Shown here: piece by piece, positions 1-64,000 of the stretch
How positions within the stretch are numbered: position 1 is the stretch's first letter
How the letters are laid out: the number at the start of each line of letters is the position of its first letter
Source: Gimesia sp.
Lineage (GTDB): Bacteria; Planctomycetota; Planctomycetia; Planctomycetales; Planctomycetaceae
DNA length: 64,000 bases
Direction: 5' to 3'
Assembly: GCA_002706765.1 (NCBI GenBank)
Contig: PAJV01000062.1
Span: 1-64,000, forward strand
Notes under the pieces: model-generated
Database searches by the model: none
Seen by the model: only the letters and a program-made list of their open reading frames with translations
Told to the model about the DNA's origin: nothing
Position numbers and translations under genes: made by a program

Positions 1-130
1 GAGCACGTTGCTACTGGTCACAGTGCCGGGAGATTGTTTTGAGAACCATCACGCATAACATCATGATCTTGTAACTGACAAGACCTTTTCTACAGAGCAC
101 CTCAGTTTTAATATTCAGGAGCATATTCTA

Positions 131-1246
131 ATGTACTGGTTTCTACGCCTGATGATCATCGGCTGTCTCTGCTGGAACGTCAGTCCTCTCTCGGCAGCCG
201 GCCCGGATGCGGCAGAGCTAAAAGCGTCCCGCGACAAAGCCATCAACTTTCTGAAGAACTCGCAGAACGAAGACGGCACCTGGACCTTCAGTGAAGCGGC
301 GGGCATCTCGGCTCTGGTTACCTCGGCCCTGATTGAATCAGGCGTCCCCTTGACCGATCCGACCGTAGACAAAGCATTAAAGAAACTGGTCTCATTCTGT
401 CAGGAAGACGGGCGTATCTGCTCCGCCCGCAGTCAGCATTCCGGCTACGAAACAGCAGTTGCATTGATGGCATTACAGGATGCGAACCAGTCAGGCAAAT
501 ACACTCCTCAGATCAAAAAAGCGGAACAGTTCCTCCGCAGTCTGCAGTTTGACGAAAGCAAAGATATCAAACCCAGCGACCTGGAATACGGCGGTGCAGG
601 TTATGGCCCCGATGGAGGCCGTCCCGATCTTTCGAATACTGTCTTCATGATTGAAGCCCTCAAAGCCGCCGGCGCAAAAGCCGATGACCCCGATATTCAG
701 AAAGCACTCATTTTCGTTTCCCGCTGTCAGAATCTTGAAAGCGAATTCAATACTTCTCCGGCCGCTGCCAAGATCAATGATGGCGGCTTCTATTACAACG
801 TCTCTGCCGGCGGTGCTTCTCCTTCCGGGAAAAACAAGGACGGCGGCCTCCGCTCCTATGGAAGTATGACTTACGCCGGTCTCAAAAGCATGATCTACGC
901 CGGGCTGACTCCTAAAGATCCACGCGTCAAGGCTGCCCTCGACTGGATTCAGAAAAACTACACCGTCGAAAACAATCCCGGCATGGGGGACAATGGCCTC
1001 TACTACTATTATCAGCTGTTTGCCAAAGCCCTCGACACCGCGGAACTGAAACAGGTCACGGACAGCAAAGGACAGAAACACGACTGGCGAAATGAACTTG
1101 CCAGTCACCTGTTCAAAGTCCAGCAGGAAAACGGCAGTTGGGTTAACTCCAAATCCAATCGCTGGTTTGAAGGCGACCCGAACCTGGTCACCGCTTACAC
1201 GCTGCTGGCACTGAAAAACTGTGAAACCACACCTGCGGCTGACTGA
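131..1246 (+). CDS. Secreted prenyltransferase/squalene-oxidase repeat protein
   Basis: A 371-residue protein with an N-terminal signal peptide (about residues 1-23, ending in SAA), so probably exported. The rest is built from alpha/alpha-barrel repeats of the prenyltransferase/squalene oxidase type: QNEDGTW at 45-51, a GGAGYGPDGG turn, DGGLRSYGSMTYAG near 237-250 and QQENGSW near 331-337. This family is common in planctomycetes, but its substrate is not known. The acidic DxDD protonation motif of real squalene-hopene cyclases is not visible, so an enzymatic terpene role is doubtful. AGGAG lies 9 bases before the ATG. It runs tail to tail with the esterase gene, with only 3 bases between the stops. 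Confidence 0.8.
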   Translation: MYWFLRLMIIGCLCWNVSPLSAAGPDAAELKASRDKAINFLKNSQNEDGTWTFSEAAGISALVTSALIESGVPLTDPTVDKALKKLVSFCQEDGRICSARSQHSGYETAVALMALQDANQSGKYTPQIKKAEQFLRSLQFDESKDIKPSDLEYGGAGYGPDGGRPDLSNTVFMIEALKAAGAKADDPDIQKALIFVSRCQNLESEFNTSPAAAKINDGGFYYNVSAGGASPSGKNKDGGLRSYGSMTYAGLKSMIYAGLTPKDPRVKAALDWIQKNYTVENNPGMGDNGLYYYYQLFAKALDTAELKQVTDSKGQKHDWRNELASHLFKVQQENGSWVNSKSNRWFEGDPNLVTAYTLLALKNCETTPAAD

Positions 1247-1249
1247 CAG

Positions 1250-2188
1250 TCAGTCCTTTGTACCAGGATTAGCCAGAGATCGCTGTCGCAGCCAGTCTGC
1301 GGCGCGATCCGGCCAGGTATCGACGTTTGAATCTTCCACGGGTCGCATCCCGTAACCATGACCGCCATTCTCATAAATATGGAGTTCGCCGGACACGCCA
1401 TTTTTCTTTAAGGCAGTGTAGAACAGAATGCTGCTGATGGGCGTCGCATGGTCATTATGCGCGTGAATCATCAGCGTCGGAGGTGTGGTCTTATTAATCG
1501 TCAACACCTTATTCAGTTCGCCTGTGTTTTCGTCGACCAGCCGCCAGGGATAAATCAGCATACTGAAATCGGGGCGGCACGAAATCTCATCCACCTCGTC
1601 AGCCGCTGAATAAGCACGTTCTTCAAATCGGGTGGAAATCAAAGCCGCTGCCTGACCTCCGGCGGAAAAACCGATCACGCCGATCCGATCAGGCTTGATT
1701 CCCCATTCCGCAGCCCGTTTACGGACCAGGCTGACAGCACGCTGTCCATCCTGTAAAGGCCGCTCCGAACTGGGAGGCAGACTGGCGTCTGTCTGCGCAC
1801 GAGGCTTCGGTTCCTTTGTGCGATAATGGGCAACGAACGCCGTGATCCCCAGAGAATTCAACCATTCAGCAGTTTCAGATCCCTCCTTGTCTGCCACGAC
1901 ATAGTTATATCCACCCCCTGGAAAAATCAGGACCGCAGTCCCGTTGCGTTTTTCTGCCGGTGGCTGAAACAGATTCAGTTGCGGGCGAGTGATTTCTTTG
2001 ATGCGCGTGGCGGGTGGATTTTCGTTCGCCCGCCGATCCAGTTTGACGCCAGTCTCACGCGTGGTTTCGCCCGGCGCGTTCTGCTCCCAGAGATCAATCA
2101 CGGCATCCGGCTCGCGTGCTTCAACCAGCGAGCAAAGGCTCAAACCAGCCACTAACAGGAATAACCATGTGTTGTTGAACCGTCTCAT
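1250..2188 (-). CDS. Secreted alpha/beta hydrolase (acetylesterase/BD-FAE type)
   Basis: A 312-residue exported alpha/beta hydrolase with a signal peptide of about 24 residues. An oxyanion loop PGGGY sits at 90-94, the nucleophile elbow GFSAGG at 173-178 (Ser175), a likely acid in HNDH at 244-247, and the catalytic His in GGHG at 275-278. This set matches planctomycete xylan/carbohydrate acetylesterase-like enzymes; the ester substrate cannot be read from the sequence. Its ATG overlaps the stop of the DUF1501 gene by four bases (ATGA), so it is translationally coupled as the last gene of the three-gene minus-strand operon. Confidence 0.85.
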   Translation of the reverse strand: MRRFNNTWLFLLVAGLSLCSLVEAREPDAVIDLWEQNAPGETTRETGVKLDRRANENPPATRIKEITRPQLNLFQPPAEKRNGTAVLIFPGGGYNYVVADKEGSETAEWLNSLGITAFVAHYRTKEPKPRAQTDASLPPSSERPLQDGQRAVSLVRKRAAEWGIKPDRIGVIGFSAGGQAAALISTRFEERAYSAADEVDEISCRPDFSMLIYPWRLVDENTGELNKVLTINKTTPPTLMIHAHNDHATPISSILFYTALKKNGVSGELHIYENGGHGYGMRPVEDSNVDTWPDRAADWLRQRSLANPGTKD

Positions 2189-3642
2189 GTCAGTATCTCC
2201 TTGATGATGCGCGACGGTTCGACGCCCGTCAGTTTGAAATCTAATCCCTGATGCCTGTAAGTAAATCGTTCATGATCGATGCCCAGCAGGTGCAGCACAG
2301 TCGCATGCAGATCACGCACATGAACCGGGTTCTCGGCAACGTTGTAACTGAATTCATCGGTCGCACCGTAGGTCAGTCCCGCTTTGACGCCGCCTCCCGC
2401 CAGCCAGGTAGTAAAGCAACGAGGATGATGATCGCGGCCCCCTTCGGGACTGTCCCATTTTCCCTGTCCGGCCACACCGCGACCGAATTCGCCACCCCAG
2501 ATCACCAGTGTCTCATCTAAAAGACCACGCTGTTTGAGATCTTTGACGAGTGCGGCACTCGCTTGATCGGTATCACGACAACGGGCGATGCACCATGAAC
2601 TTAAACGACTGTGATGATCCCAGTCGGGATGAAATAACTGCACGAACCGCACGCCCCTTTCAATCAGACGCCGGGCCTGTACACAGTTGGCCGCATAACT
2701 TCCCGGCCGCCGTGAATCGGGGCCGTATAATTCAAACGTGGATTCCGGTTCGTCACTCAGATCATTCAGCTCGGGAATACTGGACTGCATCCGCCATGCC
2801 ATTTCATATTGGCGAATTCGCGTTTCAATTTCCGGGTCGCCCGTCTGTTTCAGTCGCATCTGGTTCAGTTCCGAAATTCCGTTTAACATCCCCCGTCGGA
2901 CACTGCGGGGCATGCCATTCGGGTCGCGCAGGTAGAGCACGGGCTCTTTCGCGTTTCTGAGTTTGACGCCCTGATATTGTGAAGGCAGAAATCCACTGCC
3001 CCAGTAATGATCGTACAATGGTTGATCGCTGGGACGCTTCATCTTCGAAATCAATACCAGGTAATCAGGCAGATTCTGATTTTCACTTCCCAGTCCATAG
3101 CTGCTCCAGGCACCTATTGAGGGTCTTCCCGGCAGTTGATGTCCGGTCAGAAATTTGGTCATCGCGGGAGCATGATTGATCTCATCAGTGACCATCGACT
3201 TGATGAAACAGAGCTCATCAGCGATTTCACCATGATAAGGCAGCCACTCACCCAATGTCGCACCACTCTCACCATACCGTTGAAACTTCGTGCGGGACGG
3301 CATGATCAGTTGCTTCTGATTGGCGGTCATCGTTGTCAGCCGCTGTCCGCCGCGAATACTGTCAGGCAGTTCCTTGCCTGCCCACTTCATCAGATTCGGT
3401 TTATGATCGAACAGCTCAATCTGAGAAGGGCCACCCGACTGAGTCAGAAAAATCACATTCTTCGTCCGCGGTGGATTGTGAGGCAGATCCGGCAGCCCGA
3501 GATTCTGTTTCGGTTCTGCGGTAGCCCGGCGCAAGTTTTCTAACAGGCTGAACGCCATCGCCCCCAGGCTGACGCCTGCTCCCCGCCCCAGGAAATAGCG
3601 GCGGGTCTCCTCAAGTGCTGTATTTTCAAATGGATTATTCAT
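2185..3642 (-). CDS. DUF1501 family protein (Tat-exported, sulfatase/alkaline-phosphatase fold)
   Basis: A 485-residue member of the DUF1501 family, which is greatly expanded in planctomycetes and nearly always paired with DUF1549/DUF1553 proteins. The N-terminus has a twin-arginine-like stretch RRYFLGRGAG followed by a hydrophobic segment, which suggests Tat export. Family signatures include FLTQSGGPSQIELFDHKP and WGGEFGR, the latter part of the presumed metal site. The start was set at the ATG at 3642 because it overlaps the upstream gene's stop by 8 bases and the Tat signal follows directly; a longer open frame to 3741 would put about 33 unlikely residues before it. The biochemical role is unproven; a part in breakdown of sulfated polysaccharides is often suggested. 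Confidence 0.9.
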   Translation of the reverse strand: MNNPFENTALEETRRYFLGRGAGVSLGAMAFSLLENLRRATAEPKQNLGLPDLPHNPPRTKNVIFLTQSGGPSQIELFDHKPNLMKWAGKELPDSIRGGQRLTTMTANQKQLIMPSRTKFQRYGESGATLGEWLPYHGEIADELCFIKSMVTDEINHAPAMTKFLTGHQLPGRPSIGAWSSYGLGSENQNLPDYLVLISKMKRPSDQPLYDHYWGSGFLPSQYQGVKLRNAKEPVLYLRDPNGMPRSVRRGMLNGISELNQMRLKQTGDPEIETRIRQYEMAWRMQSSIPELNDLSDEPESTFELYGPDSRRPGSYAANCVQARRLIERGVRFVQLFHPDWDHHSRLSSWCIARCRDTDQASAALVKDLKQRGLLDETLVIWGGEFGRGVAGQGKWDSPEGGRDHHPRCFTTWLAGGGVKAGLTYGATDEFSYNVAENPVHVRDLHATVLHLLGIDHERFTYRHQGLDFKLTGVEPSRIIKEILT

Positions 3643-6600
3643 GGGTGATCGCCTCATCCAGATTAAAGACCATGCTGGCAACCACCATATAAGCGGCCAG
3701 TTCGTCAGGCGAAACTTTGTTGACGACAGGTGGCTGTCCACTGGAAATCAGCTTCAATGCTTCATCCTGATTGCGCTGATAAAATGTGAAAGACTGCTGC
3801 TGTTCCTGTTTCAAAACTTCTGATTCCTGCTGCTTAAGTGTTCGCGACAGAATATGCTGTGCGATGAAATCCAGACGTTCCTCTGTGGTTCTCTTCTGCT
3901 GAATCGCCGTGCGTGCCAGCTCTCGCGAAGATTCCAGCATGCTTTGATCATTGAGTAAAGTTAAAGCCTGCAGAGGTGTATTGGTTCGGCGGGGCTGTAC
4001 TTCACAGACACGACGCTGTGCACTGTCAAACAGGAATGTGGGTGCACTGGAACGACGCCAGAATGCATACAGACTTCGTCGATACTGGGCTGCGCCCTGA
4101 CTGGGTTCGTAGCGGAAACGCCCCATGAACATTTCGGTCCAGACACCGGGCGGTTGATAAGGCATCACGGGAGGCCCTCCCAGTGCCGGGTTGAGCAGAC
4201 CACTGGCCTGCAGAGCCGCATCGCGAATCATCCAACTGGGCAAGCGAAAGCGAGCCCCCCGTGCCAGCAGACGATTTTCCGGATCACGTTCCAGCAGTTC
4301 TGCGGTGAGGCTGCTCTGCTGCTGATACGTGCGGCTGGTCACGATTAACCTGAGAATATGCTGCAGATCCCAATCATGCTCCATTAGTTCCACTGCCAGC
4401 CAGTCAAGAACCGCCGGATGAGTCGGTAGCTCCCCCTGCAGTCCAAAGTCACCAGGTGTACGTACCAGTCCCGTTCCAAAAGAGATCTGCCACAAGTGAT
4501 TCACAACAACGCGCGCCGTTAACGGATTCTGTCGTGAGACCAGCCACTCTGCCAGGTCCAACCGGTCTTTCGTCTGTTCGGCTGGTAGAGGTAGAACCGC
4601 AGCGGGGACCGATCGTGTGACTTGTTTGCCGTGCTTGTCCCAGACGCCTCGTTCCAGCACAAATGTCTGGCGGGGTTCCTGACGTTCTGCCAGCACCATC
4701 ACATTCAGCTCGCCGGCCCCTTTTTTCACTTGTGCCAGTTGTGCCTGGGCCTGATCCAGCTCTGTTTTACGCTGCTGATATAAATCATGATCTACCAGAA
4801 ACTGATCCAGCAGCCGCTGCTTCAGTTTCGGTTCGAGTTTTTCCGGCTCCTTAAGATTTGCTGCAGCGAGCACCTCTAAAGGCATAGGCTCCAGTGAACG
4901 AACGGCAGGCCCAGGCTGATCGGTCAGCATCACTCGAAAGCGGCCGATATTCGCATCACCTTCTGTGGACCGATGCAGCATGACGAAGATCAGTTCTTCG
5001 CTTTCCTCTAACTGCAGGGGCTCTGCCAGTTCGAAGACGGCGACATGTTTCTGTTGCGCATCATGGGTTTCGGTCGTCCAGCCATTGCGGGGATCGTCGT
5101 CGAGTGTATCTTTGATTTTCCCGTAGTTGCGGCCTTTGACGTCTTTTTCGACATCGGCAATCGCGGAGACGAAGTCGATGTCTTTCAGCTGAGAACTTCC
5201 TTCACGGCGGACCTGAAGTTTGACATCGGTCAGAATAAATTCACCACTATCCCCGCGACTCAGTTTCCCTCCAGTATGCGATTCATGTGGAAAGACCTCC
5301 AGACGCAAGCCTGTGATACGAGGTAAGGCTGTCGCCGCCACCAGTCGATAATCGTCCTGGCGAGGTGTCGGGCCGCTGGCTTGAATCACGCCTGTTTTCT
5401 CTGCAGTCAGTACGGTTCCTTCAACCGACTTGACAGAGCGCAGTTCCGGCAGATGCCAGGCGGTAAACCCGTTTTCTACCCGCTGCATCTGCTCCATCAG
5501 CCACGGCTCAAATTCCTGTTTCGCCTGCTGAAGCGCCGCTGCTTCCAGCGGCTTACGCTGATCAACGACCTGCTGAGATTCCAGGACCGCACGTTCTGCC
5601 AGCGGCGATTGATATTTTAGATAAGGCTTTGCACGATTGCCGGCTTTGCCATCTTCGTCGATACTGTTGAAAAACGCATACAGACTGTAGTAGTCCGTCT
5701 GTGAGATGGGATCAAACTTGTGTGAATGACACTGGCAACACCCCAGGGTCAACCCCAGCCAGACGGTACCCGTCGTGTTGACCCGGTCGATCACATAATC
5801 GACCCGCGATTCTTCCGGATCGCGTCCCCCTTCTCCATTGGTCATGTGATTCCGATGAAAACAGGTTGCCAGTTTCTGTTCGTCTGTGGCATCCGGTAAC
5901 AGATCGCCGGCGAACTGCTCGATCGTAAACTGGTCGAAGGGTTTGTTCTCATTGAATGACTGAATCACCCAGTCACGCCACGGCCAGTTTGTTCTGGTAG
6001 AATCCTGCTGAAAGCCATCGGTATCTGAGTAACGCGCGAGATCCAGCCACCACATCGCCATTCGCTCGCCATAATGCTTTGACTTAAGCAGACGATTAAC
6101 CAGTTTCAAATCCGCGTCAGGCGAATTGTCGTTGACGAATGCTTCCACATCCTCCACTGAAGGTGGCAGCCCCGTTAAATCAAAGGAGAGCCGACGAATC
6201 AGGGTTCGTCTGGACGCAGGTTCTGAAAACGTCAGCCGCGCTTCAGTCAGTTTTCGCTGGACCAGGGCATCAATGGGGTTGAGATTCGCTTCCTGCCCAT
6301 GCAACGCGACTTTCACCGGTGGCTCGAACGACCAGTGTTTTCCCCATTGTGCCCCTTCTGCGATCCATTGGCGAATGGTGGCGATTTGCTTTTTCGTTAA
6401 TGGCTTGCGATGGGAATCAGCGGGTGGCATTAACAGATCCGAATCGGAACTGGTAATCCGCGCCAAAACTTCGCTCAACTCCGGCTTCCCGGGAGCGATG
6501 GCAAATGTACCGTCCCGATTCTCGGTCGCCGCTTCCACGAGATCGAGCCTGAGATCAGCTTCTCGATGCGTGGGATCCGGACCATGACAGTGAAAACAGC

Positions 6601-6715
6601 GATCAGAAAGAATAGGCAGAATTTCATGGCTGAAGTTGATCTTGTCCGCTGCGCAGACCACATTCCCGGTTAAAGCACATAGTAATACAAAGATCAGTCT
6701 GGACAGGTCTGTCAT
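3635..6715 (-). CDS. Planctomycete cytochrome c / DUF1549 / DUF1553 protein
   Basis: A 1026-residue exported protein (signal peptide of about 22 residues, ending in VCA). Domain order: a planctomycete cytochrome c domain with CFHCHGPD near residue 40, a DUF1549 domain (SFDLTGLPP, MWWLDLARYSDTDGFQQD), a second haem-type motif CCQCHSHKFDP near residue 325, a linker with a beta-rich region, and a C-terminal DUF1553 domain (NHLWQISFGTGLVRTPGDFG and FDSAQRRVCEVQPRRTNTP). It is the first gene of a coupled operon with the DUF1501 protein and the esterase. The family is presumed to be a periplasmic redox protein used with polymer degradation; the substrate is unknown. Confidence 0.9.
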   Translation of the reverse strand: MTDLSRLIFVLLCALTGNVVCAADKINFSHEILPILSDRCFHCHGPDPTHREADLRLDLVEAATENRDGTFAIAPGKPELSEVLARITSSDSDLLMPPADSHRKPLTKKQIATIRQWIAEGAQWGKHWSFEPPVKVALHGQEANLNPIDALVQRKLTEARLTFSEPASRRTLIRRLSFDLTGLPPSVEDVEAFVNDNSPDADLKLVNRLLKSKHYGERMAMWWLDLARYSDTDGFQQDSTRTNWPWRDWVIQSFNENKPFDQFTIEQFAGDLLPDATDEQKLATCFHRNHMTNGEGGRDPEESRVDYVIDRVNTTGTVWLGLTLGCCQCHSHKFDPISQTDYYSLYAFFNSIDEDGKAGNRAKPYLKYQSPLAERAVLESQQVVDQRKPLEAAALQQAKQEFEPWLMEQMQRVENGFTAWHLPELRSVKSVEGTVLTAEKTGVIQASGPTPRQDDYRLVAATALPRITGLRLEVFPHESHTGGKLSRGDSGEFILTDVKLQVRREGSSQLKDIDFVSAIADVEKDVKGRNYGKIKDTLDDDPRNGWTTETHDAQQKHVAVFELAEPLQLEESEELIFVMLHRSTEGDANIGRFRVMLTDQPGPAVRSLEPMPLEVLAAANLKEPEKLEPKLKQRLLDQFLVDHDLYQQRKTELDQAQAQLAQVKKGAGELNVMVLAERQEPRQTFVLERGVWDKHGKQVTRSVPAAVLPLPAEQTKDRLDLAEWLVSRQNPLTARVVVNHLWQISFGTGLVRTPGDFGLQGELPTHPAVLDWLAVELMEHDWDLQHILRLIVTSRTYQQQSSLTAELLERDPENRLLARGARFRLPSWMIRDAALQASGLLNPALGGPPVMPYQPPGVWTEMFMGRFRYEPSQGAAQYRRSLYAFWRRSSAPTFLFDSAQRRVCEVQPRRTNTPLQALTLLNDQSMLESSRELARTAIQQKRTTEERLDFIAQHILSRTLKQQESEVLKQEQQQSFTFYQRNQDEALKLISSGQPPVVNKVSPDELAAYMVVASMVFNLDEAITHE

Positions 6716-7148
6716 GAATATTCAATACGGTCTTTCAAGGCAGGGAAGGAGAATTGAGAAAGGATTCGGTGCAGGGCTATAGAATTCATGTTACGTTCGA
6801 CATTCTCTCAGGTCCAGAGAAACCCTCAGAAACAGCAGGTCAGATCTGAATACAAGCGGTTTCCCCGAAACCAGGAGGTTGAGCGAACTTTTATCCTGAA
6901 AACGACAAATCAACGCACGAAATTAGACAATTAAAACGTAATCCTCTCTCTAAAAAACCATAGACAGTCAGATTTACTAAAAAAGATTTGACAACTCTCT
7001 AACTTCGTATACCATTTTGTTTAGGTTCCTTATTTATCTAATCTTAATTATGAAATTAAAACATGATTTAAAATAAGCGACTCGATCTTCCAGCCGCTCA
7101 ATATTTCCTTTTTCCATACCATATTAATTCTATATGAGGAAATGAACC
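6716..7148. promoter_or_regulatory. 433-bp AT-rich intergenic region between divergent genes
   Basis: There is no gene here. It must hold promoters for the minus-strand DUF1549/1553 operon and the plus-strand DUF1559 gene. A TTGACA box at 6988-6993 is followed by TATACC at 7008-7013, but the 14-base spacer is short, so this is only a weak promoter candidate. The stretch is much richer in A/T than the coding sequence around it. GAGGAAA just before 7149 is the ribosome-binding site of the next gene. Confidence 0.4.
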
Positions 7149-8108
7149 ATGGGCAAATCATCCCGAAGAAGCGCATTCACGTTAATTGAATTACTCGTTG
7201 TCATCGCAATCATAGCGATTCTGATTGCCCTGCTTCTGCCGGCGGTCCAACAGGCGCGTGAAGCGGCTCGTCGCTCTCAATGCAAGAACAACATGAAACA
7301 GTTGGGGCTGGCCTTTCACAACTATCACGACACCTTCACCAGCTTACCTAACGGCAGTCATCCCACTCCCTCCTACCCTGGAGGGGGATACCATATGGGC
7401 TGGGCTCCTAAAATATTTCCTTACATCGATGAAGCAACACGTCTTCAAGCAATGCAGGGATTCTCGCCTAATCCCATTACCGAGCTCGGTCCATGGCGAT
7501 ACGATACTGCTCCCCACAACGGTTCCAATCAGGTCTGGGGTCCCATTCCGGTTCTCGCCTGCCCTTCCTCGGCATTAGGAAATCGCTCTCCTGACATTGT
7601 AAGCAGCACCCTGCCATGGATTGTAGGACATGGTGCGTTACACTATCGCGGATGCGCAGGTCGCATCGAAGATGTTACTAATCCCTCAGACGGGAATAAC
7701 TATCGGTGGGCAAACACCGGGCTAATGTACCCGCTCAGCAACACAAAATTCCGCGATGCGACAGACGGTGTCTCGAACACCATATTGCTGGGGGAATCAT
7801 CGTCTTCGCAAGGCTGGTCTTCTGCGATGAAAGCAGGCTGGGGTGGTATCCAACCCTGGACCTGGGGAATTTACTGGTATGTTAATACTCAGCGTCTGAC
7901 TTTAGACAGTAAGAATATTCAGTTCCCCATCAACTATCGAGGCGATTTTGGAACCAATCACACCCCCTATACCAGTTACCATGTAGGAGGCGCTCATTTC
8001 ATGATGGCTGATGGATCAGTGCATTTCATCAGCGAGAACATTGACCTGGGATTACTGAAAGCATTAGGAACACGCGCTGGTGGAGAAGTCCTTGGCGAGT
8101 GGAACTAA
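7149..8108 (+). CDS. DUF1559 pseudopilin-like protein
   Basis: A 319-residue protein with a type IV prepilin/type II secretion pseudopilin N-terminus: a short basic leader, then FTLIELLVVIAIIAILIALL from residue 10, where prepilin peptidase would cut before Phe10 and Glu14 is the conserved +5 glutamate. The helix runs into QQAREAARRSQCKNN, the standard start of the planctomycete DUF1559 (SBP_bac_10) domain. The C-terminus carries GGAHFMMADGSVHFI, the family's H-x(5-9)-DG end motif. Dozens of paralogues are usual per planctomycete genome; their role at the cell surface is unknown. A small lipoprotein gene follows, a pairing often seen. Confidence 0.92.
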   Translation: MGKSSRRSAFTLIELLVVIAIIAILIALLLPAVQQAREAARRSQCKNNMKQLGLAFHNYHDTFTSLPNGSHPTPSYPGGGYHMGWAPKIFPYIDEATRLQAMQGFSPNPITELGPWRYDTAPHNGSNQVWGPIPVLACPSSALGNRSPDIVSSTLPWIVGHGALHYRGCAGRIEDVTNPSDGNNYRWANTGLMYPLSNTKFRDATDGVSNTILLGESSSSQGWSSAMKAGWGGIQPWTWGIYWYVNTQRLTLDSKNIQFPINYRGDFGTNHTPYTSYHVGGAHFMMADGSVHFISENIDLGLLKALGTRAGGEVLGEWN

Positions 8109-8219
8109 TCCTATCTGTTGAATGAGACAGATAGAAGAAAAATAACAACATGCTTTCGCTCCTGGATTTAAGATAATCTGGCAGAAGTGATCAGTGATTC
8201 TCTACTTAAGGTGCCAGCA

Positions 8220-8717
8220 ATGAAACTTTTGTTTTTTTATATCTCGCAGGAACGCCGGAAATGGTCCGGCATGCTTCCGCTGCTGTTGAGCTTCGTCTTA
8301 TTGACTGCGTATGGATGTGGTGATGGTCATCCTGCACGTTCCACAGTTTCCGGCAAAGTCACCTATAATGGTAAACCGTTAAGCATCGGCTCACTCGTTT
8401 TCATCCCCGTTAACGGAGGCCCCTCCGCCCAGGGAAAGATTGATCGGAATGGGTCCTATGAAATGGGAACGTTTACTGATGATGACGGAGTTATTCCCGG
8501 TGATTATAAAATCATGATCACCGCTCTCACCAGTCCTGGTGGATCTGGGCTGCCGGAAGATGCCGTTGATGGAAACGCAGGGCCAGAATCTGTTATCCCG
8601 GAATGGTATGGAGACCTCGAAAAGTCCGGCCTGCGCGCCACTGTGGTTGCCGACAAATCCAATACCATTGATTTCCCACTCACAGACGATAAACCCAAAG
8701 ACCCGATTACGAAGTAA
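8220..8717 (+). CDS. Putative lipoprotein with carboxypeptidase-regulatory-like beta-sandwich
   Basis: A 165-residue protein. A hydrophobic N-terminal segment ends in TAYGCGDG, a relaxed lipobox with Cys as the likely lipid anchor. The following region STVSGKVTYNGKPL...GSLVFIPVNGGP...ARG-type strands is typical of the small planctomycete lipoproteins with a transthyretin-like/carboxypeptidase-regulatory fold that sit behind DUF1559 genes. The start was chosen at the ATG at 8220; an in-frame ATG at 8187 and one near 8271 are possible. The function is unknown. A strong hairpin follows 8 bases after the stop. Confidence 0.75.
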   Translation: MKLLFFYISQERRKWSGMLPLLLSFVLLTAYGCGDGHPARSTVSGKVTYNGKPLSIGSLVFIPVNGGPSAQGKIDRNGSYEMGTFTDDDGVIPGDYKIMITALTSPGGSGLPEDAVDGNAGPESVIPEWYGDLEKSGLRATVVADKSNTIDFPLTDDKPKDPITK

Positions 8718-8725
8718 TCCGTTTC

Positions 8726-8766
8726 ACTGCTGCAGTATCGAGTACTTACATCTGTACTGCAGCAGT
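8726..8766 (+). terminator. Hairpin terminator after the DUF1559/lipoprotein pair
   Basis: Two perfect 12-base arms (ACTGCTGCAGTA at 8726-8737 and its complement at 8755-8766) are separated by a 17-base loop and followed by a T-rich run. It sits just after the lipoprotein stop, so it probably ends that transcript. The T tract is interrupted, so it may be leaky. Confidence 0.6.
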
Positions 8767-9019
8767 TTCTGGTTTTAATGCCTTCCTCGATCTTGAAAAC
8801 AGACCCCCTGCGTGTTTTCAAAGTGTCTGATTCAAGCTCCCCGAACGGAACTGGCTGAATAGACAACTCGATCCCCTGCCTTTCCCCGCTGATTGCAGCG
8901 TTCAGTTCGCTTTCATACGCGCTACTGAATATAATGTGATCAGGCTGTTTATACCTGATTTCGATTAACCTGCCTCCCATCACCTGTTTTTGCAGAGATC
9001 ATCAAGACAAAGAGATTCC

Positions 9020-10912
9020 ATGAGCACGAACTCGACTTCAAGTCGTCAACAGTTTGAAGAATATAAAGAAGAATTTCTGGAAGCTCACAGCACTTCCCGG
9101 GGAAAACCCGCCGCCAAACGCGACCGTTCTTCCTGGGAACTGGTAAAAAGTTTTCTGGGGCTGCTGAAAGTTCATCGCGGGGCAATGATTTTGTCTCTCT
9201 TATCTTTAACGGTGGCAACCTTACTCGCTTTGATTCCGCCGGCGGCAACCAAATTTGTCGTGGATTATGTGCTCGACAAAAAGCCGCTCCCGCCATCTAT
9301 GCCGGCATGGTTCCCGCAGGAACCCTGGCCGATGCTGGTCTCGATTACGGTAACCGTCATAATTATTTCCCTGATTCGTATTGGACTGCAGATCTGGGGA
9401 CGTTGGCATGCCACACGCGTGACCAAAATGATTCAGATGAAAGTCCGTAAGGATGTGTTCGCACAAGCGGTTCGACTGCCCCTGCATCGCGTACAGGAAC
9501 TCAAATCGGGAGGCGCTGCAAGTATCTTACGCGAAGATGCCGGCAGTGTGGGAGAACTCGTGTTCGGCATGCTTTACAATCCCTGTCGTGCCATCATCCA
9601 GCTGCTGGGTAGTCTGATGATCCTTGCCTGGGTTGACTGGCGACTTCTGTTAGGAGCACTCTTTCTCGTTCCACTGGTCTATCTGTCACACCGCACATGG
9701 ATCAGCCGTATCCGTCCGCAACATCGTAAAATCAGGGCGCAACGGGTCGCCGTTGATGCGTTGGCAACGGAATCATTTGGGGGGATGCGCGTGGTCCGCG
9801 CTTTTGGACGCCAGCGTTCTGAAACCAGTCGCGTTCTGAGAGGAAATCACCTGATGGGACGCCAGGAACTGTATGCCTGGTGGTGGTCGCGTTTTATTGA
9901 GATCGTCTGGGAAACGATCATTCCCGTAGCTTCAGCATGTTTGCTCCTGTATGGGGGCTGGCAGGTGCTGCAGGGAGAATTAACTCTGGGAGACCTGGTC
10001 ATGTTCCTGGCTTACCTGCTGATGCTGCTCGGTCCCCTCGCGGTACTCGCACAGAGTGCAGCCCAGTTCCAGAACAGTCTGTCCGGCTTTGATCGCGTTC
10101 TTGACCTGCTGGACGAACCGCGCGAAATGGAATCGGCAACCGCGCAGTCCATTACAAAAGCCGAAATTGAAGGTCAGGTTACGTTTGAGAATGTCAGCTT
10201 TCAGTATCCGAATTCTCAGCAATATGCACTCCAGGAAGTCTCACTCGATATTGCTCCCGGCGAAACCATTGCACTGGTAGGCGCCAGTGGCGCCGGTAAA
10301 ACCACCTTCTGCAATCTGGTGGCCCGATTCTACGATCCCACGTCGGGTCGGATCCTGCTCGATGGCAGGAACCTGGTTGATCTCGATGTGGAAAGTTACC
10401 GAAATCACATCGGCGTGGTGGAACAGGACGTTTTTCTGTTTGATGGTTCGATCGCGGAAAACATAGGATATGGAAACCGTAAAGCGACACTCGAACAGAT
10501 TCAATATGCGGCAGAAATCGCGAATGCAGACGAATTTATCAGAACTTTACCGAACGGCTATCAGACGCTTATCGGGGAACGTGGTGTCAAACTCAGTGGT
10601 GGACAACGCCAGCGACTGGCAATCGCCCGCGCCATTCTCGCTGATCCCAAAATATTAATTTTCGATGAAGCCACCAGCAATCTGGATACCGAAAGTGAAC
10701 GACTTATCCAGGACAGTCTCACAACCTTAATGCAGGATCGCACCTGCTTTGTCATTGCCCACCGCCTGAGCACCATCACGCACGCCAGTCGTATTATCGT
10801 TTTCGAAGGGGGACGCATCATCGAAAGCGGAACACATGACTCCTTAATGGAAGCAGGGGGAAAATACAAAGAGATGGTATTGCTGCAGACCAGCCCGGCG
10901 GAAGTATCCTGA
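9020..10912 (+). CDS. ABC exporter, fused membrane and ATPase domains (MsbA-like)
   Basis: A 630-residue half-transporter of the MsbA/multidrug exporter type. Residues about 45-350 hold a six-helix transmembrane domain (for example LSLLSLTVATLLALIPP and ACLLLYGGWQVLQGELTLGD); residues about 380-620 are the nucleotide-binding domain with Walker A GASGAGKTT (near 421), the Q-loop EQDVFLF, the signature LSGGQRQRLA (near 525), Walker B ILIFDEATSNLD and the H-loop IAHRLS. It would work as a homodimer exporting lipid or another hydrophobic compound. The ATG at 9020 has AAAGAG upstream; a TTG 30 bases earlier is less likely. No partner gene shows what it moves. Confidence 0.92.
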   Translation: MSTNSTSSRQQFEEYKEEFLEAHSTSRGKPAAKRDRSSWELVKSFLGLLKVHRGAMILSLLSLTVATLLALIPPAATKFVVDYVLDKKPLPPSMPAWFPQEPWPMLVSITVTVIIISLIRIGLQIWGRWHATRVTKMIQMKVRKDVFAQAVRLPLHRVQELKSGGAASILREDAGSVGELVFGMLYNPCRAIIQLLGSLMILAWVDWRLLLGALFLVPLVYLSHRTWISRIRPQHRKIRAQRVAVDALATESFGGMRVVRAFGRQRSETSRVLRGNHLMGRQELYAWWWSRFIEIVWETIIPVASACLLLYGGWQVLQGELTLGDLVMFLAYLLMLLGPLAVLAQSAAQFQNSLSGFDRVLDLLDEPREMESATAQSITKAEIEGQVTFENVSFQYPNSQQYALQEVSLDIAPGETIALVGASGAGKTTFCNLVARFYDPTSGRILLDGRNLVDLDVESYRNHIGVVEQDVFLFDGSIAENIGYGNRKATLEQIQYAAEIANADEFIRTLPNGYQTLIGERGVKLSGGQRQRLAIARAILADPKILIFDEATSNLDTESERLIQDSLTTLMQDRTCFVIAHRLSTITHASRIIVFEGGRIIESGTHDSLMEAGGKYKEMVLLQTSPAEVS

Positions 10913-11167
10913 AACTATATTGAATGGCAAATTTGATTTCCTGAATTCTGGACACCTTTGTCGCTTTTTCAAATTGAAATCCCCCTTTCGCATGTTTATA
11001 ATTCAATATATCACACCTTTATCGTGAGCGCATCACGATCCCACCAGAATTAAAACGGACCATTTACCGTTCGTTACTGACATGTTTATCTGAAATCAAC
11101 GATTCACAGTCAATTGAATCATTCAGCGAGATAAAACCGGGAGCAGCCCGGAAAGGAACAAATTCAC
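10913..11167 (+). promoter_or_regulatory. Upstream region of the cytochrome c peroxidase gene with an inverted repeat
   Basis: The 255-bp gap contains a perfect 7-base inverted repeat, ATCGTGA-GCGCA-TCACGAT, at 11021-11039, about 130 bases before the peroxidase start. It could be an operator for a dimeric regulator of the peroxidase gene. No regulator can be named. GGAAAGGAAC before 11168 is the ribosome-binding site. Confidence 0.35.
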
Positions 11168-12427
11168 ATGAAATCCATGGTTCTCAGTCATTGTCAATCG
11201 ATTATCAAATTCAGCGTCGTTTGCGGAATGATGATTGGCTTTCTTTCACAATACCGTTTAGAGGCTGCAGAGAAAACATCAGCCCCGAAATCAAATAAGG
11301 TCATGCTGGGAACAGCAGAACTGACTTCGGGGATTCCCGGCAAAGGTCCCTTGACGGAAAAAGAGATCAAAGACTGGCTGGGCGATCCAGCAAACCATGA
11401 AGTTCTGGAAATCACATTGCCGCTGGGCTTGAACGCCGGCGCCGCCCAGATTGTCGGCCTCAAAGAGAATCCGCTTACACGCGCCAAAGTCGAACTGGGA
11501 CGACAGTTGTATTTTGACACGCGTCTCTCTTCTGACAATACCATCAGTTGTGCCAGTTGTCACCACCCTGAGGAAGGCTTTGGTCGGCACACGCAGTTTG
11601 GTATCGGAATCAAGGACCTTGAAGGAGGACGTAACTCACCTGTAAGTTACAACCGGATTCTGAGTGGTCCTCAGTTCTGGGACGGCCGTGCTGCCACACT
11701 GGAAGAGCAGGCCGTTGGTCCGATCGCCAATCCGATTGAAATGGGACACACTCATGAAGCGGTTGTGAAATCCATTAAGGAGATTCCCGGCTACCGACTT
11801 CAGTTCCACAAAATCTTCAACGATGGCGTCAACATTGACAACATTGGAAAAGCCATTGCCGCTTTCGAACGCACCCTGGTGTCTGGCCCTTCTCCCTTCG
11901 ATTATCATGAACAACTGCGTCCTTTCCTGAAACTGGATAAAGAAGACCTGGAAGACTTTGAAGCAGAATATACCGCCGCTCTGAAACTCGCTGAAGCACA
12001 CCCCATGTCAGAAAGTGCCAAACGAGGTCGGGATCTGTTTTTCAGTGAGAAGGTAAACTGTTCTGCCTGTCATCTGGGCCCTAACCTTGCTGATGAAAAG
12101 TATCACAACCTGGGAATTGGCATGTCTGCCAAAGAGCCAGACCTGGGGCGGTATGAAGTCACCAGAAAAGAAGAAGATAAAGGTGCCTTCAAAACGCCAA
12201 CTATCCGAAATGTTGAATTCAGTGCACCTTACATGCATGATGGATCACTGGAAACTCTTGAGGAAGTTGTCGAACATTACAACAAAGGCGGCGATCCGAA
12301 TCCCTATCTAAGTGATAAAATCAAAAAGCTGAATCTGACAGAACAGGATAAAAAAGACCTGGTCGCGTTTATGAAAGCCTGTAGCGGTCCTTTCACCAAA
12401 GTGGAACCAGGTCGGCTGCCCCAATAA
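11168..12427 (+). CDS. Di-haem cytochrome c peroxidase (MauG/CcpA family)
   Basis: A 419-residue exported protein (hydrophobic signal near residues 10-30). It has two c-type haem sites: CASCH at 128-132 and CSACH at 298-302, each followed by the expected sequence (EEGFGRH; LGPNLADEKYHNLG). The family motifs GRNSPVSYNR, FWDGRAATLEEQ and MHDGSLETLEEVVEHYNKGG are all present. Members reduce hydrogen peroxide in the periplasm using electrons from a small cytochrome or cupredoxin; MauG-type members instead oxidise protein side chains, and the sequence alone cannot fully separate the two. It is a single gene with its own terminator. Confidence 0.92.
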   Translation: MKSMVLSHCQSIIKFSVVCGMMIGFLSQYRLEAAEKTSAPKSNKVMLGTAELTSGIPGKGPLTEKEIKDWLGDPANHEVLEITLPLGLNAGAAQIVGLKENPLTRAKVELGRQLYFDTRLSSDNTISCASCHHPEEGFGRHTQFGIGIKDLEGGRNSPVSYNRILSGPQFWDGRAATLEEQAVGPIANPIEMGHTHEAVVKSIKEIPGYRLQFHKIFNDGVNIDNIGKAIAAFERTLVSGPSPFDYHEQLRPFLKLDKEDLEDFEAEYTAALKLAEAHPMSESAKRGRDLFFSEKVNCSACHLGPNLADEKYHNLGIGMSAKEPDLGRYEVTRKEEDKGAFKTPTIRNVEFSAPYMHDGSLETLEEVVEHYNKGGDPNPYLSDKIKKLNLTEQDKKDLVAFMKACSGPFTKVEPGRLPQ

Positions 12428-12451
12428 TTGACTCAATCAATTTCGTCCCTC

Positions 12452-12485
12452 ACAGCCCGGTTTCCTACCCGGGCTGTTTTTTTTT
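12452..12485 (+). terminator. Rho-independent terminator of the peroxidase gene
   Basis: A GC-rich 8-bp stem, CAGCCCGG at 12453-12460 and CCGGGCTG at 12469-12476, with an 8-base loop and a run of nine T. It lies 25 bases after the peroxidase stop. This is the clearest intrinsic terminator in the window. Confidence 0.92.
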
Positions 12486-12598
12486 GCATGCTGACAATTT
12501 GACGGTTTCTGTTTCATGTTGCGCATTCCGCAATTCTGGTATCATTTGACAATGATCGTACCTGAATAACAGCGCTGTTTTATTGAGAAGGATTTGCT

Positions 12599-13315
12599 TT
12601 GTCTGACGTATGGGAAGTCATTGCACTGACTACACTCGCAGGTATCACGATTCCTGTCGGCGGCTTTCTTGCCAAAATTGAAAACATACATCCTCAATGG
12701 CTGGAAGACGAATTTCGCCACTCGGTCATCGCCTTTGGAGGGGGTGTGTTGCTGGCTGCGGTCGCACTGGTCCTCATACCGGAAGGTATTTCCGAACAAC
12801 CACCCTGGATTGCTTCTCTCGCCATACTCTCAGGTGGAATCTGCTTTATGTTCTGCGACATCTGGCTGGCGACGCATCGCAGTTCTGCTGCGCAGTTGCT
12901 TGCCTTGCTGCTCGACTTTGTTCCGGAATCCATGGCGTTGGGAGCTTCCTTCGCGACCAACAGCCATTCAGTGGGCTTACTGCTTGCCATCCTGATTGGT
13001 CTGCAAAACCTGCCTGAGGGTTTTAATGCCTATCGCGAACTGGCCAGTTCATCGACCATGCGAAAATCGATGATTCTGCCCGGATTTTGTCTGCTGGTTC
13101 TGCTGGGACCTGTTTCCGGGCTCATCGGTTTTTACTTCCTGGCTTCCATTCCCCGACTGGTGGGCCTGATCATGCTCTTCGCAGCAGGAGGCATTCTCTA
13201 TTTGACGTTTCAGGATATCGCACCGCAGGCGCAACTCGAACGACGCTGGGCACCTTCCCTCGGCGCAGTGATTGGCTTCGTTTTCGGACTGATCGCGCAG
13301 ATGATCATCGACTGA
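12599..13315 (+). CDS. ZIP family divalent metal transporter
   Basis: A 238-residue membrane protein with about eight helices. The metal-path motifs of the ZIP family are present in altered form: DFVPESMALGASF in helix 4 (normally HN.PEG) and LQNLPEGFNAYREL in helix 5 (normally HE.PEG), so the first His of each is replaced by Asp or Gln. It therefore belongs to the ZIP fold, but its metal preference (Zn, Fe or Mn) is unclear. The start is TTG at 12599, supported by AGAAGGA 7 bases upstream. The next gene, after a 224-bp gap that holds a repeat, is a metal P-type ATPase. Confidence 0.82.
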   Translation: MSDVWEVIALTTLAGITIPVGGFLAKIENIHPQWLEDEFRHSVIAFGGGVLLAAVALVLIPEGISEQPPWIASLAILSGGICFMFCDIWLATHRSSAAQLLALLLDFVPESMALGASFATNSHSVGLLLAILIGLQNLPEGFNAYRELASSSTMRKSMILPGFCLLVLLGPVSGLIGFYFLASIPRLVGLIMLFAAGGILYLTFQDIAPQAQLERRWAPSLGAVIGFVFGLIAQMIID

Positions 13316-13385
13316 CGACCAGAGAATCTCCTGTTTATTCCCCTTCTGCTATCTCGTCTGTTTACACTCGGAAATTCCAGTCTAT

Positions 13386-13487
13386 ATTAGACTGTGTCCC
13401 GTATGACTTTAGCGTCTCCAAAGCCATTGGGGCCGAGTCTATTAGATTGAGAGACGCTATGATTAAATGTGACGCGTTCCAGATTCC
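13386..13487 (+). repeat. Dispersed hairpin repeat, copy A
   Basis: A 102-bp element in the gap between the ZIP transporter and the P-type ATPase. It contains an inverted repeat, AGCGTCTC at 13411-13418 and GAGACGCT at 13451-13458. It is about 80% identical (hand alignment, no gaps) to the reverse complement of 62695-62796, and its first half matches 45712-45769. It contains no convincing reading frame. It looks like a short non-autonomous mobile or REP-type element. Confidence 0.8.
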
Positions 13488-13539
13488 TCAATATCTGCCT
13501 TCATAATATTCTGGATTTTCCATATTTAAAGGGATAAGT

Positions 13540-15435
13540 GTGTCGAACTCTAATCCAACGAGAGCGGGTTCAGCTGTCTGGAAATCTCTGGAAACATTGA
13601 TTGCTGTTTTTACGATCATCATGATCACAGCCCATTTGATCCTGCGGTTTGGAACAGGCAGCGCAGAATGGATTCAAAATCTTCCCCTGTGGTCCGTACT
13701 GGCACTGGGAGGGACACCGCTGGTCTGGGGTCTGCTGGTCAAGATGGTTCATCGCGAGTTTGGTTCCGACCTGCTGGCGGGAATCTCTATTGTTGTATCC
13801 GTGCTGCTCGATGAATACCTGGCCGGTTCCCTGGTTGTATTGATGCTGTCCGGCGGTGAAGCCCTGGAAGCTTATGCTGTCCGGAGTGCTTCATCCGTCC
13901 TGCAGGCACTCAGCAAACGCATGCCCTCGATTGCCCATAAAAAGACGGACACCGGCGTCGAGGATACCTCCCTCGATCAGATTGCCATCAATGATACGCT
14001 GGCCATCTTTCCGCATGAAATCTGTCCTGTCGATGGAACGGTCATCGAAGGACATGGCGTGATGGACGAATCCTATCTCACCGGGGAGCCATATATGATG
14101 TCCAAAACGCCGGGCTCCCAGGTACTTTCTGGAGCCATCAACGGTGAATCAGCTCTGATCATCCGCGCGGAAAAACGAGCTGTCGACTCCCGCTATGCCA
14201 AGATCATGCAGGTCATGCAGACCTCTGAACAGCATCGTCCGCGAATGAGACGACTGGCCGACAGGCTCGGTGCCTGGTACACACCCCTGGCAGTGCTGAT
14301 CGGGCTGGTTGCCTGGATCATCTCCGGGGACCCGGTACGCTTTCTCGCCGTGATGGTGGTCGCTACACCCTGCCCGCTGCTGATTGCGATCCCGGTAGCC
14401 ATTATCGGCTCCATCTCACTTGCCGCACGCAGGGCAATCATTGTTCGCGATCCTACCGCACTCGAAACAGCAGATACCTGTCGCGTGATTATTTTCGATA
14501 AAACAGGAACCCTGACCTACGGCGAACCTCAGCTTACCGAACAACTCTGCGCACCGGGTTTCGATCCACTGGAAGTCCTCTCACTCGTCGGCAGCCTGGA
14601 ACGGTTTTCCAAACATCCCCTCGCCGGGGCAATCCTGAAGGCGATTCAGGCAGAAAAAGCAGTCAGTCATGATGCTTCGAAAATCAGTGAACCGCCGGGA
14701 CAGGGAATGCAGGGAACAGTCACAGGACATTCGGTGCAGATCACCAGCCGCAAAAAACTGATCAAACAGCAACCCGACCTGGAAACGCAACTCCCTCCGC
14801 AGGCGGGAGGCCTGGAATGCGTCATTCTGATTGATGATCAGTACGCCGGCATTTATCGATTTCGTGATACTCCCCGGACAGACGGACAATCTTTTATATC
14901 GCACCTTTCGCCTCGACATCAGATTCAGAAAACAATGCTGGTTTCCGGCGACCGGGAATCAGAGGTACGTTACCTCGCCGAGCAGGTTGGCATAGAAAAC
15001 GTCTACTTCAGCCAGAGTCCCGAACAAAAACTGGAAATCGTCAATGCGGAAACGAGCCAGGCGAATACCATCTTTGTCGGTGATGGTATCAATGACGCGC
15101 CGGCTCTCGTCGCAGCGACCGTCGGCATGGCCTTTGGGCAAAACAGTGATGTCACCACTGAAGCTGCCGATGTGATTGTGATGGACAGTTCTCTGCAGAA
15201 GATCGACGAATTCCTGCATATCAGCCGCCGCATGCGCCGCATCGCGTTGCAAAGCGCCATCGGAGGCATGATATTGAGCATGTTCGGCATGCTGCTGGCT
15301 GCTGCCGGTTATCTCCCTCCCGTAGCCGGCGCGATTTCCCAGGAAGTCATCGACGTACTCGCGGTACTCAATGCGCTACGTGTCGCCATGCCTCCCAAAG
15401 CACTCACTGATTTCAATCCTGATCACCGCCCCTGA
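13540..15435 (+). CDS. Heavy-metal translocating P-type ATPase
   Basis: A 631-residue P1B-type ATPase. Motifs in order: the actuator TGE (SYLTGEP), the membrane metal motif [14 protein letters not shown] near 275, the phosphorylation site [11 protein letters not shown] near 320, the HP motif HPLAGAIL near 356, and the hinge [10 protein letters not shown] near 513. There is no N-terminal HMA metal-binding domain. The membrane motif is TPCP rather than CPC, which separates it from typical Cu and Zn/Cd pumps and leaves the metal open. The start is GTG at 13540 with AAAGGGA 6 bases upstream. Its neighbour is a ZIP importer, so a role in metal balance is likely. Confidence 0.9.
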
Positions 15436-15466
15436 TGGGAGCTGCATAGTCAACCTGGGCCGCTTC

Positions 15467-16534
15467 TTACTTCGCTTCAAAGCGTACTTCAGGAACTCCA
15501 TTAGAATAGGAAATCACATAACGACCATCGGAAGTCGGATAGATCACATCCTGTTTCAATTCAAAATCAGTCGGTGACTCACGCAGTCGAAACTTCTGAT
15601 TACCGGGAATGATATAGGGACCACCAAATTCGACAATCATCTTTGTCCGGTCACCCAGCGAATGACCCGTATTTTTAAAAACGACGCCATCCAGATCAGC
15701 CTGCGTCACAAATTTGGCTTTGACATCCAAATCAGCCGCCTGCATATTCTGAACCATCTGTTTTGCGTCTTCATAAGGACAGGTCGTATCCCCTGTTCCA
15801 TGAATGATCACAATTTTCCCGGCATACCCCATTGCTTTCATGGCTTTCAGATGATCGGGGTTCCCGATGAAACGGATTTCCTGAGCTCCGGGTGAAAGAT
15901 AATCAGCCGAATTTTGATCCCGACTGTAGCGGGCATCCAGGCTGCTGCCTCCTGGCAGATTAAATGCGATATCATCCGACAGTCGAGGCATCCCACAGAT
16001 ATCAACCACACATGTGAAGGTATGCGGCGCAAATTTATTACACATCAGTGTCACATTTCCCCCTCCCGAACCACCGGCAGAATAAATCCGGCGCGAATTA
16101 AAAGGAATTTTCTGCTCGCGCAGTGCATGATACACATGCGAGAGAGCCCGCAAGGCATCAATGGCCTGCAGGTATCCAAAATCATAAGGAGCCCCCGACT
16201 GATCATTCCAGGAACCACTTTGCACATAATCCACCGAGATGGCAATCACGTTCAATTCCCTGGTAAGCACCGCCGGATTCCCGGCGCCGGAAGAATTCGT
16301 GCCTCCCCAGTTGTGCAGATTAAGCATCAGCCCGGTGTCGGCATTCACATTTTTGAGTTCATTTCCCGGATAATACAGATACACTTTGACCGATCGGGGG
16401 CCCGGCTGAAACGGCCATTCCTGTGTCGCGATGGAAAAACTGCTGTCGCGCTCTGGTAATTCTGCCGCCTGTACCGCAGAGCATATATCCCCGATTATTA
16501 AGAAAACTGTGATCGATAACAAAATCCGAACCAT
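15467..16534 (-). CDS. Secreted alpha/beta hydrolase (PHB depolymerase/feruloyl esterase-like)
   Basis: A 355-residue exported hydrolase with a signal peptide (VRILLSITVFLIIGDICS, cleavage near AVQA). The nucleophile elbow is YSAGGSGGGNVT, a likely acid lies in HGTGDTTCPYEDA and the His in NTGHSLGD. The fold resembles poly-hydroxybutyrate depolymerases and prolyl-oligopeptidase-like esterases; the substrate is unknown. The start was set at the ATG at 16534, directly before the signal peptide, instead of a longer frame to 16591. It is divergent from the serine hydrolase gene; 145 bases between them hold a palindrome. Confidence 0.8.
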   Translation of the reverse strand: MVRILLSITVFLIIGDICSAVQAAELPERDSSFSIATQEWPFQPGPRSVKVYLYYPGNELKNVNADTGLMLNLHNWGGTNSSGAGNPAVLTRELNVIAISVDYVQSGSWNDQSGAPYDFGYLQAIDALRALSHVYHALREQKIPFNSRRIYSAGGSGGGNVTLMCNKFAPHTFTCVVDICGMPRLSDDIAFNLPGGSSLDARYSRDQNSADYLSPGAQEIRFIGNPDHLKAMKAMGYAGKIVIIHGTGDTTCPYEDAKQMVQNMQAADLDVKAKFVTQADLDGVVFKNTGHSLGDRTKMIVEFGGPYIIPGNQKFRLRESPTDFELKQDVIYPTSDGRYVISYSNGVPEVRFEAK

Positions 16535-16573
16535 GAACCGCCCCTTCGCTGGATGAGATAACCCCGAAACAGT

Positions 16574-16605
16574 TTGACGGAAAATCGTCAACCACTCGCT
16601 TGACG
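16574..16605. promoter_or_regulatory. Candidate operator: palindrome plus a third half-site
   Basis: In the gap between the two divergent hydrolase genes, TTGACG-GAAAAT-CGTCAA (16574-16591) is a perfect 6-6-6 palindrome, and another TTGACG half-site follows at 16600-16605. The spacing and position fit a regulator acting on both genes. No regulator gene lies nearby. Confidence 0.4.
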
Positions 16606-16679
16606 ATTTCCCTGAGATCGATCATGGTAAATGAATCTCGCAGAGTCAACACAGACTCCCCCCTATCAGGAATAAGCCG

Positions 16680-17807
16680 ATGACTTCACTGCCGATCGTC
16701 AAACCTCAGGAAATCAATCTCGATCATGAGCGGCTGAAACAGGCGGGAAGATTGCTGGAAGAGTGGACTGCGGAGGGCAGTGTCCCCGGGGCCGCCATTG
16801 TCGTCGGGCGGCATGGCAAAATGGTCGAGCCTCAATTCTTTGGGAAACAGGGGCCTGAAAAAAATGCAGAAGCGATTCGCCCTGATGGCATGTTTCTGCT
16901 CGCCTCCATTACGAAGCCCATTGTCTATATGAGTGCACTGCGACTGGTGGAGCGAGGCGACCTGGTCCTGTCTCTGCCGGTTACACATTATATCCCCGAT
17001 TTCGCCGCACACCATAAAGAATCCATTCTGGTCCATCACCTGTTTACGCATACTTCGGGGATGCCTGACATGTTGGCGAATAATGTGGAACTTCGCCAGT
17101 CGCTGGCACCGCTTAAACAGTTCATCCATGGAGCCATATACGATACCGTTCCCCTGTTCCAGCCGGCAGGAACAGGACTCAGCTACCAGAGTATGGGTAC
17201 GCTGATTGTCGCGGAAATCGTGCAAAGGCTGACCCGCAAAACCATTGCGCAGCATGTCCGTGATGAAATCATCAAACCCTTGGATCTTCAGAATACCTGG
17301 CTGGGACGGGGAGACTTTCCACGTGAGCGGCTGGTCCGCGTCGAAACACCGGAATATCAGGTTGGTTCCAGTTTTGGCTGGAACAGCCCTTACTGGCAGG
17401 ATCTGGGAGTCCCCTGGGGTGGCATGTTCAGCTCTCCTGCGGATCTGGCAGTCATCTGTCAGTGCATGCTGAATTATGGCGAAGTCGCAGACAGACGTCT
17501 GCTCTCCCGCTCAATGCTGGAGATGGCGACCACCAATCGCTTGAACGACTATCCCGATCTGCCAGAACCGATTCGCCGCTCTCAACCCTGGGGGCTGGGC
17601 TGGCGTTTGAATCATCCCGGCCAGACCGGAAGCTGGGGAAACCTGCTCGACCGTAGCGTGTTTGGTCACACAGGAGCCACCGGAACCATGGTCTGGATGG
17701 ACCGCCGCCGTGATGGTTTCGCAGTGCTGCTGACGACAGCCATTCGTTCCCAGGTTCCCTGGCGTCTGGTAAAACTCTCCAATATCATTGCGTCAGCGTT
17801 TAATTAA
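16680..17807 (+). CDS. Serine hydrolase, beta-lactamase (class C)/esterase family
   Basis: A 375-residue protein of the beta-lactamase/penicillin-binding fold. The active-site SxxK is SITK at 76-79 within LLASITKPIVYMSAL, the second motif is the Tyr in SYQSMGTL, and the third is HTGATGTMVW near the C-terminus. Other family sequences are VHHLFTHTSGMPDM and PWGLGWRLN. There is no obvious signal peptide, so it may act in the cytoplasm. Most relatives are esterases or peptidases rather than true beta-lactamases. CAGGAA lies before the ATG. It is divergent from the neighbouring secreted hydrolase. Confidence 0.88.
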   Translation: MTSLPIVKPQEINLDHERLKQAGRLLEEWTAEGSVPGAAIVVGRHGKMVEPQFFGKQGPEKNAEAIRPDGMFLLASITKPIVYMSALRLVERGDLVLSLPVTHYIPDFAAHHKESILVHHLFTHTSGMPDMLANNVELRQSLAPLKQFIHGAIYDTVPLFQPAGTGLSYQSMGTLIVAEIVQRLTRKTIAQHVRDEIIKPLDLQNTWLGRGDFPRERLVRVETPEYQVGSSFGWNSPYWQDLGVPWGGMFSSPADLAVICQCMLNYGEVADRRLLSRSMLEMATTNRLNDYPDLPEPIRRSQPWGLGWRLNHPGQTGSWGNLLDRSVFGHTGATGTMVWMDRRRDGFAVLLTTAIRSQVPWRLVKLSNIIASAFN

Positions 17808-18199
17808 TCAGAAAGCCCGGTCCGGAAATGCGATCACCACTTTTACGATAAATTAAAGTCTGACTCTTCCACATTACGATGGAAATGAAGGCCGTTGCCC
17901 GAATTTGTTTGAATTCTTATTCACATAGGTAAGATAGTCCATCTGGGTCCTGAACTATTTTGTGTGTGGATCAGATTTTTTCATATTAGAAATTGATGAA
18001 TTCACATACATTAATCAGACTAATGCACTATACTGGGTCAGATTCAAATTAAAGTGGTGGCTTGAATGCAATCGTTCCAGATTAGAATGAGCGAACAGTC
18101 ACTGATTGAAACAGGATCTTTGCTGCGATCATCTCACCGATCCAGTAACACATCAGCGCGAAACCGACACCTTTGAATACCGGATGCCAGGCATTGACT
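17808..18199 (+). other. Gene-free 392 bp upstream of the respiratory operon
   Basis: No gene is supported. The stretch is AT-rich and should hold the promoter of the caa3/bc operon. TATACT near 18032 is a possible -10 box, but I see no well-placed -35 box. No repeat or strong hairpin was noticed. Confidence 0.4.
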
Positions 18200-19165
18200 A
18201 TGAACTCTGTGATTCCTGTTCTTGACCCCGCGTCTCCGCAGGCAGAGGCCATTAACGATTTGTTTCTTCAGGTATTGCTCATCAGTGCTGTCGTTTTCGC
18301 GATTGTATCGGGATTAATCCTGATTGCCATTTCGCGTGGTCGACGCCGTGATACACAACCGGATCAGAATTTTGGCAGCGAAAGATCAGAAATCTTCTGG
18401 ATGATCGGTCCGGTGGTCATTGTTATCTGGCTGGTCGCGATCAGCGCCCATCTGATCATCACCCTCAACGCGATACCCGAGGTCGCCCCAGACGGCAAAA
18501 TTAATTTCGACGATGTCGATCTGATCGTGACCGGACACCAGTGGTGGTGGGAAGTGAAATATCCTAAATCAGGGGTAATTACCGCCAATGAAATTTATTT
18601 ACCCGCAGATAAAGACAAAAAATTTCGCGTTCTGGTCACTTCGGCTGATGTGATCCATAGCTTCTGGGTTGCCCAACTGGGACCCAAAATCGATGCCATC
18701 CCGGGTCGGGACAATTTCATCTGGCTGCAGGCGAGTAAACCCGGTTCGTACCAGGGACGCTGTTCGGAGTACTGTGGAGCCCAGCACGCCTGGATGAACT
18801 TCAAAGTCTATGCCGTCACGAAAGAAGAGTTTCAACAATGGGAAGCCAGCGAGAAGCAGGCGACCGAACAGCCCCGATTACTCTCCCCCCTGGCTGCAGC
18901 CGGCAAGAAATACTTTTTCCAGGCCACCTGTCCCCGCTGCCATACTGTTCAGGGAACTGCTGCGGATGCCACAATCGGGCCGGATTTAACTCACTTCGCC
19001 CGTCGCAAAGAAATTGGTGCAGGCGTCATTGAAAATACACCCGCAAATCTGGCTTTGTGGCTCAAGAACCCCCAGGCACTCAAGCCGGGATGTAAAATGC
19101 CAGACTTCAAGCTGAGTGAAACAAACTTAAAACAACTCGTAGCCTACCTGGAGACACTCAAGTGA
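18200..19165 (+). CDS. coxB: Cytochrome c oxidase subunit II with fused cytochrome c (caa3 type)
   Basis: A 321-residue subunit. Two N-terminal membrane helices (LISAVVFAIVSGLILIAI and WMIGPVVIVIWLVAISAH) are followed by a periplasmic cupredoxin domain with the aromatic patch HQWWWEVKYP and the CuA site CSEYCGAQHAWM (near residue 188). A C-terminal cytochrome c domain has CPRCH near 243 and the Met ligand in GCKMPDF. This fusion defines caa3 oxidases, which take electrons without a separate soluble cytochrome. The ATG at 18200 was chosen over a TTG at 18173. Its stop overlaps the GTG of the next gene by four bases. Confidence 0.93.
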   Translation: MNSVIPVLDPASPQAEAINDLFLQVLLISAVVFAIVSGLILIAISRGRRRDTQPDQNFGSERSEIFWMIGPVVIVIWLVAISAHLIITLNAIPEVAPDGKINFDDVDLIVTGHQWWWEVKYPKSGVITANEIYLPADKDKKFRVLVTSADVIHSFWVAQLGPKIDAIPGRDNFIWLQASKPGSYQGRCSEYCGAQHAWMNFKVYAVTKEEFQQWEASEKQATEQPRLLSPLAAAGKKYFFQATCPRCHTVQGTAADATIGPDLTHFARRKEIGAGVIENTPANLALWLKNPQALKPGCKMPDFKLSETNLKQLVAYLETLK

Positions 19166-21426
19166 CGACAGGATCCGTCGAAGAATCACAACTCACGATG
19201 CTTGAACCCCAGCCGACTTCAACGCGGATGCTGGACTGGGTCAGTACGCTCGACCATAAACGTATCGGCATTATGTATATCCTGACCGCCGTCTTTTATC
19301 TGGCGGTAGGAGGCTTTGAAGCGCTGCTGATGCGCATCCAGCTGGCATTCCCCAACAATACGTTTCTTTCACCGGAAATGTTCAACCAGCTTTTCACCAT
19401 GCATGGCACCACGATGGTCTTCCTGGTCGGGATGCCGGTACTGACGGGCTTTGCCAATTATTTTGTTCCCTTAATGATTGGTGCCCGTGACGTTGCCTTT
19501 CCCCGCCTGAACTCCTTCGGATTCTGGATGTTCTTTTTCGGAGCAGCCCTGTTGCACTTCAGCTTTCTGACGGGTTCAGCCCCTAATGCCGGCTGGTTCA
19601 GCTACGTCCCCCTCTCATCTAAAGCCTACAGTTCCCTGCAGGGTGTCGATTACTGGATCATCGGTCTGCTCATTATGGGCATCGGCTCCGTTTCAGGGGC
19701 GATCAATATTTTTGCCACGATTATCAATCTGCGGGCTCCCGGCATGAGCCTGCAACGCGTGCCCCTCTTTGTTTGGATGATGCTGATGCAGGCGATCCTG
19801 ATCATCCTCGCTCTGCCGGCTCTGAACTCGGCACTGGCCATGTTACTGATCGACCGCTGGCTGGGCTCCGCATTTTTTGATCCGACCCGAGGCGGTTCTG
19901 CAGTCCTCTGGCAGCATTATTTCTGGATCTTCGGACACCCCGAAGTTTACATCCTGATCCTGCCCGGCTTTGGCATGATCTCTGAAGTCATTCCCGTCTT
20001 TTCGCGAAAACCGATTTACGGATATACCTTCATTGCAGCTTCGTCGGTTGCAATTGTGCTCCTGGGCTACGGTGTCTGGGCACATCATATGTTCGCAGTC
20101 GGGCTGGGCATGTATGCCGACATATTTTTTGCCGTTGGTTCGCTGCTGATTGCCATCCCTACCGGAATCAAAGTCTTTAACTGGACCGCCACTCTGTGGG
20201 GGGGAGAAATTAAGTTTAACACCTCGCTGCACTTCGCGATCGCGTTTCTGCTGCAGTTCGTCATTGGCGGATTAACGGGCATCATGTTCGCCGCTGTTCC
20301 GATCGACTGGCAGTTGACCGACACCTACTTTGTAGTCGCACACTTTCACTACGTGTTGATCGGGGGACTGGTCTTCGCATTATTCTCAGCAGCCTACTAC
20401 TGGTTCCCTAAAATGACCGGACGTATGTTGAATGAACGCATTGGAATCCTGCAGTTCTGGCTCTGGGTACTTGGCTTTAACATGACCTTCATGGTACAGC
20501 ATTTCCTCGGAATGATGGGCATGCCCCGTCGTGTCTACACCTATGCTGACAATCCCGGCTGGGCCTTGCTGAATGGAATCGCGACCCTGGGCGCTGTCTT
20601 CATGGCGGTTGGCACCCTGGTCTTTCTCTGGAATATCTTCAAAAGTTTACATAGCGGAAAAATTGCCGGCGACAATCCCTGGGATGCCTTCACACTCGAA
20701 TGGGCTACCACATCACCGCCTCCCCCGGAAAACTTCCCGGTGATTCCCGAAGTCAAAAGCCGACGTCCCGTGTGGGATATTAATCATCCAGAGTATGCTG
20801 ACTGGAAAAAAGAAAAGACTCCGGAAGATAAAGGCAGACGCGGCAACCTGGCCAAAATCGCCGCCTGGTCGTTTATCGCTTCCGAGGCGGTCTTCTTTCT
20901 GCTGCTCCTGGTCGCATACGTGGTCTTCAATACAAAACTGATGGCACCGGTGGGCGAAGCCAGTTCCCCCGAAACACTGTCTGATGTGACTTCTTCCGTG
21001 CTGGATGTCAAACGAACCGGCATCTTCAGCCTGTTTCTGATCACCAGCAGTCTCACCTTCTGGGTCGCGGAACGATTTTTGAAAGCTGGTAAAAAATCTG
21101 CGTTTGTCTTTTCTCTGGGGCTCACCATTCTGCTGGGCATCATCTTCCTCGGCGGTCAGGTGTGGGAATACACGGGGCTGCTGTCGAATGGTATCAGCAT
21201 CAATTCCGATCTGTTCTCAGCGACATTTTTCACAGTGACCGGGTTCCACGGAATTCACGTGACCGCCGGCGTAATCGCCTTATTTGTGATGCTGCTGATG
21301 GGACTCAAAGGAAATCTCTCATCTGAAAAAACACACGTATTCGGAGCCGTCGGCGTTTATTGGCACTTTGTCGATGTCGTCTGGATTGCCGTCTTTGGAA
21401 TTATCTATCTGGGGCTTCTGCAATGA
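19162..21426 (+). CDS. ctaD/coxA: Cytochrome c oxidase subunits I and III fused in one chain
   Basis: A 754-residue fusion. Residues about 20-530 are subunit I: HGTTMVFLVGMP, the CuB/haem region FGHPEVYILILPGFGM (with the Glu of A1-type proton channels), WAHHMFAVGLG, and the haem a/a3 ligands in VAHFHYVLIGG. Residues about 565-754 are a subunit III domain (WSFIASEAVFFLLLLVA, FTVTGFHGIHVTAGV, YWHFVDVVWIAVFGIIYLG). Such I-III fusions are known in caa3 oxidases. The start is GTG at 19162, overlapping coxB's stop (GTGA); the stop overlaps the next ATG. It catalyses reduction of O2 to water with proton pumping. Confidence 0.94.
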   Translation: MTTGSVEESQLTMLEPQPTSTRMLDWVSTLDHKRIGIMYILTAVFYLAVGGFEALLMRIQLAFPNNTFLSPEMFNQLFTMHGTTMVFLVGMPVLTGFANYFVPLMIGARDVAFPRLNSFGFWMFFFGAALLHFSFLTGSAPNAGWFSYVPLSSKAYSSLQGVDYWIIGLLIMGIGSVSGAINIFATIINLRAPGMSLQRVPLFVWMMLMQAILIILALPALNSALAMLLIDRWLGSAFFDPTRGGSAVLWQHYFWIFGHPEVYILILPGFGMISEVIPVFSRKPIYGYTFIAASSVAIVLLGYGVWAHHMFAVGLGMYADIFFAVGSLLIAIPTGIKVFNWTATLWGGEIKFNTSLHFAIAFLLQFVIGGLTGIMFAAVPIDWQLTDTYFVVAHFHYVLIGGLVFALFSAAYYWFPKMTGRMLNERIGILQFWLWVLGFNMTFMVQHFLGMMGMPRRVYTYADNPGWALLNGIATLGAVFMAVGTLVFLWNIFKSLHSGKIAGDNPWDAFTLEWATTSPPPPENFPVIPEVKSRRPVWDINHPEYADWKKEKTPEDKGRRGNLAKIAAWSFIASEAVFFLLLLVAYVVFNTKLMAPVGEASSPETLSDVTSSVLDVKRTGIFSLFLITSSLTFWVAERFLKAGKKSAFVFSLGLTILLGIIFLGGQVWEYTGLLSNGISINSDLFSATFFTVTGFHGIHVTAGVIALFVMLLMGLKGNLSSEKTHVFGAVGVYWHFVDVVWIAVFGIIYLGLLQ

Positions 21427-22262
21427 GTTCGTATTTCGACCTGACAAGCAGCTTATGGAAATGGGATTCCCCCATCTGGCTACTGGTGCTCACCCTGACC
21501 GGGATGTATTTCCTGCTTCAACGAAGCACCAGCGGAAAACGGGGGGCGGCATTTTCTGTTGCCATGCTGGCTCTGACACTCGCCTACATTTCTCCAATTG
21601 GCGTTCTTTCGGACGGCTATCTGTTCAGCGCGCACGTCGTACAGCACCTGCTGCTCTTATTAATTATCCCATTATTTCTACTGCTCAGTCTATCTGAATC
21701 GGCAATGGAATCACTCTTCAGCCGTCCCTTCATGAACCGCCTGGGCTCGGTGATGGCTGTCCCGTTTCTGGGCTGGCTCAGTGGTCTGGGGGTCATGTGG
21801 TTCTGGCACATTCCATCCTTCTGTAATGCTTCGACGGTTAACTACTCACTCGGAATTTTCCGGGATGCCACCTTCCTGCTGGCCGGTCTGGCATTCTGGT
21901 GGCCCGTCTTTTCACCTGTGAAACGGTATCATTTGAATCCATCGGTGGCAGTCGCTTACCTGTTCTCCGCCTGCCTGGCTTGTACCCTGCTGGGAATCTA
22001 TATCACGTTCACGGTTATTTCAGTCTGTCCCGCTTTTGCCAGCCCCGTCGATCGAATTGGAATTCTGAACCTGCTCTACGATCAGGGACTGAATCCTGCC
22101 ACGGACCAGCGACTGGGCGGCCTGTTGATGTGGGTCCCCCCCTGCTCACTGTATGTGACGGCGATTATGGTCGTACTGAAACGCTGGTACGCTGACATTG
22201 AAACTGTCCCGACCTCTCAAACGACGGCAAACCCAGGCTCTCTCAGGGAGGCGCATCAGTGA
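21423..22262 (+). CDS. CtaG-type cytochrome c oxidase assembly protein (caa3_CtaG family)
   Basis: A 279-residue membrane protein with about seven helices. The family block HVVQHLLLLLIIPLFLLL and the FWHIPSFCNA / FWWPVF patterns match the caa3_CtaG family (Bacillus CtaG type), needed for assembly of the CuB site or for copper delivery to caa3 oxidase. The ATG at 21423 overlaps the stop of the subunit I-III gene (ATGA) and the stop overlaps the next GTG. Its place inside the oxidase operon supports the role. Confidence 0.85.
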   Translation: MSSYFDLTSSLWKWDSPIWLLVLTLTGMYFLLQRSTSGKRGAAFSVAMLALTLAYISPIGVLSDGYLFSAHVVQHLLLLLIIPLFLLLSLSESAMESLFSRPFMNRLGSVMAVPFLGWLSGLGVMWFWHIPSFCNASTVNYSLGIFRDATFLLAGLAFWWPVFSPVKRYHLNPSVAVAYLFSACLACTLLGIYITFTVISVCPAFASPVDRIGILNLLYDQGLNPATDQRLGGLLMWVPPCSLYVTAIMVVLKRWYADIETVPTSQTTANPGSLREAHQ

Positions 22263-22477
22263 ACCAGTCTGACTTATCGGAAACACATTCTGAAGAAAAT
22301 GCCGAACCGGAACTGAAACCAACCTACGCCCCGGCGACACTGGCGCTGGGGATCATGTTTATGTTCTGGGGAATCCTCACACACTGGAGCATGTCACTGA
22401 TCGGGATCATCGTTATGGTGGGTGGCATCTGGTCCTGGATGAAAGAGATCAACAGCTCATGGAGTGAAACGCCTTGA
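22259..22477 (+). CDS. Small two-helix membrane protein of the caa3/bc operon
   Basis: A 72-residue protein: an acidic N-terminal 25 residues, then two closely spaced hydrophobic segments (ATLALGIMFMFWGILTHW and MSLIGIIVMVGGIWSWM). The size and place suggest a small extra oxidase subunit or assembly factor, comparable to small subunit IV proteins, but I do not recognise the sequence. The start is GTG at 22259, overlapping ctaG's stop by four bases; its own stop overlaps the Rieske TTG by four. Such strict coupling argues that it is a real part of the complex. Confidence 0.75.
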   Translation: MNQSDLSETHSEENAEPELKPTYAPATLALGIMFMFWGILTHWSMSLIGIIVMVGGIWSWMKEINSSWSETP

Positions 22478-23007
22478 ATACCGAACAACCTCAGTCAGAT
22501 CACCCCTGTTGCCAGCAACAGCAGCGCCGTACATTTCTGACCCGCCTGTCCATCGGGTTATCAGCGCTGATCGGACTCATCATAGCTCTACCGGGGATCG
22601 GATTTGTGCTGGCACCTGTCTTCCGTAAACCCAAACAGAAATGGCGAAACGTCGGCAAACTCGAAGACTTCAAGGTGGGCGGGTTTGTTCTGGTGCAATA
22701 CGAAGATCCCTCTCCTGTAGTCTGGTCTGGCGTGACGGCCAAAGCGGGTGCCTGGATCCGGCGCGCCAACGAATCTGAATTCATCGCCTTTTCAATCAAC
22801 TGTCGGCACCTGGGCTGCCCGGTCCGCTGGGTTGAAGACCCGCGTCTGTTCATGTGCCCCTGTCACGGTGGAGTTTACTACGAAGATGGAACCGTGGCTG
22901 CTGGGCCGCCCCCCGAACCACTGGATCGACTCAAGGTCCGTGTGCGCAATGGTCAGGTGGAAATTGAAACAGCTCCAACACCTTTGACGCTGACAAAGTT
23001 AACCTGA
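22474..23007 (+). CDS. qcrA: Rieske 2Fe-2S protein of the bc complex
   Basis: A 177-residue iron-sulfur protein. One N-terminal membrane helix (LSALIGLIIALPGIGFVLAP) anchors the soluble Rieske domain, whose cluster ligands are in CRHLGC and CPCHGG, with the GPPPEPLDRL loop after them. It takes electrons from quinol at the Qo site and passes them to cytochrome c. A Cys/Gln-rich stretch before the helix is unusual. The start is TTG at 22474, overlapping the previous stop by four bases. The cytochrome b gene follows after 35 bases. Confidence 0.93.
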   Translation: MNTEQPQSDHPCCQQQQRRTFLTRLSIGLSALIGLIIALPGIGFVLAPVFRKPKQKWRNVGKLEDFKVGGFVLVQYEDPSPVVWSGVTAKAGAWIRRANESEFIAFSINCRHLGCPVRWVEDPRLFMCPCHGGVYYEDGTVAAGPPPEPLDRLKVRVRNGQVEIETAPTPLTLTKLT

Positions 23008-23042
23008 AAACCACTTTTGATGAGAAGCGAGTATCCGGCTGA

Positions 23043-24479
23043 ATGAGTAACAACTTCCTGACTCGAACCTGGAACTGGATTGACAATCGAATTGGTTTTT
23101 CCGATTACATTGTTCCGCTGATGGTCCATCTCGTGCCCGATAATGCCCGCTGGTGGTATATCTTCGGGAGCGCCACACTGTGTGCATTTGTGGTTCAGGT
23201 TCTGACCGGTATCAGCCTGGCCATGGCTTATGTACCGGGCGGCGAGAATACTTACGAAAGCCTCGTTTATATTACCAATACAGCACCGCTGGGCAGCCTG
23301 GTTCGAGGCATGCATTATTACGGTGCCTCCGCCATGGTCATGCTCGCTGTCATTCATATGGTGCAGGTCTATATGCACGCGACATACAAGTACCCGCGAG
23401 AAATGAACTGGATGAGTGGCGTGGTACTGTTATTCGTCGTACTCGGCATGGCCTTTACCGGCCAGTTGTTACGCTGGGATGCGAACGGCGTCTGGTCGGT
23501 TACCGTTGCTGCGGAAATGGCAGGCCGAACCCCCATTATCGGACCCACGCTGGCACATTTCATTCTGGGTGGCGAAACGGTCGGCGGTTCCACCATCACC
23601 CGCTTTTTTGCCATGCATGTTTTCATCATGCCTGCGCTGATTTTTGCCGGCATCGGATTGCACATGCTGCTGATCATGCGGCACGGGATCTCTGAAATGC
23701 CCGATGTCAACGAACCGGTGGATCCGGACACCTATAAAGAAGAGTACGAAAAGCGAATCCACAAAACCGGCGTTCCTTTCTGGCCCGATGCGATGTGGCG
23801 GGACATGATTTTCTCCACGATCATTGTTGTTGTCATACTCGGCTGTTCCCTGTTTCTGGGACCGCCCGCTCTCGATCCGCCTCCCAACCCCAGCAGTATT
23901 AATGCCAATCCCCTGCCCGACTGGTACTTCCTCTGGTACTTCGCGGTATTGTCACTGCTGCCTCCCCAACTTGAAACCTGGGTTATCCTGGGCGTACCCA
24001 TCCTTGGATTTCTGGGGCTCTTCTTCCTGCCTATGATTTCCAATAAAGGACATCGTGCCCCGTCCAAACGCCCCTGGGCCGGCTTCACGGTGATCTTCGG
24101 ATTCGTCGCCTTCCTGGTGCTCACAATTTATGGATATAAAAAACCGTGGTCACCCGACTTTGGCGTGAAAGAACTACCGGCTTCTATCGTAGGAACAGAC
24201 CAGGGACCGCTGGCAGAAGGTGCCAAACTGATGCATATCAAAGGCTGCCTGTATTGTCACGATATCGGCGGTTACGGCGGACATCGAGGTCCTGAACTGA
24301 CAGAAATTGGAAAATTGCTGACTCGCGATGATTTAGTCATCCGGATCAACAATGGCGGCCATAATATGCCCGCGTTTGCCAGCTCAATCAGTGATCAGGA
24401 ATTACAGTTGATTGTTGATTTCCTGCTGACGCGGGGCGTGATGCATGAGGATAATTCCCCAGCGACTGCCACACCCTGA
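23043..24479 (+). CDS. qcrB: Cytochrome b with fused C-terminal cytochrome c
   Basis: A 478-residue cytochrome b of full length (about eight helices), with haem-ligand His pairs in RGMHYYGASAMVMLAVIHM and ITRFFAMHVFIMP...IGLHML, and PDWYFLWYF in place of the Qo-site PEWY motif. After the last helix (VIFGFVAFLVLTIYG) comes a small cytochrome c domain with CLYCH near residue 401 and the Met ligand in NMPAF. No separate cytochrome c1 gene is present, so this domain probably takes its place and hands electrons to the caa3 oxidase encoded just upstream. Confidence 0.92.
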   Translation: MSNNFLTRTWNWIDNRIGFSDYIVPLMVHLVPDNARWWYIFGSATLCAFVVQVLTGISLAMAYVPGGENTYESLVYITNTAPLGSLVRGMHYYGASAMVMLAVIHMVQVYMHATYKYPREMNWMSGVVLLFVVLGMAFTGQLLRWDANGVWSVTVAAEMAGRTPIIGPTLAHFILGGETVGGSTITRFFAMHVFIMPALIFAGIGLHMLLIMRHGISEMPDVNEPVDPDTYKEEYEKRIHKTGVPFWPDAMWRDMIFSTIIVVVILGCSLFLGPPALDPPPNPSSINANPLPDWYFLWYFAVLSLLPPQLETWVILGVPILGFLGLFFLPMISNKGHRAPSKRPWAGFTVIFGFVAFLVLTIYGYKKPWSPDFGVKELPASIVGTDQGPLAEGAKLMHIKGCLYCHDIGGYGGHRGPELTEIGKLLTRDDLVIRINNGGHNMPAFASSISDQELQLIVDFLLTRGVMHEDNSPATATP

Positions 24480-24549
24480 CATCGTCTTATTACACGCAAT
24501 TCCACCGAATTCAGATCAATTAACTCGTCACTTCTGACAGGTAAGTTCC

Positions 24550-26142
24550 ATGAGATATTCAGCGTACATTCTGACAATCGTACTCGCTTTGTTCTGCCTG
24601 GTCATCGGGCTGACTGTCGAAAGCGATTTCCTCTGGGCGCTGCTGATTCTGATTCCCCTGGCGCTACTGGGAACTTGGGATCTGATCCAGACGCGGCACA
24701 GTATCACCCGCAATTACCCGATCATCGCTCACATGCGATTCCTGCTGGAAATGATCCGCCCCGAAATTCATCAGTACTTCATCGAAAGCAATATTGATGG
24801 TCGTCCCTTCAATCACGATGCCCGCTCCCTGATTTATGAACGTGCGAAAAACATTGATGGTTTAAAACCCTTTGGAACCGAGCTGGATGTCTACGGCGAA
24901 GAATACGAATGGCTTAACCATTCCATGGCTCCCCGCCCGAAAGCAAAAGAACACTTCCGCACCACAGTGGGCGGCCCTGAATGCAAGCAGCCTTACTCCT
25001 GCTCCGTTCTCAACATCTCAGCCATGAGCTTCGGTGCACTCAGCCCAAACGCACTGCTGGCATTGAATGCCGGCGCCAAAAAAGGCAACTTCTATCATTG
25101 TACGGGAGAAGGGGGCGTCAGCCCTTATCATCTCAAAAATGGGGGCGACCTGGTCTGGCAAATCGGCACCGGTTATTTTGGCTGCCGTAATAATGATGGA
25201 ACTTTTAATCCCGATCTGTTTCAGGAACAGGCGGCTCATGAATCGGTCAAGATGATCGAGATCAAAATCTCACAGGGCGCCAAACCTGGACATGGAGGAG
25301 TTTTGCCGGCCGCCAAGATCACTCCGGAAATTGCCTCGACCCGCAAGATTCTGATGGGGCAGGACTGTATCTCTCCCCCCGGCCATAATACCTTCAATAA
25401 CCCCACCGGTCTTTGTGAATACGTGGCACAACTCCGTGAACTCTCTGGAGGCAAACCGATTGGTTTCAAACTCTGTATCGGCCATCCCTCTGAATTCCTC
25501 GGGGTCTGCAAAGCCATGCTGAAAACCGGTATTCTTCCAGACTTCATTACCGTCGATGGAGGCGAAGGAGGAACCGGGGCAGCGCCGCTCGAATTTTCCG
25601 ACAACATGGGAATGCCTTTGAAAACAGGTCTGATTTTCGTACACAATGCCCTTGTCGGCTGTAACCTCAGGGACAAAATCAAAGTCGCCGCCGCAGGGAA
25701 AATCAGTTCTGCCTTCACACTGTCCCGCGCCCTGGCTATTGGCGCCGACTGGTGTAACTCGGCCCGCGGTTTCATGATGGCAGTCGGCTGCATTCAGGCC
25801 CAGACCTGTCACACCAATGAATGCCCCGTGGGAGTCGCTACTCAGGACCCCGGACGCCAACGTGCTCTGAATGTTGCCGATAAAAGCGAACGTACTTTTA
25901 ATTTCCATCACAATACTATGGAAGCGCTGGCGGAAGTCATCGCTGCGGCAGGCCTCGACCATCCCAATGAACTTCGCCCGTGGCACATCTACCTCAGAAC
26001 GAAACGCACCGAAGTCCTTTCCTACCACGAAGCCTTCGATTTCCTGAAACCGGGTGAACTGCTCAACGACTGCCCTTATCCCGTCTACAAAAAAGTCTGG
26101 GACCTGGCCTCCGCTGACACTTTTGAAACGCACCACGGCTAA
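24550..26142 (+). CDS. FMN-binding glutamate synthase family protein
   Basis: A 530-residue protein: two N-terminal membrane helices (residues about 1-45), then a glutamate synthase central/FMN domain (SAMSFGALSPNALLALNAGA, GEGGVSPYH, ISQGAKPGHGGVLP, TVDGGEGGTGAAP). The 3Fe-4S-type cysteine pattern is in CIQAQTCHTNECPVGVATQ. It lacks the glutaminase domain of GltB, so it is not a full glutamate synthase; family members are mostly uncharacterised membrane-linked oxidoreductases. It follows cytochrome b by 70 bases in the same direction, so a link to the quinone pool is possible (inference). Confidence 0.85.
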   Translation: MRYSAYILTIVLALFCLVIGLTVESDFLWALLILIPLALLGTWDLIQTRHSITRNYPIIAHMRFLLEMIRPEIHQYFIESNIDGRPFNHDARSLIYERAKNIDGLKPFGTELDVYGEEYEWLNHSMAPRPKAKEHFRTTVGGPECKQPYSCSVLNISAMSFGALSPNALLALNAGAKKGNFYHCTGEGGVSPYHLKNGGDLVWQIGTGYFGCRNNDGTFNPDLFQEQAAHESVKMIEIKISQGAKPGHGGVLPAAKITPEIASTRKILMGQDCISPPGHNTFNNPTGLCEYVAQLRELSGGKPIGFKLCIGHPSEFLGVCKAMLKTGILPDFITVDGGEGGTGAAPLEFSDNMGMPLKTGLIFVHNALVGCNLRDKIKVAAAGKISSAFTLSRALAIGADWCNSARGFMMAVGCIQAQTCHTNECPVGVATQDPGRQRALNVADKSERTFNFHHNTMEALAEVIAAAGLDHPNELRPWHIYLRTKRTEVLSYHEAFDFLKPGELLNDCPYPVYKKVWDLASADTFETHHG

Positions 26143-26264
26143 ACAGTACTTCCGCCCACAACTTCATCTTTCTGCAAATTCAGTTGCTCTTTCATAGCGA
26201 AAGTATGCCGCTCCGCCCCCGCATAAAATCAGATCCCTGGCACAGATCCTTCCGCTAACAATCC

Positions 26265-26279
26265 GAACACTGTTCAGTG
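26265..26279. promoter_or_regulatory. Candidate damage-response operator before the Y-polymerase gene
   Basis: GAACACTGTTC (26265-26275) is a perfect 11-base palindrome overlapping a second palindrome, CACTG-TT-CAGTG (26268-26279), about 35 bases before the polymerase start. It resembles the Gram-positive LexA box GAAC-N4-GTTC but has a 3-base centre, so the assignment is tentative. Confidence 0.4.
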
Positions 26280-26311
26280 GTATTCCATAAATTCTTTGAT
26301 ACCATCCCCGC

Positions 26312-27529
26312 ATGGTTACAACACTCATTGGACATATTGACTCAGATTGCTTCTACGTAAGCTGCGAAAGAATCCGATCTTACAGCCTGCGTGGAGTTCC
26401 CTGTGGCGTGCTGGGCAACCAGGGAGCCTGTGTCATCGCCAAGAGCTACGAACTCAAAGCTTATGGCGTCAAAACCGGGCACCCCATCTGGGAAGCCAAG
26501 AAGCTCTGCCCGCACGCCGTCTTTGTGAAACGGGATTTTCGCTGGTACGAGGTCATTTCCCGGCGACTGCTCGATCTGCTCAAAACCGTCAGCCCCCTCG
26601 TCGAATATTACAGCATTGATGAGATGTTTTTTGATGCCTCCGAGCTTCAGCGGTATTTTCGACTCCCCCTGAAAGCAGCTACCCGGGCTTTGCAAACGCT
26701 GGTTCAGGAGCAGGTCGGCGTCCCGGTCTCCATCGGAATTGCTCCCTCCCGCACCCTCGCCAAGCTGGGCAGTGATGCCGCCAAACCGTTCGGGGTCCAG
26801 ATCATTGAACGAGACTGTGAACCGTTTCTCCGTTCACAGCCTGTGGGGGAACTGTGTGGCATCGGCAGCCGCAGCGAACGCAAACTGCGTGACAGAAATA
26901 TTCATACCTGCTGGGACTATCGCCAGGCGGATCGCCTGCTGATTCGTAATCTGCTCACCATTAAAGGGGAAGCCCTGTGGTGGGAACTGCGGGGTGATGC
27001 GGTCAATCCGATTCAGACCACCCGCCCCCCTCACAAAGCGATTGCCCGTGGCGGATCGTGTGGCGGAAAGACCATGGACGCCGACCGCATTCGTGCCTGG
27101 GCAGTACGAAATATCGAACGCCTGATCGAAGCCCTCGATCATCACCGCGTCTACGCCCGGCACATCAGCCTGCAGATCGACGCCAATAAAACCGCACTCT
27201 GGCTGGGACGTACGCCACTGGCAGTCCCTTCCGCTTCCTTTCGCACGATCTACGATGCCGTCATGCCCATGCTGGCGACGGCCCCGACCACGTACCCCGT
27301 CAGCCACATGCACATCATTGCCGAAAATCTGACCTGGCGGGACCGGATCCAGAAATCGTTATTCTTCGAAGACGCGCAAAGCCCCCTCGACCAGATCAAA
27401 CGGGACATCAATCAAAAACTGGGCCGGTTTGCCATTCGCAGCGCCGAGACACTGCCGCTGCATGAAATCTACCATGACGCAACACACAACTACGACATCT
27501 GTGATATTTCTGGAAAGATGTGCTTCTGA
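26312..27529 (+). CDS. Y-family translesion DNA polymerase (UmuC/DinB type)
   Basis: A 405-residue Y-family polymerase. The first catalytic acids are in GHIDSDCFYVSCE (about 7-19), the nucleotide-contact region in VIAKSYELKAYGVKTG, and the second catalytic pair in YYSIDEMFFDAS (about 97-108). SIGIAPSRTLAKLGSDAAKP and a helix-hairpin-helix thumb (LCGIGSRSERKLRDRNI) follow, then a little-finger domain. The chain has no C-terminal clamp motif that I can recognise. It would copy past damaged bases. Its TGA overlaps the ATG of the next gene (TGATG at 27527-27531), so the two are translationally coupled. Confidence 0.9.
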   Translation: MVTTLIGHIDSDCFYVSCERIRSYSLRGVPCGVLGNQGACVIAKSYELKAYGVKTGHPIWEAKKLCPHAVFVKRDFRWYEVISRRLLDLLKTVSPLVEYYSIDEMFFDASELQRYFRLPLKAATRALQTLVQEQVGVPVSIGIAPSRTLAKLGSDAAKPFGVQIIERDCEPFLRSQPVGELCGIGSRSERKLRDRNIHTCWDYRQADRLLIRNLLTIKGEALWWELRGDAVNPIQTTRPPHKAIARGGSCGGKTMDADRIRAWAVRNIERLIEALDHHRVYARHISLQIDANKTALWLGRTPLAVPSASFRTIYDAVMPMLATAPTTYPVSHMHIIAENLTWRDRIQKSLFFEDAQSPLDQIKRDINQKLGRFAIRSAETLPLHEIYHDATHNYDICDISGKMCF

Positions 27530-27999
27530 TGTGCACCGGGATCACCATTGCCTGGCGGGACATCCCCACCAGACTCATCCAAAAACACCAGCTCGACGAA
27601 CGCATCATCCAGCGCTCGGCAACAGCAGACAAAGAAATCCTGTTCATGCAGAGGCATCGCCAGCCCCTGCTCCCCGTCTTTTACCAGGGAGAACTGCGGA
27701 TCCTTCCCTGGGGTAACCGACAGCGTCACAGCAACGCTCCTCTCGCCTGGTGGTGTGAAGTCGCCACACTCGAATCAGGCGCCTGGTCCATGTATCACCC
27801 CGAACCGGTGGAAATCCTCGCGAACTTCGGCCTGGAACGCGGTGTCTGGTTTCAGATCAGAGAAGGCATTCAAGGCGCAATCATTCACGATCAGCACGAA
27901 CAACCCTGCATCTACATGCTCCTGCAACCCGCGTCCCACTACTACCAGGTGATGACCGGCTATCACCGCGAACCGGTGTTTCTGGGTGAGCAGATTTGA
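27529..27999 (+). CDS. Candidate divergent SRAP (HMCES/YedK-like) abasic-site protein
   Basis: A 156-residue protein starting Met-Cys-Thr-Gly at the ATG that overlaps the polymerase stop. A Cys directly after the start Met is the mark of SRAP proteins, where Cys2 forms a DNA-protein crosslink with abasic sites. Other partial matches: LPWG near residue 60 (SRAP WGLIP region), and MTGYHREPVFL near the end, comparable to the SRAP H-x-R-M-P-V-I-L block with its catalytic His. The usual MCGR and NARxE motifs are changed, so this is an inference. The polymerase-SRAP pairing fits known SOS gene neighbourhoods. If wrong, it is an unknown protein tied to translesion synthesis. Confidence 0.6.
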   Translation: MCTGITIAWRDIPTRLIQKHQLDERIIQRSATADKEILFMQRHRQPLLPVFYQGELRILPWGNRQRHSNAPLAWWCEVATLESGAWSMYHPEPVEILANFGLERGVWFQIREGIQGAIIHDQHEQPCIYMLLQPASHYYQVMTGYHREPVFLGEQI

Positions 28000-28105
28000 G
28001 AACGCTGGAGTCAATTCAAACCATCCAATCCAGACTAAGCTATTGAGCACACGCTCATCACGCGATATACTTCAGCAAAATTCCCGTCACTCAGGAGAGA
28101 AGATT

Positions 28106-28966
28106 ATGAACGGATATCGCTTCTACACTGCTACCAGCCTGCTGATGCTCACTGCCTTGTTCACCGCCTGCCAGAAGTCAGCGCCTGCTCCCCAGGAAGA
28201 ATCTGGTGTGAATGCTGAAACCGAAATCATTCCCGAACCCAATGCCGGCTCCGAAAAACCTCAGCTGACGGTTGCTATCAGCGTTGACATTGCTCCTTAT
28301 GTCATGAAAAACGCGACCACGGGCATCGAAGTTGATATCGCCACCCAGGCACTTCCCGGTTACCAGCTCAATTTCGTTCAGATGCCTTATGAGAAACTGC
28401 AGTCAGCGGTCGCCGAAGATCGGGCCGACATGGCCCTGGGAGTACAGAAATTCAAAGACGTCGAAGGGATTTTCTACTCAGACAATTTCATCGACTTTGT
28501 GAACGCTGCCATTACCAAAAAATCAGCGAACCTCAAAATCGAAAAAGTCGCTGACCTCGCCGATCACAAAGTGCTCACCTGGCAGGATGCGTACCTCGAA
28601 CTCGGCCCCGAATTCGAAAAACTGTTCGCTCCCGACAGCCCGCAGCGTAAGAACTACGTGGAAGTCGCCGATCAGAGTGAGCAGGTCCAACAGTTCTGGG
28701 ACGCCAAAGACGCTGTGATTGTAATTGACCGCAGTATCTTCAATGCCATCAGCCAGGCGATGGGACACAAACTAAGTGAAGTCGAATATGCATCCATTTT
28801 CCCCGAAGCCACATATTTCAAAGCCAATTTCGAAGAAGCCGACGTCCGCGACGCCTTCAACGCCGGCCTGAAAAAACTCTGCAGCAGCGGCGACTATGCA
28901 AAGCTGCTCAAAAAACACAAAATCGATCTGCCCAGCACCATCTGCGATTCTAAAGCTCAACCATGA
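28106..28966 (+). CDS. Solute-binding lipoprotein (amino-acid binding family 3)
   Basis: A 286-residue protein with a lipoprotein signal (SLLMLTALFTAC, lipid anchor at the Cys), a Pro/Glu-rich linker, then a periplasmic-binding fold of the SBP_bac_3 type: LTVAISVDIAPYVM, GIEVDIATQAL, QMPYEKLQSAVAEDRADMALGVQK and a C-terminal LKKLCSSGDYAKLLKKHKID. It has the family shape but no permease or ATPase gene beside it, so it may be a sensor or an orphan receptor. AGGAGA lies 8 bases before the ATG at 28106. Its stop overlaps the macro-domain ATG by four bases (ATGA). Confidence 0.82.
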   Translation: MNGYRFYTATSLLMLTALFTACQKSAPAPQEESGVNAETEIIPEPNAGSEKPQLTVAISVDIAPYVMKNATTGIEVDIATQALPGYQLNFVQMPYEKLQSAVAEDRADMALGVQKFKDVEGIFYSDNFIDFVNAAITKKSANLKIEKVADLADHKVLTWQDAYLELGPEFEKLFAPDSPQRKNYVEVADQSEQVQQFWDAKDAVIVIDRSIFNAISQAMGHKLSEVEYASIFPEATYFKANFEEADVRDAFNAGLKKLCSSGDYAKLLKKHKIDLPSTICDSKAQP

Positions 28967-29442
28967 CAGAAATCACTTATTTGAAAGGTGATGCCACCAC
29001 CCCGCAAGCCAGGGGAAATAAAATCATCGCCCATGTCTGTAACGACCTGGGTGGCTGGGGCAAAGGTTTTGTGCTGGCAATCAGTAAACGCTGGCCTGAA
29101 CCGGAAGCAGAATACCGTCATTGGCATCGCCACCGGGCGCAAAACAATTTCGCTCTGGGTGAAATCCAGTTGATCAATGTCGAAAAATATATCTGGGTGG
29201 CTAATATGATTGGTCAGCGCGGCATGAAAACCGGCAGTAAAGGCTCACCTGTCCGCTATCCGGCCATCGAACAAAGCCTGAAATCAGTCGCTGAAAAAGC
29301 CCGGGAACTTTCGGCATCAGTTCACATGCCCCGTATCGGCTGCGGACTGGCTGGTGGAAGATGGGATAAAATTGAGCCACTGATTAAACAAACGCTCTGC
29401 ACCGCAGAGATCGAAGTCTATGTATATGACTTTGACAAATAA
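28963..29442 (+). CDS. Macro-domain (ADP-ribose binding) protein
   Basis: A 159-residue single macro domain. Typical elements are the first strand YLKGDATTP, the NAAN-type loop in altered form IIAHVCNDLGGWGKGFVLAIS, and the phosphate-binding loop PRIGCGLAGGRWDKIEPLI. The CND...GKGF pattern resembles the ALC1-like group (TARG1, Poa1, DarG), some of which remove ADP-ribose from proteins, phosphate or DNA. It is coupled to the solute-binding lipoprotein gene by an ATGA overlap, an odd pair of a periplasmic and a cytoplasmic protein. The substrate is unknown. Confidence 0.88.
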   Translation: MTEITYLKGDATTPQARGNKIIAHVCNDLGGWGKGFVLAISKRWPEPEAEYRHWHRHRAQNNFALGEIQLINVEKYIWVANMIGQRGMKTGSKGSPVRYPAIEQSLKSVAEKARELSASVHMPRIGCGLAGGRWDKIEPLIKQTLCTAEIEVYVYDFDK

Positions 29443-29465
29443 CCCGGACAGTTCTCTCCGTTACC

Positions 29466-29927
29466 TCAGTCGGCGGCACCAATGTCATTATTGAACGCGT
29501 CCTGCAGAATCCGGCGTTCGTGGCGTTGATGGGCAATGTAGCTGGTAATCCAGTCGCGAAGTTCATCCCGTAATTCGCTTGCCAACAGCTTCATCTGCTG
29601 CAGTGGTTGAGAATCCCGCATCCGGGTGCGCAGTTCGTCCAGTTTTTTCAATAACTCGCAGCGTTCCTGGTACAGGTTTCGTACCTGACCCTGCCAGTTG
29701 GGATGCTCTGCGAGTACCTCTTCAAGATAACCACCCTCATCCTGCAATTCGAATTCACGTGGCATTGCCTTCAAGAGTGTATCAAGCACTTTCGAAATCC
29801 AGTTCCAGGCCCCCGCGTCGCCGTCGGCTTCTTCCAGTAAATCCAGTAAGTCGCCTAACAGGATATATTCCAGCGCTGAAATCTCTTCCAACGCACCATC
29901 GACAAGACATGAAGATTTTCTGGCCAT
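29466..29927 (-). CDS. Helical protein, possibly hemerythrin-like
   Basis: A 153-residue, acidic, mostly alpha-helical protein with no signal peptide. The pattern GGYLEEVLAEHP, LYQERCELLKKLDEL and a C-terminal IAHQRHERRILQDAFNNDIG looks like a four-helix hemerythrin-type bundle, in which His and Glu residues would bind two iron atoms, but several ligands are missing or unclear. A strong site, AAGGAG, precedes the ATG. It converges on the macro-domain gene. I cannot assign a function. Confidence 0.6.
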   Translation of the reverse strand: MARKSSCLVDGALEEISALEYILLGDLLDLLEEADGDAGAWNWISKVLDTLLKAMPREFELQDEGGYLEEVLAEHPNWQGQVRNLYQERCELLKKLDELRTRMRDSQPLQQMKLLASELRDELRDWITSYIAHQRHERRILQDAFNNDIGAAD

Positions 29928-30452
29928 TCTAAACTCCTTTATTCACAAAGAGACCACTCTGCGTAAAGCGCACTCTCTGTTACGGGATAGATTGATGTGA
30001 CGCAGGCAACTCCTGTTTGAAATTTGCTGGATCAATCGGAAATGAAATAAGAATACACAGATTTGCTGATATCAATTTACCAACCTTCCGTGAGCTCGTC
30101 AAAAAAACTTTTCCCGGAATCCGGTTTGTGTTGGTTCCCGAACAGAGTTCCAAAGTGCATGCTAGAGAAACATCAGCGTGCAACCTCATGCAGGCTTTAT
30201 AGTTAGAGTGGCCAGAAAACACCCTTTCATTTCGCAACAACTACCTGTACCGCCTCTCACTGACATTCTGACTTACCTGAGTTTGACATTCATCGAAGAT
30301 GATTTTTAACTTTCCTCTGTGGCATTCATTCCTGCCCCACGATCAATAGATTCGCGTTCTGCATTCCGCTAAACTGAATGGAGAGTCCCTGTTAGTTGCC
30401 CCCTCAGGTCAGATAACCGAATCATTTTCCATTTGAAGCAGGATGAAAAAGC
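29928..30452. other. Gene-free 525 bp
   Basis: This lies between the divergent minus-strand helical protein and the plus-strand methyltransferase. It should contain both promoters. The short open frames here have no ribosome-binding site or recognisable sequence. I see no repeat or RNA gene. Confidence 0.4.
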
Positions 30453-31538
30453 ATGCCTACCACAACCGGTATGAAAGGGGGCGGTTATTACGATGCCAAC
30501 TCCCGGGAACAACGTTCTGCTTCGCAGTCTTTTCTTCCCTGGCTGGAAACTGCCATCGCGGAGTTACCTGAACCGCCGCCGCATCAGCAGTCATGGAATC
30601 TGCTCGACATCGGCTCGTCCGAAGGTGCGAATGCCATCTTCACCACCGAACGGCTCATTACCGCATTACGCAAAAAAAACGATTTGCCAGTCTGGGCTTT
30701 CTTCGATGATCTGCCGACGAATGACTTCAACCAGATGTTCCTGAATCTGTTTCCAGCCGGCAAACCTGTCATTACGGATAACAATGTTTATGCCGCTGCT
30801 ATCGGTGGCTCCGCCTTTGGCAGACTGGTCCCCCCTGCCAGCCTGCATCTGGCGACCACGTTTAATGCCATCGGCTTTTTTGAAACGAGGCCCGTTGCAT
30901 CACTGCCAGGATTTATCCTGCCAATGATGCCCAATCCCCAGGCGCCACGAGAGGGTGTGCAGGTCACTGAAGAAGAATTGATTCCCTTTCAAAAACAGGC
31001 CCATCAGGATCTCTGTCATTTTTATCGCGCACGAGCGGCAGAACTGGTTCCCGGCGGAAAGCTACTGGTTCAAATTTTTGGTAGAAATGAAATCCATTCC
31101 ACCGGCCATGGTATCAGTGATGTACTCAGCGACGCCTTGCTTGATTTTGTGGAAGCAGACATGTTATCGCGTGCTTTCTATGAAGAATTTCTCTTCCCCG
31201 CTTCCTATCGAAACACGGCGGAACTGATTGAGCCCCTTGAAAATGTCCCCGAATTGAAAGCTGCTTTTCGCATTGACCAGGTCGATGCACGCGATGTACC
31301 AGTCCCTTTTAATGAAGCGTTTACTGCAAACGGGGACCGGGCCGCCTGGGCAAGAAGCTATACCGGCTTTTTGCGAGCCTTTACCGAACCCGTCCTCGCT
31401 GCTGCTCTGCCAGACAAGTTACCACAGGAAAACACCGTCGAGAAAATCTATCAACGAATCGAACGCCTGCTGCAGGACCATCCTGATCGATACGAATTTC
31501 ATTTCATTTCGATCGCCACTTTACTGACACGACTTTAA
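30453..31538 (+). CDS. SABATH-type carboxyl O-methyltransferase (plant-like family)
   Basis: A 361-residue S-adenosylmethionine-dependent methyltransferase. The order of motifs matches the plant SABATH family (salicylate, jasmonate and benzoate carboxyl methyltransferases): GGGYYDANSREQ at the N-terminus, SAM-binding LLDIGSSEGANA, the acidic pair and FDDLPTNDFNQMF, then AAIGGSAFGRLVPPASLHL (plant PGSFYGRLFP..S.H). In plants the enzymes methylate carboxyl groups of small acids; bacterial members are poorly known. An AGGA site lies before the ATG at 30453. The MsrB gene starts 25 bases after the stop, so the two may be cotranscribed. Confidence 0.82.
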   Translation: MPTTTGMKGGGYYDANSREQRSASQSFLPWLETAIAELPEPPPHQQSWNLLDIGSSEGANAIFTTERLITALRKKNDLPVWAFFDDLPTNDFNQMFLNLFPAGKPVITDNNVYAAAIGGSAFGRLVPPASLHLATTFNAIGFFETRPVASLPGFILPMMPNPQAPREGVQVTEEELIPFQKQAHQDLCHFYRARAAELVPGGKLLVQIFGRNEIHSTGHGISDVLSDALLDFVEADMLSRAFYEEFLFPASYRNTAELIEPLENVPELKAAFRIDQVDARDVPVPFNEAFTANGDRAAWARSYTGFLRAFTEPVLAAALPDKLPQENTVEKIYQRIERLLQDHPDRYEFHFISIATLLTRL

Positions 31539-31562
31539 ATATTGAGATTGAGGAATAGACCT

Positions 31563-31982
31563 ATGGGATCAGAATCATCCGAATCAAACTATAACCCACT
31601 CACACCAGAAGAAGCCCACGTGATCCTGCACAAGGGAACCGAGCGTCCTTTTATCGGTGAATATACCAACCTCAAGTCAGAGGGAACATTCATCTGTCGC
31701 CAGTGCAACGCTCCGTTGTATCGCAGTGAAGATAAATTCGAAAGCCACTGTGGCTGGCCCAGTTTCGATGATGAACTCGACGGCGCCGTAGATCGGTTTC
31801 CCGATCCGGATGGTTCTCGCACCGAGATCGTCTGCCACAACTGCGGCGGTCATCTGGGGCACGTCTTTCTGGGGGAACGCATGACCGACAAAAATACCAG
31901 GCATTGTGTGAATTCAATTTCAATGAAATTCATCCCCGCCGGCGAAGAACTGCCCGCCGTGATTTCCGCAGACCATTCCTGA
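31563..31982 (+). CDS. msrB: Peptide-methionine (R)-S-oxide reductase
   Basis: A 139-residue MsrB. It has two zinc-binding CxxC pairs (CRQCN near 44 and CHNCGG near 90), the substrate motif [25 protein letters not shown], and the catalytic Cys in [12 protein letters not shown]. It reduces the R form of methionine sulfoxide in proteins with thioredoxin. The ATG at 31563 was chosen (AGGAA 8 bases upstream); a TTG at 31542 is less likely. There is no signal peptide, so it is cytoplasmic. Its stop lies 2 bases from the stop of selO on the other strand. Confidence 0.94.
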
Positions 31983-31984
31983 CC

Positions 31985-33598
31985 TTACGAACTGCAGGAC
32001 AGCATCGAACAGCCGGGACGATTGCGAGCCCACTCCGGTCGCTTCCCGGCGTATTCTTCCTGCCCGGGCTGCTCGTCATAAGGATGCCGCAACAGTTCCA
32101 GCAATTCATTTACGAGAGAGAAATCGCCCGCTGCTGCTTTATCAATCGCCAGTTGCGCCAGATAGTTTCGCAGCACATATTTGGGATTCACGAGATTCAT
32201 CCGTTCCCGCCGTTCCACGTCTGAAGACTGTTCTTCACGCAGACGTTTTAAATATCGCTGCAGCCAGTCCACAATTTTTGCACGTACATCCTCCGTCACT
32301 TTTGCGGGATCGTAATAGGCATCCATCAGGGGAGCCATCAACTCAGCTACGTCGGACGTTGGTTCCCCTTCGGCTTTCAAGAATGCCAGTCGGCGGAAGA
32401 AAATGGTCATGTCCGTTTCCACCAGTTGCAGTACCTGCTGCAGTTCTTCGATCAGTGGTAAATCGGTTTCTCTCTGCAAAGTACTGAATCCCAGCTTATC
32501 TGCCATCATCTGCTGAAAACCCTGTTCGAAACCGTCTGCATACTCATCCAGTGACTGCTGTAGCGGTTCGGCATCTTCAATCAGGGGAAAGATCGCATTT
32601 GCGAGCTGCACGAGATTCCATAACGCGATCTGCGGCTGATTCCCAAAGCGATAGCGTCGCCCTGCGGCATCGGTGGTGTTCGGCGTCCAGTTGGGATCAT
32701 AATCTTCCAGCCAGCCATAAGGGCCATAGTCAATCGTCAGTCCCAGGATCGACATGTTGTCCGTATTCATCACTCCATGCACAAAGCCTACACGCATCCA
32801 GTGGATAATCATGTCCGCCGTTCGACGACAGACTTCTTCGAACCAGCGCAGATAGACTTCGCGGCTCGGTTCCCCCAGCTCGGGAAAATCGGTGCGAATT
32901 GTATAGTCGACCAGTTTCCGTAATGGTTCAATTTCACCGCGTGACGCGAAGATCTGATAATTTCCGAATCGCAGAAACGATGGCGCGACGCGACATACCA
33001 CAGCCCCCGGCTCACGCTGGGGATTCCCATCATAAAACATATCGCGCAAAACCTGCTCCCCGGTGAGTACCAGGCTCAGCGCCCGCGTTGTCGGTACTCC
33101 CAGATGATACATGGCTTCGCTGCATAAAAATTCGCGCACGGAAGAACGTAACACGGCCAGTCCGTCAGCGGTGCGGGAATAAGGCGTCGGCCCTGCTCCC
33201 TTCAACTGCAGTGTCCAGTGTTCCCCTTTTTGATTGAGAACTTCCCCCAGGTTGATCGCCCGCCCATCTCCCAGTTGACCGGCCCAGTTTCCAAACTGAT
33301 GCCCGCCATAACACATGGCAAACGGGTCCATCCCTTCCAGAACCTGGTTCCCGGCGAAGACCTCGGCAAATTCATCTGATTCGACCGCAGCAGTGGACAG
33401 ATCTAAAAGTTCAGCCACCTCTTTCGAGTATGCCACCAGTTGTGGCTGTCTCACTTTGGTAGGAGACACTCGAGAGTAACAGGCCTGACTCACCTGTCTG
33501 CGAAAATTCTCGGTCTCCGGATCAGCGGGCATTTCCCGGGTAAACTGGTTATCAAATTCAAGATCATGCAGATTTTTGATTGTTTGTTGACTGTTCAT
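31985..33598 (-). CDS. selO: Protein adenylyltransferase SelO (YdiU family)
   Basis: A 537-residue pseudokinase-like AMPylase, full length for the family. Motifs are CYGGHQFGNWAGQLGDGRA, LQLKGAGPTPYSRTADG, SSVREFLCSEAMYHLGVPTTRALSL and GFVHGVMNTDNMSI. The C-terminus ends in SCSS, with Cys at the place (third from the end) where animal SelO has selenocysteine. SelO transfers AMP to Ser, Thr or Tyr of redox proteins and takes part in oxidative stress control. Its convergence with msrB fits a redox-repair setting. Confidence 0.95.
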   Translation of the reverse strand: MNSQQTIKNLHDLEFDNQFTREMPADPETENFRRQVSQACYSRVSPTKVRQPQLVAYSKEVAELLDLSTAAVESDEFAEVFAGNQVLEGMDPFAMCYGGHQFGNWAGQLGDGRAINLGEVLNQKGEHWTLQLKGAGPTPYSRTADGLAVLRSSVREFLCSEAMYHLGVPTTRALSLVLTGEQVLRDMFYDGNPQREPGAVVCRVAPSFLRFGNYQIFASRGEIEPLRKLVDYTIRTDFPELGEPSREVYLRWFEEVCRRTADMIIHWMRVGFVHGVMNTDNMSILGLTIDYGPYGWLEDYDPNWTPNTTDAAGRRYRFGNQPQIALWNLVQLANAIFPLIEDAEPLQQSLDEYADGFEQGFQQMMADKLGFSTLQRETDLPLIEELQQVLQLVETDMTIFFRRLAFLKAEGEPTSDVAELMAPLMDAYYDPAKVTEDVRAKIVDWLQRYLKRLREEQSSDVERRERMNLVNPKYVLRNYLAQLAIDKAAAGDFSLVNELLELLRHPYDEQPGQEEYAGKRPEWARNRPGCSMLSCSS

Positions 33599-33677
33599 AC
33601 CTGAATTCTATCAGTTGAACAGCCTGAAGAAAAGATACGTACTTTCAGCAACCGCTTACCGAACTCTAAAACAACAT

Positions 33678-35333
33678 TCAGAATTCCAGCTGTTTTACCT
33701 TCCGTGAAGCGAGATACGCGGTTAAGACCGTGATTGCAGAAATCGTACCAAATACCGGGGGAAAATGATTTCCTGAGAGATCAAACTGGCCCTGACTCTC
33801 AGCCGTAAACAGATTGTTATAGACATGGAGCGGGTCAAATTCCGAGATTCCATGAATAGATGCCATAATCATGGTACTGATAAAAAAGATCGCTAGCGCC
33901 ATCACGGCTCCTCGTACAGGCTTTTTCCACCAGCAGACCCCCAACACAGCGAGAGAATACATCATGGCATGTAAAACAGGAAAACAGGCGATATACGACC
34001 AGCTTAACAGATTTCTGTCATGGATATACTGATTATTAATATAAGGATCCAATGGGGATCGGGAGAGCATGTTCCAACCGAGAAGAATGGTAGTGCCATC
34101 TAAGACGGTCAGCACAGCGAACAACCCTACCAGATATTTTAACCAGAACCAGTGGTTCATTTTGAGAGGTCGAGACATCCAGAAATGCCCCAGTCCTGGT
34201 GTAAGCTCCGCGGCAAATATTCCCGACCCGACAACCGTCGCCCAGAGTATTCCAATAATCCACATTGCCGATGATAGACTATAAACTGTTAACTGTATCG
34301 CTCCGCCTTCCGTATAACTACTCGTAAGAATATTCGCAAACGACATCAGACAGGCTAAGGCGAGTCCAGCCAAAGCTAATGGAACTGACTGTCTCAAATT
34401 AATCCAGGTTAGAGAAAAATATTGTCCCCGATGTGGGAACGAGATCCACGAGAATAGTGATGGCCAACTCCAGCGACGATTCTTTCTTCCTGTGAGATCC
34501 AAACTCCGCGTTCCATAACGCTGCGTGAACCAGTACCCCAACCCGCAGAGCATCAGTACATTCAAACACAAAGGCAACCAGATACGATTTGAAATATCAA
34601 GATCACTGAAACTGCCGACTCCATCTCCATCTCCATAGCCATAATATATAACCATCGACTGGGGAAACAGCACACCAATCCAGTCTTCCAGATAAAACAA
34701 CCCCGCTCTGGTTAACATCATGCGGGCTTCCGTTGGTAGAATCCAGGCAAACGAAATCGCTGCTCCCAGAAAACCGATGTGTGATTCTTGTCGTCGTCGC
34801 GCACCAGCCAGCACTAGAACCATAAATAAAGCAGTCGCCGATACGGAAGCGACACTGGTAACTTTTGCCAACAGGATCAAGCCTGCCGCGGGTGTCAGAC
34901 TCGTAAGTTCCCCAATGGAGAAACCGGAAGGGTACCCATCTCGACGCTGAGGAACCTGCTCCAGTATCCCCAAAGCCAGAAGTAAAGCGAGTATCATTGA
35001 TCCCAGAAAGATGGGGCCCACGAGAGAAATGATTCCCCCAACCAACTTTATAACCGCCACCCACGAAAGAGATACCGGTAAGGACGAAGTAAACGGAAGA
35101 GTGCCTTGCGTGACTTCGCTCAAACAAACCCGCATCGCCAGAAACACGGTCATGAACATACTGTAGACCATACAGATCGAACCGAAACGGGCAACCGGTG
35201 TGCGATATCCTGAGGCCAGCTCATAGATAGTCACATAAACCACACCACACAGAATCCAGGACAGACAGACAAAAAATGTCCGCCTGCGTTCCCGCCATTC
35301 TTTATAAAACAGTGACTGTAATACTAAATCCAT
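33678..35333 (-). CDS. ABC transporter permease (large, about twelve helices)
   Basis: A 551-residue membrane protein with many hydrophobic segments and a cytoplasmic N-terminus LVLQSLFYKEWRERRRTFF, typical of ABC-2 type permeases in YtrA-regulated transporters. The start was put at the ATG at 35333, since the upstream 31 residues are charged and unlike the family. It is the last gene of the minus-strand set GntR - ATPase - permease, 43 bases after the ATPase stop. The likely role is export of, or self-protection against, a peptide or membrane-active compound; the substrate is unknown. Confidence 0.82.
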   Translation of the reverse strand: MDLVLQSLFYKEWRERRRTFFVCLSWILCGVVYVTIYELASGYRTPVARFGSICMVYSMFMTVFLAMRVCLSEVTQGTLPFTSSLPVSLSWVAVIKLVGGIISLVGPIFLGSMILALLLALGILEQVPQRRDGYPSGFSIGELTSLTPAAGLILLAKVTSVASVSATALFMVLVLAGARRRQESHIGFLGAAISFAWILPTEARMMLTRAGLFYLEDWIGVLFPQSMVIYYGYGDGDGVGSFSDLDISNRIWLPLCLNVLMLCGLGYWFTQRYGTRSLDLTGRKNRRWSWPSLFSWISFPHRGQYFSLTWINLRQSVPLALAGLALACLMSFANILTSSYTEGGAIQLTVYSLSSAMWIIGILWATVVGSGIFAAELTPGLGHFWMSRPLKMNHWFWLKYLVGLFAVLTVLDGTTILLGWNMLSRSPLDPYINNQYIHDRNLLSWSYIACFPVLHAMMYSLAVLGVCWWKKPVRGAVMALAIFFISTMIMASIHGISEFDPLHVYNNLFTAESQGQFDLSGNHFPPVFGTISAITVLTAYLASRKVKQLEF

Positions 35334-35376
35334 CTGATAGTTCCCTGAAACGAGCCCGTTTTTTCGACACTGTTGC

Positions 35377-36291
35377 TCACACAACGATGGGCATTCCCGC
35401 CTGAGGCCAGGCTTGCGTACGACCAATCACAAACGATTCAAATATATCATCCAGGCTCAACTCGACAATTTGGTGTTCGACCCCCAGTGCAGTCAGCTGT
35501 TCCATGAATGGTTCCGCCCCGTCGACGGTCACAACAAACTGCGATTCCCAAACTCGAATATCTAATAATCCGGGAGGGGGCGTGACTCCTGCTATTTCCA
35601 CTGAATTCAGCACAAAGCGTTTGACCTCGGATCGCAGTGTTTCCGTCGCAGACTGTCGAATGATCTTTCCTCCATCCAGAATCGCCACGGCATCGGCGAC
35701 TGCTTCGACTTCATCCAGCAGATGCGAACTGAACAGCACCGTCCGACCCGCTGCCTGCAGATGTTCAATCAGATCACGATTGAATTCTTTACGGGCAATC
35801 GTATCCAGCCCCAGAGCCGGATCGTCGAGAATAACCACATTCGGCTCATGCGCCAGGGCCAGCGTCAGTCCCAGTTTGACGTTCTGCCCTTTGGAAAGCC
35901 GCTCAATCCTCTGATGACGGGGAATATGGAACCGTTCCAGATAGTCGTCCGCCAGTGACTGATTCCAGGCCGGATAAAAAGGATTCAGAAAATGGCACAA
36001 TTCCACCGCCGTCATCCAGCCATACATCGTCTGATCTTCCGCCAGATAACCGACGCGACGGCGTAGCTCAATCGCTTCCTTAGTGGGATCGCAGCCATCC
36101 ACTTGTATTGAACCGGCATCTGGTTTCAGCAACCCCAGCAACATGCGAATCAGTGTGGTCTTTCCGGCTCCATTTCTGCCCAGCAACGCCAGTGTCTGTC
36201 CCCGGGGAATCTCCAGTGAAACATTTTCCAGTACAACATTCTTACCAAACTGTTTTTGGACCTGATCAATTTTGATGGCTGCTGCTGACAC
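35377..36291 (-). CDS. ABC transporter ATP-binding protein
   Basis: A 304-residue ATPase: Walker A GRNGAGKTT at about 38-46, Q-loop YLAEDQTMYG, signature LSKGQNVKLGL (LSGGQ changed to LSKGQ), Walker B NVVILDDPALGLD, and H-loop FSSHLLDE. The C-terminal 90 residues form an extra regulatory-type domain seen in ABC-2 ATPases. I chose the GTG at 36291 as the start because AGGAG lies 6 bases before it; a TTG at 36324 is in frame but has no such site. It pairs with the permease downstream and is controlled by the GntR regulator upstream. Confidence 0.88.
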   Translation of the reverse strand: MSAAAIKIDQVQKQFGKNVVLENVSLEIPRGQTLALLGRNGAGKTTLIRMLLGLLKPDAGSIQVDGCDPTKEAIELRRRVGYLAEDQTMYGWMTAVELCHFLNPFYPAWNQSLADDYLERFHIPRHQRIERLSKGQNVKLGLTLALAHEPNVVILDDPALGLDTIARKEFNRDLIEHLQAAGRTVLFSSHLLDEVEAVADAVAILDGGKIIRQSATETLRSEVKRFVLNSVEIAGVTPPPGLLDIRVWESQFVVTVDGAEPFMEQLTALGVEHQIVELSLDDIFESFVIGRTQAWPQAGMPIVV

Positions 36292-36336
36292 GTTCGACTC
36301 CTGTGAAATAGATGACGTTTCCAATTCTGTCTTGTG

Positions 36337-36759
36337 TTATTGACGCGTTGCTGCTTCTGTTTTCAACTCCCGTTTTGCATCCGCAATTGAGGTTGTCAAC
36401 AGCTTCCTCAGTTCAGCCGCTGTGAGCCCCAGCAGCAATCCCTGGTGAACCACCGCTGAAAATTCCCGTTCCAGTTGCTCCCGCTGCTCCGCCAGTTGCT
36501 GACGATTTTCGGAAATGGCAGCTTGGGGTAACACAAACGTGCCCTCCCCATGTCGCATTTCCACCAGCGATTCAGCTGCCAGTCGCTCATACACTCGAAC
36601 CACAGTATTAACGTTCACACCCAGCCGCGTTGCCAGCTTACGTACGGAAGGAAGACTGTCACCCGGCTGCAAAGTCCCGGAAAGACAGTGCGCCCGGATC
36701 TGCTCCATAATCTGCCGAGAGATCGGCGTTGAAGAACCACGTTCGATTCGGATATGCAT
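36337..36759 (-). CDS. GntR-family (YtrA type) transcriptional regulator
   Basis: A 140-residue regulator. The N-terminal winged helix-turn-helix (PISRQIMEQIRAHCLSGTL, GDSLPSVRKLATRLGVNVNTV, VYERLAAESLVEMRHGEGTFV) is followed by a short helical dimer domain, the YtrA layout found in front of ABC-2 transporters. It is the first gene of the operon and probably represses it. The ATG at 36759 was chosen since the domain starts there; the longer frame runs back over the promoter and operator. Confidence 0.9.
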   Translation of the reverse strand: MHIRIERGSSTPISRQIMEQIRAHCLSGTLQPGDSLPSVRKLATRLGVNVNTVVRVYERLAAESLVEMRHGEGTFVLPQAAISENRQQLAEQREQLEREFSAVVHQGLLLGLTAAELRKLLTTSIADAKRELKTEAATRQ

Positions 36760-36777
36760 AAAAACCCACCCCAAAGA

Positions 36778-36799
36778 GTACACAGTACCATAACAGTAC
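36778..36799 (-). promoter_or_regulatory. Candidate GntR operator: direct repeats over the -10 box
   Basis: On the minus strand GTACTGT occurs twice, 11 bases apart, and a further GTAC follows. One turn of the helix between repeats, overlap with the -10 box, and a place 19 bases before the GntR start all fit an autoregulatory repressor site. Confidence 0.55.
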
Positions 36800-36814
36800 A
36801 AATTGGGGTGTCAA
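36787..36814 (-). promoter_or_regulatory. Sigma-70-type promoter of the GntR-ABC operon
   Basis: Reading the minus strand, TTGACA (36814-36809) is followed after 16 bases by TATGGT (36792-36787). The start codon lies 28 bases further on. This is one of the two best promoters in the window. Confidence 0.65.
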
Positions 36815-36890
36815 CATTAATTCCTGGAGATTCAATAATCACTCATACTTAATGTGCTCACACAAGTTTTTGTTTCAGCGAAAGACTTGA

Positions 36891-37190
36891 AGTCGGCACT
36901 ATGCTGTCGCTGTCAAACTGAAAGGGGAAGACAAACCGCGGGCCACCTGGTTCAAACTGGAACTCGATCCTCCATTCGGTCATTTCGCCTACCTGCTTCA
37001 GGCCATCGAACACATGTTTCACACTGGAGAACCCGCCTATCCGGTCGAGCGTACCCTGCTGACCACCGGTACCCTGGACGCGATCATGCACAGTCTGGCA
37101 GAAGACGGTAAACGCATTGAAACGCCGCAACTGGCCATCGATTACACACCCACCAACTGGCCGTATGCGAATCAGCCTGACAAATCCTGA
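36891..37190 (+). pseudogene. C-terminal remnant of a Gfo/Idh/MocA-family oxidoreductase
   Basis: An open stretch of 99 codons between TGA at 36888 and TGA at 37188, with no usable start, translates to a recognisable C-terminus of planctomycete Gfo/Idh/MocA proteins: HFAYLLQAIEHMFHTGEPAY, then ERTLLTTGTLDAIMHSL and TPQLAIDYTP. The NAD(P)-binding Rossmann domain and most of the substrate domain are missing. The piece abuts the promoter side of the GntR regulator and faces the SelA-like gene, so it is probably what is left after a deletion or rearrangement. Confidence 0.75.
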
Positions 37191-37205
37191 CATTCAATGT
37201 GAACG

Positions 37206-38453
37206 CTATTTCAAGACATCGCTCAAACGTTGTGCCAGAACGCTGACCTGATCTGCTCTCAGACACAGTGGGTTGACCGTCAGCAGACCAGAATGCAGCC
37301 GGGCATGACCGACATACACCGCAGGTGTACCCTGCCTCAATTTCCGGCAGACATCAAAGGCTGTTCCGACTTTGTCTTCTTTAACCTGAATCTCCAGCAG
37401 CGGCCAGCGTTCACTGCATTCCGGTATCACCAGAGAACAGACGGCATTCACATTCGCCTGTTCCAGTTCCCCTGCGATCTGCTCCAGCCAACGGCGGAAC
37501 TCCTGATTCTGCGCATCATAGGCCCCGAAAGAAAACAGTTCTAATGCGGTCAGCAACGCAATGATCTCTTCTTTCGAAACTTTCAAGGCGCGACCTATTC
37601 CGTGGCGGGGAATGCCATCGAACAGAGTCAGGTCAATCAGATCGGCCGGAGGATCCCACAACTGACCATGATCGTCCATGTCCAGCATCTGTAGCGCGGC
37701 CGAAGAAATCAGTTCTCGTTTTCCACACAACAGACCAGTTGACTGCGGACCGCGTATTGCTTTTCCTCCGCTGAAGGCGACCAGGTCAGCTCCCGTAGCG
37801 GCAATCGTTTTCAGATTGGATCGCGGCGGCACTTCTCCCGCCGCATCAACGAGAACCGGAATCCCCCGCTGTTGAGCAACTTTAACAACTTCACTCAACG
37901 CCGGTTGAGAATCCGACGCATGCACATAGACAATGCCCGCAGTTTGCTCATTGATCGCAGCAGCATACTCCCAGGGCTCCGTTCGTCGTACACCGGCATT
38001 CGAAACAATTTCATTAAAACCGACTTCTACCAGCCGCGCCCCGGAAGCACGTACGGCATGATCGTATCCGCTCCGCTGTTCTCGCGCGATGATGAATTCA
38101 TGCGAAAAACCGTCACAGTGAGGCAGTTGTTCCATCCGCCTCAAATCATGCCGGGCCAGTATCGCAGCCGCTCCCAGTGTCAACGCTCCTGCAGCACCGG
38201 AGGTCACCAGGCCGGCTTCTGTACCGGTATGCTCGGAAATCTTGCGTGAAGCTGCCGCCTGCAACTGCTCTAATGAAACTGAAACCTCAGACGCCTGTCG
38301 AAAAGCTTCCAGCACTTCTTCAGGCATTGGCGCACCACCCAAACGGGTCACACTTCCACAGGCATTGATGATTGGCTCCACGCCGAAGCGATGATAGATA
38401 CTCACCCGCGACTCACTTTCCCTATTTCTGGAGTGCCTGGTTTTTGAAGACAT
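37206..38453 (-). CDS. SelA-like PLP-dependent enzyme (DgaE/SelA fold)
   Basis: A 415-residue fold-type I PLP protein. The N-terminal IYHRFGVEPIINACGSVTRLGG, the GLVTSGAAGALTLGAAAIL region, the Asp in PVLVDAAGEVPP and the PLP lysine in FSGGKAIRGPQSTGLLCG (near residue 230) match the SelA/D-glucosaminate-6-phosphate ammonia-lyase group. There is no sign of selenocysteine synthesis nearby, so a sugar-acid or amino-acid lyase role is more likely than selenium transfer. The start at 38453 is uncertain; GTG at 38405 would begin right at the conserved region. Upstream lies a truncated gene in another frame. Confidence 0.8.
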   Translation of the reverse strand: MSSKTRHSRNRESESRVSIYHRFGVEPIINACGSVTRLGGAPMPEEVLEAFRQASEVSVSLEQLQAAASRKISEHTGTEAGLVTSGAAGALTLGAAAILARHDLRRMEQLPHCDGFSHEFIIAREQRSGYDHAVRASGARLVEVGFNEIVSNAGVRRTEPWEYAAAINEQTAGIVYVHASDSQPALSEVVKVAQQRGIPVLVDAAGEVPPRSNLKTIAATGADLVAFSGGKAIRGPQSTGLLCGKRELISSAALQMLDMDDHGQLWDPPADLIDLTLFDGIPRHGIGRALKVSKEEIIALLTALELFSFGAYDAQNQEFRRWLEQIAGELEQANVNAVCSLVIPECSERWPLLEIQVKEDKVGTAFDVCRKLRQGTPAVYVGHARLHSGLLTVNPLCLRADQVSVLAQRLSDVLK

Positions 38454-38650
38454 CCTGTGTGTATATCCCTTTCCCGGGAAATCCACAATGTTGCCTTCTC
38501 TAGTGCAACAGCCCCCGACAGCTCGCAACGATCTACATACGGTTGCAATACGGAAACTGCTGATTCCGGTGTTTCTGCAGAGGCGATACTTGCCAGAACT
38601 CCATTCGATGCCAGAATGAGAATTGTCAGGAGTCGAATCCGAAAACTCAT
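38402..38650 (-). pseudogene. N-terminal remnant of a secreted beta-lactamase-family hydrolase
   Basis: From the ATG at 38650 comes a clear signal peptide (RIRLLTILILASNGVLASIA) and then VLQPYVDRCELSGAVAL, the usual start of exported planctomycete serine hydrolases. After about residue 50 (near 38497) the match stops and the frame runs on as unrelated sequence to 38402, over the 5' end of the SelA-like gene. The SxxK active site and the remaining 300 or more residues are gone. This looks like a deletion that joined the gene start to the front of the SelA-like gene. Confidence 0.6.
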
Positions 38651-38653
38651 ACG

Positions 38654-38952
38654 TGTCCTTCAACTGTTAGAGTTCATCTTTCACGGCACTCATCTTACCG
38701 AACAGGCATGATCAAGGTAAAGCTGGCAGACCAGAAACAGAGTGTATCGTTATTATCAATCAGATGAATTAATTCTCTGTGTTACATTATGGTACGGGCT
38801 TTTTTCCTGAATCCGGGCAATCATGAACAACTGCACTATAGCCGAGACTCTCGTTTTGTCTATGATTGAGTGTAGACTGCAGGTTCTGATAATCGCCTGC
38901 CCAGCACAATATCGACTTAAAATACTAATCCAAACTGGAATGAGATAGCTTT
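38654..38952. other. Gene-free 299 bp between divergent genes
   Basis: No gene is supported. The stretch separates the remnant hydrolase start and the MoxR gene and should hold the promoter for the MoxR/VWA pair. No strong hairpin or clear -35/-10 pair was seen. Confidence 0.35.
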
Positions 38953-40359
<1,407 letters not shown>

Positions 40360-40412
40360 ACGTCACACACAACTTCTACGACAACTCTCCCAAGAGAGAT
40401 TGAGATACGACT

Positions 40413-42113
40413 ATGTCTGATAAACGACTGACCGGCGGGATTATTCATACGTACCAGAAGTACGACCCGAAACGTATCCCCGATCCGATGCAACCCCCTC
40501 CCGACCTGGTCTCCCCCGCTTTGAATCACATGATGTATTATGGTTCCATGCGGGAACTGACGGAGGAAGAACTGGCACGGGCGATTAAACTGGATCCCAG
40601 CCAGATCGCCGGACTGGGGCCCAGCCTGGATGCACTCGTCGCCATGCTGGAAGAACGGAAACGTAAGATTCTGGAAACGTACGAAACGGACAGCGTCCGC
40701 AAAAAAGCCCGCCGCACTTATCGTGATTTCGCCAGACAGATGCAGCCCCCCCGTCGCCTGAAAGATTACTTTAAACAGGCGGTCCGCGAAGAGCAGATCT
40801 ACGACCTGGAACGAATCTGGTATAAAACAGAAGATGACAGCAGTCCCTTTGCCCGCGGGCTGGTTCAACTGGTGGATCGTCTGGGTGACAAATACGAAAT
40901 CGATGAGCTGGCATCCAAGTATTACTTCACCGGACAAACGTCGATGACGATTCCGCAGGCCCTCGAAATCAAAGCCGAGCTTGAGAAAATCGACGAACTG
41001 CTCAAGCAGCTGGAAGAAGCCCGCGAGACCGCACAGATCGCCATCATCGATATGGAAGCCCTGTCCGAATTCACACAACCGGGCGACATGGAAACGCTGA
41101 ATGCCCTGCAGAAACAGGTCCGCGACCTGATGCGGGAGATGGCCGATCAGCAGGGACTCGAGTTTTCCAAAGGCCAGTTTCGGCTGACCCCCAAAGCCTA
41201 CCGTCTGTTCCAGAGTCGCATTCTGGAAAAGATCTTCAGCGACCTGCAGGCATCACGCACCGGACGCCACACAGGTCCCGTGGTCGGCGAAGGAGCCGTG
41301 GAACTGCCTACCACCAAACCCTACGAGTTCGGCGACTCCGTTTCGAATATGGACATCACGCAGTCCTTCACGAATGCGATTCTCCGCGATGGTCCCGGCT
41401 TACCCATTCGTCTGAAATCAGATGACCTGGTCATTCACAAAACTCGCAACACTCCCAAGTGTGCTACGACCGTACTAATGGACATGAGCGGTTCCATGCG
41501 CTACGAAGGTCAATACGTCAACGTCAAGCAGATGGGCCTGGCACTGGAAGCATTAATTCGCGGCGAATATCCCGGCGACTACCTGCAATTCATCGAGATG
41601 TATACCTTCGCCAAGCCGCGAACAGCAGCAGAAATTGTCGAGCTGATGCCCAAGCCGGTCACCATTTTTGATCCTGTTGTGCGTCTGAAGGTCGATATGA
41701 GTGACGCAAAAATCAGCGAACAGATCGTTCCACCACACTTCACGAACATTCAAGATGCCCTGCAGCTCTCACGACATTTCCTCGCGCTGCAGGACACACC
41801 CAACCGCCAGATTATTCTGATCACTGACGGACTGCCCACCGCGCACTTCGAAGGCGAGCAACTTTACCTGCTCTACCCTCCGGATCCCCAGACCGAAGCC
41901 GCCACAATGCGGGAAGCCCATCTATGCAAACGCGAAGGCATCACCATTAACATCTTCCTGATCCCCAGCTGGTCACAGTCCAGCGAAGACATCCAGTTCG
42001 CGCACCGCCTGGCCGAAGCGACCCAGGGCCGCGTCTTCTTCACCGCCGGCCGCGATCTCGACCGCTACGTCGTCTGGGATTACGTCTCCCATCGCCGGGA
42101 TATCATCGGGTAA
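40413..42113 (+). CDS. VWA-domain protein, partner of the MoxR ATPase
   Basis: A 566-residue protein with a charged helical N-terminal half, including coiled-coil-like stretches near residues 185-250 (IKAELEKIDELLKQLEEARE), and a C-terminal von Willebrand A domain with a full MIDAS: DMSGSMRYEG near 355, a Thr in FTNIQD and the Asp in LITDGLPTAHFEG. VWA domains of this kind dock on MoxR-type ATPases and bind a target through Mg2+. There is no signal peptide or membrane helix, so it is cytoplasmic. It is the last gene of the pair. Confidence 0.88.
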   Translation: MSDKRLTGGIIHTYQKYDPKRIPDPMQPPPDLVSPALNHMMYYGSMRELTEEELARAIKLDPSQIAGLGPSLDALVAMLEERKRKILETYETDSVRKKARRTYRDFARQMQPPRRLKDYFKQAVREEQIYDLERIWYKTEDDSSPFARGLVQLVDRLGDKYEIDELASKYYFTGQTSMTIPQALEIKAELEKIDELLKQLEEARETAQIAIIDMEALSEFTQPGDMETLNALQKQVRDLMREMADQQGLEFSKGQFRLTPKAYRLFQSRILEKIFSDLQASRTGRHTGPVVGEGAVELPTTKPYEFGDSVSNMDITQSFTNAILRDGPGLPIRLKSDDLVIHKTRNTPKCATTVLMDMSGSMRYEGQYVNVKQMGLALEALIRGEYPGDYLQFIEMYTFAKPRTAAEIVELMPKPVTIFDPVVRLKVDMSDAKISEQIVPPHFTNIQDALQLSRHFLALQDTPNRQIILITDGLPTAHFEGEQLYLLYPPDPQTEAATMREAHLCKREGITINIFLIPSWSQSSEDIQFAHRLAEATQGRVFFTAGRDLDRYVVWDYVSHRRDIIG

Positions 42114-42693
42114 CGAAATCAGGCCCGGGTGATCGAATCAACAAATCTGAAGCCAGATTCCTTTATTCCAGGTAAGGACGCACCTCACCACCCACCCCGT
42201 CAGCGGCACCATTCGCCTGCAGGACTGAACATCCCACATCTGCTGCGACACATTTCCACACTCCCGCTGCATAAACTGAACTTGACCGCTGCGCGCCACC
42301 AGCGATAAGCACCTAACTGAGTCGCGCGCGTGACCAGTTTACAGTGCACCGAAACACGGGCCACCTGTTCTGACTCTTCACTACAAATGAGCCGGTTTTT
42401 TCCAGATTTGCAGTTCGCATTTTAACACCCGTTCGTGATGTAACCCTGCGGGTCGACACACATCGCAAAGCTTCGCCCCGAAACCGCCCCGACGTCGCAG
42501 CAGCTCGGTTCCCTGTCAACCCGTATCGCCACATTTTATTGTTCATCCCCCTTGACCTCCCCAAGTCTTTCCACAAAATAATCCACCATGAATAACCCCA
42601 CATGCAACGAAACCACAGACCACAAAAAACAGATCGAACACCAGAATGAACCCACAAAGACAACAAGTTTTCAATGTCCCCTCCCCCGAGCGC

Positions 42694-42873
42694 GTGCCAC
42701 TGTCGGCTTGCCCGACCGTATGCGAACAACCAGCCCGCCATCTAATAAAACAGGGTGAGCCCGAATAAAATTCGGGCCGAGCGCAGCGAGCAGGAGGTCG
42801 CAGCTCCCACGTACCATCCAGCACCAGACTTTCCGCACCCATTCGGCACGGCCGGACAAGCCGGCCATGGCAC
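42694..42873. repeat. MITE-like element with inverted ends
   Basis: GTGCCACTGTCGGCTTGCCC at 42694-42713 and, in reverse complement, a close variant starting GTGCCATGGCCGGCTTGTCC at 42873-42854 frame about 180 bp. A third copy of the motif lies at 42925-42948. No protein is encoded. The layout is that of a small non-autonomous element, but no target-site duplication was identified. Confidence 0.5.
42753..42838 (+). repeat. Direct repeat R1
   Basis: An 86-bp block starting GGGTGAGCC and containing CGGGCCGAGCGCAGCGAGCA and GGTCGCAGCTCC. It is closely matched by 43214-43299 in the same direction, 461 bases further on. Most differences lie in the last third. Confidence 0.7.
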
Positions 42874-43084
42874 CCAGAAACCTCTTAAGTAATTGTAATC
42901 TTCCCTGCCAGATCAAATGTGCGTGTGCCATCTGTCGGCTTGCCCAACAGTGCTGGTGCGAACGTCCCTTACCTGTTTCATAAAGCATTATAAAAGAAGT
43001 TCCCCCAACCCGTGCAGATGAAAATCCCGAACCACTGATCAATCAAAAGAAGGTTCAAAAAGGTGTCATCGATATTCACCATAG

Positions 43085-43138
43085 GATTAAAAAGGTGTCA
43101 GGAACCTTATATTTAAGGTTCCTGACACCTTTTTAATC
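43085..43138. repeat. Perfect 25-bp-stem hairpin (palindromic element)
   Basis: Arms at 43085-43109 and 43114-43138 are perfectly complementary, with a 4-base loop (TATT). The core is AAAAAGGTGTCAGGAACCTT and its complement. A partial copy (AAGGTTC followed by AAAAAGGTGTCA) lies at 43051-43068. It could act as a terminator in both directions, because each arm ends in a T run, but the nearest stops are 970 and 235 bases away; a REP-type or transposon-derived unit is more likely. Confidence 0.85.
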
Positions 43139-43213
43139 TATCAACCCGGCATTGCGACCCATGGGAACAGATGAGACACCACGAACAACACAAAACGGCA
43201 CGAAAGAAACAAC

Positions 43214-43299
43214 GGGTGAGCCTGGATGTAATCCGGGCCGAGCGCAGCGAGCAGGTGGTCGCAGCTCCGACGTTCGTTCCAGAACCAAGCTTCCCCTGC
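43214..43299 (+). repeat. Direct repeat R2
   Basis: The second copy of the R1 block: GGGTGAGCC, CGGGCCGAGCGCAGCGAGCA and GGTCGCAGCTCC are again present in the same order. Together with R1 it brackets the hairpin and two other short repeats. Confidence 0.7.
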
Positions 43300-43372
43300 T
43301 CTGTTTTCACGGCCGAACGAGCCGGAAAATAGCTCACGTTTTGTGGTCAGGAATCAGCAATACTTCCCAGAA

Positions 43373-44677
43373 TCAGGGACTCCCCTGACGCCAGACAGTC
43401 AGACAGCCGAAGTGCTGCTGTTGCAGTGAAGTGATCAGCTGCTGACCGGACTTGCCATAGCGGTCAGCATTCAATGCCATCGCCTGTGTGGCGTGTTTCC
43501 GTGCCTTGGCCGTCTGTTGAGTATCTTCATAAAACTGGGCGAGTAAGAAATGCTGGTCGGCTTGAGGTGCCAGTGACAACGCCGATAAATACGCACTTTC
43601 TGCTTCTTCATAGTTCCCTCGTTTCCTTTCAGCAAATGCAATCCCTTTCCAGGCAGAGACGATCCCCGCCTGTTGCTGTTCTGAATGCGGCAATCGTTTC
43701 CAGGCATTCAGGGACTTTTGGTACCAGTCTTCACTTTCTCCCCATTGCTCCTGCTGTTGATAGATATTTCCCAGCAACTGACAGCTGAGGGGACTGACGG
43801 TCTGTTGATCTTTCCAGGGAGCCAGCACGCGGATCGCTGCTTCGCCTTTTCCCAGGATGGTCAGGAGCCTGGCCCGCTGGTAGGCCGATTCTTCACTATC
43901 TGCAGGCTCCAATTGCATATAAGCGAGGTTACGTTCGATTTCATAACAGCTGCGATCCAGGTCACGGGCCAGATCCCCAGCGGGCAGTCCGCCGATTTTC
44001 TGCCAGGGAGCCAGTACACAGACTTCGCGCGTCAAACGCCGCGCCTCTCCCAGACGACCACTGCTCAGCGATTCATCAATGGTTGTTACGATCTCATCCA
44101 CCCGCGATTGAATATAGATCGCTGGCACCACGACCGCTGTGATCAAGGCCAGCCCCCAGATCAGAGGCCCCTGTTTCCAGGACAAATCAGTGCATGTCCC
44201 TCTTCCCGAGACCTGTCCTTCGAGCAGACATAAAGTCAGCATCAGCCAGAAGGCCAGGACTGGTCGTAAAATAATAGACTCCCAGGCATCGTAGCTGCTT
44301 AAGGTGCCACTGGGAGGACTGCTGCTCAACGCCAGAATCAGAATCACTGCCGCCCCGATATAGAAAATGATCTGAACCAGTTTAAACAGGGGAGGACTCT
44401 GATGGCTGAATATACGATACAACCAGTCAGAGATCAGAATTGCCAGAGGCAACATGCAGATAAAACAGACAATGGCGATATCAACTCGCAGATAAGGCAG
44501 GCTGAGACTTCCCGTATTACGGACCGTTGATACCCATCCGCCCATCAGACAGGAAACAATGATCGCCAGTATAATTATCAGGCTGCGACCCGGAGACGCC
44601 TTTGTTGTTTCGCACTCACGATCGACTTCGGTCATAGAAGGATCCGTAGAGTGCCCTTGCAGTTTCTGTCGTTTCAT
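43373..44677 (-). CDS. Membrane protein with C-terminal TPR repeats
   Basis: A 434-residue protein: about five membrane helices in the first 190 residues (SLIIILAIIVSCLMGGW, VDIAIVCFICMLPLAILI, IFYIGAAVILILALS, ILRPVLAFWLMLTLCLLEG, WGLALITAVVVPAIYI) and a C-terminal half of tetratricopeptide repeats (QLLGNIYQQQEQWGESEDWY, GNYEEAESAYLSALSLAPQ). TPRs bind partner proteins. Its ATG overlaps the stop of the upstream membrane protein by four bases, so they are probably coupled and may form a complex. No known function. Confidence 0.75.
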   Translation of the reverse strand: MKRQKLQGHSTDPSMTEVDRECETTKASPGRSLIIILAIIVSCLMGGWVSTVRNTGSLSLPYLRVDIAIVCFICMLPLAILISDWLYRIFSHQSPPLFKLVQIIFYIGAAVILILALSSSPPSGTLSSYDAWESIILRPVLAFWLMLTLCLLEGQVSGRGTCTDLSWKQGPLIWGLALITAVVVPAIYIQSRVDEIVTTIDESLSSGRLGEARRLTREVCVLAPWQKIGGLPAGDLARDLDRSCYEIERNLAYMQLEPADSEESAYQRARLLTILGKGEAAIRVLAPWKDQQTVSPLSCQLLGNIYQQQEQWGESEDWYQKSLNAWKRLPHSEQQQAGIVSAWKGIAFAERKRGNYEEAESAYLSALSLAPQADQHFLLAQFYEDTQQTAKARKHATQAMALNADRYGKSGQQLITSLQQQHFGCLTVWRQGSP

Positions 44678-45708
44678 GCGCGCGCGGGCCTCCTCGACTT
44701 CCAGAGTAAGCCATCATAGGCATAATGCAGAAACGCCATAATCAGATTGGCCGTGAGCCAGAGTTCGAGCAGCTGGGATTCCATCAACCAGGCACCCATC
44801 CCCAGAATCACCACAAACACCGCCAGAATCAGTCCCCAGCGAGGCATCAGACGACGAAACAGCGGGGTGGTGGATTGGCCAGACTTCCGGGTTCGATCAA
44901 CGGACCAGTTCACGATCGCCAGGTATTCAATGGAATGAAACAACGCAGAAACCGTCGTCAGAACCAGCAGCATCATCGGGTTTTGAGCAACCACGGCTCC
45001 CAGCATCGCCAGGTACAAAGTCATCACACTGGTAAAATACAGACAGCGGCCGACTGTTTGTGCTTTGAGTTGCCAGAGTTCCCTCAGAATCATCGAGACG
45101 GGAATCACAGCAAAGGCATAGTCCAGTATTCCCCACCCCTGACTTGCAGTGGTTCCAGCAGATGCCCAGCTAGCGATTCGGAACGTCACATACAACAGAA
45201 AGCCCCGCATCAGCCATTTATCAATCCGCAACCGCCCGGGGGAAAGCCCCCCTGCTTTACGGCCGTAGATACTGTAGATGCCATGGTGCTGGGCGGCAAA
45301 ATGCCAGGCATTCCAGATATAATCAATCGTAAGCAGACACGTAAGTGCGCCGGTGGAAATCTTGACCGCCACTGGAATGGTCAACAGACAGACCGTAATC
45401 AGAATGTATTTTGTCTTGTTGGCCTGCAGGCGATCCCGTTCTAAAAACAGTAACGCCGGCGTAATCCAGCGATGAGGGGTCGTGATAAAATAAACCTGCC
45501 AGAAACTGATGCCGCTCTGGATCTCCAGTCCTCCCCACCACTGGAGGAAGACGAGTACAGGCCACCCCAGGTTCGCAAAGAAGAACAGATCGTAGCGGGG
45601 ATCCACCAGCCAGCCTGACTGTAGGGACTGGCGAAAGCTGGCTACAGAGGATTCTGGCTGTGTTGCCACCACCTGAGGCAGAAGTGTGGTTTGAGTGATT
45701 TGCGACAT
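44674..45708 (-). CDS. Polytopic membrane protein of unknown function
   Basis: A 344-residue protein with about eight helices. A His-rich stretch WNAWHFAAQHHGIYSIYG lies between helices and recalls membrane enzymes with a metal site, but I cannot name the family. Other features are an early NLGWPVLVFLQWWGG and a Trp-rich HRWITPALLFLERDR. It is the first gene of a two-gene minus-strand unit with the TPR membrane protein (ATGA overlap). A copy of the dispersed hairpin repeat begins 4 bases upstream of its ATG. Confidence 0.7.
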   Translation of the reverse strand: MSQITQTTLLPQVVATQPESSVASFRQSLQSGWLVDPRYDLFFFANLGWPVLVFLQWWGGLEIQSGISFWQVYFITTPHRWITPALLFLERDRLQANKTKYILITVCLLTIPVAVKISTGALTCLLTIDYIWNAWHFAAQHHGIYSIYGRKAGGLSPGRLRIDKWLMRGFLLYVTFRIASWASAGTTASQGWGILDYAFAVIPVSMILRELWQLKAQTVGRCLYFTSVMTLYLAMLGAVVAQNPMMLLVLTTVSALFHSIEYLAIVNWSVDRTRKSGQSTTPLFRRLMPRWGLILAVFVVILGMGAWLMESQLLELWLTANLIMAFLHYAYDGLLWKSRRPARA

Positions 45709-45711
45709 ACT

Positions 45712-45769
45712 TTAGACTGTGTCCCGTTTTACTCCAGCGTCTCCAGAGCCATTTGAGCCCGTATTTAGT
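45712..45769 (+). repeat. Dispersed hairpin repeat, copy B (partial)
   Basis: The first 16 bases (TTAGACTGTGTCCCGT) are identical to copy A and the similarity continues through AGCGTCTCCA.AGCCATT, then fades. The right half with GAGACGCT is missing. It lies directly before the start of the minus-strand membrane protein, where it must overlap that gene's leader and ribosome-binding site. Confidence 0.65.
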
Positions 45770-46263
45770 CCGACTCACCCCTCTCGGACCAGACATACCA
45801 GTTGAGTCATCGATCGAGAAATCGCACCGAGATTTCAGAATCTGCCATCTCGTGTGTCACACATCTTAAGCGTGAATTATTAAGAATCTGTGTGCAAATG
45901 AAGAATTTGAATGGAGCGCAGGGACTGACGAGTGAAATCGTCCTGTGACGGCCTGATTCGAACGGAATGTTTCCTGATTTATTTTTCGCGAAGCGCAATT
46001 TCAGGACGAAATATCCTGTCAAAATCAGTTTCTTTACTCAGTAATTGAGTAGAAGGAGTGGACAGGGAGATTCTTCCAGATGTCGCGCAGCAGGGAATTT
46101 CTGGCCGATCAGAGATACTGAAATACGACTGCCGACGCCAGAGATTACCAAACTTGTGGAGTGTCATTTTTAAATTTTGGGTTGATAGAAATCACGAGAG
46201 TGCGACAGCGGAGCACGTCAACAACATCCACAACCCTCAATTTCCAGCTTGACAAAGCACTCG
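45770..46263. other. Gene-free 494 bp
   Basis: It lies between the membrane-protein promoter and the end of the large LamG gene on the same strand. Short open frames on both strands have no support. No hairpin with a T run was noticed after the LamG stop. Confidence 0.35.
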
Positions 46264-49200
46264 TTAGCCGGCTGGCTGTTCGGGATTGAATCCTTGAATT
46301 TTCTGGCCATGCGGTTTGATGAGCGAGTTGTCATCCGCAATGCGAATAAAAGCGGTGCTGCTCTTTCCTGAAGCCAGTTCTTTCACCCGTACAGTCCAGA
46401 CCCCTGCTTTATCGTTGGGGGCAATCTGCAGTTGAAAACTCAGTTCGCCATCCTGGAGCGCACGGTATCCGGACATCTCTGCCACACGCCCTTCCGCATC
46501 CTCAATCGATACATCCACGGGAATCACAGCGGCAACCGGCTGTCCCTGCTCATCAGTCACCTTAATCGAAACCGTTCCCGTTTCCCCTCTCTTCAAGGAG
46601 TCCGGAACTTGAACGCCTACCTGATCAATGGGTTGATCAGTACGCAGATAAATCCTGCCTGCCCCCGGTCCCAGCTTCACATTAGCTGTCTGCTGTTGAT
46701 GAGAGGATGTGGTATGGATCTGCTGATGCTGAACCAGATCATAAAAATGACCAGCCTTGCGATTCACAGACAATGTGGTTTCCGCAGGCAGACCGTTTTC
46801 CATGACGCGGCCATGATGCCCCACATAATCCCCGAATTCACGATTGTCATTCACCACAAAAATATAATCCGCGTGAGAGGATGATCGGATATAAGGAATT
46901 ACATTCGGATTGGAAGAATCGATAGCGCGTGTATATTTACCGGTAAGTGCCTGCCGCAGTTCTTCCGCCTTCTTTTGCAACTCATGTTTATCAAGATCCG
47001 CTTTGCCAGTCCGGTTATAGGAGGAAATGCGTATATCTGGCTTGACTGCCGGTGAAACCCGTTCGTCAGCAATTACAATTCCACCCCGCTGCTGGAAGTC
47101 TTTGATCGCCTGCAGGATCGATTCGGTAATGACATCACAGTCCATCATCACCAGTACTTTGTACTGATCCAGGCCTGACTGCTTGATCGACTCATCGAAT
47201 ACGACGTCTGTCTGTAAGCCGGCCCACTGCAGTACCTGGTGGGCATCTCCCAGCCAGTAACCGTTCCAGCCATAAGTTCCCCGTCTGGCGAAAACCTGAG
47301 AAGCAAAGCTTTCATAAAAGGCAATGTCATTTTTTGCAGCAGGCATCGTTTTCAACGCGGGTCCCAGAGGCTGAATGACGTCGTGAATCAGACGCTCCAG
47401 TTCATTCTGGGTCTGTGAATTGGTATAGCGATAACCGCCGGACCCGTCAGTTGGTACCAGCGACTGCCAGCCATGATACATGATCCCTTTGATGGGACGG
47501 GAGATTTTAGCCCAGAACGCTTCGCGTAAATGGATGGGAGAGATCGTAATGAAGGCGGCATCGGGTTGCTCCTCTTCCCAGTGCGCCAGCGTCTCCGGTC
47601 CATCGCCTGGTTTCTTTGAAATCGGCGCGGTCTGCGATCGATACCAGATGATCTGTGTCATATTCATCACGTCCTGATGCTTCCCGGAACCTTTCGCCAT
47701 GGCAAAGAGTTCGTCCCCGACAACATTAATACGGATGGGATCCGGATAACTGTAAGTCCAGTGTGAAAGCACATCCACATTGCCACCGGAGCCAAATACA
47801 CTGGCTACCCGCATCGCCGGGTCATACCAGGTCCAGAATTTCTTCGCAGTCGAATTCAGACCGCGTTCCAGATCACTGTTTAATTCATTCCAGCCATCCC
47901 CTGTTTTCCAATGCCACTTGTAGTAGACATACAGTGGATCGTCATCCGGGACGACGCGGTCAGCAGGAAAATCTTTCAACTTCTTATAGTCCACTCCCCG
48001 CGGTGGTCCCGCTTCTGCTGGGATGTCAATTCCGGCGAATTTTTTAAATGCTTCCCGGTCATGCTCATGAAAACAGGGACGTGAATGCCCCCGGACTTCA
48101 GTATGCAATAGAGCTGCATCCAGCGCGGGATAATCCTGATACGTCTGTGCCAGGGAAGCACCCACGTTATAGGTAAACTCTTTGATTTCCGGTATCAGCG
48201 GACAGATATCTTCGCGTGAGGAATGCGTGGTTCCATCCCGATTCACACGTTGTAGTGATTCACGCGATCTCAGATAGGAACCGGGGGACAGAGATGCATA
48301 AAAAGAAATACCGTTGGCCAGTCCCCGATCCAGACCCGCACGCATTTCAGCCACATTCTCTTCACTATCGGCCAGGGTGGGTTTTCCTGCTTCCAGAATT
48401 TTCGAATAATTGGCCCTGGTTCCCACGGCATGGGTAAACCCGATTTTCTTCAAGCGATCAATTTCGCCAATCCCGGCTCCCCACATGATGACAGGAAACT
48501 GGTCCGGTAATTTTCGGCTCACAATCTGAATCGGAAATGCCGCCTCCGCAGTTGTCCCGGCAGGCCCCGCGGTTTTCAACCGAGCCGTCAATTGATATTG
48601 ATCCGGGCGTAGGGCGGTATTTAATGGAAACAGAACCTGTTGTGGTTTTCCCGAATTCAGATTTTTCAGAGTGGAAGTTCCCTGGACATCGCCATTCAGT
48701 AACCAGGTGACCGTCGCTTCTGGAAGAACGTCGGCTTGCAGGTTCGTGACCTGAAAGGCGAGTGACGGATTCTGCTCCATGCGAATATAACAGGATCGCT
48801 GTGTAAGTCGATCAAAGCGAACCGGACGAAATTCCAGTTCACCACTGCTGATGCGGACCTGATCGACCAACCCCGGAAAGCCACCGTAGTTACTTCCGTT
48901 ACGATCCCCGATCGTTAACGGTCTCGTCCCGGCTGTGATCGCTCCCACGCCGGCAACGGTCTTTTCGCCATGTGGTAATCCATTGACCAGGAAACGGCCA
49001 CGACCGGCCCCATCATACATAAAGACGATGTGATACCAGGTTTCTGGTTCCAGTTGCAGCGGATCGGAATACCAGGTTTCTGAAAAATCACCAAAGCCAA
49101 GAACGGCCCTCAGCGTTCGGGTACCGGTCCGTCCTGCCGGATTAAACAGGAGTTGATAATCAGTATGGCTCACGTATTTCTTATCGAGCAGATAAGCTGT

Positions 49201-49599
49201 GTTTGCTTTCTCAATGTCTGCTTCAGGCTTGATCCACGTTTCCAGAGTGAATGCACCACGTGGTGAGAGTTTCGCAGAATTTTTGACGGATGCACCATGA
49301 CGTTTGTCTTCCACGGGAAAACCAGGGAAAGAACGCATCGCTGCGCCAAATTTTCCCTGGACTTCAATTTCAGTGCCATGAAATGTTGCCTGATGACCAT
49401 TCCCGGAAAGATCAGCACCAGGATTGGCTCCGTCAAACGTCCATAACCCCAAAACATGCGGACCCGTGGCATTTTCTTTTGTATATTGTGACTGCCAAGG
49501 TTCCTGTAACGCGATTGAACCGGTATCAGCAGCAGGAAGGCTGGCAACAGCGCCGAGTGATACTAATAACAGAGCAGCAGATTGAATCAATTTTCGCAT
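46264..49599 (-). CDS. Large secreted LamG-domain, glycosidase-like protein
   Basis: An 1111-residue exported protein (signal peptide RKLIQSAALLLVSLGAVA, cleavage near LPA). Residues about 30-240 are a LamG/concanavalin-type jelly roll (HVLGLWTFDGANPGADLSGNG, ARGAFTLETWIKP-like strands). The middle resembles glycoside-hydrolase barrels of the GH42/GH10-like type, with a beta-galactosidase trimerisation-like domain (YKVLVMMDCDVITESILQAI, GGIVIADERVSP). The C-terminus is a beta-sandwich (LKRGETGTVSIKVTDEQG). A role in polysaccharide binding and breakdown is likely; the substrate is unknown. The ATG at 49599 precedes the signal peptide. A tandem 36-bp duplication lies 39 bases upstream. Confidence 0.75.
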   Translation of the reverse strand: MRKLIQSAALLLVSLGAVASLPAADTGSIALQEPWQSQYTKENATGPHVLGLWTFDGANPGADLSGNGHQATFHGTEIEVQGKFGAAMRSFPGFPVEDKRHGASVKNSAKLSPRGAFTLETWIKPEADIEKANTAYLLDKKYVSHTDYQLLFNPAGRTGTRTLRAVLGFGDFSETWYSDPLQLEPETWYHIVFMYDGAGRGRFLVNGLPHGEKTVAGVGAITAGTRPLTIGDRNGSNYGGFPGLVDQVRISSGELEFRPVRFDRLTQRSCYIRMEQNPSLAFQVTNLQADVLPEATVTWLLNGDVQGTSTLKNLNSGKPQQVLFPLNTALRPDQYQLTARLKTAGPAGTTAEAAFPIQIVSRKLPDQFPVIMWGAGIGEIDRLKKIGFTHAVGTRANYSKILEAGKPTLADSEENVAEMRAGLDRGLANGISFYASLSPGSYLRSRESLQRVNRDGTTHSSREDICPLIPEIKEFTYNVGASLAQTYQDYPALDAALLHTEVRGHSRPCFHEHDREAFKKFAGIDIPAEAGPPRGVDYKKLKDFPADRVVPDDDPLYVYYKWHWKTGDGWNELNSDLERGLNSTAKKFWTWYDPAMRVASVFGSGGNVDVLSHWTYSYPDPIRINVVGDELFAMAKGSGKHQDVMNMTQIIWYRSQTAPISKKPGDGPETLAHWEEEQPDAAFITISPIHLREAFWAKISRPIKGIMYHGWQSLVPTDGSGGYRYTNSQTQNELERLIHDVIQPLGPALKTMPAAKNDIAFYESFASQVFARRGTYGWNGYWLGDAHQVLQWAGLQTDVVFDESIKQSGLDQYKVLVMMDCDVITESILQAIKDFQQRGGIVIADERVSPAVKPDIRISSYNRTGKADLDKHELQKKAEELRQALTGKYTRAIDSSNPNVIPYIRSSSHADYIFVVNDNREFGDYVGHHGRVMENGLPAETTLSVNRKAGHFYDLVQHQQIHTTSSHQQQTANVKLGPGAGRIYLRTDQPIDQVGVQVPDSLKRGETGTVSIKVTDEQGQPVAAVIPVDVSIEDAEGRVAEMSGYRALQDGELSFQLQIAPNDKAGVWTVRVKELASGKSSTAFIRIADDNSLIKPHGQKIQGFNPEQPAG

Positions 49600-49637
49600 G
49601 AACGCAAACTTTCGAATTCCATGTTGTAGGAGTCTGT

Positions 49638-49709
49638 GGTGCAGGCAGCAATTATTTAACACAGTTTAACAATGGTGCAGGCAGCAATTATTTAACACAG
49701 TTTAACAAT
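49638..49709. repeat. Perfect 36-bp tandem duplication upstream of the LamG gene
   Basis: Two adjacent, identical 36-base units (49638-49673 and 49674-49709), each starting GGTGCAGGCAGC and ending TTTAACAAT. They lie 39-110 bases before the start of the minus-strand LamG gene, so any promoter or regulator site in the unit is doubled. Two copies without spacers do not make a CRISPR. Confidence 0.95.
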
Positions 49710-49885
49710 CAGCGGCACCGAAGAAAACTGTCTCGCTTCTGACATTTGTCTACAATGATTGGCACGATGATTCTTATCGAATCCCGAGACGGATTTGTTC
49801 GCTGGAATGATACCTGTTAGGATGCAGTCAGCGTTTCTCGCAAGCCGCTCATTTACAGTCTCTCCTTTCGCTGCACTGACAGGTT

Positions 49886-50740
49886 ATGTCCACTGAAACT
49901 CAACAGGCTCCAGAAAGAATTCCCCCTTTAATCGTAATGAGCGATCTGGACGGCACATTGCTGGATCATGATTCGTATTCGTATGCGCCCGCAGTCCCCG
50001 TCATGACACGATTACATACAGCGGGAATTCCTCTGATTCTGAATACCAGCAAAACAGCTGCTGAACTGGCTTCGCTGCGAGAAGCACTGAATAATACCGA
50101 TCCCTACGTGGTAGAAAATGGTTCTGCCATCTATTTGCGGGATTCATCCTCGATGACAACAATGTGCTCCCCTGCACAATTATCAGGAAATGACGTGCAT
50201 GTTTTAGGCGCACGCAGAACGGAAATTCTGGCGATCATTCAAAATCAACGACGCCAGGAAAATTTCCTGTTTACCGGATTCTCTGACATGAAAGTCTCTG
50301 AAGTCATTGCATATACGGGATTATCGGAATCCGAAGCAGAGCAGGCGATGACCCGGGAATTTTCAGAGCCTTTAATTTGGCAAGACTCGGCACATCAATT
50401 GCGTAAGTTTGAAGCACTGATTGCCAATCATGGTCTGCGGCTGCTGCGAGGTGGCCGGTTTGTGCATGTGATTGGCGCGTGTGACAAAGGAAAATGTCTG
50501 CAGTGGTTCAGGGAGTGTTATCGCCGTTCCGGTAATCCCATTCCTCGATTCGTGGCACTTGGTGACAGTCAGAATGATGTCGCCATGCTGAACGCGGCAG
50601 ACATCGCGGTCATTGTGCGCTCTTCCCATCACGAACCTCCCGATCTTGAGAAGCAATCTTCGGTCATCATTACTGAAGAGACAGGCCCACAGGGATGGGC
50701 TGATGCGTTAACCCAGATACTGGATGAAACACTGACCTGA
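49886..50740 (+). CDS. Glucosyl/mannosyl-3-phosphoglycerate phosphatase (HAD family)
   Basis: A 284-residue HAD phosphatase of the MPGP type. Motif I is VMSDLDGTLLDHDSYSY (about 18-34), motif II NTSKTAAE, motif III includes the Lys of GACDKGKCLQW, and motif IV is ALGDSQNDVAML. It would remove the phosphate from glucosyl- or mannosyl-3-phosphoglycerate to give the compatible solute glucosyl- or mannosylglycerate. The synthase gene follows 44 bases later and a phosphorylase after that, so the three form one pathway. The sugar handled cannot be told from motifs. Confidence 0.88.
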   Translation: MSTETQQAPERIPPLIVMSDLDGTLLDHDSYSYAPAVPVMTRLHTAGIPLILNTSKTAAELASLREALNNTDPYVVENGSAIYLRDSSSMTTMCSPAQLSGNDVHVLGARRTEILAIIQNQRRQENFLFTGFSDMKVSEVIAYTGLSESEAEQAMTREFSEPLIWQDSAHQLRKFEALIANHGLRLLRGGRFVHVIGACDKGKCLQWFRECYRRSGNPIPRFVALGDSQNDVAMLNAADIAVIVRSSHHEPPDLEKQSSVIITEETGPQGWADALTQILDETLT

Positions 50741-50784
50741 TCATTCCGGTTTTGGCGCTCAAACATCGATCATGGAGATCTGGT

Positions 50785-52005
50785 ATGGGAGACTTTTACC
50801 AAAACGGTATCATTACGACGTTACACAATCTTTCGTCACGACCCATTGATGAAATGGAAGCAGAACTGCTTCAGTTTTCTCAAATCCGCCCGATGAGCCT
50901 GGTGCTGCCCTGTCTGTACAGCGAACTGGAAGGACCCGCTCTCGATAAAATCGTCACAGAGCTGGCGAAAGTCCAGTATCTGAACGAAATTGTAATTGGC
51001 CTGGATCGGGCAGATGAAACACAATACAAACACGCCATTCAGTTCTTCAGCCGCCTGCCCCAGAAACATCGGATTCTCTGGAACGATGGACCCCGGCTGC
51101 AGGAAGTCAATAATGTCCTGCAAAACCAGGGTCTGGCTCCCAATGAACTGGGGAAAGGCTGCAATGTCTGGTACTGCCTGGGTTATATTCTGGCGCAGGG
51201 CACTTCTGCCTCTGTCGCTTTGCACGATTGTGACATTCTCACTTATGATCGCAATCTCCTGGCACGATTGATTTATCCCGTAGCCAATCCCAGTTTCAAC
51301 TATCAGTTCTGCAAAGGATATTATGCCCGAGTGGCTGACAGTAAAATGAATGGTCGGGTAACCCGACTGCTGGTCACACCGCTGTTAAGGGCATTGAAAA
51401 AAATACTCGGCTCACTGGATTATCTTGAATATCTCGACAGCTACCGCTACCCTCTGGCAGGCGAGTTTTCTTTTCGCGTTGATGTCATCAACGATATCCG
51501 GATCCCCAGCGACTGGGGGCTGGAGATTGGCGTACTCTCCGAGGTGAAGCGGAATTTCTCGACCAACCGTCTGTGTCAGGTCGACATCGCTGACTGCTAT
51601 GATCACAAACATCAGAACCTGTCTGTAGACGATGCCCAGGCGGGGTTGTCAAAAATGTCGATTGATATTTCGAAAGGCATCTTCCGCAAGCTGGCTACAA
51701 ACGGCGTCGTCTTTTCTACCGAAACCTTTCGTTCGATTAAAGCCACTTATTACCGTATTGCTCTCGATTTTATCGAGACCTATCGAAACGATGCCACCAT
51801 TAATGGGCTGGTGCTGGATATCCATAACGAAGAGAAAGCGGTTGAGCTGTTCGCAGAAAATGTGTTAAAAGCGGGTCTGCATTTTCTGGATAATCCGATG
51901 GAAACACCGTTTATCCCGAGCTGGAATCGTGTGCAAAGCGCCGTTCCGGATATTTTTGCGAGCCTGTGTGCTGCAGTGGACGATGACTATCGGGAGTTTG
52001 CCTGA
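50785..52005 (+). CDS. Glucosyl-3-phosphoglycerate synthase-like glycosyltransferase (GT81)
   Basis: A 406-residue glycosyltransferase of the GT-A fold. The N-terminal ITTLHNL and LVLPCLYSELEGPAL, the sugar-nucleotide site with DCD in place of DxD (SVALHDCDILTYDR), and the acceptor region YPLAGEFSFRVDVI and DWGLEIGVLSEV match GpgS-type enzymes, which join glucose from an NDP-sugar to 3-phosphoglycerate. The ATG at 50785 has GGAG 8 bases upstream and was preferred to a TTG at 50752. The next gene starts 4 bases after its stop. Confidence 0.87.
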   Translation: MGDFYQNGIITTLHNLSSRPIDEMEAELLQFSQIRPMSLVLPCLYSELEGPALDKIVTELAKVQYLNEIVIGLDRADETQYKHAIQFFSRLPQKHRILWNDGPRLQEVNNVLQNQGLAPNELGKGCNVWYCLGYILAQGTSASVALHDCDILTYDRNLLARLIYPVANPSFNYQFCKGYYARVADSKMNGRVTRLLVTPLLRALKKILGSLDYLEYLDSYRYPLAGEFSFRVDVINDIRIPSDWGLEIGVLSEVKRNFSTNRLCQVDIADCYDHKHQNLSVDDAQAGLSKMSIDISKGIFRKLATNGVVFSTETFRSIKATYYRIALDFIETYRNDATINGLVLDIHNEEKAVELFAENVLKAGLHFLDNPMETPFIPSWNRVQSAVPDIFASLCAAVDDDYREFA

Positions 52006-52009
52006 AACC

Positions 52010-53770
52010 ATGAGTGATCCAGTTGAGCATTCCGCTGTCAGTGAGTATCAGTTCCTGGTAGAGAACCATTTAAAGACCATTTATCCCGGAATCGATCAGA
52101 GTGCCTTTGCCTGGGAACTGATACAGATCATGTGTCCCGATGGAAAATGCCAGACGCCTCAGACGCACCAGAACCACTGGGATCAGAAAAACGTGGTGAT
52201 GATCACCTATGGTGACAGTCTGCTCACGGAGGAGCAGCAGCCACTGGAAACGCTACTGCAGTTCTCGGAAGAATTCCTCAAAGAAACCATCAGCGGCATC
52301 CATATCCTCCCGTTTTTCCCTTTTAGCTCAGACGATGGCTTTTCCATCATTGATTACCACCAGGTAAATCCGCGACTGGGTGACTGGACTCACATCAATG
52401 CCATCGCAGAAAAGTATCAGCTGATGTCAGATCTGGTGATCAATCACTGCTCCCGCCAGAGTGAATGGTTCCAGCAGTTCCGACGTGGAGAATCGCCGGG
52501 TAAAGATTATTTTTTCTGTGCCTCTCCTGAAGACGATTTATCTGAAGTAGTCCGCCCGCGCATCAGTGAACTGTTAAGCCTGATTGAAACTCCCGATGGC
52601 CCACGATATGTCTGGTGCACATTCAGTCATGATCAGGTTGACTTGAATTTTTCTCACCCCGGGCTGCTGCGGGAAATCGTCAAAATTGTCAAGCTTTACC
52701 TGGACCAGGGGGTCAATATTTTTCGGCTCGATGCGATCGCCTTTATCTGGAAGGTGGCAGGAACGAGTTGTCTGAGTCTGCCGGAAACACATGAAGTCGT
52801 GCGACTCATCCGGACATTGATCCAGTTCGTGGCACCAACTGCGATGATCATTACTGAGACCAACATTCCCAACAGGGAAAACCTGGCTTACTTCGGAAAC
52901 TCAAATGAAGCGCATGCGATCTATAACTTCTCACTCCCTCCGCTGCTGGTGAACGCCATGCTGTGTGGCAGCTGTCAGCATTTGAAGACCTGGATGATGA
53001 GCATGCCCCCTGCCCTGCATGGCACAACGTACTTGAATTTCATTGCCTCACATGACGGAATCGGACTCAGGCCGGCTGAAGGTCTGATGAGCGAAGAAGA
53101 AATCGGAAACATGGTCGCCATGATGGAACGGTTTGGTGCACGCATCTCGATGCGATCTCTCGCGGGAGGAGTCATGCGTCCCTATGAAATTAATATCTCG
53201 CTGATCGACGCGATGAAAGGCACTCTGGAGGGGGAAGATGAATGGCAGGTCGAACGCTTCCTCTGTGCGCACGCCATCATGTTTGCATTGGAAGGGATTC
53301 CCGCAGTCTATATCCACAGTTTCCTGGGAACACCCAATGATCATGCGGGCGTCGCAGAGACCGGACAGAATCGTTCGATTAACCGCCATCGCTGGGATTA
53401 TCACAAACTGGCACTGGCCCTCGCCGATGAAACTTCCCTTCATGCGCAGGTCTTCCAGGGAATGTGCCATCTGCTGAAAGTACGACGTCAGCAACCGGCG
53501 TTTCACCCGAATGCCACGCAGTTCACCTTGCATCTGGGAGACTCTGTCTTTGCCTTCTGGCGCCAGAGCATGGATCGCCAGCAGAGCATTTTCGCCCTCA
53601 ATAATGTTTCCCACCAGGAACAGATCGTCCCCTTATCAGAAATCAACCTGATCGGAACGGATAACTGGACCGATCTGATCAGCGGCGAATTATACTCCGA
53701 TCTGCGCGCAGAACTGGTCCTGAAACCGTACCAGGTGATCTGGCTGACCAATCGGTGGTCGCACGATTAA
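52010..53770 (+). CDS. GH13_18 glycoside phosphorylase (glucosylglycerate/sucrose phosphorylase type)
   Basis: A 586-residue GH13 protein. Catalytic regions: DLVINHCSRQSEWFQ (region I), NIFRLDAIAFIWK with the nucleophile Asp (region II), ITETN with the acid/base Glu (region III), and FIASHDGIGLRP with the third acid (region IV). The pattern DGFSIIDYHQVNP places it in subfamily 18 with sucrose and glucosylglycerate phosphorylases. Next to a synthase and a phosphatase for glycosyl-phosphoglycerate, it most likely splits glucosylglycerate with phosphate to recycle the solute. The ATG at 52010 is close to the previous stop. Confidence 0.88.
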   Translation: MSDPVEHSAVSEYQFLVENHLKTIYPGIDQSAFAWELIQIMCPDGKCQTPQTHQNHWDQKNVVMITYGDSLLTEEQQPLETLLQFSEEFLKETISGIHILPFFPFSSDDGFSIIDYHQVNPRLGDWTHINAIAEKYQLMSDLVINHCSRQSEWFQQFRRGESPGKDYFFCASPEDDLSEVVRPRISELLSLIETPDGPRYVWCTFSHDQVDLNFSHPGLLREIVKIVKLYLDQGVNIFRLDAIAFIWKVAGTSCLSLPETHEVVRLIRTLIQFVAPTAMIITETNIPNRENLAYFGNSNEAHAIYNFSLPPLLVNAMLCGSCQHLKTWMMSMPPALHGTTYLNFIASHDGIGLRPAEGLMSEEEIGNMVAMMERFGARISMRSLAGGVMRPYEINISLIDAMKGTLEGEDEWQVERFLCAHAIMFALEGIPAVYIHSFLGTPNDHAGVAETGQNRSINRHRWDYHKLALALADETSLHAQVFQGMCHLLKVRRQQPAFHPNATQFTLHLGDSVFAFWRQSMDRQQSIFALNNVSHQEQIVPLSEINLIGTDNWTDLISGELYSDLRAELVLKPYQVIWLTNRWSHD

Positions 53771-53795
53771 TCCCAGGCTGACATTTCAGGAATGA

Positions 53796-54185
53796 TCAGA
53801 CCTGATTCTGAAAACAGAGTTCATATCCATCGGGATCTTTGAGAAACAGTTGATTCATCCCGTAAAAGGCCACCTGGGGAGGCTCCAGGTTCAATCCCTT
53901 TGCTGAGAATTCCTCAAACATCAGCTGCGCGTCAGGACAGAGAAAAAAGAAACCCACACCTTTAATACGTTCTGCTCTGACTCCATCCTCATCGGGACAG
54001 GCCGATTGCAGCATCAGCGCCGCGGCCCCCCGTTCCAGTCGGCACCACATGATTTTTCCTTCAGGTTCCCATTTCATACTGATTTCAAACCCCAGTTTGT
54101 CAGTATAAAAGGCAACGGAAACGTCAATGTCCTCAACAAACAGGAGAGGCACCAGTTCCTGGATCGTATTATTTTCCAGCGACAT
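53796..54185 (-). CDS. VOC-superfamily (glyoxalase/bleomycin-resistance-like) protein
   Basis: A 129-residue protein with the paired beta-alpha-beta-beta-beta modules of the VOC fold: LVPLLFVEDIDVSVAFYTDKLGFE at the start and NQLFLKDPDGYELCFQNQ at the end. The His of the usual metal triad in module one is absent or moved, so it may be a binding protein rather than an enzyme. It is convergent with the phosphorylase gene and in line with the cupin gene upstream, with 44 bases between them. Confidence 0.85.
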   Translation of the reverse strand: MSLENNTIQELVPLLFVEDIDVSVAFYTDKLGFEISMKWEPEGKIMWCRLERGAAALMLQSACPDEDGVRAERIKGVGFFFLCPDAQLMFEEFSAKGLNLEPPQVAFYGMNQLFLKDPDGYELCFQNQV

Positions 54186-54229
54186 GACTGCACCTTATGA
54201 TTTCGGGAAAGGATTGCCCACAGGGCCTC

Positions 54230-54598
54230 TTAATCATCGGTTTCACGATGCACGGTTTCAGGCGAAAATGCGGGCAGACAGATGGCGATATACTCCGCTC
54301 CTGCTTCACCCGGCGTGCTGTAGCGAACCCATTCACCGGCATCCAGAATAATCGCCTGGCCCGTTTTGACTTCATAAATCCCCTGCTTTGTTTCCACGTG
54401 CAGTACGCCTTTCAATACAACTGACATCTCCTGGAACTCGGGAGATTGCGCAGGCTCAACCCAGCCACCAGGAGAAACCATACGAGCCACGCTGATCGTT
54501 TCATCTCCTGTATTCACGCGGCCCACAAATTCTTCAATCTGTTTGGGTTTGTTACCGGCTGCTTTTACAATGGTGGGAAGTTCAATATAACGAGGCAT
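54230..54598 (-). CDS. Small cupin-domain protein
   Basis: A 122-residue single cupin barrel. The first cupin motif is seen as QSPEFQEMSVVLKGVLHVET and the second as GQAIILDAGEWVRYSTPGEAGAEYIAI; the usual metal His residues are mostly replaced by Glu and others, so metal binding is unsure. The ATG at 54598 starts MPRYIELPTIV, the normal family start; the frame open further upstream is not used. It is probably cotranscribed with the VOC gene. Confidence 0.8.
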   Translation of the reverse strand: MPRYIELPTIVKAAGNKPKQIEEFVGRVNTGDETISVARMVSPGGWVEPAQSPEFQEMSVVLKGVLHVETKQGIYEVKTGQAIILDAGEWVRYSTPGEAGAEYIAICLPAFSPETVHRETDD

Positions 54599-54751
54599 GC
54601 TGGCTCCTTTTAAAAAATGACACTCCACTAGGAATGCAATATGTGAATGCTTATCATAATAGCACAATCTGAGAATCAAGCTATTAATAAACAATCCTGT
54701 CACTCTGTTCCATTCGGACCTGCTGAATCCATTTTTTCCCGGAGCCTGAAC

Positions 54752-55294
54752 ATGTTGACCAGTTTACTGCTTCCCGTCCTGTTGTCAGCCATTGCCCTGT
54801 TTTTCGCCAGTTTTCTATCCTGGATGGTCGTGCAGCTTCATAAGGATGACTGGAAAAAAATGGAGCAGGAAGATGAGTTCCTCAAAGCAATGCAGGATCT
54901 CAATGTGCCCGTTGGCAGCTACATGTTTCCGGGATGCCAATCGTCTGATGAGATGAAAAGCAAAGAGTACCAGGAGAAATGGAACACAGGCCCCTGCGGT
55001 GTGATGACAGTGTATCCCAAAGTCAATATGGGCAAAAACCTGGGTCTGACGTTCGTATTCTTTCTGGTCATCAGTTTTTCACTCGCTTATCTGGCCACGC
55101 TGGCGATTCCGCCCGGCGCAGAATTCATGACGGTTTTCCGCTTTATGTCTACTGCCGGACTGTTGACCTTTTTAGCGGCTACGATTCAACACGCGATCTG
55201 GTTTCATAATCGGATCACAGTCCATATCATAGAATCCATCGCTTATGCTGCCATCGTTGGTACCATTTTTGGTCTGATGTGGCCCGCTGCTTAA
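54752..55294 (+). CDS. Small polytopic membrane protein
   Basis: A 180-residue protein with about four to five helices: LLLPVLLSAIALFFASFLSW at the start, LGLTFVFFLVISFSLAYLA, MSTAGLLTFLAATIQHAIW and IAYAAIVGTIFGLMW. Between helices one and two is a soluble loop with PVGSYMFPGCQSSDEM and GPCGVMTVYP. The ATG at 54752 has GGAG upstream. The pattern is seen in other uncharacterised planctomycete and proteobacterial proteins; the function is unknown. The DJ-1-like gene follows in the same direction. Confidence 0.72.
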   Translation: MLTSLLLPVLLSAIALFFASFLSWMVVQLHKDDWKKMEQEDEFLKAMQDLNVPVGSYMFPGCQSSDEMKSKEYQEKWNTGPCGVMTVYPKVNMGKNLGLTFVFFLVISFSLAYLATLAIPPGAEFMTVFRFMSTAGLLTFLAATIQHAIWFHNRITVHIIESIAYAAIVGTIFGLMWPAA

Positions 55295-55336
55295 TTTTTC
55301 TATTCCTGTTTTCAATTTAAAAACTGAGGTATATCA

Positions 55337-55873
55337 ATGACTGTCTCACTACCGCTGTCAGGTCAAAGGTTTCTTCTCTTTACAGGTGAAGACTATGAAG
55401 ACCTGGAACTCTGGTATCCCAAACTTCGCCTGGAAGAAGCAGGTGCCACAACCACACTGGCAGGTCTGGAAGCGGAAAAAACCTACCTGGGAAAGCATGG
55501 ATATCCTTCTGTCTCGGAAGTCAGCATTGATAGTATCAACTCAGCTGACTACCAGGGAGTCATCTGTGCCGGCGGTTGGATGCCCGATAAGCTCAGACGC
55601 TCCGCAAAGGTCCTCTCACTTCTCCAGGAATTCCATGAAAGCGGGAAACTGATTGCCGCCATTTGTCATGGAGGCTGGATGCCCATTTCAGCCGGAATCT
55701 ATTCCGGCGTCAAAGTGACGGGTTCACCGGGAATCAAAGACGACCTGGTGAATGCAGGTGCCATCTGGGAAGATGCCAGCGTGATCGTCGATCGCCATTT
55801 TGTCTGCAGCCGACGCCCCTCTGATCTGCCTGATTTCTGCCGGGCTATTCTGGATGTTCTGCAGGCAAATTAA
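55337..55873 (+). CDS. DJ-1/PfpI family protein
   Basis: A 178-residue class I glutamine-amidotransferase-like protein of the DJ-1/PfpI family. It has GEDYEDLELWYP near residue 17 (with the conserved Glu), the nucleophile elbow IAAICHGGWMPISA with the Cys of the catalytic site, and GVKVTGSPGIKDDLVNAGA. Members act as proteases, glyoxalase III or protein deglycases, and the sequence cannot decide between these. TGAGG lies before the ATG. It follows the small membrane protein by 42 bases, so they may be one transcript. Confidence 0.88.
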   Translation: MTVSLPLSGQRFLLFTGEDYEDLELWYPKLRLEEAGATTTLAGLEAEKTYLGKHGYPSVSEVSIDSINSADYQGVICAGGWMPDKLRRSAKVLSLLQEFHESGKLIAAICHGGWMPISAGIYSGVKVTGSPGIKDDLVNAGAIWEDASVIVDRHFVCSRRPSDLPDFCRAILDVLQAN

Positions 55874-55877
55874 CAGG

Positions 55878-58800
55878 TTATTCAAAAAGCTGCCTGGCAA
55901 GCTGCTGCACTTCTGCTGAGGGATGGGTCTTCAGTTGCTGCTGCAGTTCGGCATCGATCAGTTTTCCTGTGCGCGGCTGTTGTTGAATGGCCTTCAACAA
56001 GGCCATCGCGCGGGAATCCGTTCTGATCAATGCCTGCAACGCAATCTTCAGATTACGGGCGGTCAATGCAGGCAGTGATTCGATCAGATCATCAGTTGCT
56101 GCTGACACATCGACATCACCGATCCCACTGACGGCTCCCATCTGCAGTTCTGGATGACTGGCATCATGCAGATACCGCTTTAACTGTTTCTGACAGGCGG
56201 CATAATCCAGCATGGCAATCATCCGCAGCGCATCATAACGGGTTCCCCCTTTCACATCGGGATCATCGGCCATCTTGACGGCCCGCTGGAGTGCCTGCTC
56301 CCATCGGACCGTCAATTCCGGCTTGTCTTTGAGTAGCGAATCGAGTTTGCTGCGAGGCCAGTCGCTGGCGATCGTAATTCCATTGATCACTCCACCGCCG
56401 ATAACCACCGCCTGCCAGCATTGCAGCGGTTCACCCTGCTCCGGCAGAGACGCAGCCAGCAGACGCAACAGTTCGTCTGACTGATTTCGTTTTCCGACGG
56501 CGATCGCAGTACGCCAGATCTCGGGAATATTGCGATATTCATCCGGCGTTCCCACTTTGACATCAGCGACCAGGGTTTTGATCTTTACGACGGGATCTGT
56601 CTCTTCTGTTTTGGCAGTTTTCTCACCCGGCAGGACCGGCACCGCTATATTTTGATTTTCCGTAGCGGCACTGGTCAATGAGATTTCTGAAAGAAAGATC
56701 CAGCCCTGCTTCCCCTTAAAGTCGAGGCGAACAAACTGCGCCCGCTGTTCCGGTATGTTGATGACGATTGTCCGTCGATCGATTTCATACAGCCCGAGGC
56801 CATCGGCACTGTCATCGAAAGCGGAAAATTGATGAGGATTCCCATACTCTTGATTGTTATTGCTGAAAGCTAACTGAATTGAGGAAGGGGCGTGAATTGC
56901 CCCCGGCTCATGATTGACACCATAGACAACTCTCAAAGCGTTGACAGGCATTTTTCGCTGCAGATCAATCACGAGGCGCGGCTGAGGCTCTGTTCCCGCA
57001 AAGCGAAACCCGACCCACTGACCATCATTAAATCGCGTCGACCCCGTAGAATGATTCACCAGTTTTAATTTCTGGGAATCATCCGGGTAATTTGCATCCG
57101 GTTTGACGGCTCCTGTGTAAGCGTATTTCAAAGGTGCGCTGTGTTCCTGCAGAAATACCAGCAGATCCGCCATCGCTGCCGGTGAAACTTCTCGTTCGAG
57201 ACCTTCAGGCATCAGAGACTTCCCACTGTTAATCAATTCATCCAGTTGCGCTCTGAGAATGGTCTGCACCTTACCCTGCTGCGCTTTCAAGGTAATGCTG
57301 TTACTCTGTTCTGACACCAGAATTCCGGTATTGATGCGACCATCGTCGGTCACTGCCAGATACGATGCGTAACGACCATCGACTGCTTTGTTCGGGTCAA
57401 GAATGGAAGTCAGCAGAAATGACTTCGACTGATCGGTCAACGCAGCCAGGTCAGGTCCGACGACATGCCCCTTTCCATTCAGACGATGGCAGCTGGCACA
57501 TTGTTTTTCAAATACCCGGCTGCCTCGCTCGACATTTCCCTGCTTTAAATCGATCGATGTGTACTGCTTCAGGACCGCTTCTCGACTGGCACTGGTGGCG
57601 ACGGAAAACAATTTTCGCGCACGCTGTTTAATCTTTTCATTATTATGATCGATCAGAGTCTGACGGTTTGTTAAATCGATCTGGGCAGGTTGAATGACCT
57701 TCTGCTCAATCTTGTTTAACAGCTCCAGAGTCAATGATTCACGCCCCAGTAACTGACTGATGACCTCAGCCTGTAATACAGGCGTAAATTGTTTCCAGTT
57801 ATTGAATACCAGCTCTGTCGCGGCTGGACTCTGCGACTTGATCAGACTTTTCAAGGCAGCCATCTGGATGTTTAAGGCTGTTTGAGGTGTTAACAACTCG
57901 GAAACCAGCTCAAGGCTGTGCTGGCTTTGATCCACCGTCAACACAAACTGTAATGCTGCAATCCGTACAGGCTCTGGTTGTTCCGGATCAGAAACCTGTG
58001 CGCCTGCGAGACTGACGAGTTGTTTCAATTGCGCCCCCAGTTTCTCAACCTGCGAACTGTCACGACTCTGCATTGCTTCGGCCAGTTCTGTTAATGCCAA
58101 CCACTCCCAGGCTTCCGTTTTTTGATCTTGAATAACATGCACTGAAAAAGCGCTGGAAACCTGTTTCAATAATCCAGGATCCCGGGTCGCAACCGCCATT
58201 GTCAGCAATGAATGAAACATCGGTAACAATTGCGGTTTCTCTGATATTCGGGGAAGCAGACTGACCAGGGCCGGCCCCAAACGCGCTGGATCAAAACTGG
58301 TCAATACGGCTGACCTGATATAGACATTCTCCGAATTTCGCTCCAGCAGTTGCAGCAGAGCGTTGGTTGTGGCATCGCCTTTCAGATACCCCAGTGTGTA
58401 AGCCAGCTGAAGCTGCACCGGAAGTTCCTGCTCCTGGCCAGCTTGTCTGAGTACTGCCTTCGCCAGCGGTTTTGATTGCTCGAGAAAGGGTTCGGCTAAT
58501 CGTAGTGCTTCTCTACGCACACCCGGATGTGGATCGTCAATTCGAGGCAGCAGTATGTCAGGAGTCAACGCCTGCAGTCCGTCCAGGGTGCACAATGCCT
58601 GTAACCGGGATTGAGCTGACTTCCCTTCACTGGCAATCTCTGCCAGGAAGGGCGTGACTTTGAGATCAGCCCGCAAGACCAGTTCCTGCTGAATCATATC
58701 ACGCAGCGTTCCATTCTCACTGTTGAGCAATTGAGCCAGCTCTGGCGCAGGCATCTGTTTTAAATTGGGAAGGCGCCGATACGGTTGATCTTTCGCAGTA

Positions 58801-61313
58801 ATCCGATAAATTCTGCCACGCGTCTCGCCGGCACGCACGTTTAATTTCTGCACTGCTTCTGGAGACAGAAACTTGGGGTGCTCAATCAGATATCGGTACA
58901 TGTCCACAATCAGCAGTGAACCATCCGGGGCCGTTCTCGCCTGGACGGGTCGAAACCAGTTGTCTGTGGATGTCAAAAAATCCCGTTCCTGTTCTTCATC
59001 TGCCCGCAAACCCGAAAATGTGACTCCTTCTGGTTTCACGACCAGGCGATGCACCAGCTGATTGACGGGTTCACAGACAAACGCATTTCCATAAAATGTT
59101 CTTCCCAGTTGATGATCCCGATACAGTCCCAGACCGCAGGCAGACGTCGGACGGCCCCGCTGTCCACTCAAGTGAAATTGCACCAGTTCTCCCACCGGAA
59201 ACAACTGGTTTGCATTTTCCCCTTGAGGAATCGAAACTTCCGGGGGCGGCGAACTCACAAAAGGATTTTTCTGGAAATAGGATTCCTGGACCGGGTAGTG
59301 CACACACAATGTCCCATTCCGGCAGCCAAACCAGTTGCCCCAGTCATCACGCACACGCCCTTGTTGAGTGCGGCCGCTCACCGGTTCCAGGACGCCGGTC
59401 TCAGGTTGAAATCGAAAATCCCGGTTGGTCACGTTAACAGTCTGCCCGTTGAAGGATTGAATGACACCGCCAAACAACCCACCCGATGCATAGACCCAGT
59501 TATCGAGTCCGGGCACCAGACTATTGACCCGCGCCTGATAATTATGCGTTGCGAAACCCGTCAGAATCGTCTTTTGAAGATCGGCTTTCCCATCACCGGT
59601 GGTATCTTCTGCATAGATCACATCCGGCGCCGTACAGACGAGAATGCCCTGTTTCCAGACCATCAATCCTGTCGGAAAAGCCAACCCTTCCAGAAACACA
59701 GTGGCCTTGTCATACCGGCCATCCTGATCCAGATCTTCCAGATACTTCACCACTCCACCCGGCTTGTAATTTCCATCCATGCCCGCTGGATAATCTCGCA
59801 TTTCCACAACCCATAGTTTACCATCCGGACCAAATTCCACCGCCACCGGATCTATTACCAAAGGTTCTGACGCGACGACTTCTACTTTCAGATCGTCTGC
59901 CAGATTCATACGGGAAATGGATTCCGCGGGAGTCAAAGGCCGTTTGCCTCCGGTACGACTGATATCCTCAGTTGCCTGGAAAGAATCAGGGATCTGCCGG
60001 GAAACAACATCCCGTATTTTTTTCTCCAGTCCAGGGGCGAAGGGGCCAGGCAGATCGTACCACACCATGGCGTTTTTCCCTTCATAGCCGCCTTGCTGTA
60101 AAACCCGTTCTGACGGGATGTAACAGGGAACATCATTCGCATAGGAAGTTACCCAGACTTTCGCACCATGTTTTTGTTTGATTGCCAGTGAGTAATCGAC
60201 GACCACTTCACCGCCGAGAAAGACCATTGCCAGATCATCACCAAAGGACCAGGTCTTGATCGGATACACAACCTCATCTGTTAACGCTTCGCCCCGTTTC
60301 AATCGGTCCAGATTTTTTTTTGCATGGTATCCGGTGATCCCCGATTTGCTGGCACGTTGCTTCCACTCTTCCTCATTGGGTAGATCCGCCAGGGGCAGAT
60401 TGATTTCTTTGCTTTTCGCTGTGAGATTTCCGGAAATGGCTGTGAGACCGGTTTTCAGACGTTGTTGTACGCCTGCAGCAACAGCCTGTCCGTTCACCCG
60501 CGCAGCCCCCTGATCATCACCTCGAAACTTGGGATTCTGATCCGCCCCACAACCGATCACGACCATTGCCATACAGCCGGGTAGATCTGCTTCGATTTCC
60601 TCGACCGCACAGCCGGCCCAGTCGCCGGACATGAAAGGCACACCTCCCAACGTAGTACAATGACAGGCATATCCAACCAGAATCGCCCGTGATTTACCTT
60701 CCGGACTTTTCACGCGTAAAATCGGCAGGTCATAGTCGGTGGGGCCGGTGATGTTTCTACGGTTTTTCGCAAAAGTGGCTGTTCCGATCCCCCATTCAAG
60801 TAATGCCGGCTGTGCATCTTGGATCGCCTGTTGAGCAACGATTGTTAATTTTTGAATCAGGTCGCCGGTATACCGATCCACGACTGCCTGTTCTGAGTGG
60901 GAAAGATCCTTTGTGTAAATATTAGGAAGCACTCCCGTGAGCATGGGCGCCGCGTGCGTGTGTGTCGAACAGACAACCACGTTGGCGGGTGTGATCTCGT
61001 GTTGTTCTTTCAGATGAGCGACAACGGCTTTCGTCAAAGATGCTGGCACACCACAATTTTCAACCGAGATCAGGACGTACGGTTGTCTCTGATGATCCAG
61101 GACAGCGATCGCTCGTGCCCAGAGAGGCTGCTCGACCTGATTGATTAAATCCGTGCCCCTAGATGCATATCCATTCAGGAGCACGGGATAATCAGGAGTA
61201 ATATTGATTTTTGCCACACCAACCTGACACGATTTATCAAATTCAGCATGGCAGTTGGAAAAAGAAAAAAACAGAACGATGAGCGACAGTAACAAATGGG
61301 TAAGATGATGCAT
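55878..61313 (-). CDS. Giant ceramidase-like / PVC dehydrogenase / cytochrome c fusion protein
   Basis: An 1811-residue exported protein. Order: signal peptide (about 1-23); a neutral-ceramidase-like domain (VGVAKINITPDYPVLLNGY, VVVCSTHTHAAPMLTG; about 30-440); a PVC-type membrane-bound dehydrogenase beta-propeller (ADDLKVEVVASEPLVIDPVA, FGPDGKLWVVEMRDYP; about 475-870); HEAT-type helical repeats (about 890-1240); a cytochrome c domain with CASCHRLNGKG (near 1271); a galactose-binding-like beta domain (about 1360-1550); and further HEAT repeats to the end. It is likely a periplasmic enzyme linking lipid or glycan cleavage to electron transfer (inference). A regulator remnant lies divergently upstream. 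Confidence 0.85.
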   Translation of the reverse strand: MHHLTHLLLSLIVLFFSFSNCHAEFDKSCQVGVAKINITPDYPVLLNGYASRGTDLINQVEQPLWARAIAVLDHQRQPYVLISVENCGVPASLTKAVVAHLKEQHEITPANVVVCSTHTHAAPMLTGVLPNIYTKDLSHSEQAVVDRYTGDLIQKLTIVAQQAIQDAQPALLEWGIGTATFAKNRRNITGPTDYDLPILRVKSPEGKSRAILVGYACHCTTLGGVPFMSGDWAGCAVEEIEADLPGCMAMVVIGCGADQNPKFRGDDQGAARVNGQAVAAGVQQRLKTGLTAISGNLTAKSKEINLPLADLPNEEEWKQRASKSGITGYHAKKNLDRLKRGEALTDEVVYPIKTWSFGDDLAMVFLGGEVVVDYSLAIKQKHGAKVWVTSYANDVPCYIPSERVLQQGGYEGKNAMVWYDLPGPFAPGLEKKIRDVVSRQIPDSFQATEDISRTGGKRPLTPAESISRMNLADDLKVEVVASEPLVIDPVAVEFGPDGKLWVVEMRDYPAGMDGNYKPGGVVKYLEDLDQDGRYDKATVFLEGLAFPTGLMVWKQGILVCTAPDVIYAEDTTGDGKADLQKTILTGFATHNYQARVNSLVPGLDNWVYASGGLFGGVIQSFNGQTVNVTNRDFRFQPETGVLEPVSGRTQQGRVRDDWGNWFGCRNGTLCVHYPVQESYFQKNPFVSSPPPEVSIPQGENANQLFPVGELVQFHLSGQRGRPTSACGLGLYRDHQLGRTFYGNAFVCEPVNQLVHRLVVKPEGVTFSGLRADEEQERDFLTSTDNWFRPVQARTAPDGSLLIVDMYRYLIEHPKFLSPEAVQKLNVRAGETRGRIYRITAKDQPYRRLPNLKQMPAPELAQLLNSENGTLRDMIQQELVLRADLKVTPFLAEIASEGKSAQSRLQALCTLDGLQALTPDILLPRIDDPHPGVRREALRLAEPFLEQSKPLAKAVLRQAGQEQELPVQLQLAYTLGYLKGDATTNALLQLLERNSENVYIRSAVLTSFDPARLGPALVSLLPRISEKPQLLPMFHSLLTMAVATRDPGLLKQVSSAFSVHVIQDQKTEAWEWLALTELAEAMQSRDSSQVEKLGAQLKQLVSLAGAQVSDPEQPEPVRIAALQFVLTVDQSQHSLELVSELLTPQTALNIQMAALKSLIKSQSPAATELVFNNWKQFTPVLQAEVISQLLGRESLTLELLNKIEQKVIQPAQIDLTNRQTLIDHNNEKIKQRARKLFSVATSASREAVLKQYTSIDLKQGNVERGSRVFEKQCASCHRLNGKGHVVGPDLAALTDQSKSFLLTSILDPNKAVDGRYASYLAVTDDGRINTGILVSEQSNSITLKAQQGKVQTILRAQLDELINSGKSLMPEGLEREVSPAAMADLLVFLQEHSAPLKYAYTGAVKPDANYPDDSQKLKLVNHSTGSTRFNDGQWVGFRFAGTEPQPRLVIDLQRKMPVNALRVVYGVNHEPGAIHAPSSIQLAFSNNNQEYGNPHQFSAFDDSADGLGLYEIDRRTIVINIPEQRAQFVRLDFKGKQGWIFLSEISLTSAATENQNIAVPVLPGEKTAKTEETDPVVKIKTLVADVKVGTPDEYRNIPEIWRTAIAVGKRNQSDELLRLLAASLPEQGEPLQCWQAVVIGGGVINGITIASDWPRSKLDSLLKDKPELTVRWEQALQRAVKMADDPDVKGGTRYDALRMIAMLDYAACQKQLKRYLHDASHPELQMGAVSGIGDVDVSAATDDLIESLPALTARNLKIALQALIRTDSRAMALLKAIQQQPRTGKLIDAELQQQLKTHPSAEVQQLARQLFE

Positions 61314-61512
61314 TAACTTCTTTCTTCATCCGATTCACTATTTTGTGAGCAGGGCATAAACTTCCAGCCATCCGCCGGGTCAAGCATCGCTTTCAAAATA
61401 ATTAGACTTCTTTAGTATCATGCAGATTTTCAGTGTACCAGTCATCTTCAGGCCTTATCAATCCAGTGATGCGACAATCTATTTCAATTTTACGACAACA
61501 GAAGACTGAGCA

Positions 61513-61842
61513 ATGAACCCTGCCCCAACTCCACAGGTCGCGATTTTTATCGAATCGTCGAAAACATTCGGGCGTGAAATTCTACAGAGAATTTCCACCT
61601 GCGCGCGTACTCTTGGCCCCTGGTTGATTTACATTGACGAATGGGGACCGCAGACGGTTTTGCCAGAGAAGATCAACAGCTGGCAGGGAGACGGTGTGAT
61701 TGCCCGGCTATTGCTGATCGATACCGATTTTACACTTGGGCAGATTGCGCAGATGGCGGGTTATTCCAGTGCTGCTTATTTGAGCGTCGTGATCAAGGAA
61801 CATGAAAACTGTACCCCTACCGAGTTTCGGCAGAAACCATAA
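61513..61842 (+). pseudogene. Internally deleted XylR/AraC-type regulator
   Basis: A 109-codon open frame that joins two ends of one gene. Residues about 1-66 (VAIFIESSKTFGREILQRIS, GPWLIYIDEWGP, GDGVIARL) are the start of a XylR-type periplasmic-binding-like sensor domain; residues about 70-109 (FTLGQIAQMAGYSSAAYLSV, TPTEFRQ) are the last helix-turn-helix of an AraC domain. Full proteins have about 380-400 residues, so about 280 are missing, removed in frame near 61705. With one half of the DNA-binding domain and no ligand pocket it is probably non-functional. Confidence 0.75.
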
Positions 61843-62014
61843 CGTGCCTGTCTGGAAACATACTTTACCATCGTGATTTTTGTCGTTTAAACCAGTCGAC
61901 CCGCATTCAGCACCCCTGTCGCTTTCACAGGAAATACCCGCTCCACTCAATCCGCTTTACAGAGAATCTACTCCAATCAGGATGACCTGGCTCGAATTGA
62001 TGTCATTCAGCCTA

Positions 62015-62043
62015 TTGACGCTTTGATTGTTTACACATAAAAT
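62015..62043 (+). promoter_or_regulatory. Sigma-70-type promoter of the MarR gene
   Basis: TTGACG (62015-62020) is followed after exactly 17 bases by TAAAAT (62038-62043), 33 bases before the MarR start codon. Both boxes are close to the consensus and the spacing is ideal. Confidence 0.65.
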
Positions 62044-62076
62044 GGTCGGATTCTGTTCCATTATTCAGGGGTCAAA

Positions 62077-62556
62077 ATGTCACACAGCAATCTGCAGCAT
62101 GAGATTAAAAAAAAGCAACCTTTTGACTCATTGGAGCAGGCGGCCATTCTGAATATTCTGAGGACCAGCGATGTCTTCCACAATCAGTTTGGCAGACTCT
62201 TCAGGGAATACAGCTTAACCCCCTCACAATACAACGTATTGCGCATCTTGCGGGGAGAAGGCAAACCGATGCCTTCACTCGAAATAGCAAACCGTATGGT
62301 TCAGGTGGTCCCTGCGATCACAGGGTTACTCGATCGGCTTCAGGCACAGGATTTGATAAAACGTAATCGCTGTACTGAAGATCGACGAGTCGTTTATATC
62401 GAAATCACCCCCAAAGCCCTGAAGTTATTAAAAGAGATTGATAAACCCGATCTGGATCTGCATCGTAAACTGATTGGTCACCTCAGTGCGTCTGAACTCA
62501 AAGAACTGTCCCGCTTGTTGGAAAAAGCCAGAACTTCATTGATTAGCAGCCCCTGA
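62077..62556 (+). CDS. MarR-family transcriptional regulator
   Basis: A 159-residue regulator with the winged-helix core: YSLTPSQYNVLRILRGEG, PSLEIANRMVQVVPAITGLLDRL (recognition helix), and the wing IKRNRCTEDRRVVYIEITPKA with the conserved D-x-R. Terminal helices form the dimer. MarR proteins usually repress their own promoter and a nearby gene and respond to phenolic or oxidative signals; there is no obvious partner gene here. Its promoter is visible upstream. Confidence 0.92.
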   Translation: MSHSNLQHEIKKKQPFDSLEQAAILNILRTSDVFHNQFGRLFREYSLTPSQYNVLRILRGEGKPMPSLEIANRMVQVVPAITGLLDRLQAQDLIKRNRCTEDRRVVYIEITPKALKLLKEIDKPDLDLHRKLIGHLSASELKELSRLLEKARTSLISSP

Positions 62557-63125
62557 TCTCTGCTCAATCAACCAACTTTCTGAACTTTATCAATTCTCGA
62601 AGTGATAGAAATCTTCTCCCGGGAATCAGCACGATATCGGTTCCCTGATGCGAACCTGCTTTTGTTTTCATAATCTATTTAAGTAATGAAAACAGAAATC
62701 TGGATCGCGTCACATTTAACCATAGCGTCTCTCAATCTATTATTCTCGGTCCAAATGGCCATGGAGACGCTACAGTAAAACTGGGTAGAGTCTGGCGATG
62801 GCGATCTACTTAATCACTACCTTGAGACAGCTCGCATCCTGATTTCAGCCCTTTCCAGCAAAGAATCTCTCTTGAGAGCCTGGAACTGGTTTCCCAACTG
62901 TAATGTTTTTCAATTGATTATTAGATACTCTTGTCAGACTTAGTGAATATTTTTATTTCATTCGAGTACGAGGTTGAGTAAATTGATTTTAGACGGTTCT
63001 CTAATTTAGAAACATAAAATGACCCGTAACTAGTTATGAAGGTCTATAAGCCACCAGACAAGATCCATAAGTCCACTAAACAACTGACAAGCAACCACTC
63101 AGAAGCCTCCCTGAGGAAGTGATTT
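62557..63125 (+). other. Gene-free 569 bp upstream of the sigma factor gene
   Basis: It holds copy C of the dispersed hairpin repeat (62695-62796). The rest is AT-rich and must contain the sigma factor promoter, but no convincing -35/-10 pair could be fixed. TGAGGAAG before 63126 is the ribosome-binding site. Confidence 0.5.
62695..62796 (-). repeat. Dispersed hairpin repeat, copy C
   Basis: This is the 102-bp element of 13386-13487 in the opposite direction, about 80% identical without gaps. The inverted repeat AGCGTCTC (62723-62730) and GAGACGCT (62764-62771) is kept exactly, as is the block around TAGATTGAGAGACGCTATG. Conservation of the stem in both copies suggests the structure matters. 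Confidence 0.8.
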
Positions 63126-63740
63126 ATGAAGTACAGCCCCGATTGGCCTTCGACTCATGTCACTCTTCTGAATCGAGTCCGATTCCAGACCGATTCCGAA
63201 GCATGGAGAGAATTCGTTCGCATCTATGGGCCTCTCATCTACAATTATTGTCGAAAGCTCCATCTCAAAGACTGCGATGCTGAAGATGTATGCCAGGAAG
63301 TATTTCGACAGATCAGCACGTCCTTACCCTCATTTGAATACAATCGGAAGCTGGGACGGTTTCGCTCCTGGCTGGGAACGGTGACCTACCACGAAATCTG
63401 TCGTTTTTTCAAGAAAAACAAAAAATTTCAGAATCAGATGGGAACACCAGGTATTCAGGATGAGATCTATGAGCAGGCAGGCGAATCCGACGCCGTCTGG
63501 TCTGATGAATTCTGCAGTCATATTTTCACAACAGCCTTAAATAATATTCAACCGCTGTTTGATGATCAGACCTGGAAAGCATTTGAACTGACCTGGATCG
63601 ATGATGTAGGAGCTCAGCTGGCTGCAGAAAAACTGAAGAGGGAAATATCCTGGGTATATAAGGCAAAATTTGTTGTACAGAAAAAACTGAAAGAGGAGAT
63701 CCAGCGACTCTCATTTGACAGTATCATATTTCAAAAGTGA
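63126..63740 (+). CDS. ECF-type RNA polymerase sigma factor
   Basis: A 204-residue sigma-70 family protein. Region 2 is seen in FVRIYGPLIYNYCRKLHLKD, DAEDVCQEVFRQI and RFRSWLGTVTYHEICRFFKK; region 4 lies in the C-terminal third (TWIDDVGAQLAAEKL, ISWVYKAKFVVQKKLKEEI). This is the planctomycete ECF type found beside Ser/Thr kinase genes. The next gene, starting 18 bases after the stop, begins with a zinc-finger anti-sigma-like motif, so the two probably form a signalling pair. Confidence 0.9.
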   Translation: MKYSPDWPSTHVTLLNRVRFQTDSEAWREFVRIYGPLIYNYCRKLHLKDCDAEDVCQEVFRQISTSLPSFEYNRKLGRFRSWLGTVTYHEICRFFKKNKKFQNQMGTPGIQDEIYEQAGESDAVWSDEFCSHIFTTALNNIQPLFDDQTWKAFELTWIDDVGAQLAAEKLKREISWVYKAKFVVQKKLKEEIQRLSFDSIIFQK

Positions 63741-63758
63741 AGTTTTTTTGGGCCATTT

Positions 63759-64000
63759 ATGCAAAAGTGTCTTTCCGACAGCCAGATTATTCATTATCTG
63801 CGCAACGAGCTGGTTGAACCTGAAAATCAGCACGTCAAGGAACATCTGTGTCAATGCGCAAGTTGTCAGAAGCGAACTGAGTTCTTCTCAGAAGATTCAG
63901 AGTTGAAGAGTTGGCAGAAATACCAGCCACGGCAAGATGATATCGGGGCTTCCAATCAGCAACCTTTTTCGGAACAACAACTGGAACGTATCTACAACTC
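63759..64000 (+). CDS. Zinc-finger anti-sigma/Ser-Thr kinase-like protein, N-terminal part
   Basis: An open frame from the ATG at 63759 runs off the window's end with 80 codons visible. It has QIIHYLRNELVEPENQHV, then KEHLCQCASCQKRTEFF, the H-x3-C-x2-C zinc-binding pattern of zf-HC2 anti-sigma domains. In planctomycetes this domain often precedes a Ser/Thr kinase domain, in genes right after an ECF sigma factor. The kinase part is not in the window, so that is an inference; a plain anti-sigma factor is the alternative. Confidence 0.7.
   Translation, partial: MQKCLSDSQIIHYLRNELVEPENQHVKEHLCQCASCQKRTEFFSEDSELKSWQKYQPRQDDIGASNQQPFSEQQLERIYN

Follow-up and report, generated by a model that had tools for sequence, protein, structure and literature searches.

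A UmuC-like polymerase of planctomycetes and its obligate-looking neighbor, a likely divergent SRAP protein with an eroded active site

Genes for SRAP proteins have been found together with those for UmuC-UmuD, for ImuA/ImuB/DnaE2, and for DinB (Aravind et al. 2013, PMC3765255), and UmuC-like polymerases have been specifically linked to SRAP-related proteins, which are listed among the putative PolY-binding subunits (Timinskas et al. 2026, NAR, PMC12926913). What such a protein does beside a translesion polymerase is the question raised by a two-gene locus of Gimesia sp. (assembly GCA_002706765.1, contig PAJV01000062.1), which bears on the recurrence of SRAP proteins next to SOS polymerases. 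The locus lies within a stretch of 64,000 nucleotides, hereafter the window, for which the first-pass annotation described a Y-family polymerase translationally coupled to a candidate divergent SRAP protein and proposed that the pair combines lesion bypass with abasic-site protection. Direct reading of the plus strand confirmed the layout on which this proposal was built: the two ORFs have one base in common, within a TGATG that contains both the polymerase stop and the next start; the second protein starts with Met-Cys (MCTGITI); and HREPVFL is present near its C-terminus, at 27964-27984 (Table 1).

Table 1 Features of the polymerase locus (positions in the window)
Feature	Position	Strand	Evidence or conservation
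Conserved promoter element CTGTTCAGTGG (genus consensus CYGTWCASTRG)	26270..26280	+	16/16 Gimesia upstream regions
UmuC-like Y-family DNA polymerase, 405 aa	26312..27529	+	PF00817 E 4.9e-40, PF11799 E 3.5e-8
QKSLF, clamp-binding-like motif	27350..27364	+	Q-x-[ST]-[LF]-F in 27/31 orthologues
RecA-NT-like motif LDQIKRDINQKLGRFAIRSAETL (assigned by eye)	27386..27454	+	GRF core in 31/31 orthologues
Near-invariant C-terminal tail YDICDISGKMCF	27491..27526	+	Y[DE][IV]CDxx[GD]KxCF in 31/31 orthologues
TGATG stop/start overlap	27527..27531	+	stop TGA 27527-27529, start ATG 27529-27531
SRAP-like small protein, 156 aa (MCTGITIAW...HREPVFLGEQI)	27529..27999	+	homologues, profile-profile match to SRAP
Cys2 codon TGC	27532..27534	+	Cys in 25/31 polymerase-linked homologues
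Glu103 codon, aligned with YedK Glu105 (IPAxxxx[ED] with IPADGFYE)	27835..27837	+	E 18, D 11, H 2 of 31
Tyr145 codon, aligned with YedK His160	27961..27963	+	Y 16, N 7, S 5, H 3 of 31

The identity of the first gene as a Y-family polymerase was borne out by its two Pfam matches, and the HIDSDCFY and YYSIDE motifs, which we take to be active-site motifs of the polymerase, are intact in its translation. In a 23-row tree, 15 planctomycete polymerases form one group with support of 100/100, and this group is joined with three UmuC-type plasmid polymerases on one 100/99 branch, the DinB, YolD-coupled, Geobacter, Roseobacter, and Methylophaga polymerases all falling outside; the planctomycete clade is sister to UmuC. 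A single lineage uniting the planctomycete and Methylophaga polymerases was rejected (AU p 1.5e-5, a value to be read with the long branches in mind). Among the best 40 of at least 5000 matching plasmid records, 12 are labelled umuC/umuD and 2 more S24-peptidase, most of the others carrying only the label “Y-family DNA polymerase.”

The C-terminal part of the polymerase contains three conserved segments. The QKSLF-type motif is presumably a clamp-binding motif. The segment that follows, assigned to the RecA-NT class by eye and not by profile, carries GRF and RS[AG]xTL, the GRF core being found by pattern in 30 orthologues and by reading in one more (L105). Clamp motifs have been reported in all PolY groups except DinP (PMC12926913), and the RecA-NT motif class was described, together with the modular C-terminus of mutasome polymerases, by Timinskas and Venclovas (PMC6511836); the C-terminus of the window polymerase has the same modular layout. 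The polymerase tail is proposed to be a putative docking site for the small subunit, because the tail of UmuC binds UmuD′ (PMC6511836). No S24 (UmuD-type) gene was present beside the pair in any of the 10 genomes checked. LexA was searched for in eight of these as well, and there the top S24 matches are the lexA genes themselves; other S24 matches, away from the pair, are found in G463 (E 1.7e-14, in a 328-aa frame) and, more weakly, in G000 (the window's own genome), G385, and G257, and a UmuD may thus be encoded apart from the pair. Among the pair-bearing genomes for which LexA was not searched, G024 contains one S24 match and G377 three.

The distribution of the two genes is strikingly congruent. 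Profile searches detected the small protein in 30 of the 170 genomes of the window's family, and the polymerase clade (cut-off of E <= 1e-60; weakest positive 1.1e-128, with an empty gap between them) is present in the identical 30, so the coupling of the two genes is far from chance. Conservation of the pair in other planctomycetes, a check suggested by the first-pass annotation, is indeed observed, the genes being adjacent in all 30 family genomes that carry either; G398, which belongs to the genus and is 74% complete, has neither the polymerase clade nor the small protein. Across 392 genomes of the phylum, a protein search found the small protein in 14, of which 13 belong to the window's family and one (G377) to another, and a profile search recovered the same 14. 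The homologues are 65-92% identical within the genus and more distant in other genera.

Adding G377 to the 30 family genomes gives 31 polymerase-linked pairs, in all of which the small gene is located 3′ of the polymerase gene, adjacent and co-directional; the gene pair looks obligate. The one-base overlap occurs in 22 of the 31 (21 if the small gene of L112 starts at its MFGI codon, which leaves a gap of 77 bases), and the other nine pairs have gaps of 0, 3, 8, 8, 8, 9, 15, 20, and 61 bases. The start of the L112 protein is ambiguous, with the 180-aa start used in the survey of pairs and the MFGI start in the residue counts below; neither yields Cys2. We rejected the idea that the Met-Cys start merely follows from the overlapping stop and start: the nine non-overlapping pairs also begin with MC, and the six small genes that lack Cys2 do overlap (L112 only with the longer start). 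Homologues in its own and other genera, together with low dN/dS, show that the small ORF is a genuine gene under purifying selection. The dN/dS values are 0.07-0.12 in six of seven Gimesia pairs, the computable ones; the seventh (L102) is saturated, and L101, with dS of 2.9, is near saturation. A macro-domain protein (PF01661 E 1.6e-5) is encoded at 28963-29442, roughly 1 kb beyond the 3′ end of the pair.

The affinity of the small protein to SRAP emerged at the level of profile comparison. The protein has no match in Pfam, and the search with PF02586 that the first-pass annotation had suggested gave none for any of 16 members, even at E of 10, or for any of three plasmid relatives. NCBIfam returned one sub-threshold match, and sequence searches of PDB yielded nothing of use; a match to Sidestep was taken as a chance or repeat match, and a search of PDB profiles yielded only a BLIP-II repeat match, judged spurious. 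AlphaFold2 models of the protein, alone and with four close relatives, were uninformative (mean pLDDT of 34.2 and 35.5). Global hhalign comparisons were made against an alignment of canonical SRAP proteins, with 300 column shuffles as control. No shuffle did as well as the plasmid-relative profile (18.5 against a shuffle maximum of 10.6), the all-family profile (16.2 against 15.7), or a bridge profile of 12 members (23.5 against 21.3, an optimistic score because the set was chosen after the decoy comparison and partly for SRAP-like motifs). For the planctomycete-only profile, 283 of 300 shuffles were as good. In local mode, 1-2 of 300 shuffles attained the real score, and the hhalign probability was at most 26% throughout, so that SRAP homology is likely, not proven. 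When 246 real decoy ORFs were scored, 1-9% equalled or beat the median SRAP, depending on profile and mode, and the best decoy outscored the best SRAP in two of the six profile/mode settings. The six best non-SRAP ORFs retrieved by a SRAP HMM are all members of the small-protein family (three distinct proteins); in the reverse search, the family HMM placed three ORFs that are neither SRAP nor family members above the first SRAP.

The resulting alignment is co-linear: MC is matched with MC, LPV..G.L.I..WG with the stretch preceding RWG, [WC]..ESL with NARSETV, IPA....[ED] with IPADGFYE, VY.LT.A with CTIITTxA, and RMPV with RMPV. The correspondence of HREPV to the SRAP His block (IHxRMPV), noted in the first reading, is the best local match of the profile comparison, but its histidine falls one column off His160. 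Because the profile-profile alignment beats shuffles and is bridged by plasmid relatives from Methylophaga and Pseudomonas, the small protein is likely to be a shortened, divergent SRAP from end to end. A divergent SRAP coupled to a Y-family polymerase thus stands as the best reading of the locus on profile scores and the conserved pair, albeit with no PF02586 match.

The plasmid relatives were found by tblastn in two records from Methylophaga, two from Pseudomonas, and one from Nitrosomonas. The M. thalassica protein (L074) begins with MCGGAYF and has IHSRWP at its end, and a Pseudomonas frame, read from upstream of its annotated GTG, starts with MCGCVEV and closes with IHGRWP. MCG is absent from the M. 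pinxianii copy (L072), and in the copy from Nitrosomonas its place is taken by MYGG and an RMPV-like end is missing. Some of these starts are uncertain, L073 being annotated from a downstream GTG and L076 from an upstream ATG. On the M. thalassica plasmid, the SRAP-like gene is preceded by lexA and by the gene for a Y-family polymerase, the stop of which it overlaps, and is itself followed by a hypothetical gene, ssb, and another hypothetical gene. On the M. pinxianii plasmid, the place of the polymerase upstream of the SRAP-like gene is taken by a type I restriction gene. Among the best 60 of 212 plasmid records matching the Methylophaga polymerase, the top row from elsewhere is Geobacter. 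Viral contigs searched with the A3 profile and phages searched with the L074 and L021 proteins gave no match; a single small-protein match on viral contigs lies opposite a long minus-strand ORF (L075) and was judged spurious by eye.

In YedK, Cys2 is the nucleophile, and Glu105 is the next most important residue, followed by His160, with a minor contribution from Asn75; the H160A substitution lowers the rate at least 10-fold (PMC9436759). We counted the corresponding residues in the 31 polymerase-linked homologues, those for His160 and Asn75 at the aligned positions and that for Glu105 at a position resting on the bridge/SRAP profile alignment. According to the first-pass annotation, homologues that do not keep Cys2 would speak against its proposal, and this is in part what we found: Cys2 is missing in six (G024, G540, G541, G463, G464, and G413) from three genera (g2, g277, and g281), which start with MFGI, MMGI, MQGV, or MDGI and nevertheless retain the gene pair. 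On the small-protein tree, the Cys2 state changes label four times, at least three of these changes being forced, with L072 and L076 from plasmids among the rows counted. The Glu105 position is acidic in 29 homologues and is Glu in the window protein; an earlier alignment of GIQG with GFYE, in which the Glu was lost, was dropped, the bridge alignment placing Glu105 at E103. The histidine expected at the position of His160 is found in only three homologues; Gimesia has Tyr there, and the plasmid relatives L073 and L074 have His. The asparagine expected at the position of Asn75 is mostly replaced, with W in 25, Y in 2, C in 2, F in 1, and N in 1. The adjacent Cys76 (27754-27756) is kept in 29 of 31 and is commoner than Cys2. 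By this alignment, most members keep the two most important catalytic residues, since Cys2 is present in 25 and an acidic residue in 29, and some keep the pair without Cys2. The idea of abasic-site protection paired with bypass therefore fits Cys2 and the Glu105 position but not the mostly replaced Asn75 and His160.

Beyond the gene pair, its co-occurrence, the placement of the polymerase, the conservation of motifs, the statistical similarity to SRAP, and the erosion of the active site, all shown here, we consider it reasonably probable that the two genes specify a two-subunit UmuC-like mutasome with a SRAP-like subunit in the place of UmuD, and that the small protein probably has the job of UmuD, not that of a full DNA cross-linker. 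Upon DNA damage, the polymerase would be brought to the sliding clamp and RecA, and translational coupling would ensure that the SRAP-like subunit is made at a near-fixed ratio to it. The subunit, with a presumed SRAP fold, would bind the polymerase, probably at the YDICDxxGKxCF tail, and might bring a DNA groove of the SRAP type to the damaged single strand; its conserved role would be to recruit or to gate lesion bypass. AP sites may still be captured covalently via Cys2 where Cys2 and the acidic residue are kept, Gimesia included, but such capture is not a function shared by the family. A more tentative suggestion, which we regard as possible rather than probable, is that the SRAP fold was taken up as a replacement for UmuD apparently more than once, by the UmuC-like polymerases of planctomycetes and by the non-UmuC polymerase behind lexA on the Methylophaga plasmid, and that the abasic-site chemistry then decayed, some lineages maybe still trapping AP sites and others being purely non-covalent.

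Several other interpretations have to be weighed against a UmuD-like role. The small protein could be an active abasic-site cross-linker which, upon removal of Met, forms a Cys2-thiazolidine with AP sites in ssDNA and shields them while the polymerase bypasses other lesions. The prevalence of Cys2 and of an acidic residue at the Glu105 position is in line with such an activity, as is the MC start of the paralogues L077 and L081, of L074, and, with the upstream start, of L073. However, pairs that have lost Cys2 persist in three genera, with four label changes on the tree; the His160 equivalent, the loss of which is so costly in YedK, is absent in 28 of 31 homologues; and the place of Cys2 is taken by Tyr in L076 and by Ser in L078, which makes this interpretation unlikely. 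Even less credible, in our opinion, is an accessory subunit unrelated to SRAP, an analogue of UmuD or YolD with a fold of its own, in which the MC start and the RMPV end would be convergent. Small accessories of other kinds, such as YolD and ImuB-C, are indeed known or proposed (PMC6511836), and the lack of a family match, the low hhalign probabilities, the planctomycete-only global score within the range of shuffles, and the three decoys placed above SRAPs by the family HMM would all agree with it. Convergence would, however, have to account for the co-linear MC, LPV/WG, ESL~NARSET, IPA....E, and RMPV blocks (0/300 shuffles) and for the combination of MCG and IHxRWP in two plasmid relatives, and a SRAP-like assignment has been published for partners of UmuC-like polymerases (PMC12926913). 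Finally, separate paralogues and truncated copies elsewhere in Gimesia genomes might hint at a regulatory or selfish passenger stabilised by the overlap and without a role in translesion synthesis. Such a passenger is very hard to reconcile with the presence of both genes in the same 30 genomes, adjacency kept without overlap, purifying selection, and a small-protein relative paired with another polymerase lineage behind lexA.

The UmuD-like reading can be set against several described systems. The closest is the PolY-SRAP-like module, which we take to be one of the 11 module types whose representatives were all modelled above the authors' thresholds (PMC12926913). The window pair likely belongs to it, as both comprise a UmuC-like polymerase, a RecA-NT motif (by eye here), and a SRAP-related partner; the likeness is one of description, the portions of the paper available to us naming no taxa, and hence no planctomycete example, and no active-site residues. 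In the literature accessible to us, we found no published account of the erosion of Cys2, His160, and Asn75 in polymerase-linked SRAP-like proteins or of SRAP-like pairing with a non-UmuC polymerase behind lexA. With the SRAP superfamily (E. coli YedK, human HMCES, PF02586), the small proteins have in common a mostly Met-Cys start, the block order, the acidic Glu105 position, the RMPV block, and the SOS-polymerase gene context, but they are shorter (about 140-156 versus 220-260 aa), without a Pfam match, and variable at Cys2, with Asn75 and mostly His160 lost. UmuC-UmuD resembles the pair in the UmuC branch, the clamp-like and RecA-NT-like motifs, the conserved C-terminal tail, and an adjacent small partner gene, whereas the partner in the window is non-S24 and downstream, that of the two plasmid examples fetched being upstream. 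In YqjW/UvrX with YqjX/YolD, a small partner gene also lies directly 3′ of a Y-family polymerase gene (Paenibacillus plasmid example), but the polymerase is outside the UmuC branch and the partners have no detected sequence link. The GeoPolY operon, lexA-imuB-C-polY, likewise joins a polymerase linked to LexA to an accessory that stands alone (PMC6511836; example from Geobacter); ImuB-C, a domain of about 80 residues (PMC3765255), bears no resemblance by eye to the small protein, and ImuB-C identity was rejected by eye, the Geobacter 85-aa frame differing in length and motifs. To UmuD, YolD, and ImuB-C, the pair adds another kind of small partner, encoded beside a polymerase whose tail is conserved. 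Natural variation at Cys2 and His160 lets the role of polymerase partner be separated from that of cross-linker, in organisms without a UmuD gene beside the UmuC-like polymerase, and, should repeated recruitment and decay prove true, these proteins would represent natural stages in the passage of a DNA cross-linker to a subunit of a polymerase.

Regulation of the pair was considered from its upstream regions. The palindrome GAACACTGTTC at 26265-26275, separated by 36 bases from the polymerase ATG, had been likened to a LexA box in the first reading; it is present in the window but not conserved, as no more than 2 of the 16 promoters from Gimesia contain it. The element conserved throughout the genus is given in Table 1, and its extended pattern occurs once in its own genome at up to three mismatches. 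Upstream of 12 lexA genes, the best matches to the core CYGTWCASTRG have 2-4 mismatches and are equalled by 77-300 of 300 shuffles, no better than chance. A GAAC-N4-GTTC palindrome is found in 3 of 14 promoters from other genera; in L111, L112, and L114, it precedes the polymerase by a few tens of bases, and in L111 and L112 it lies between TTGACA and a -10-like box, an operator-like position.

Related genes also occur apart from the polymerase. The paralogues L077, L081, L078, and L080 (in G389, G048, and G385) have no such polymerase in the fetched locus; two start with MCDA, one starts with MSDS, and one is partial. C-terminal remnant-like copies of about 40-80 aa are present in Gimesia G069 and G048 (L019/L079, L020/L082, and L022/L083), two of them adjoining the same gene of about 470 aa. 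The window's own genome encodes a separate canonical SRAP on contig C24. In G534 and G535 (L066:718-1512 and L067:883-1512), a divergent SRAP of canonical type (MCHRF..., FNSRSET, KRMPVIL) is convergent to the pair, with overlapping 3′ ends, such that a canonical-type and an eroded SRAP are encoded side by side.
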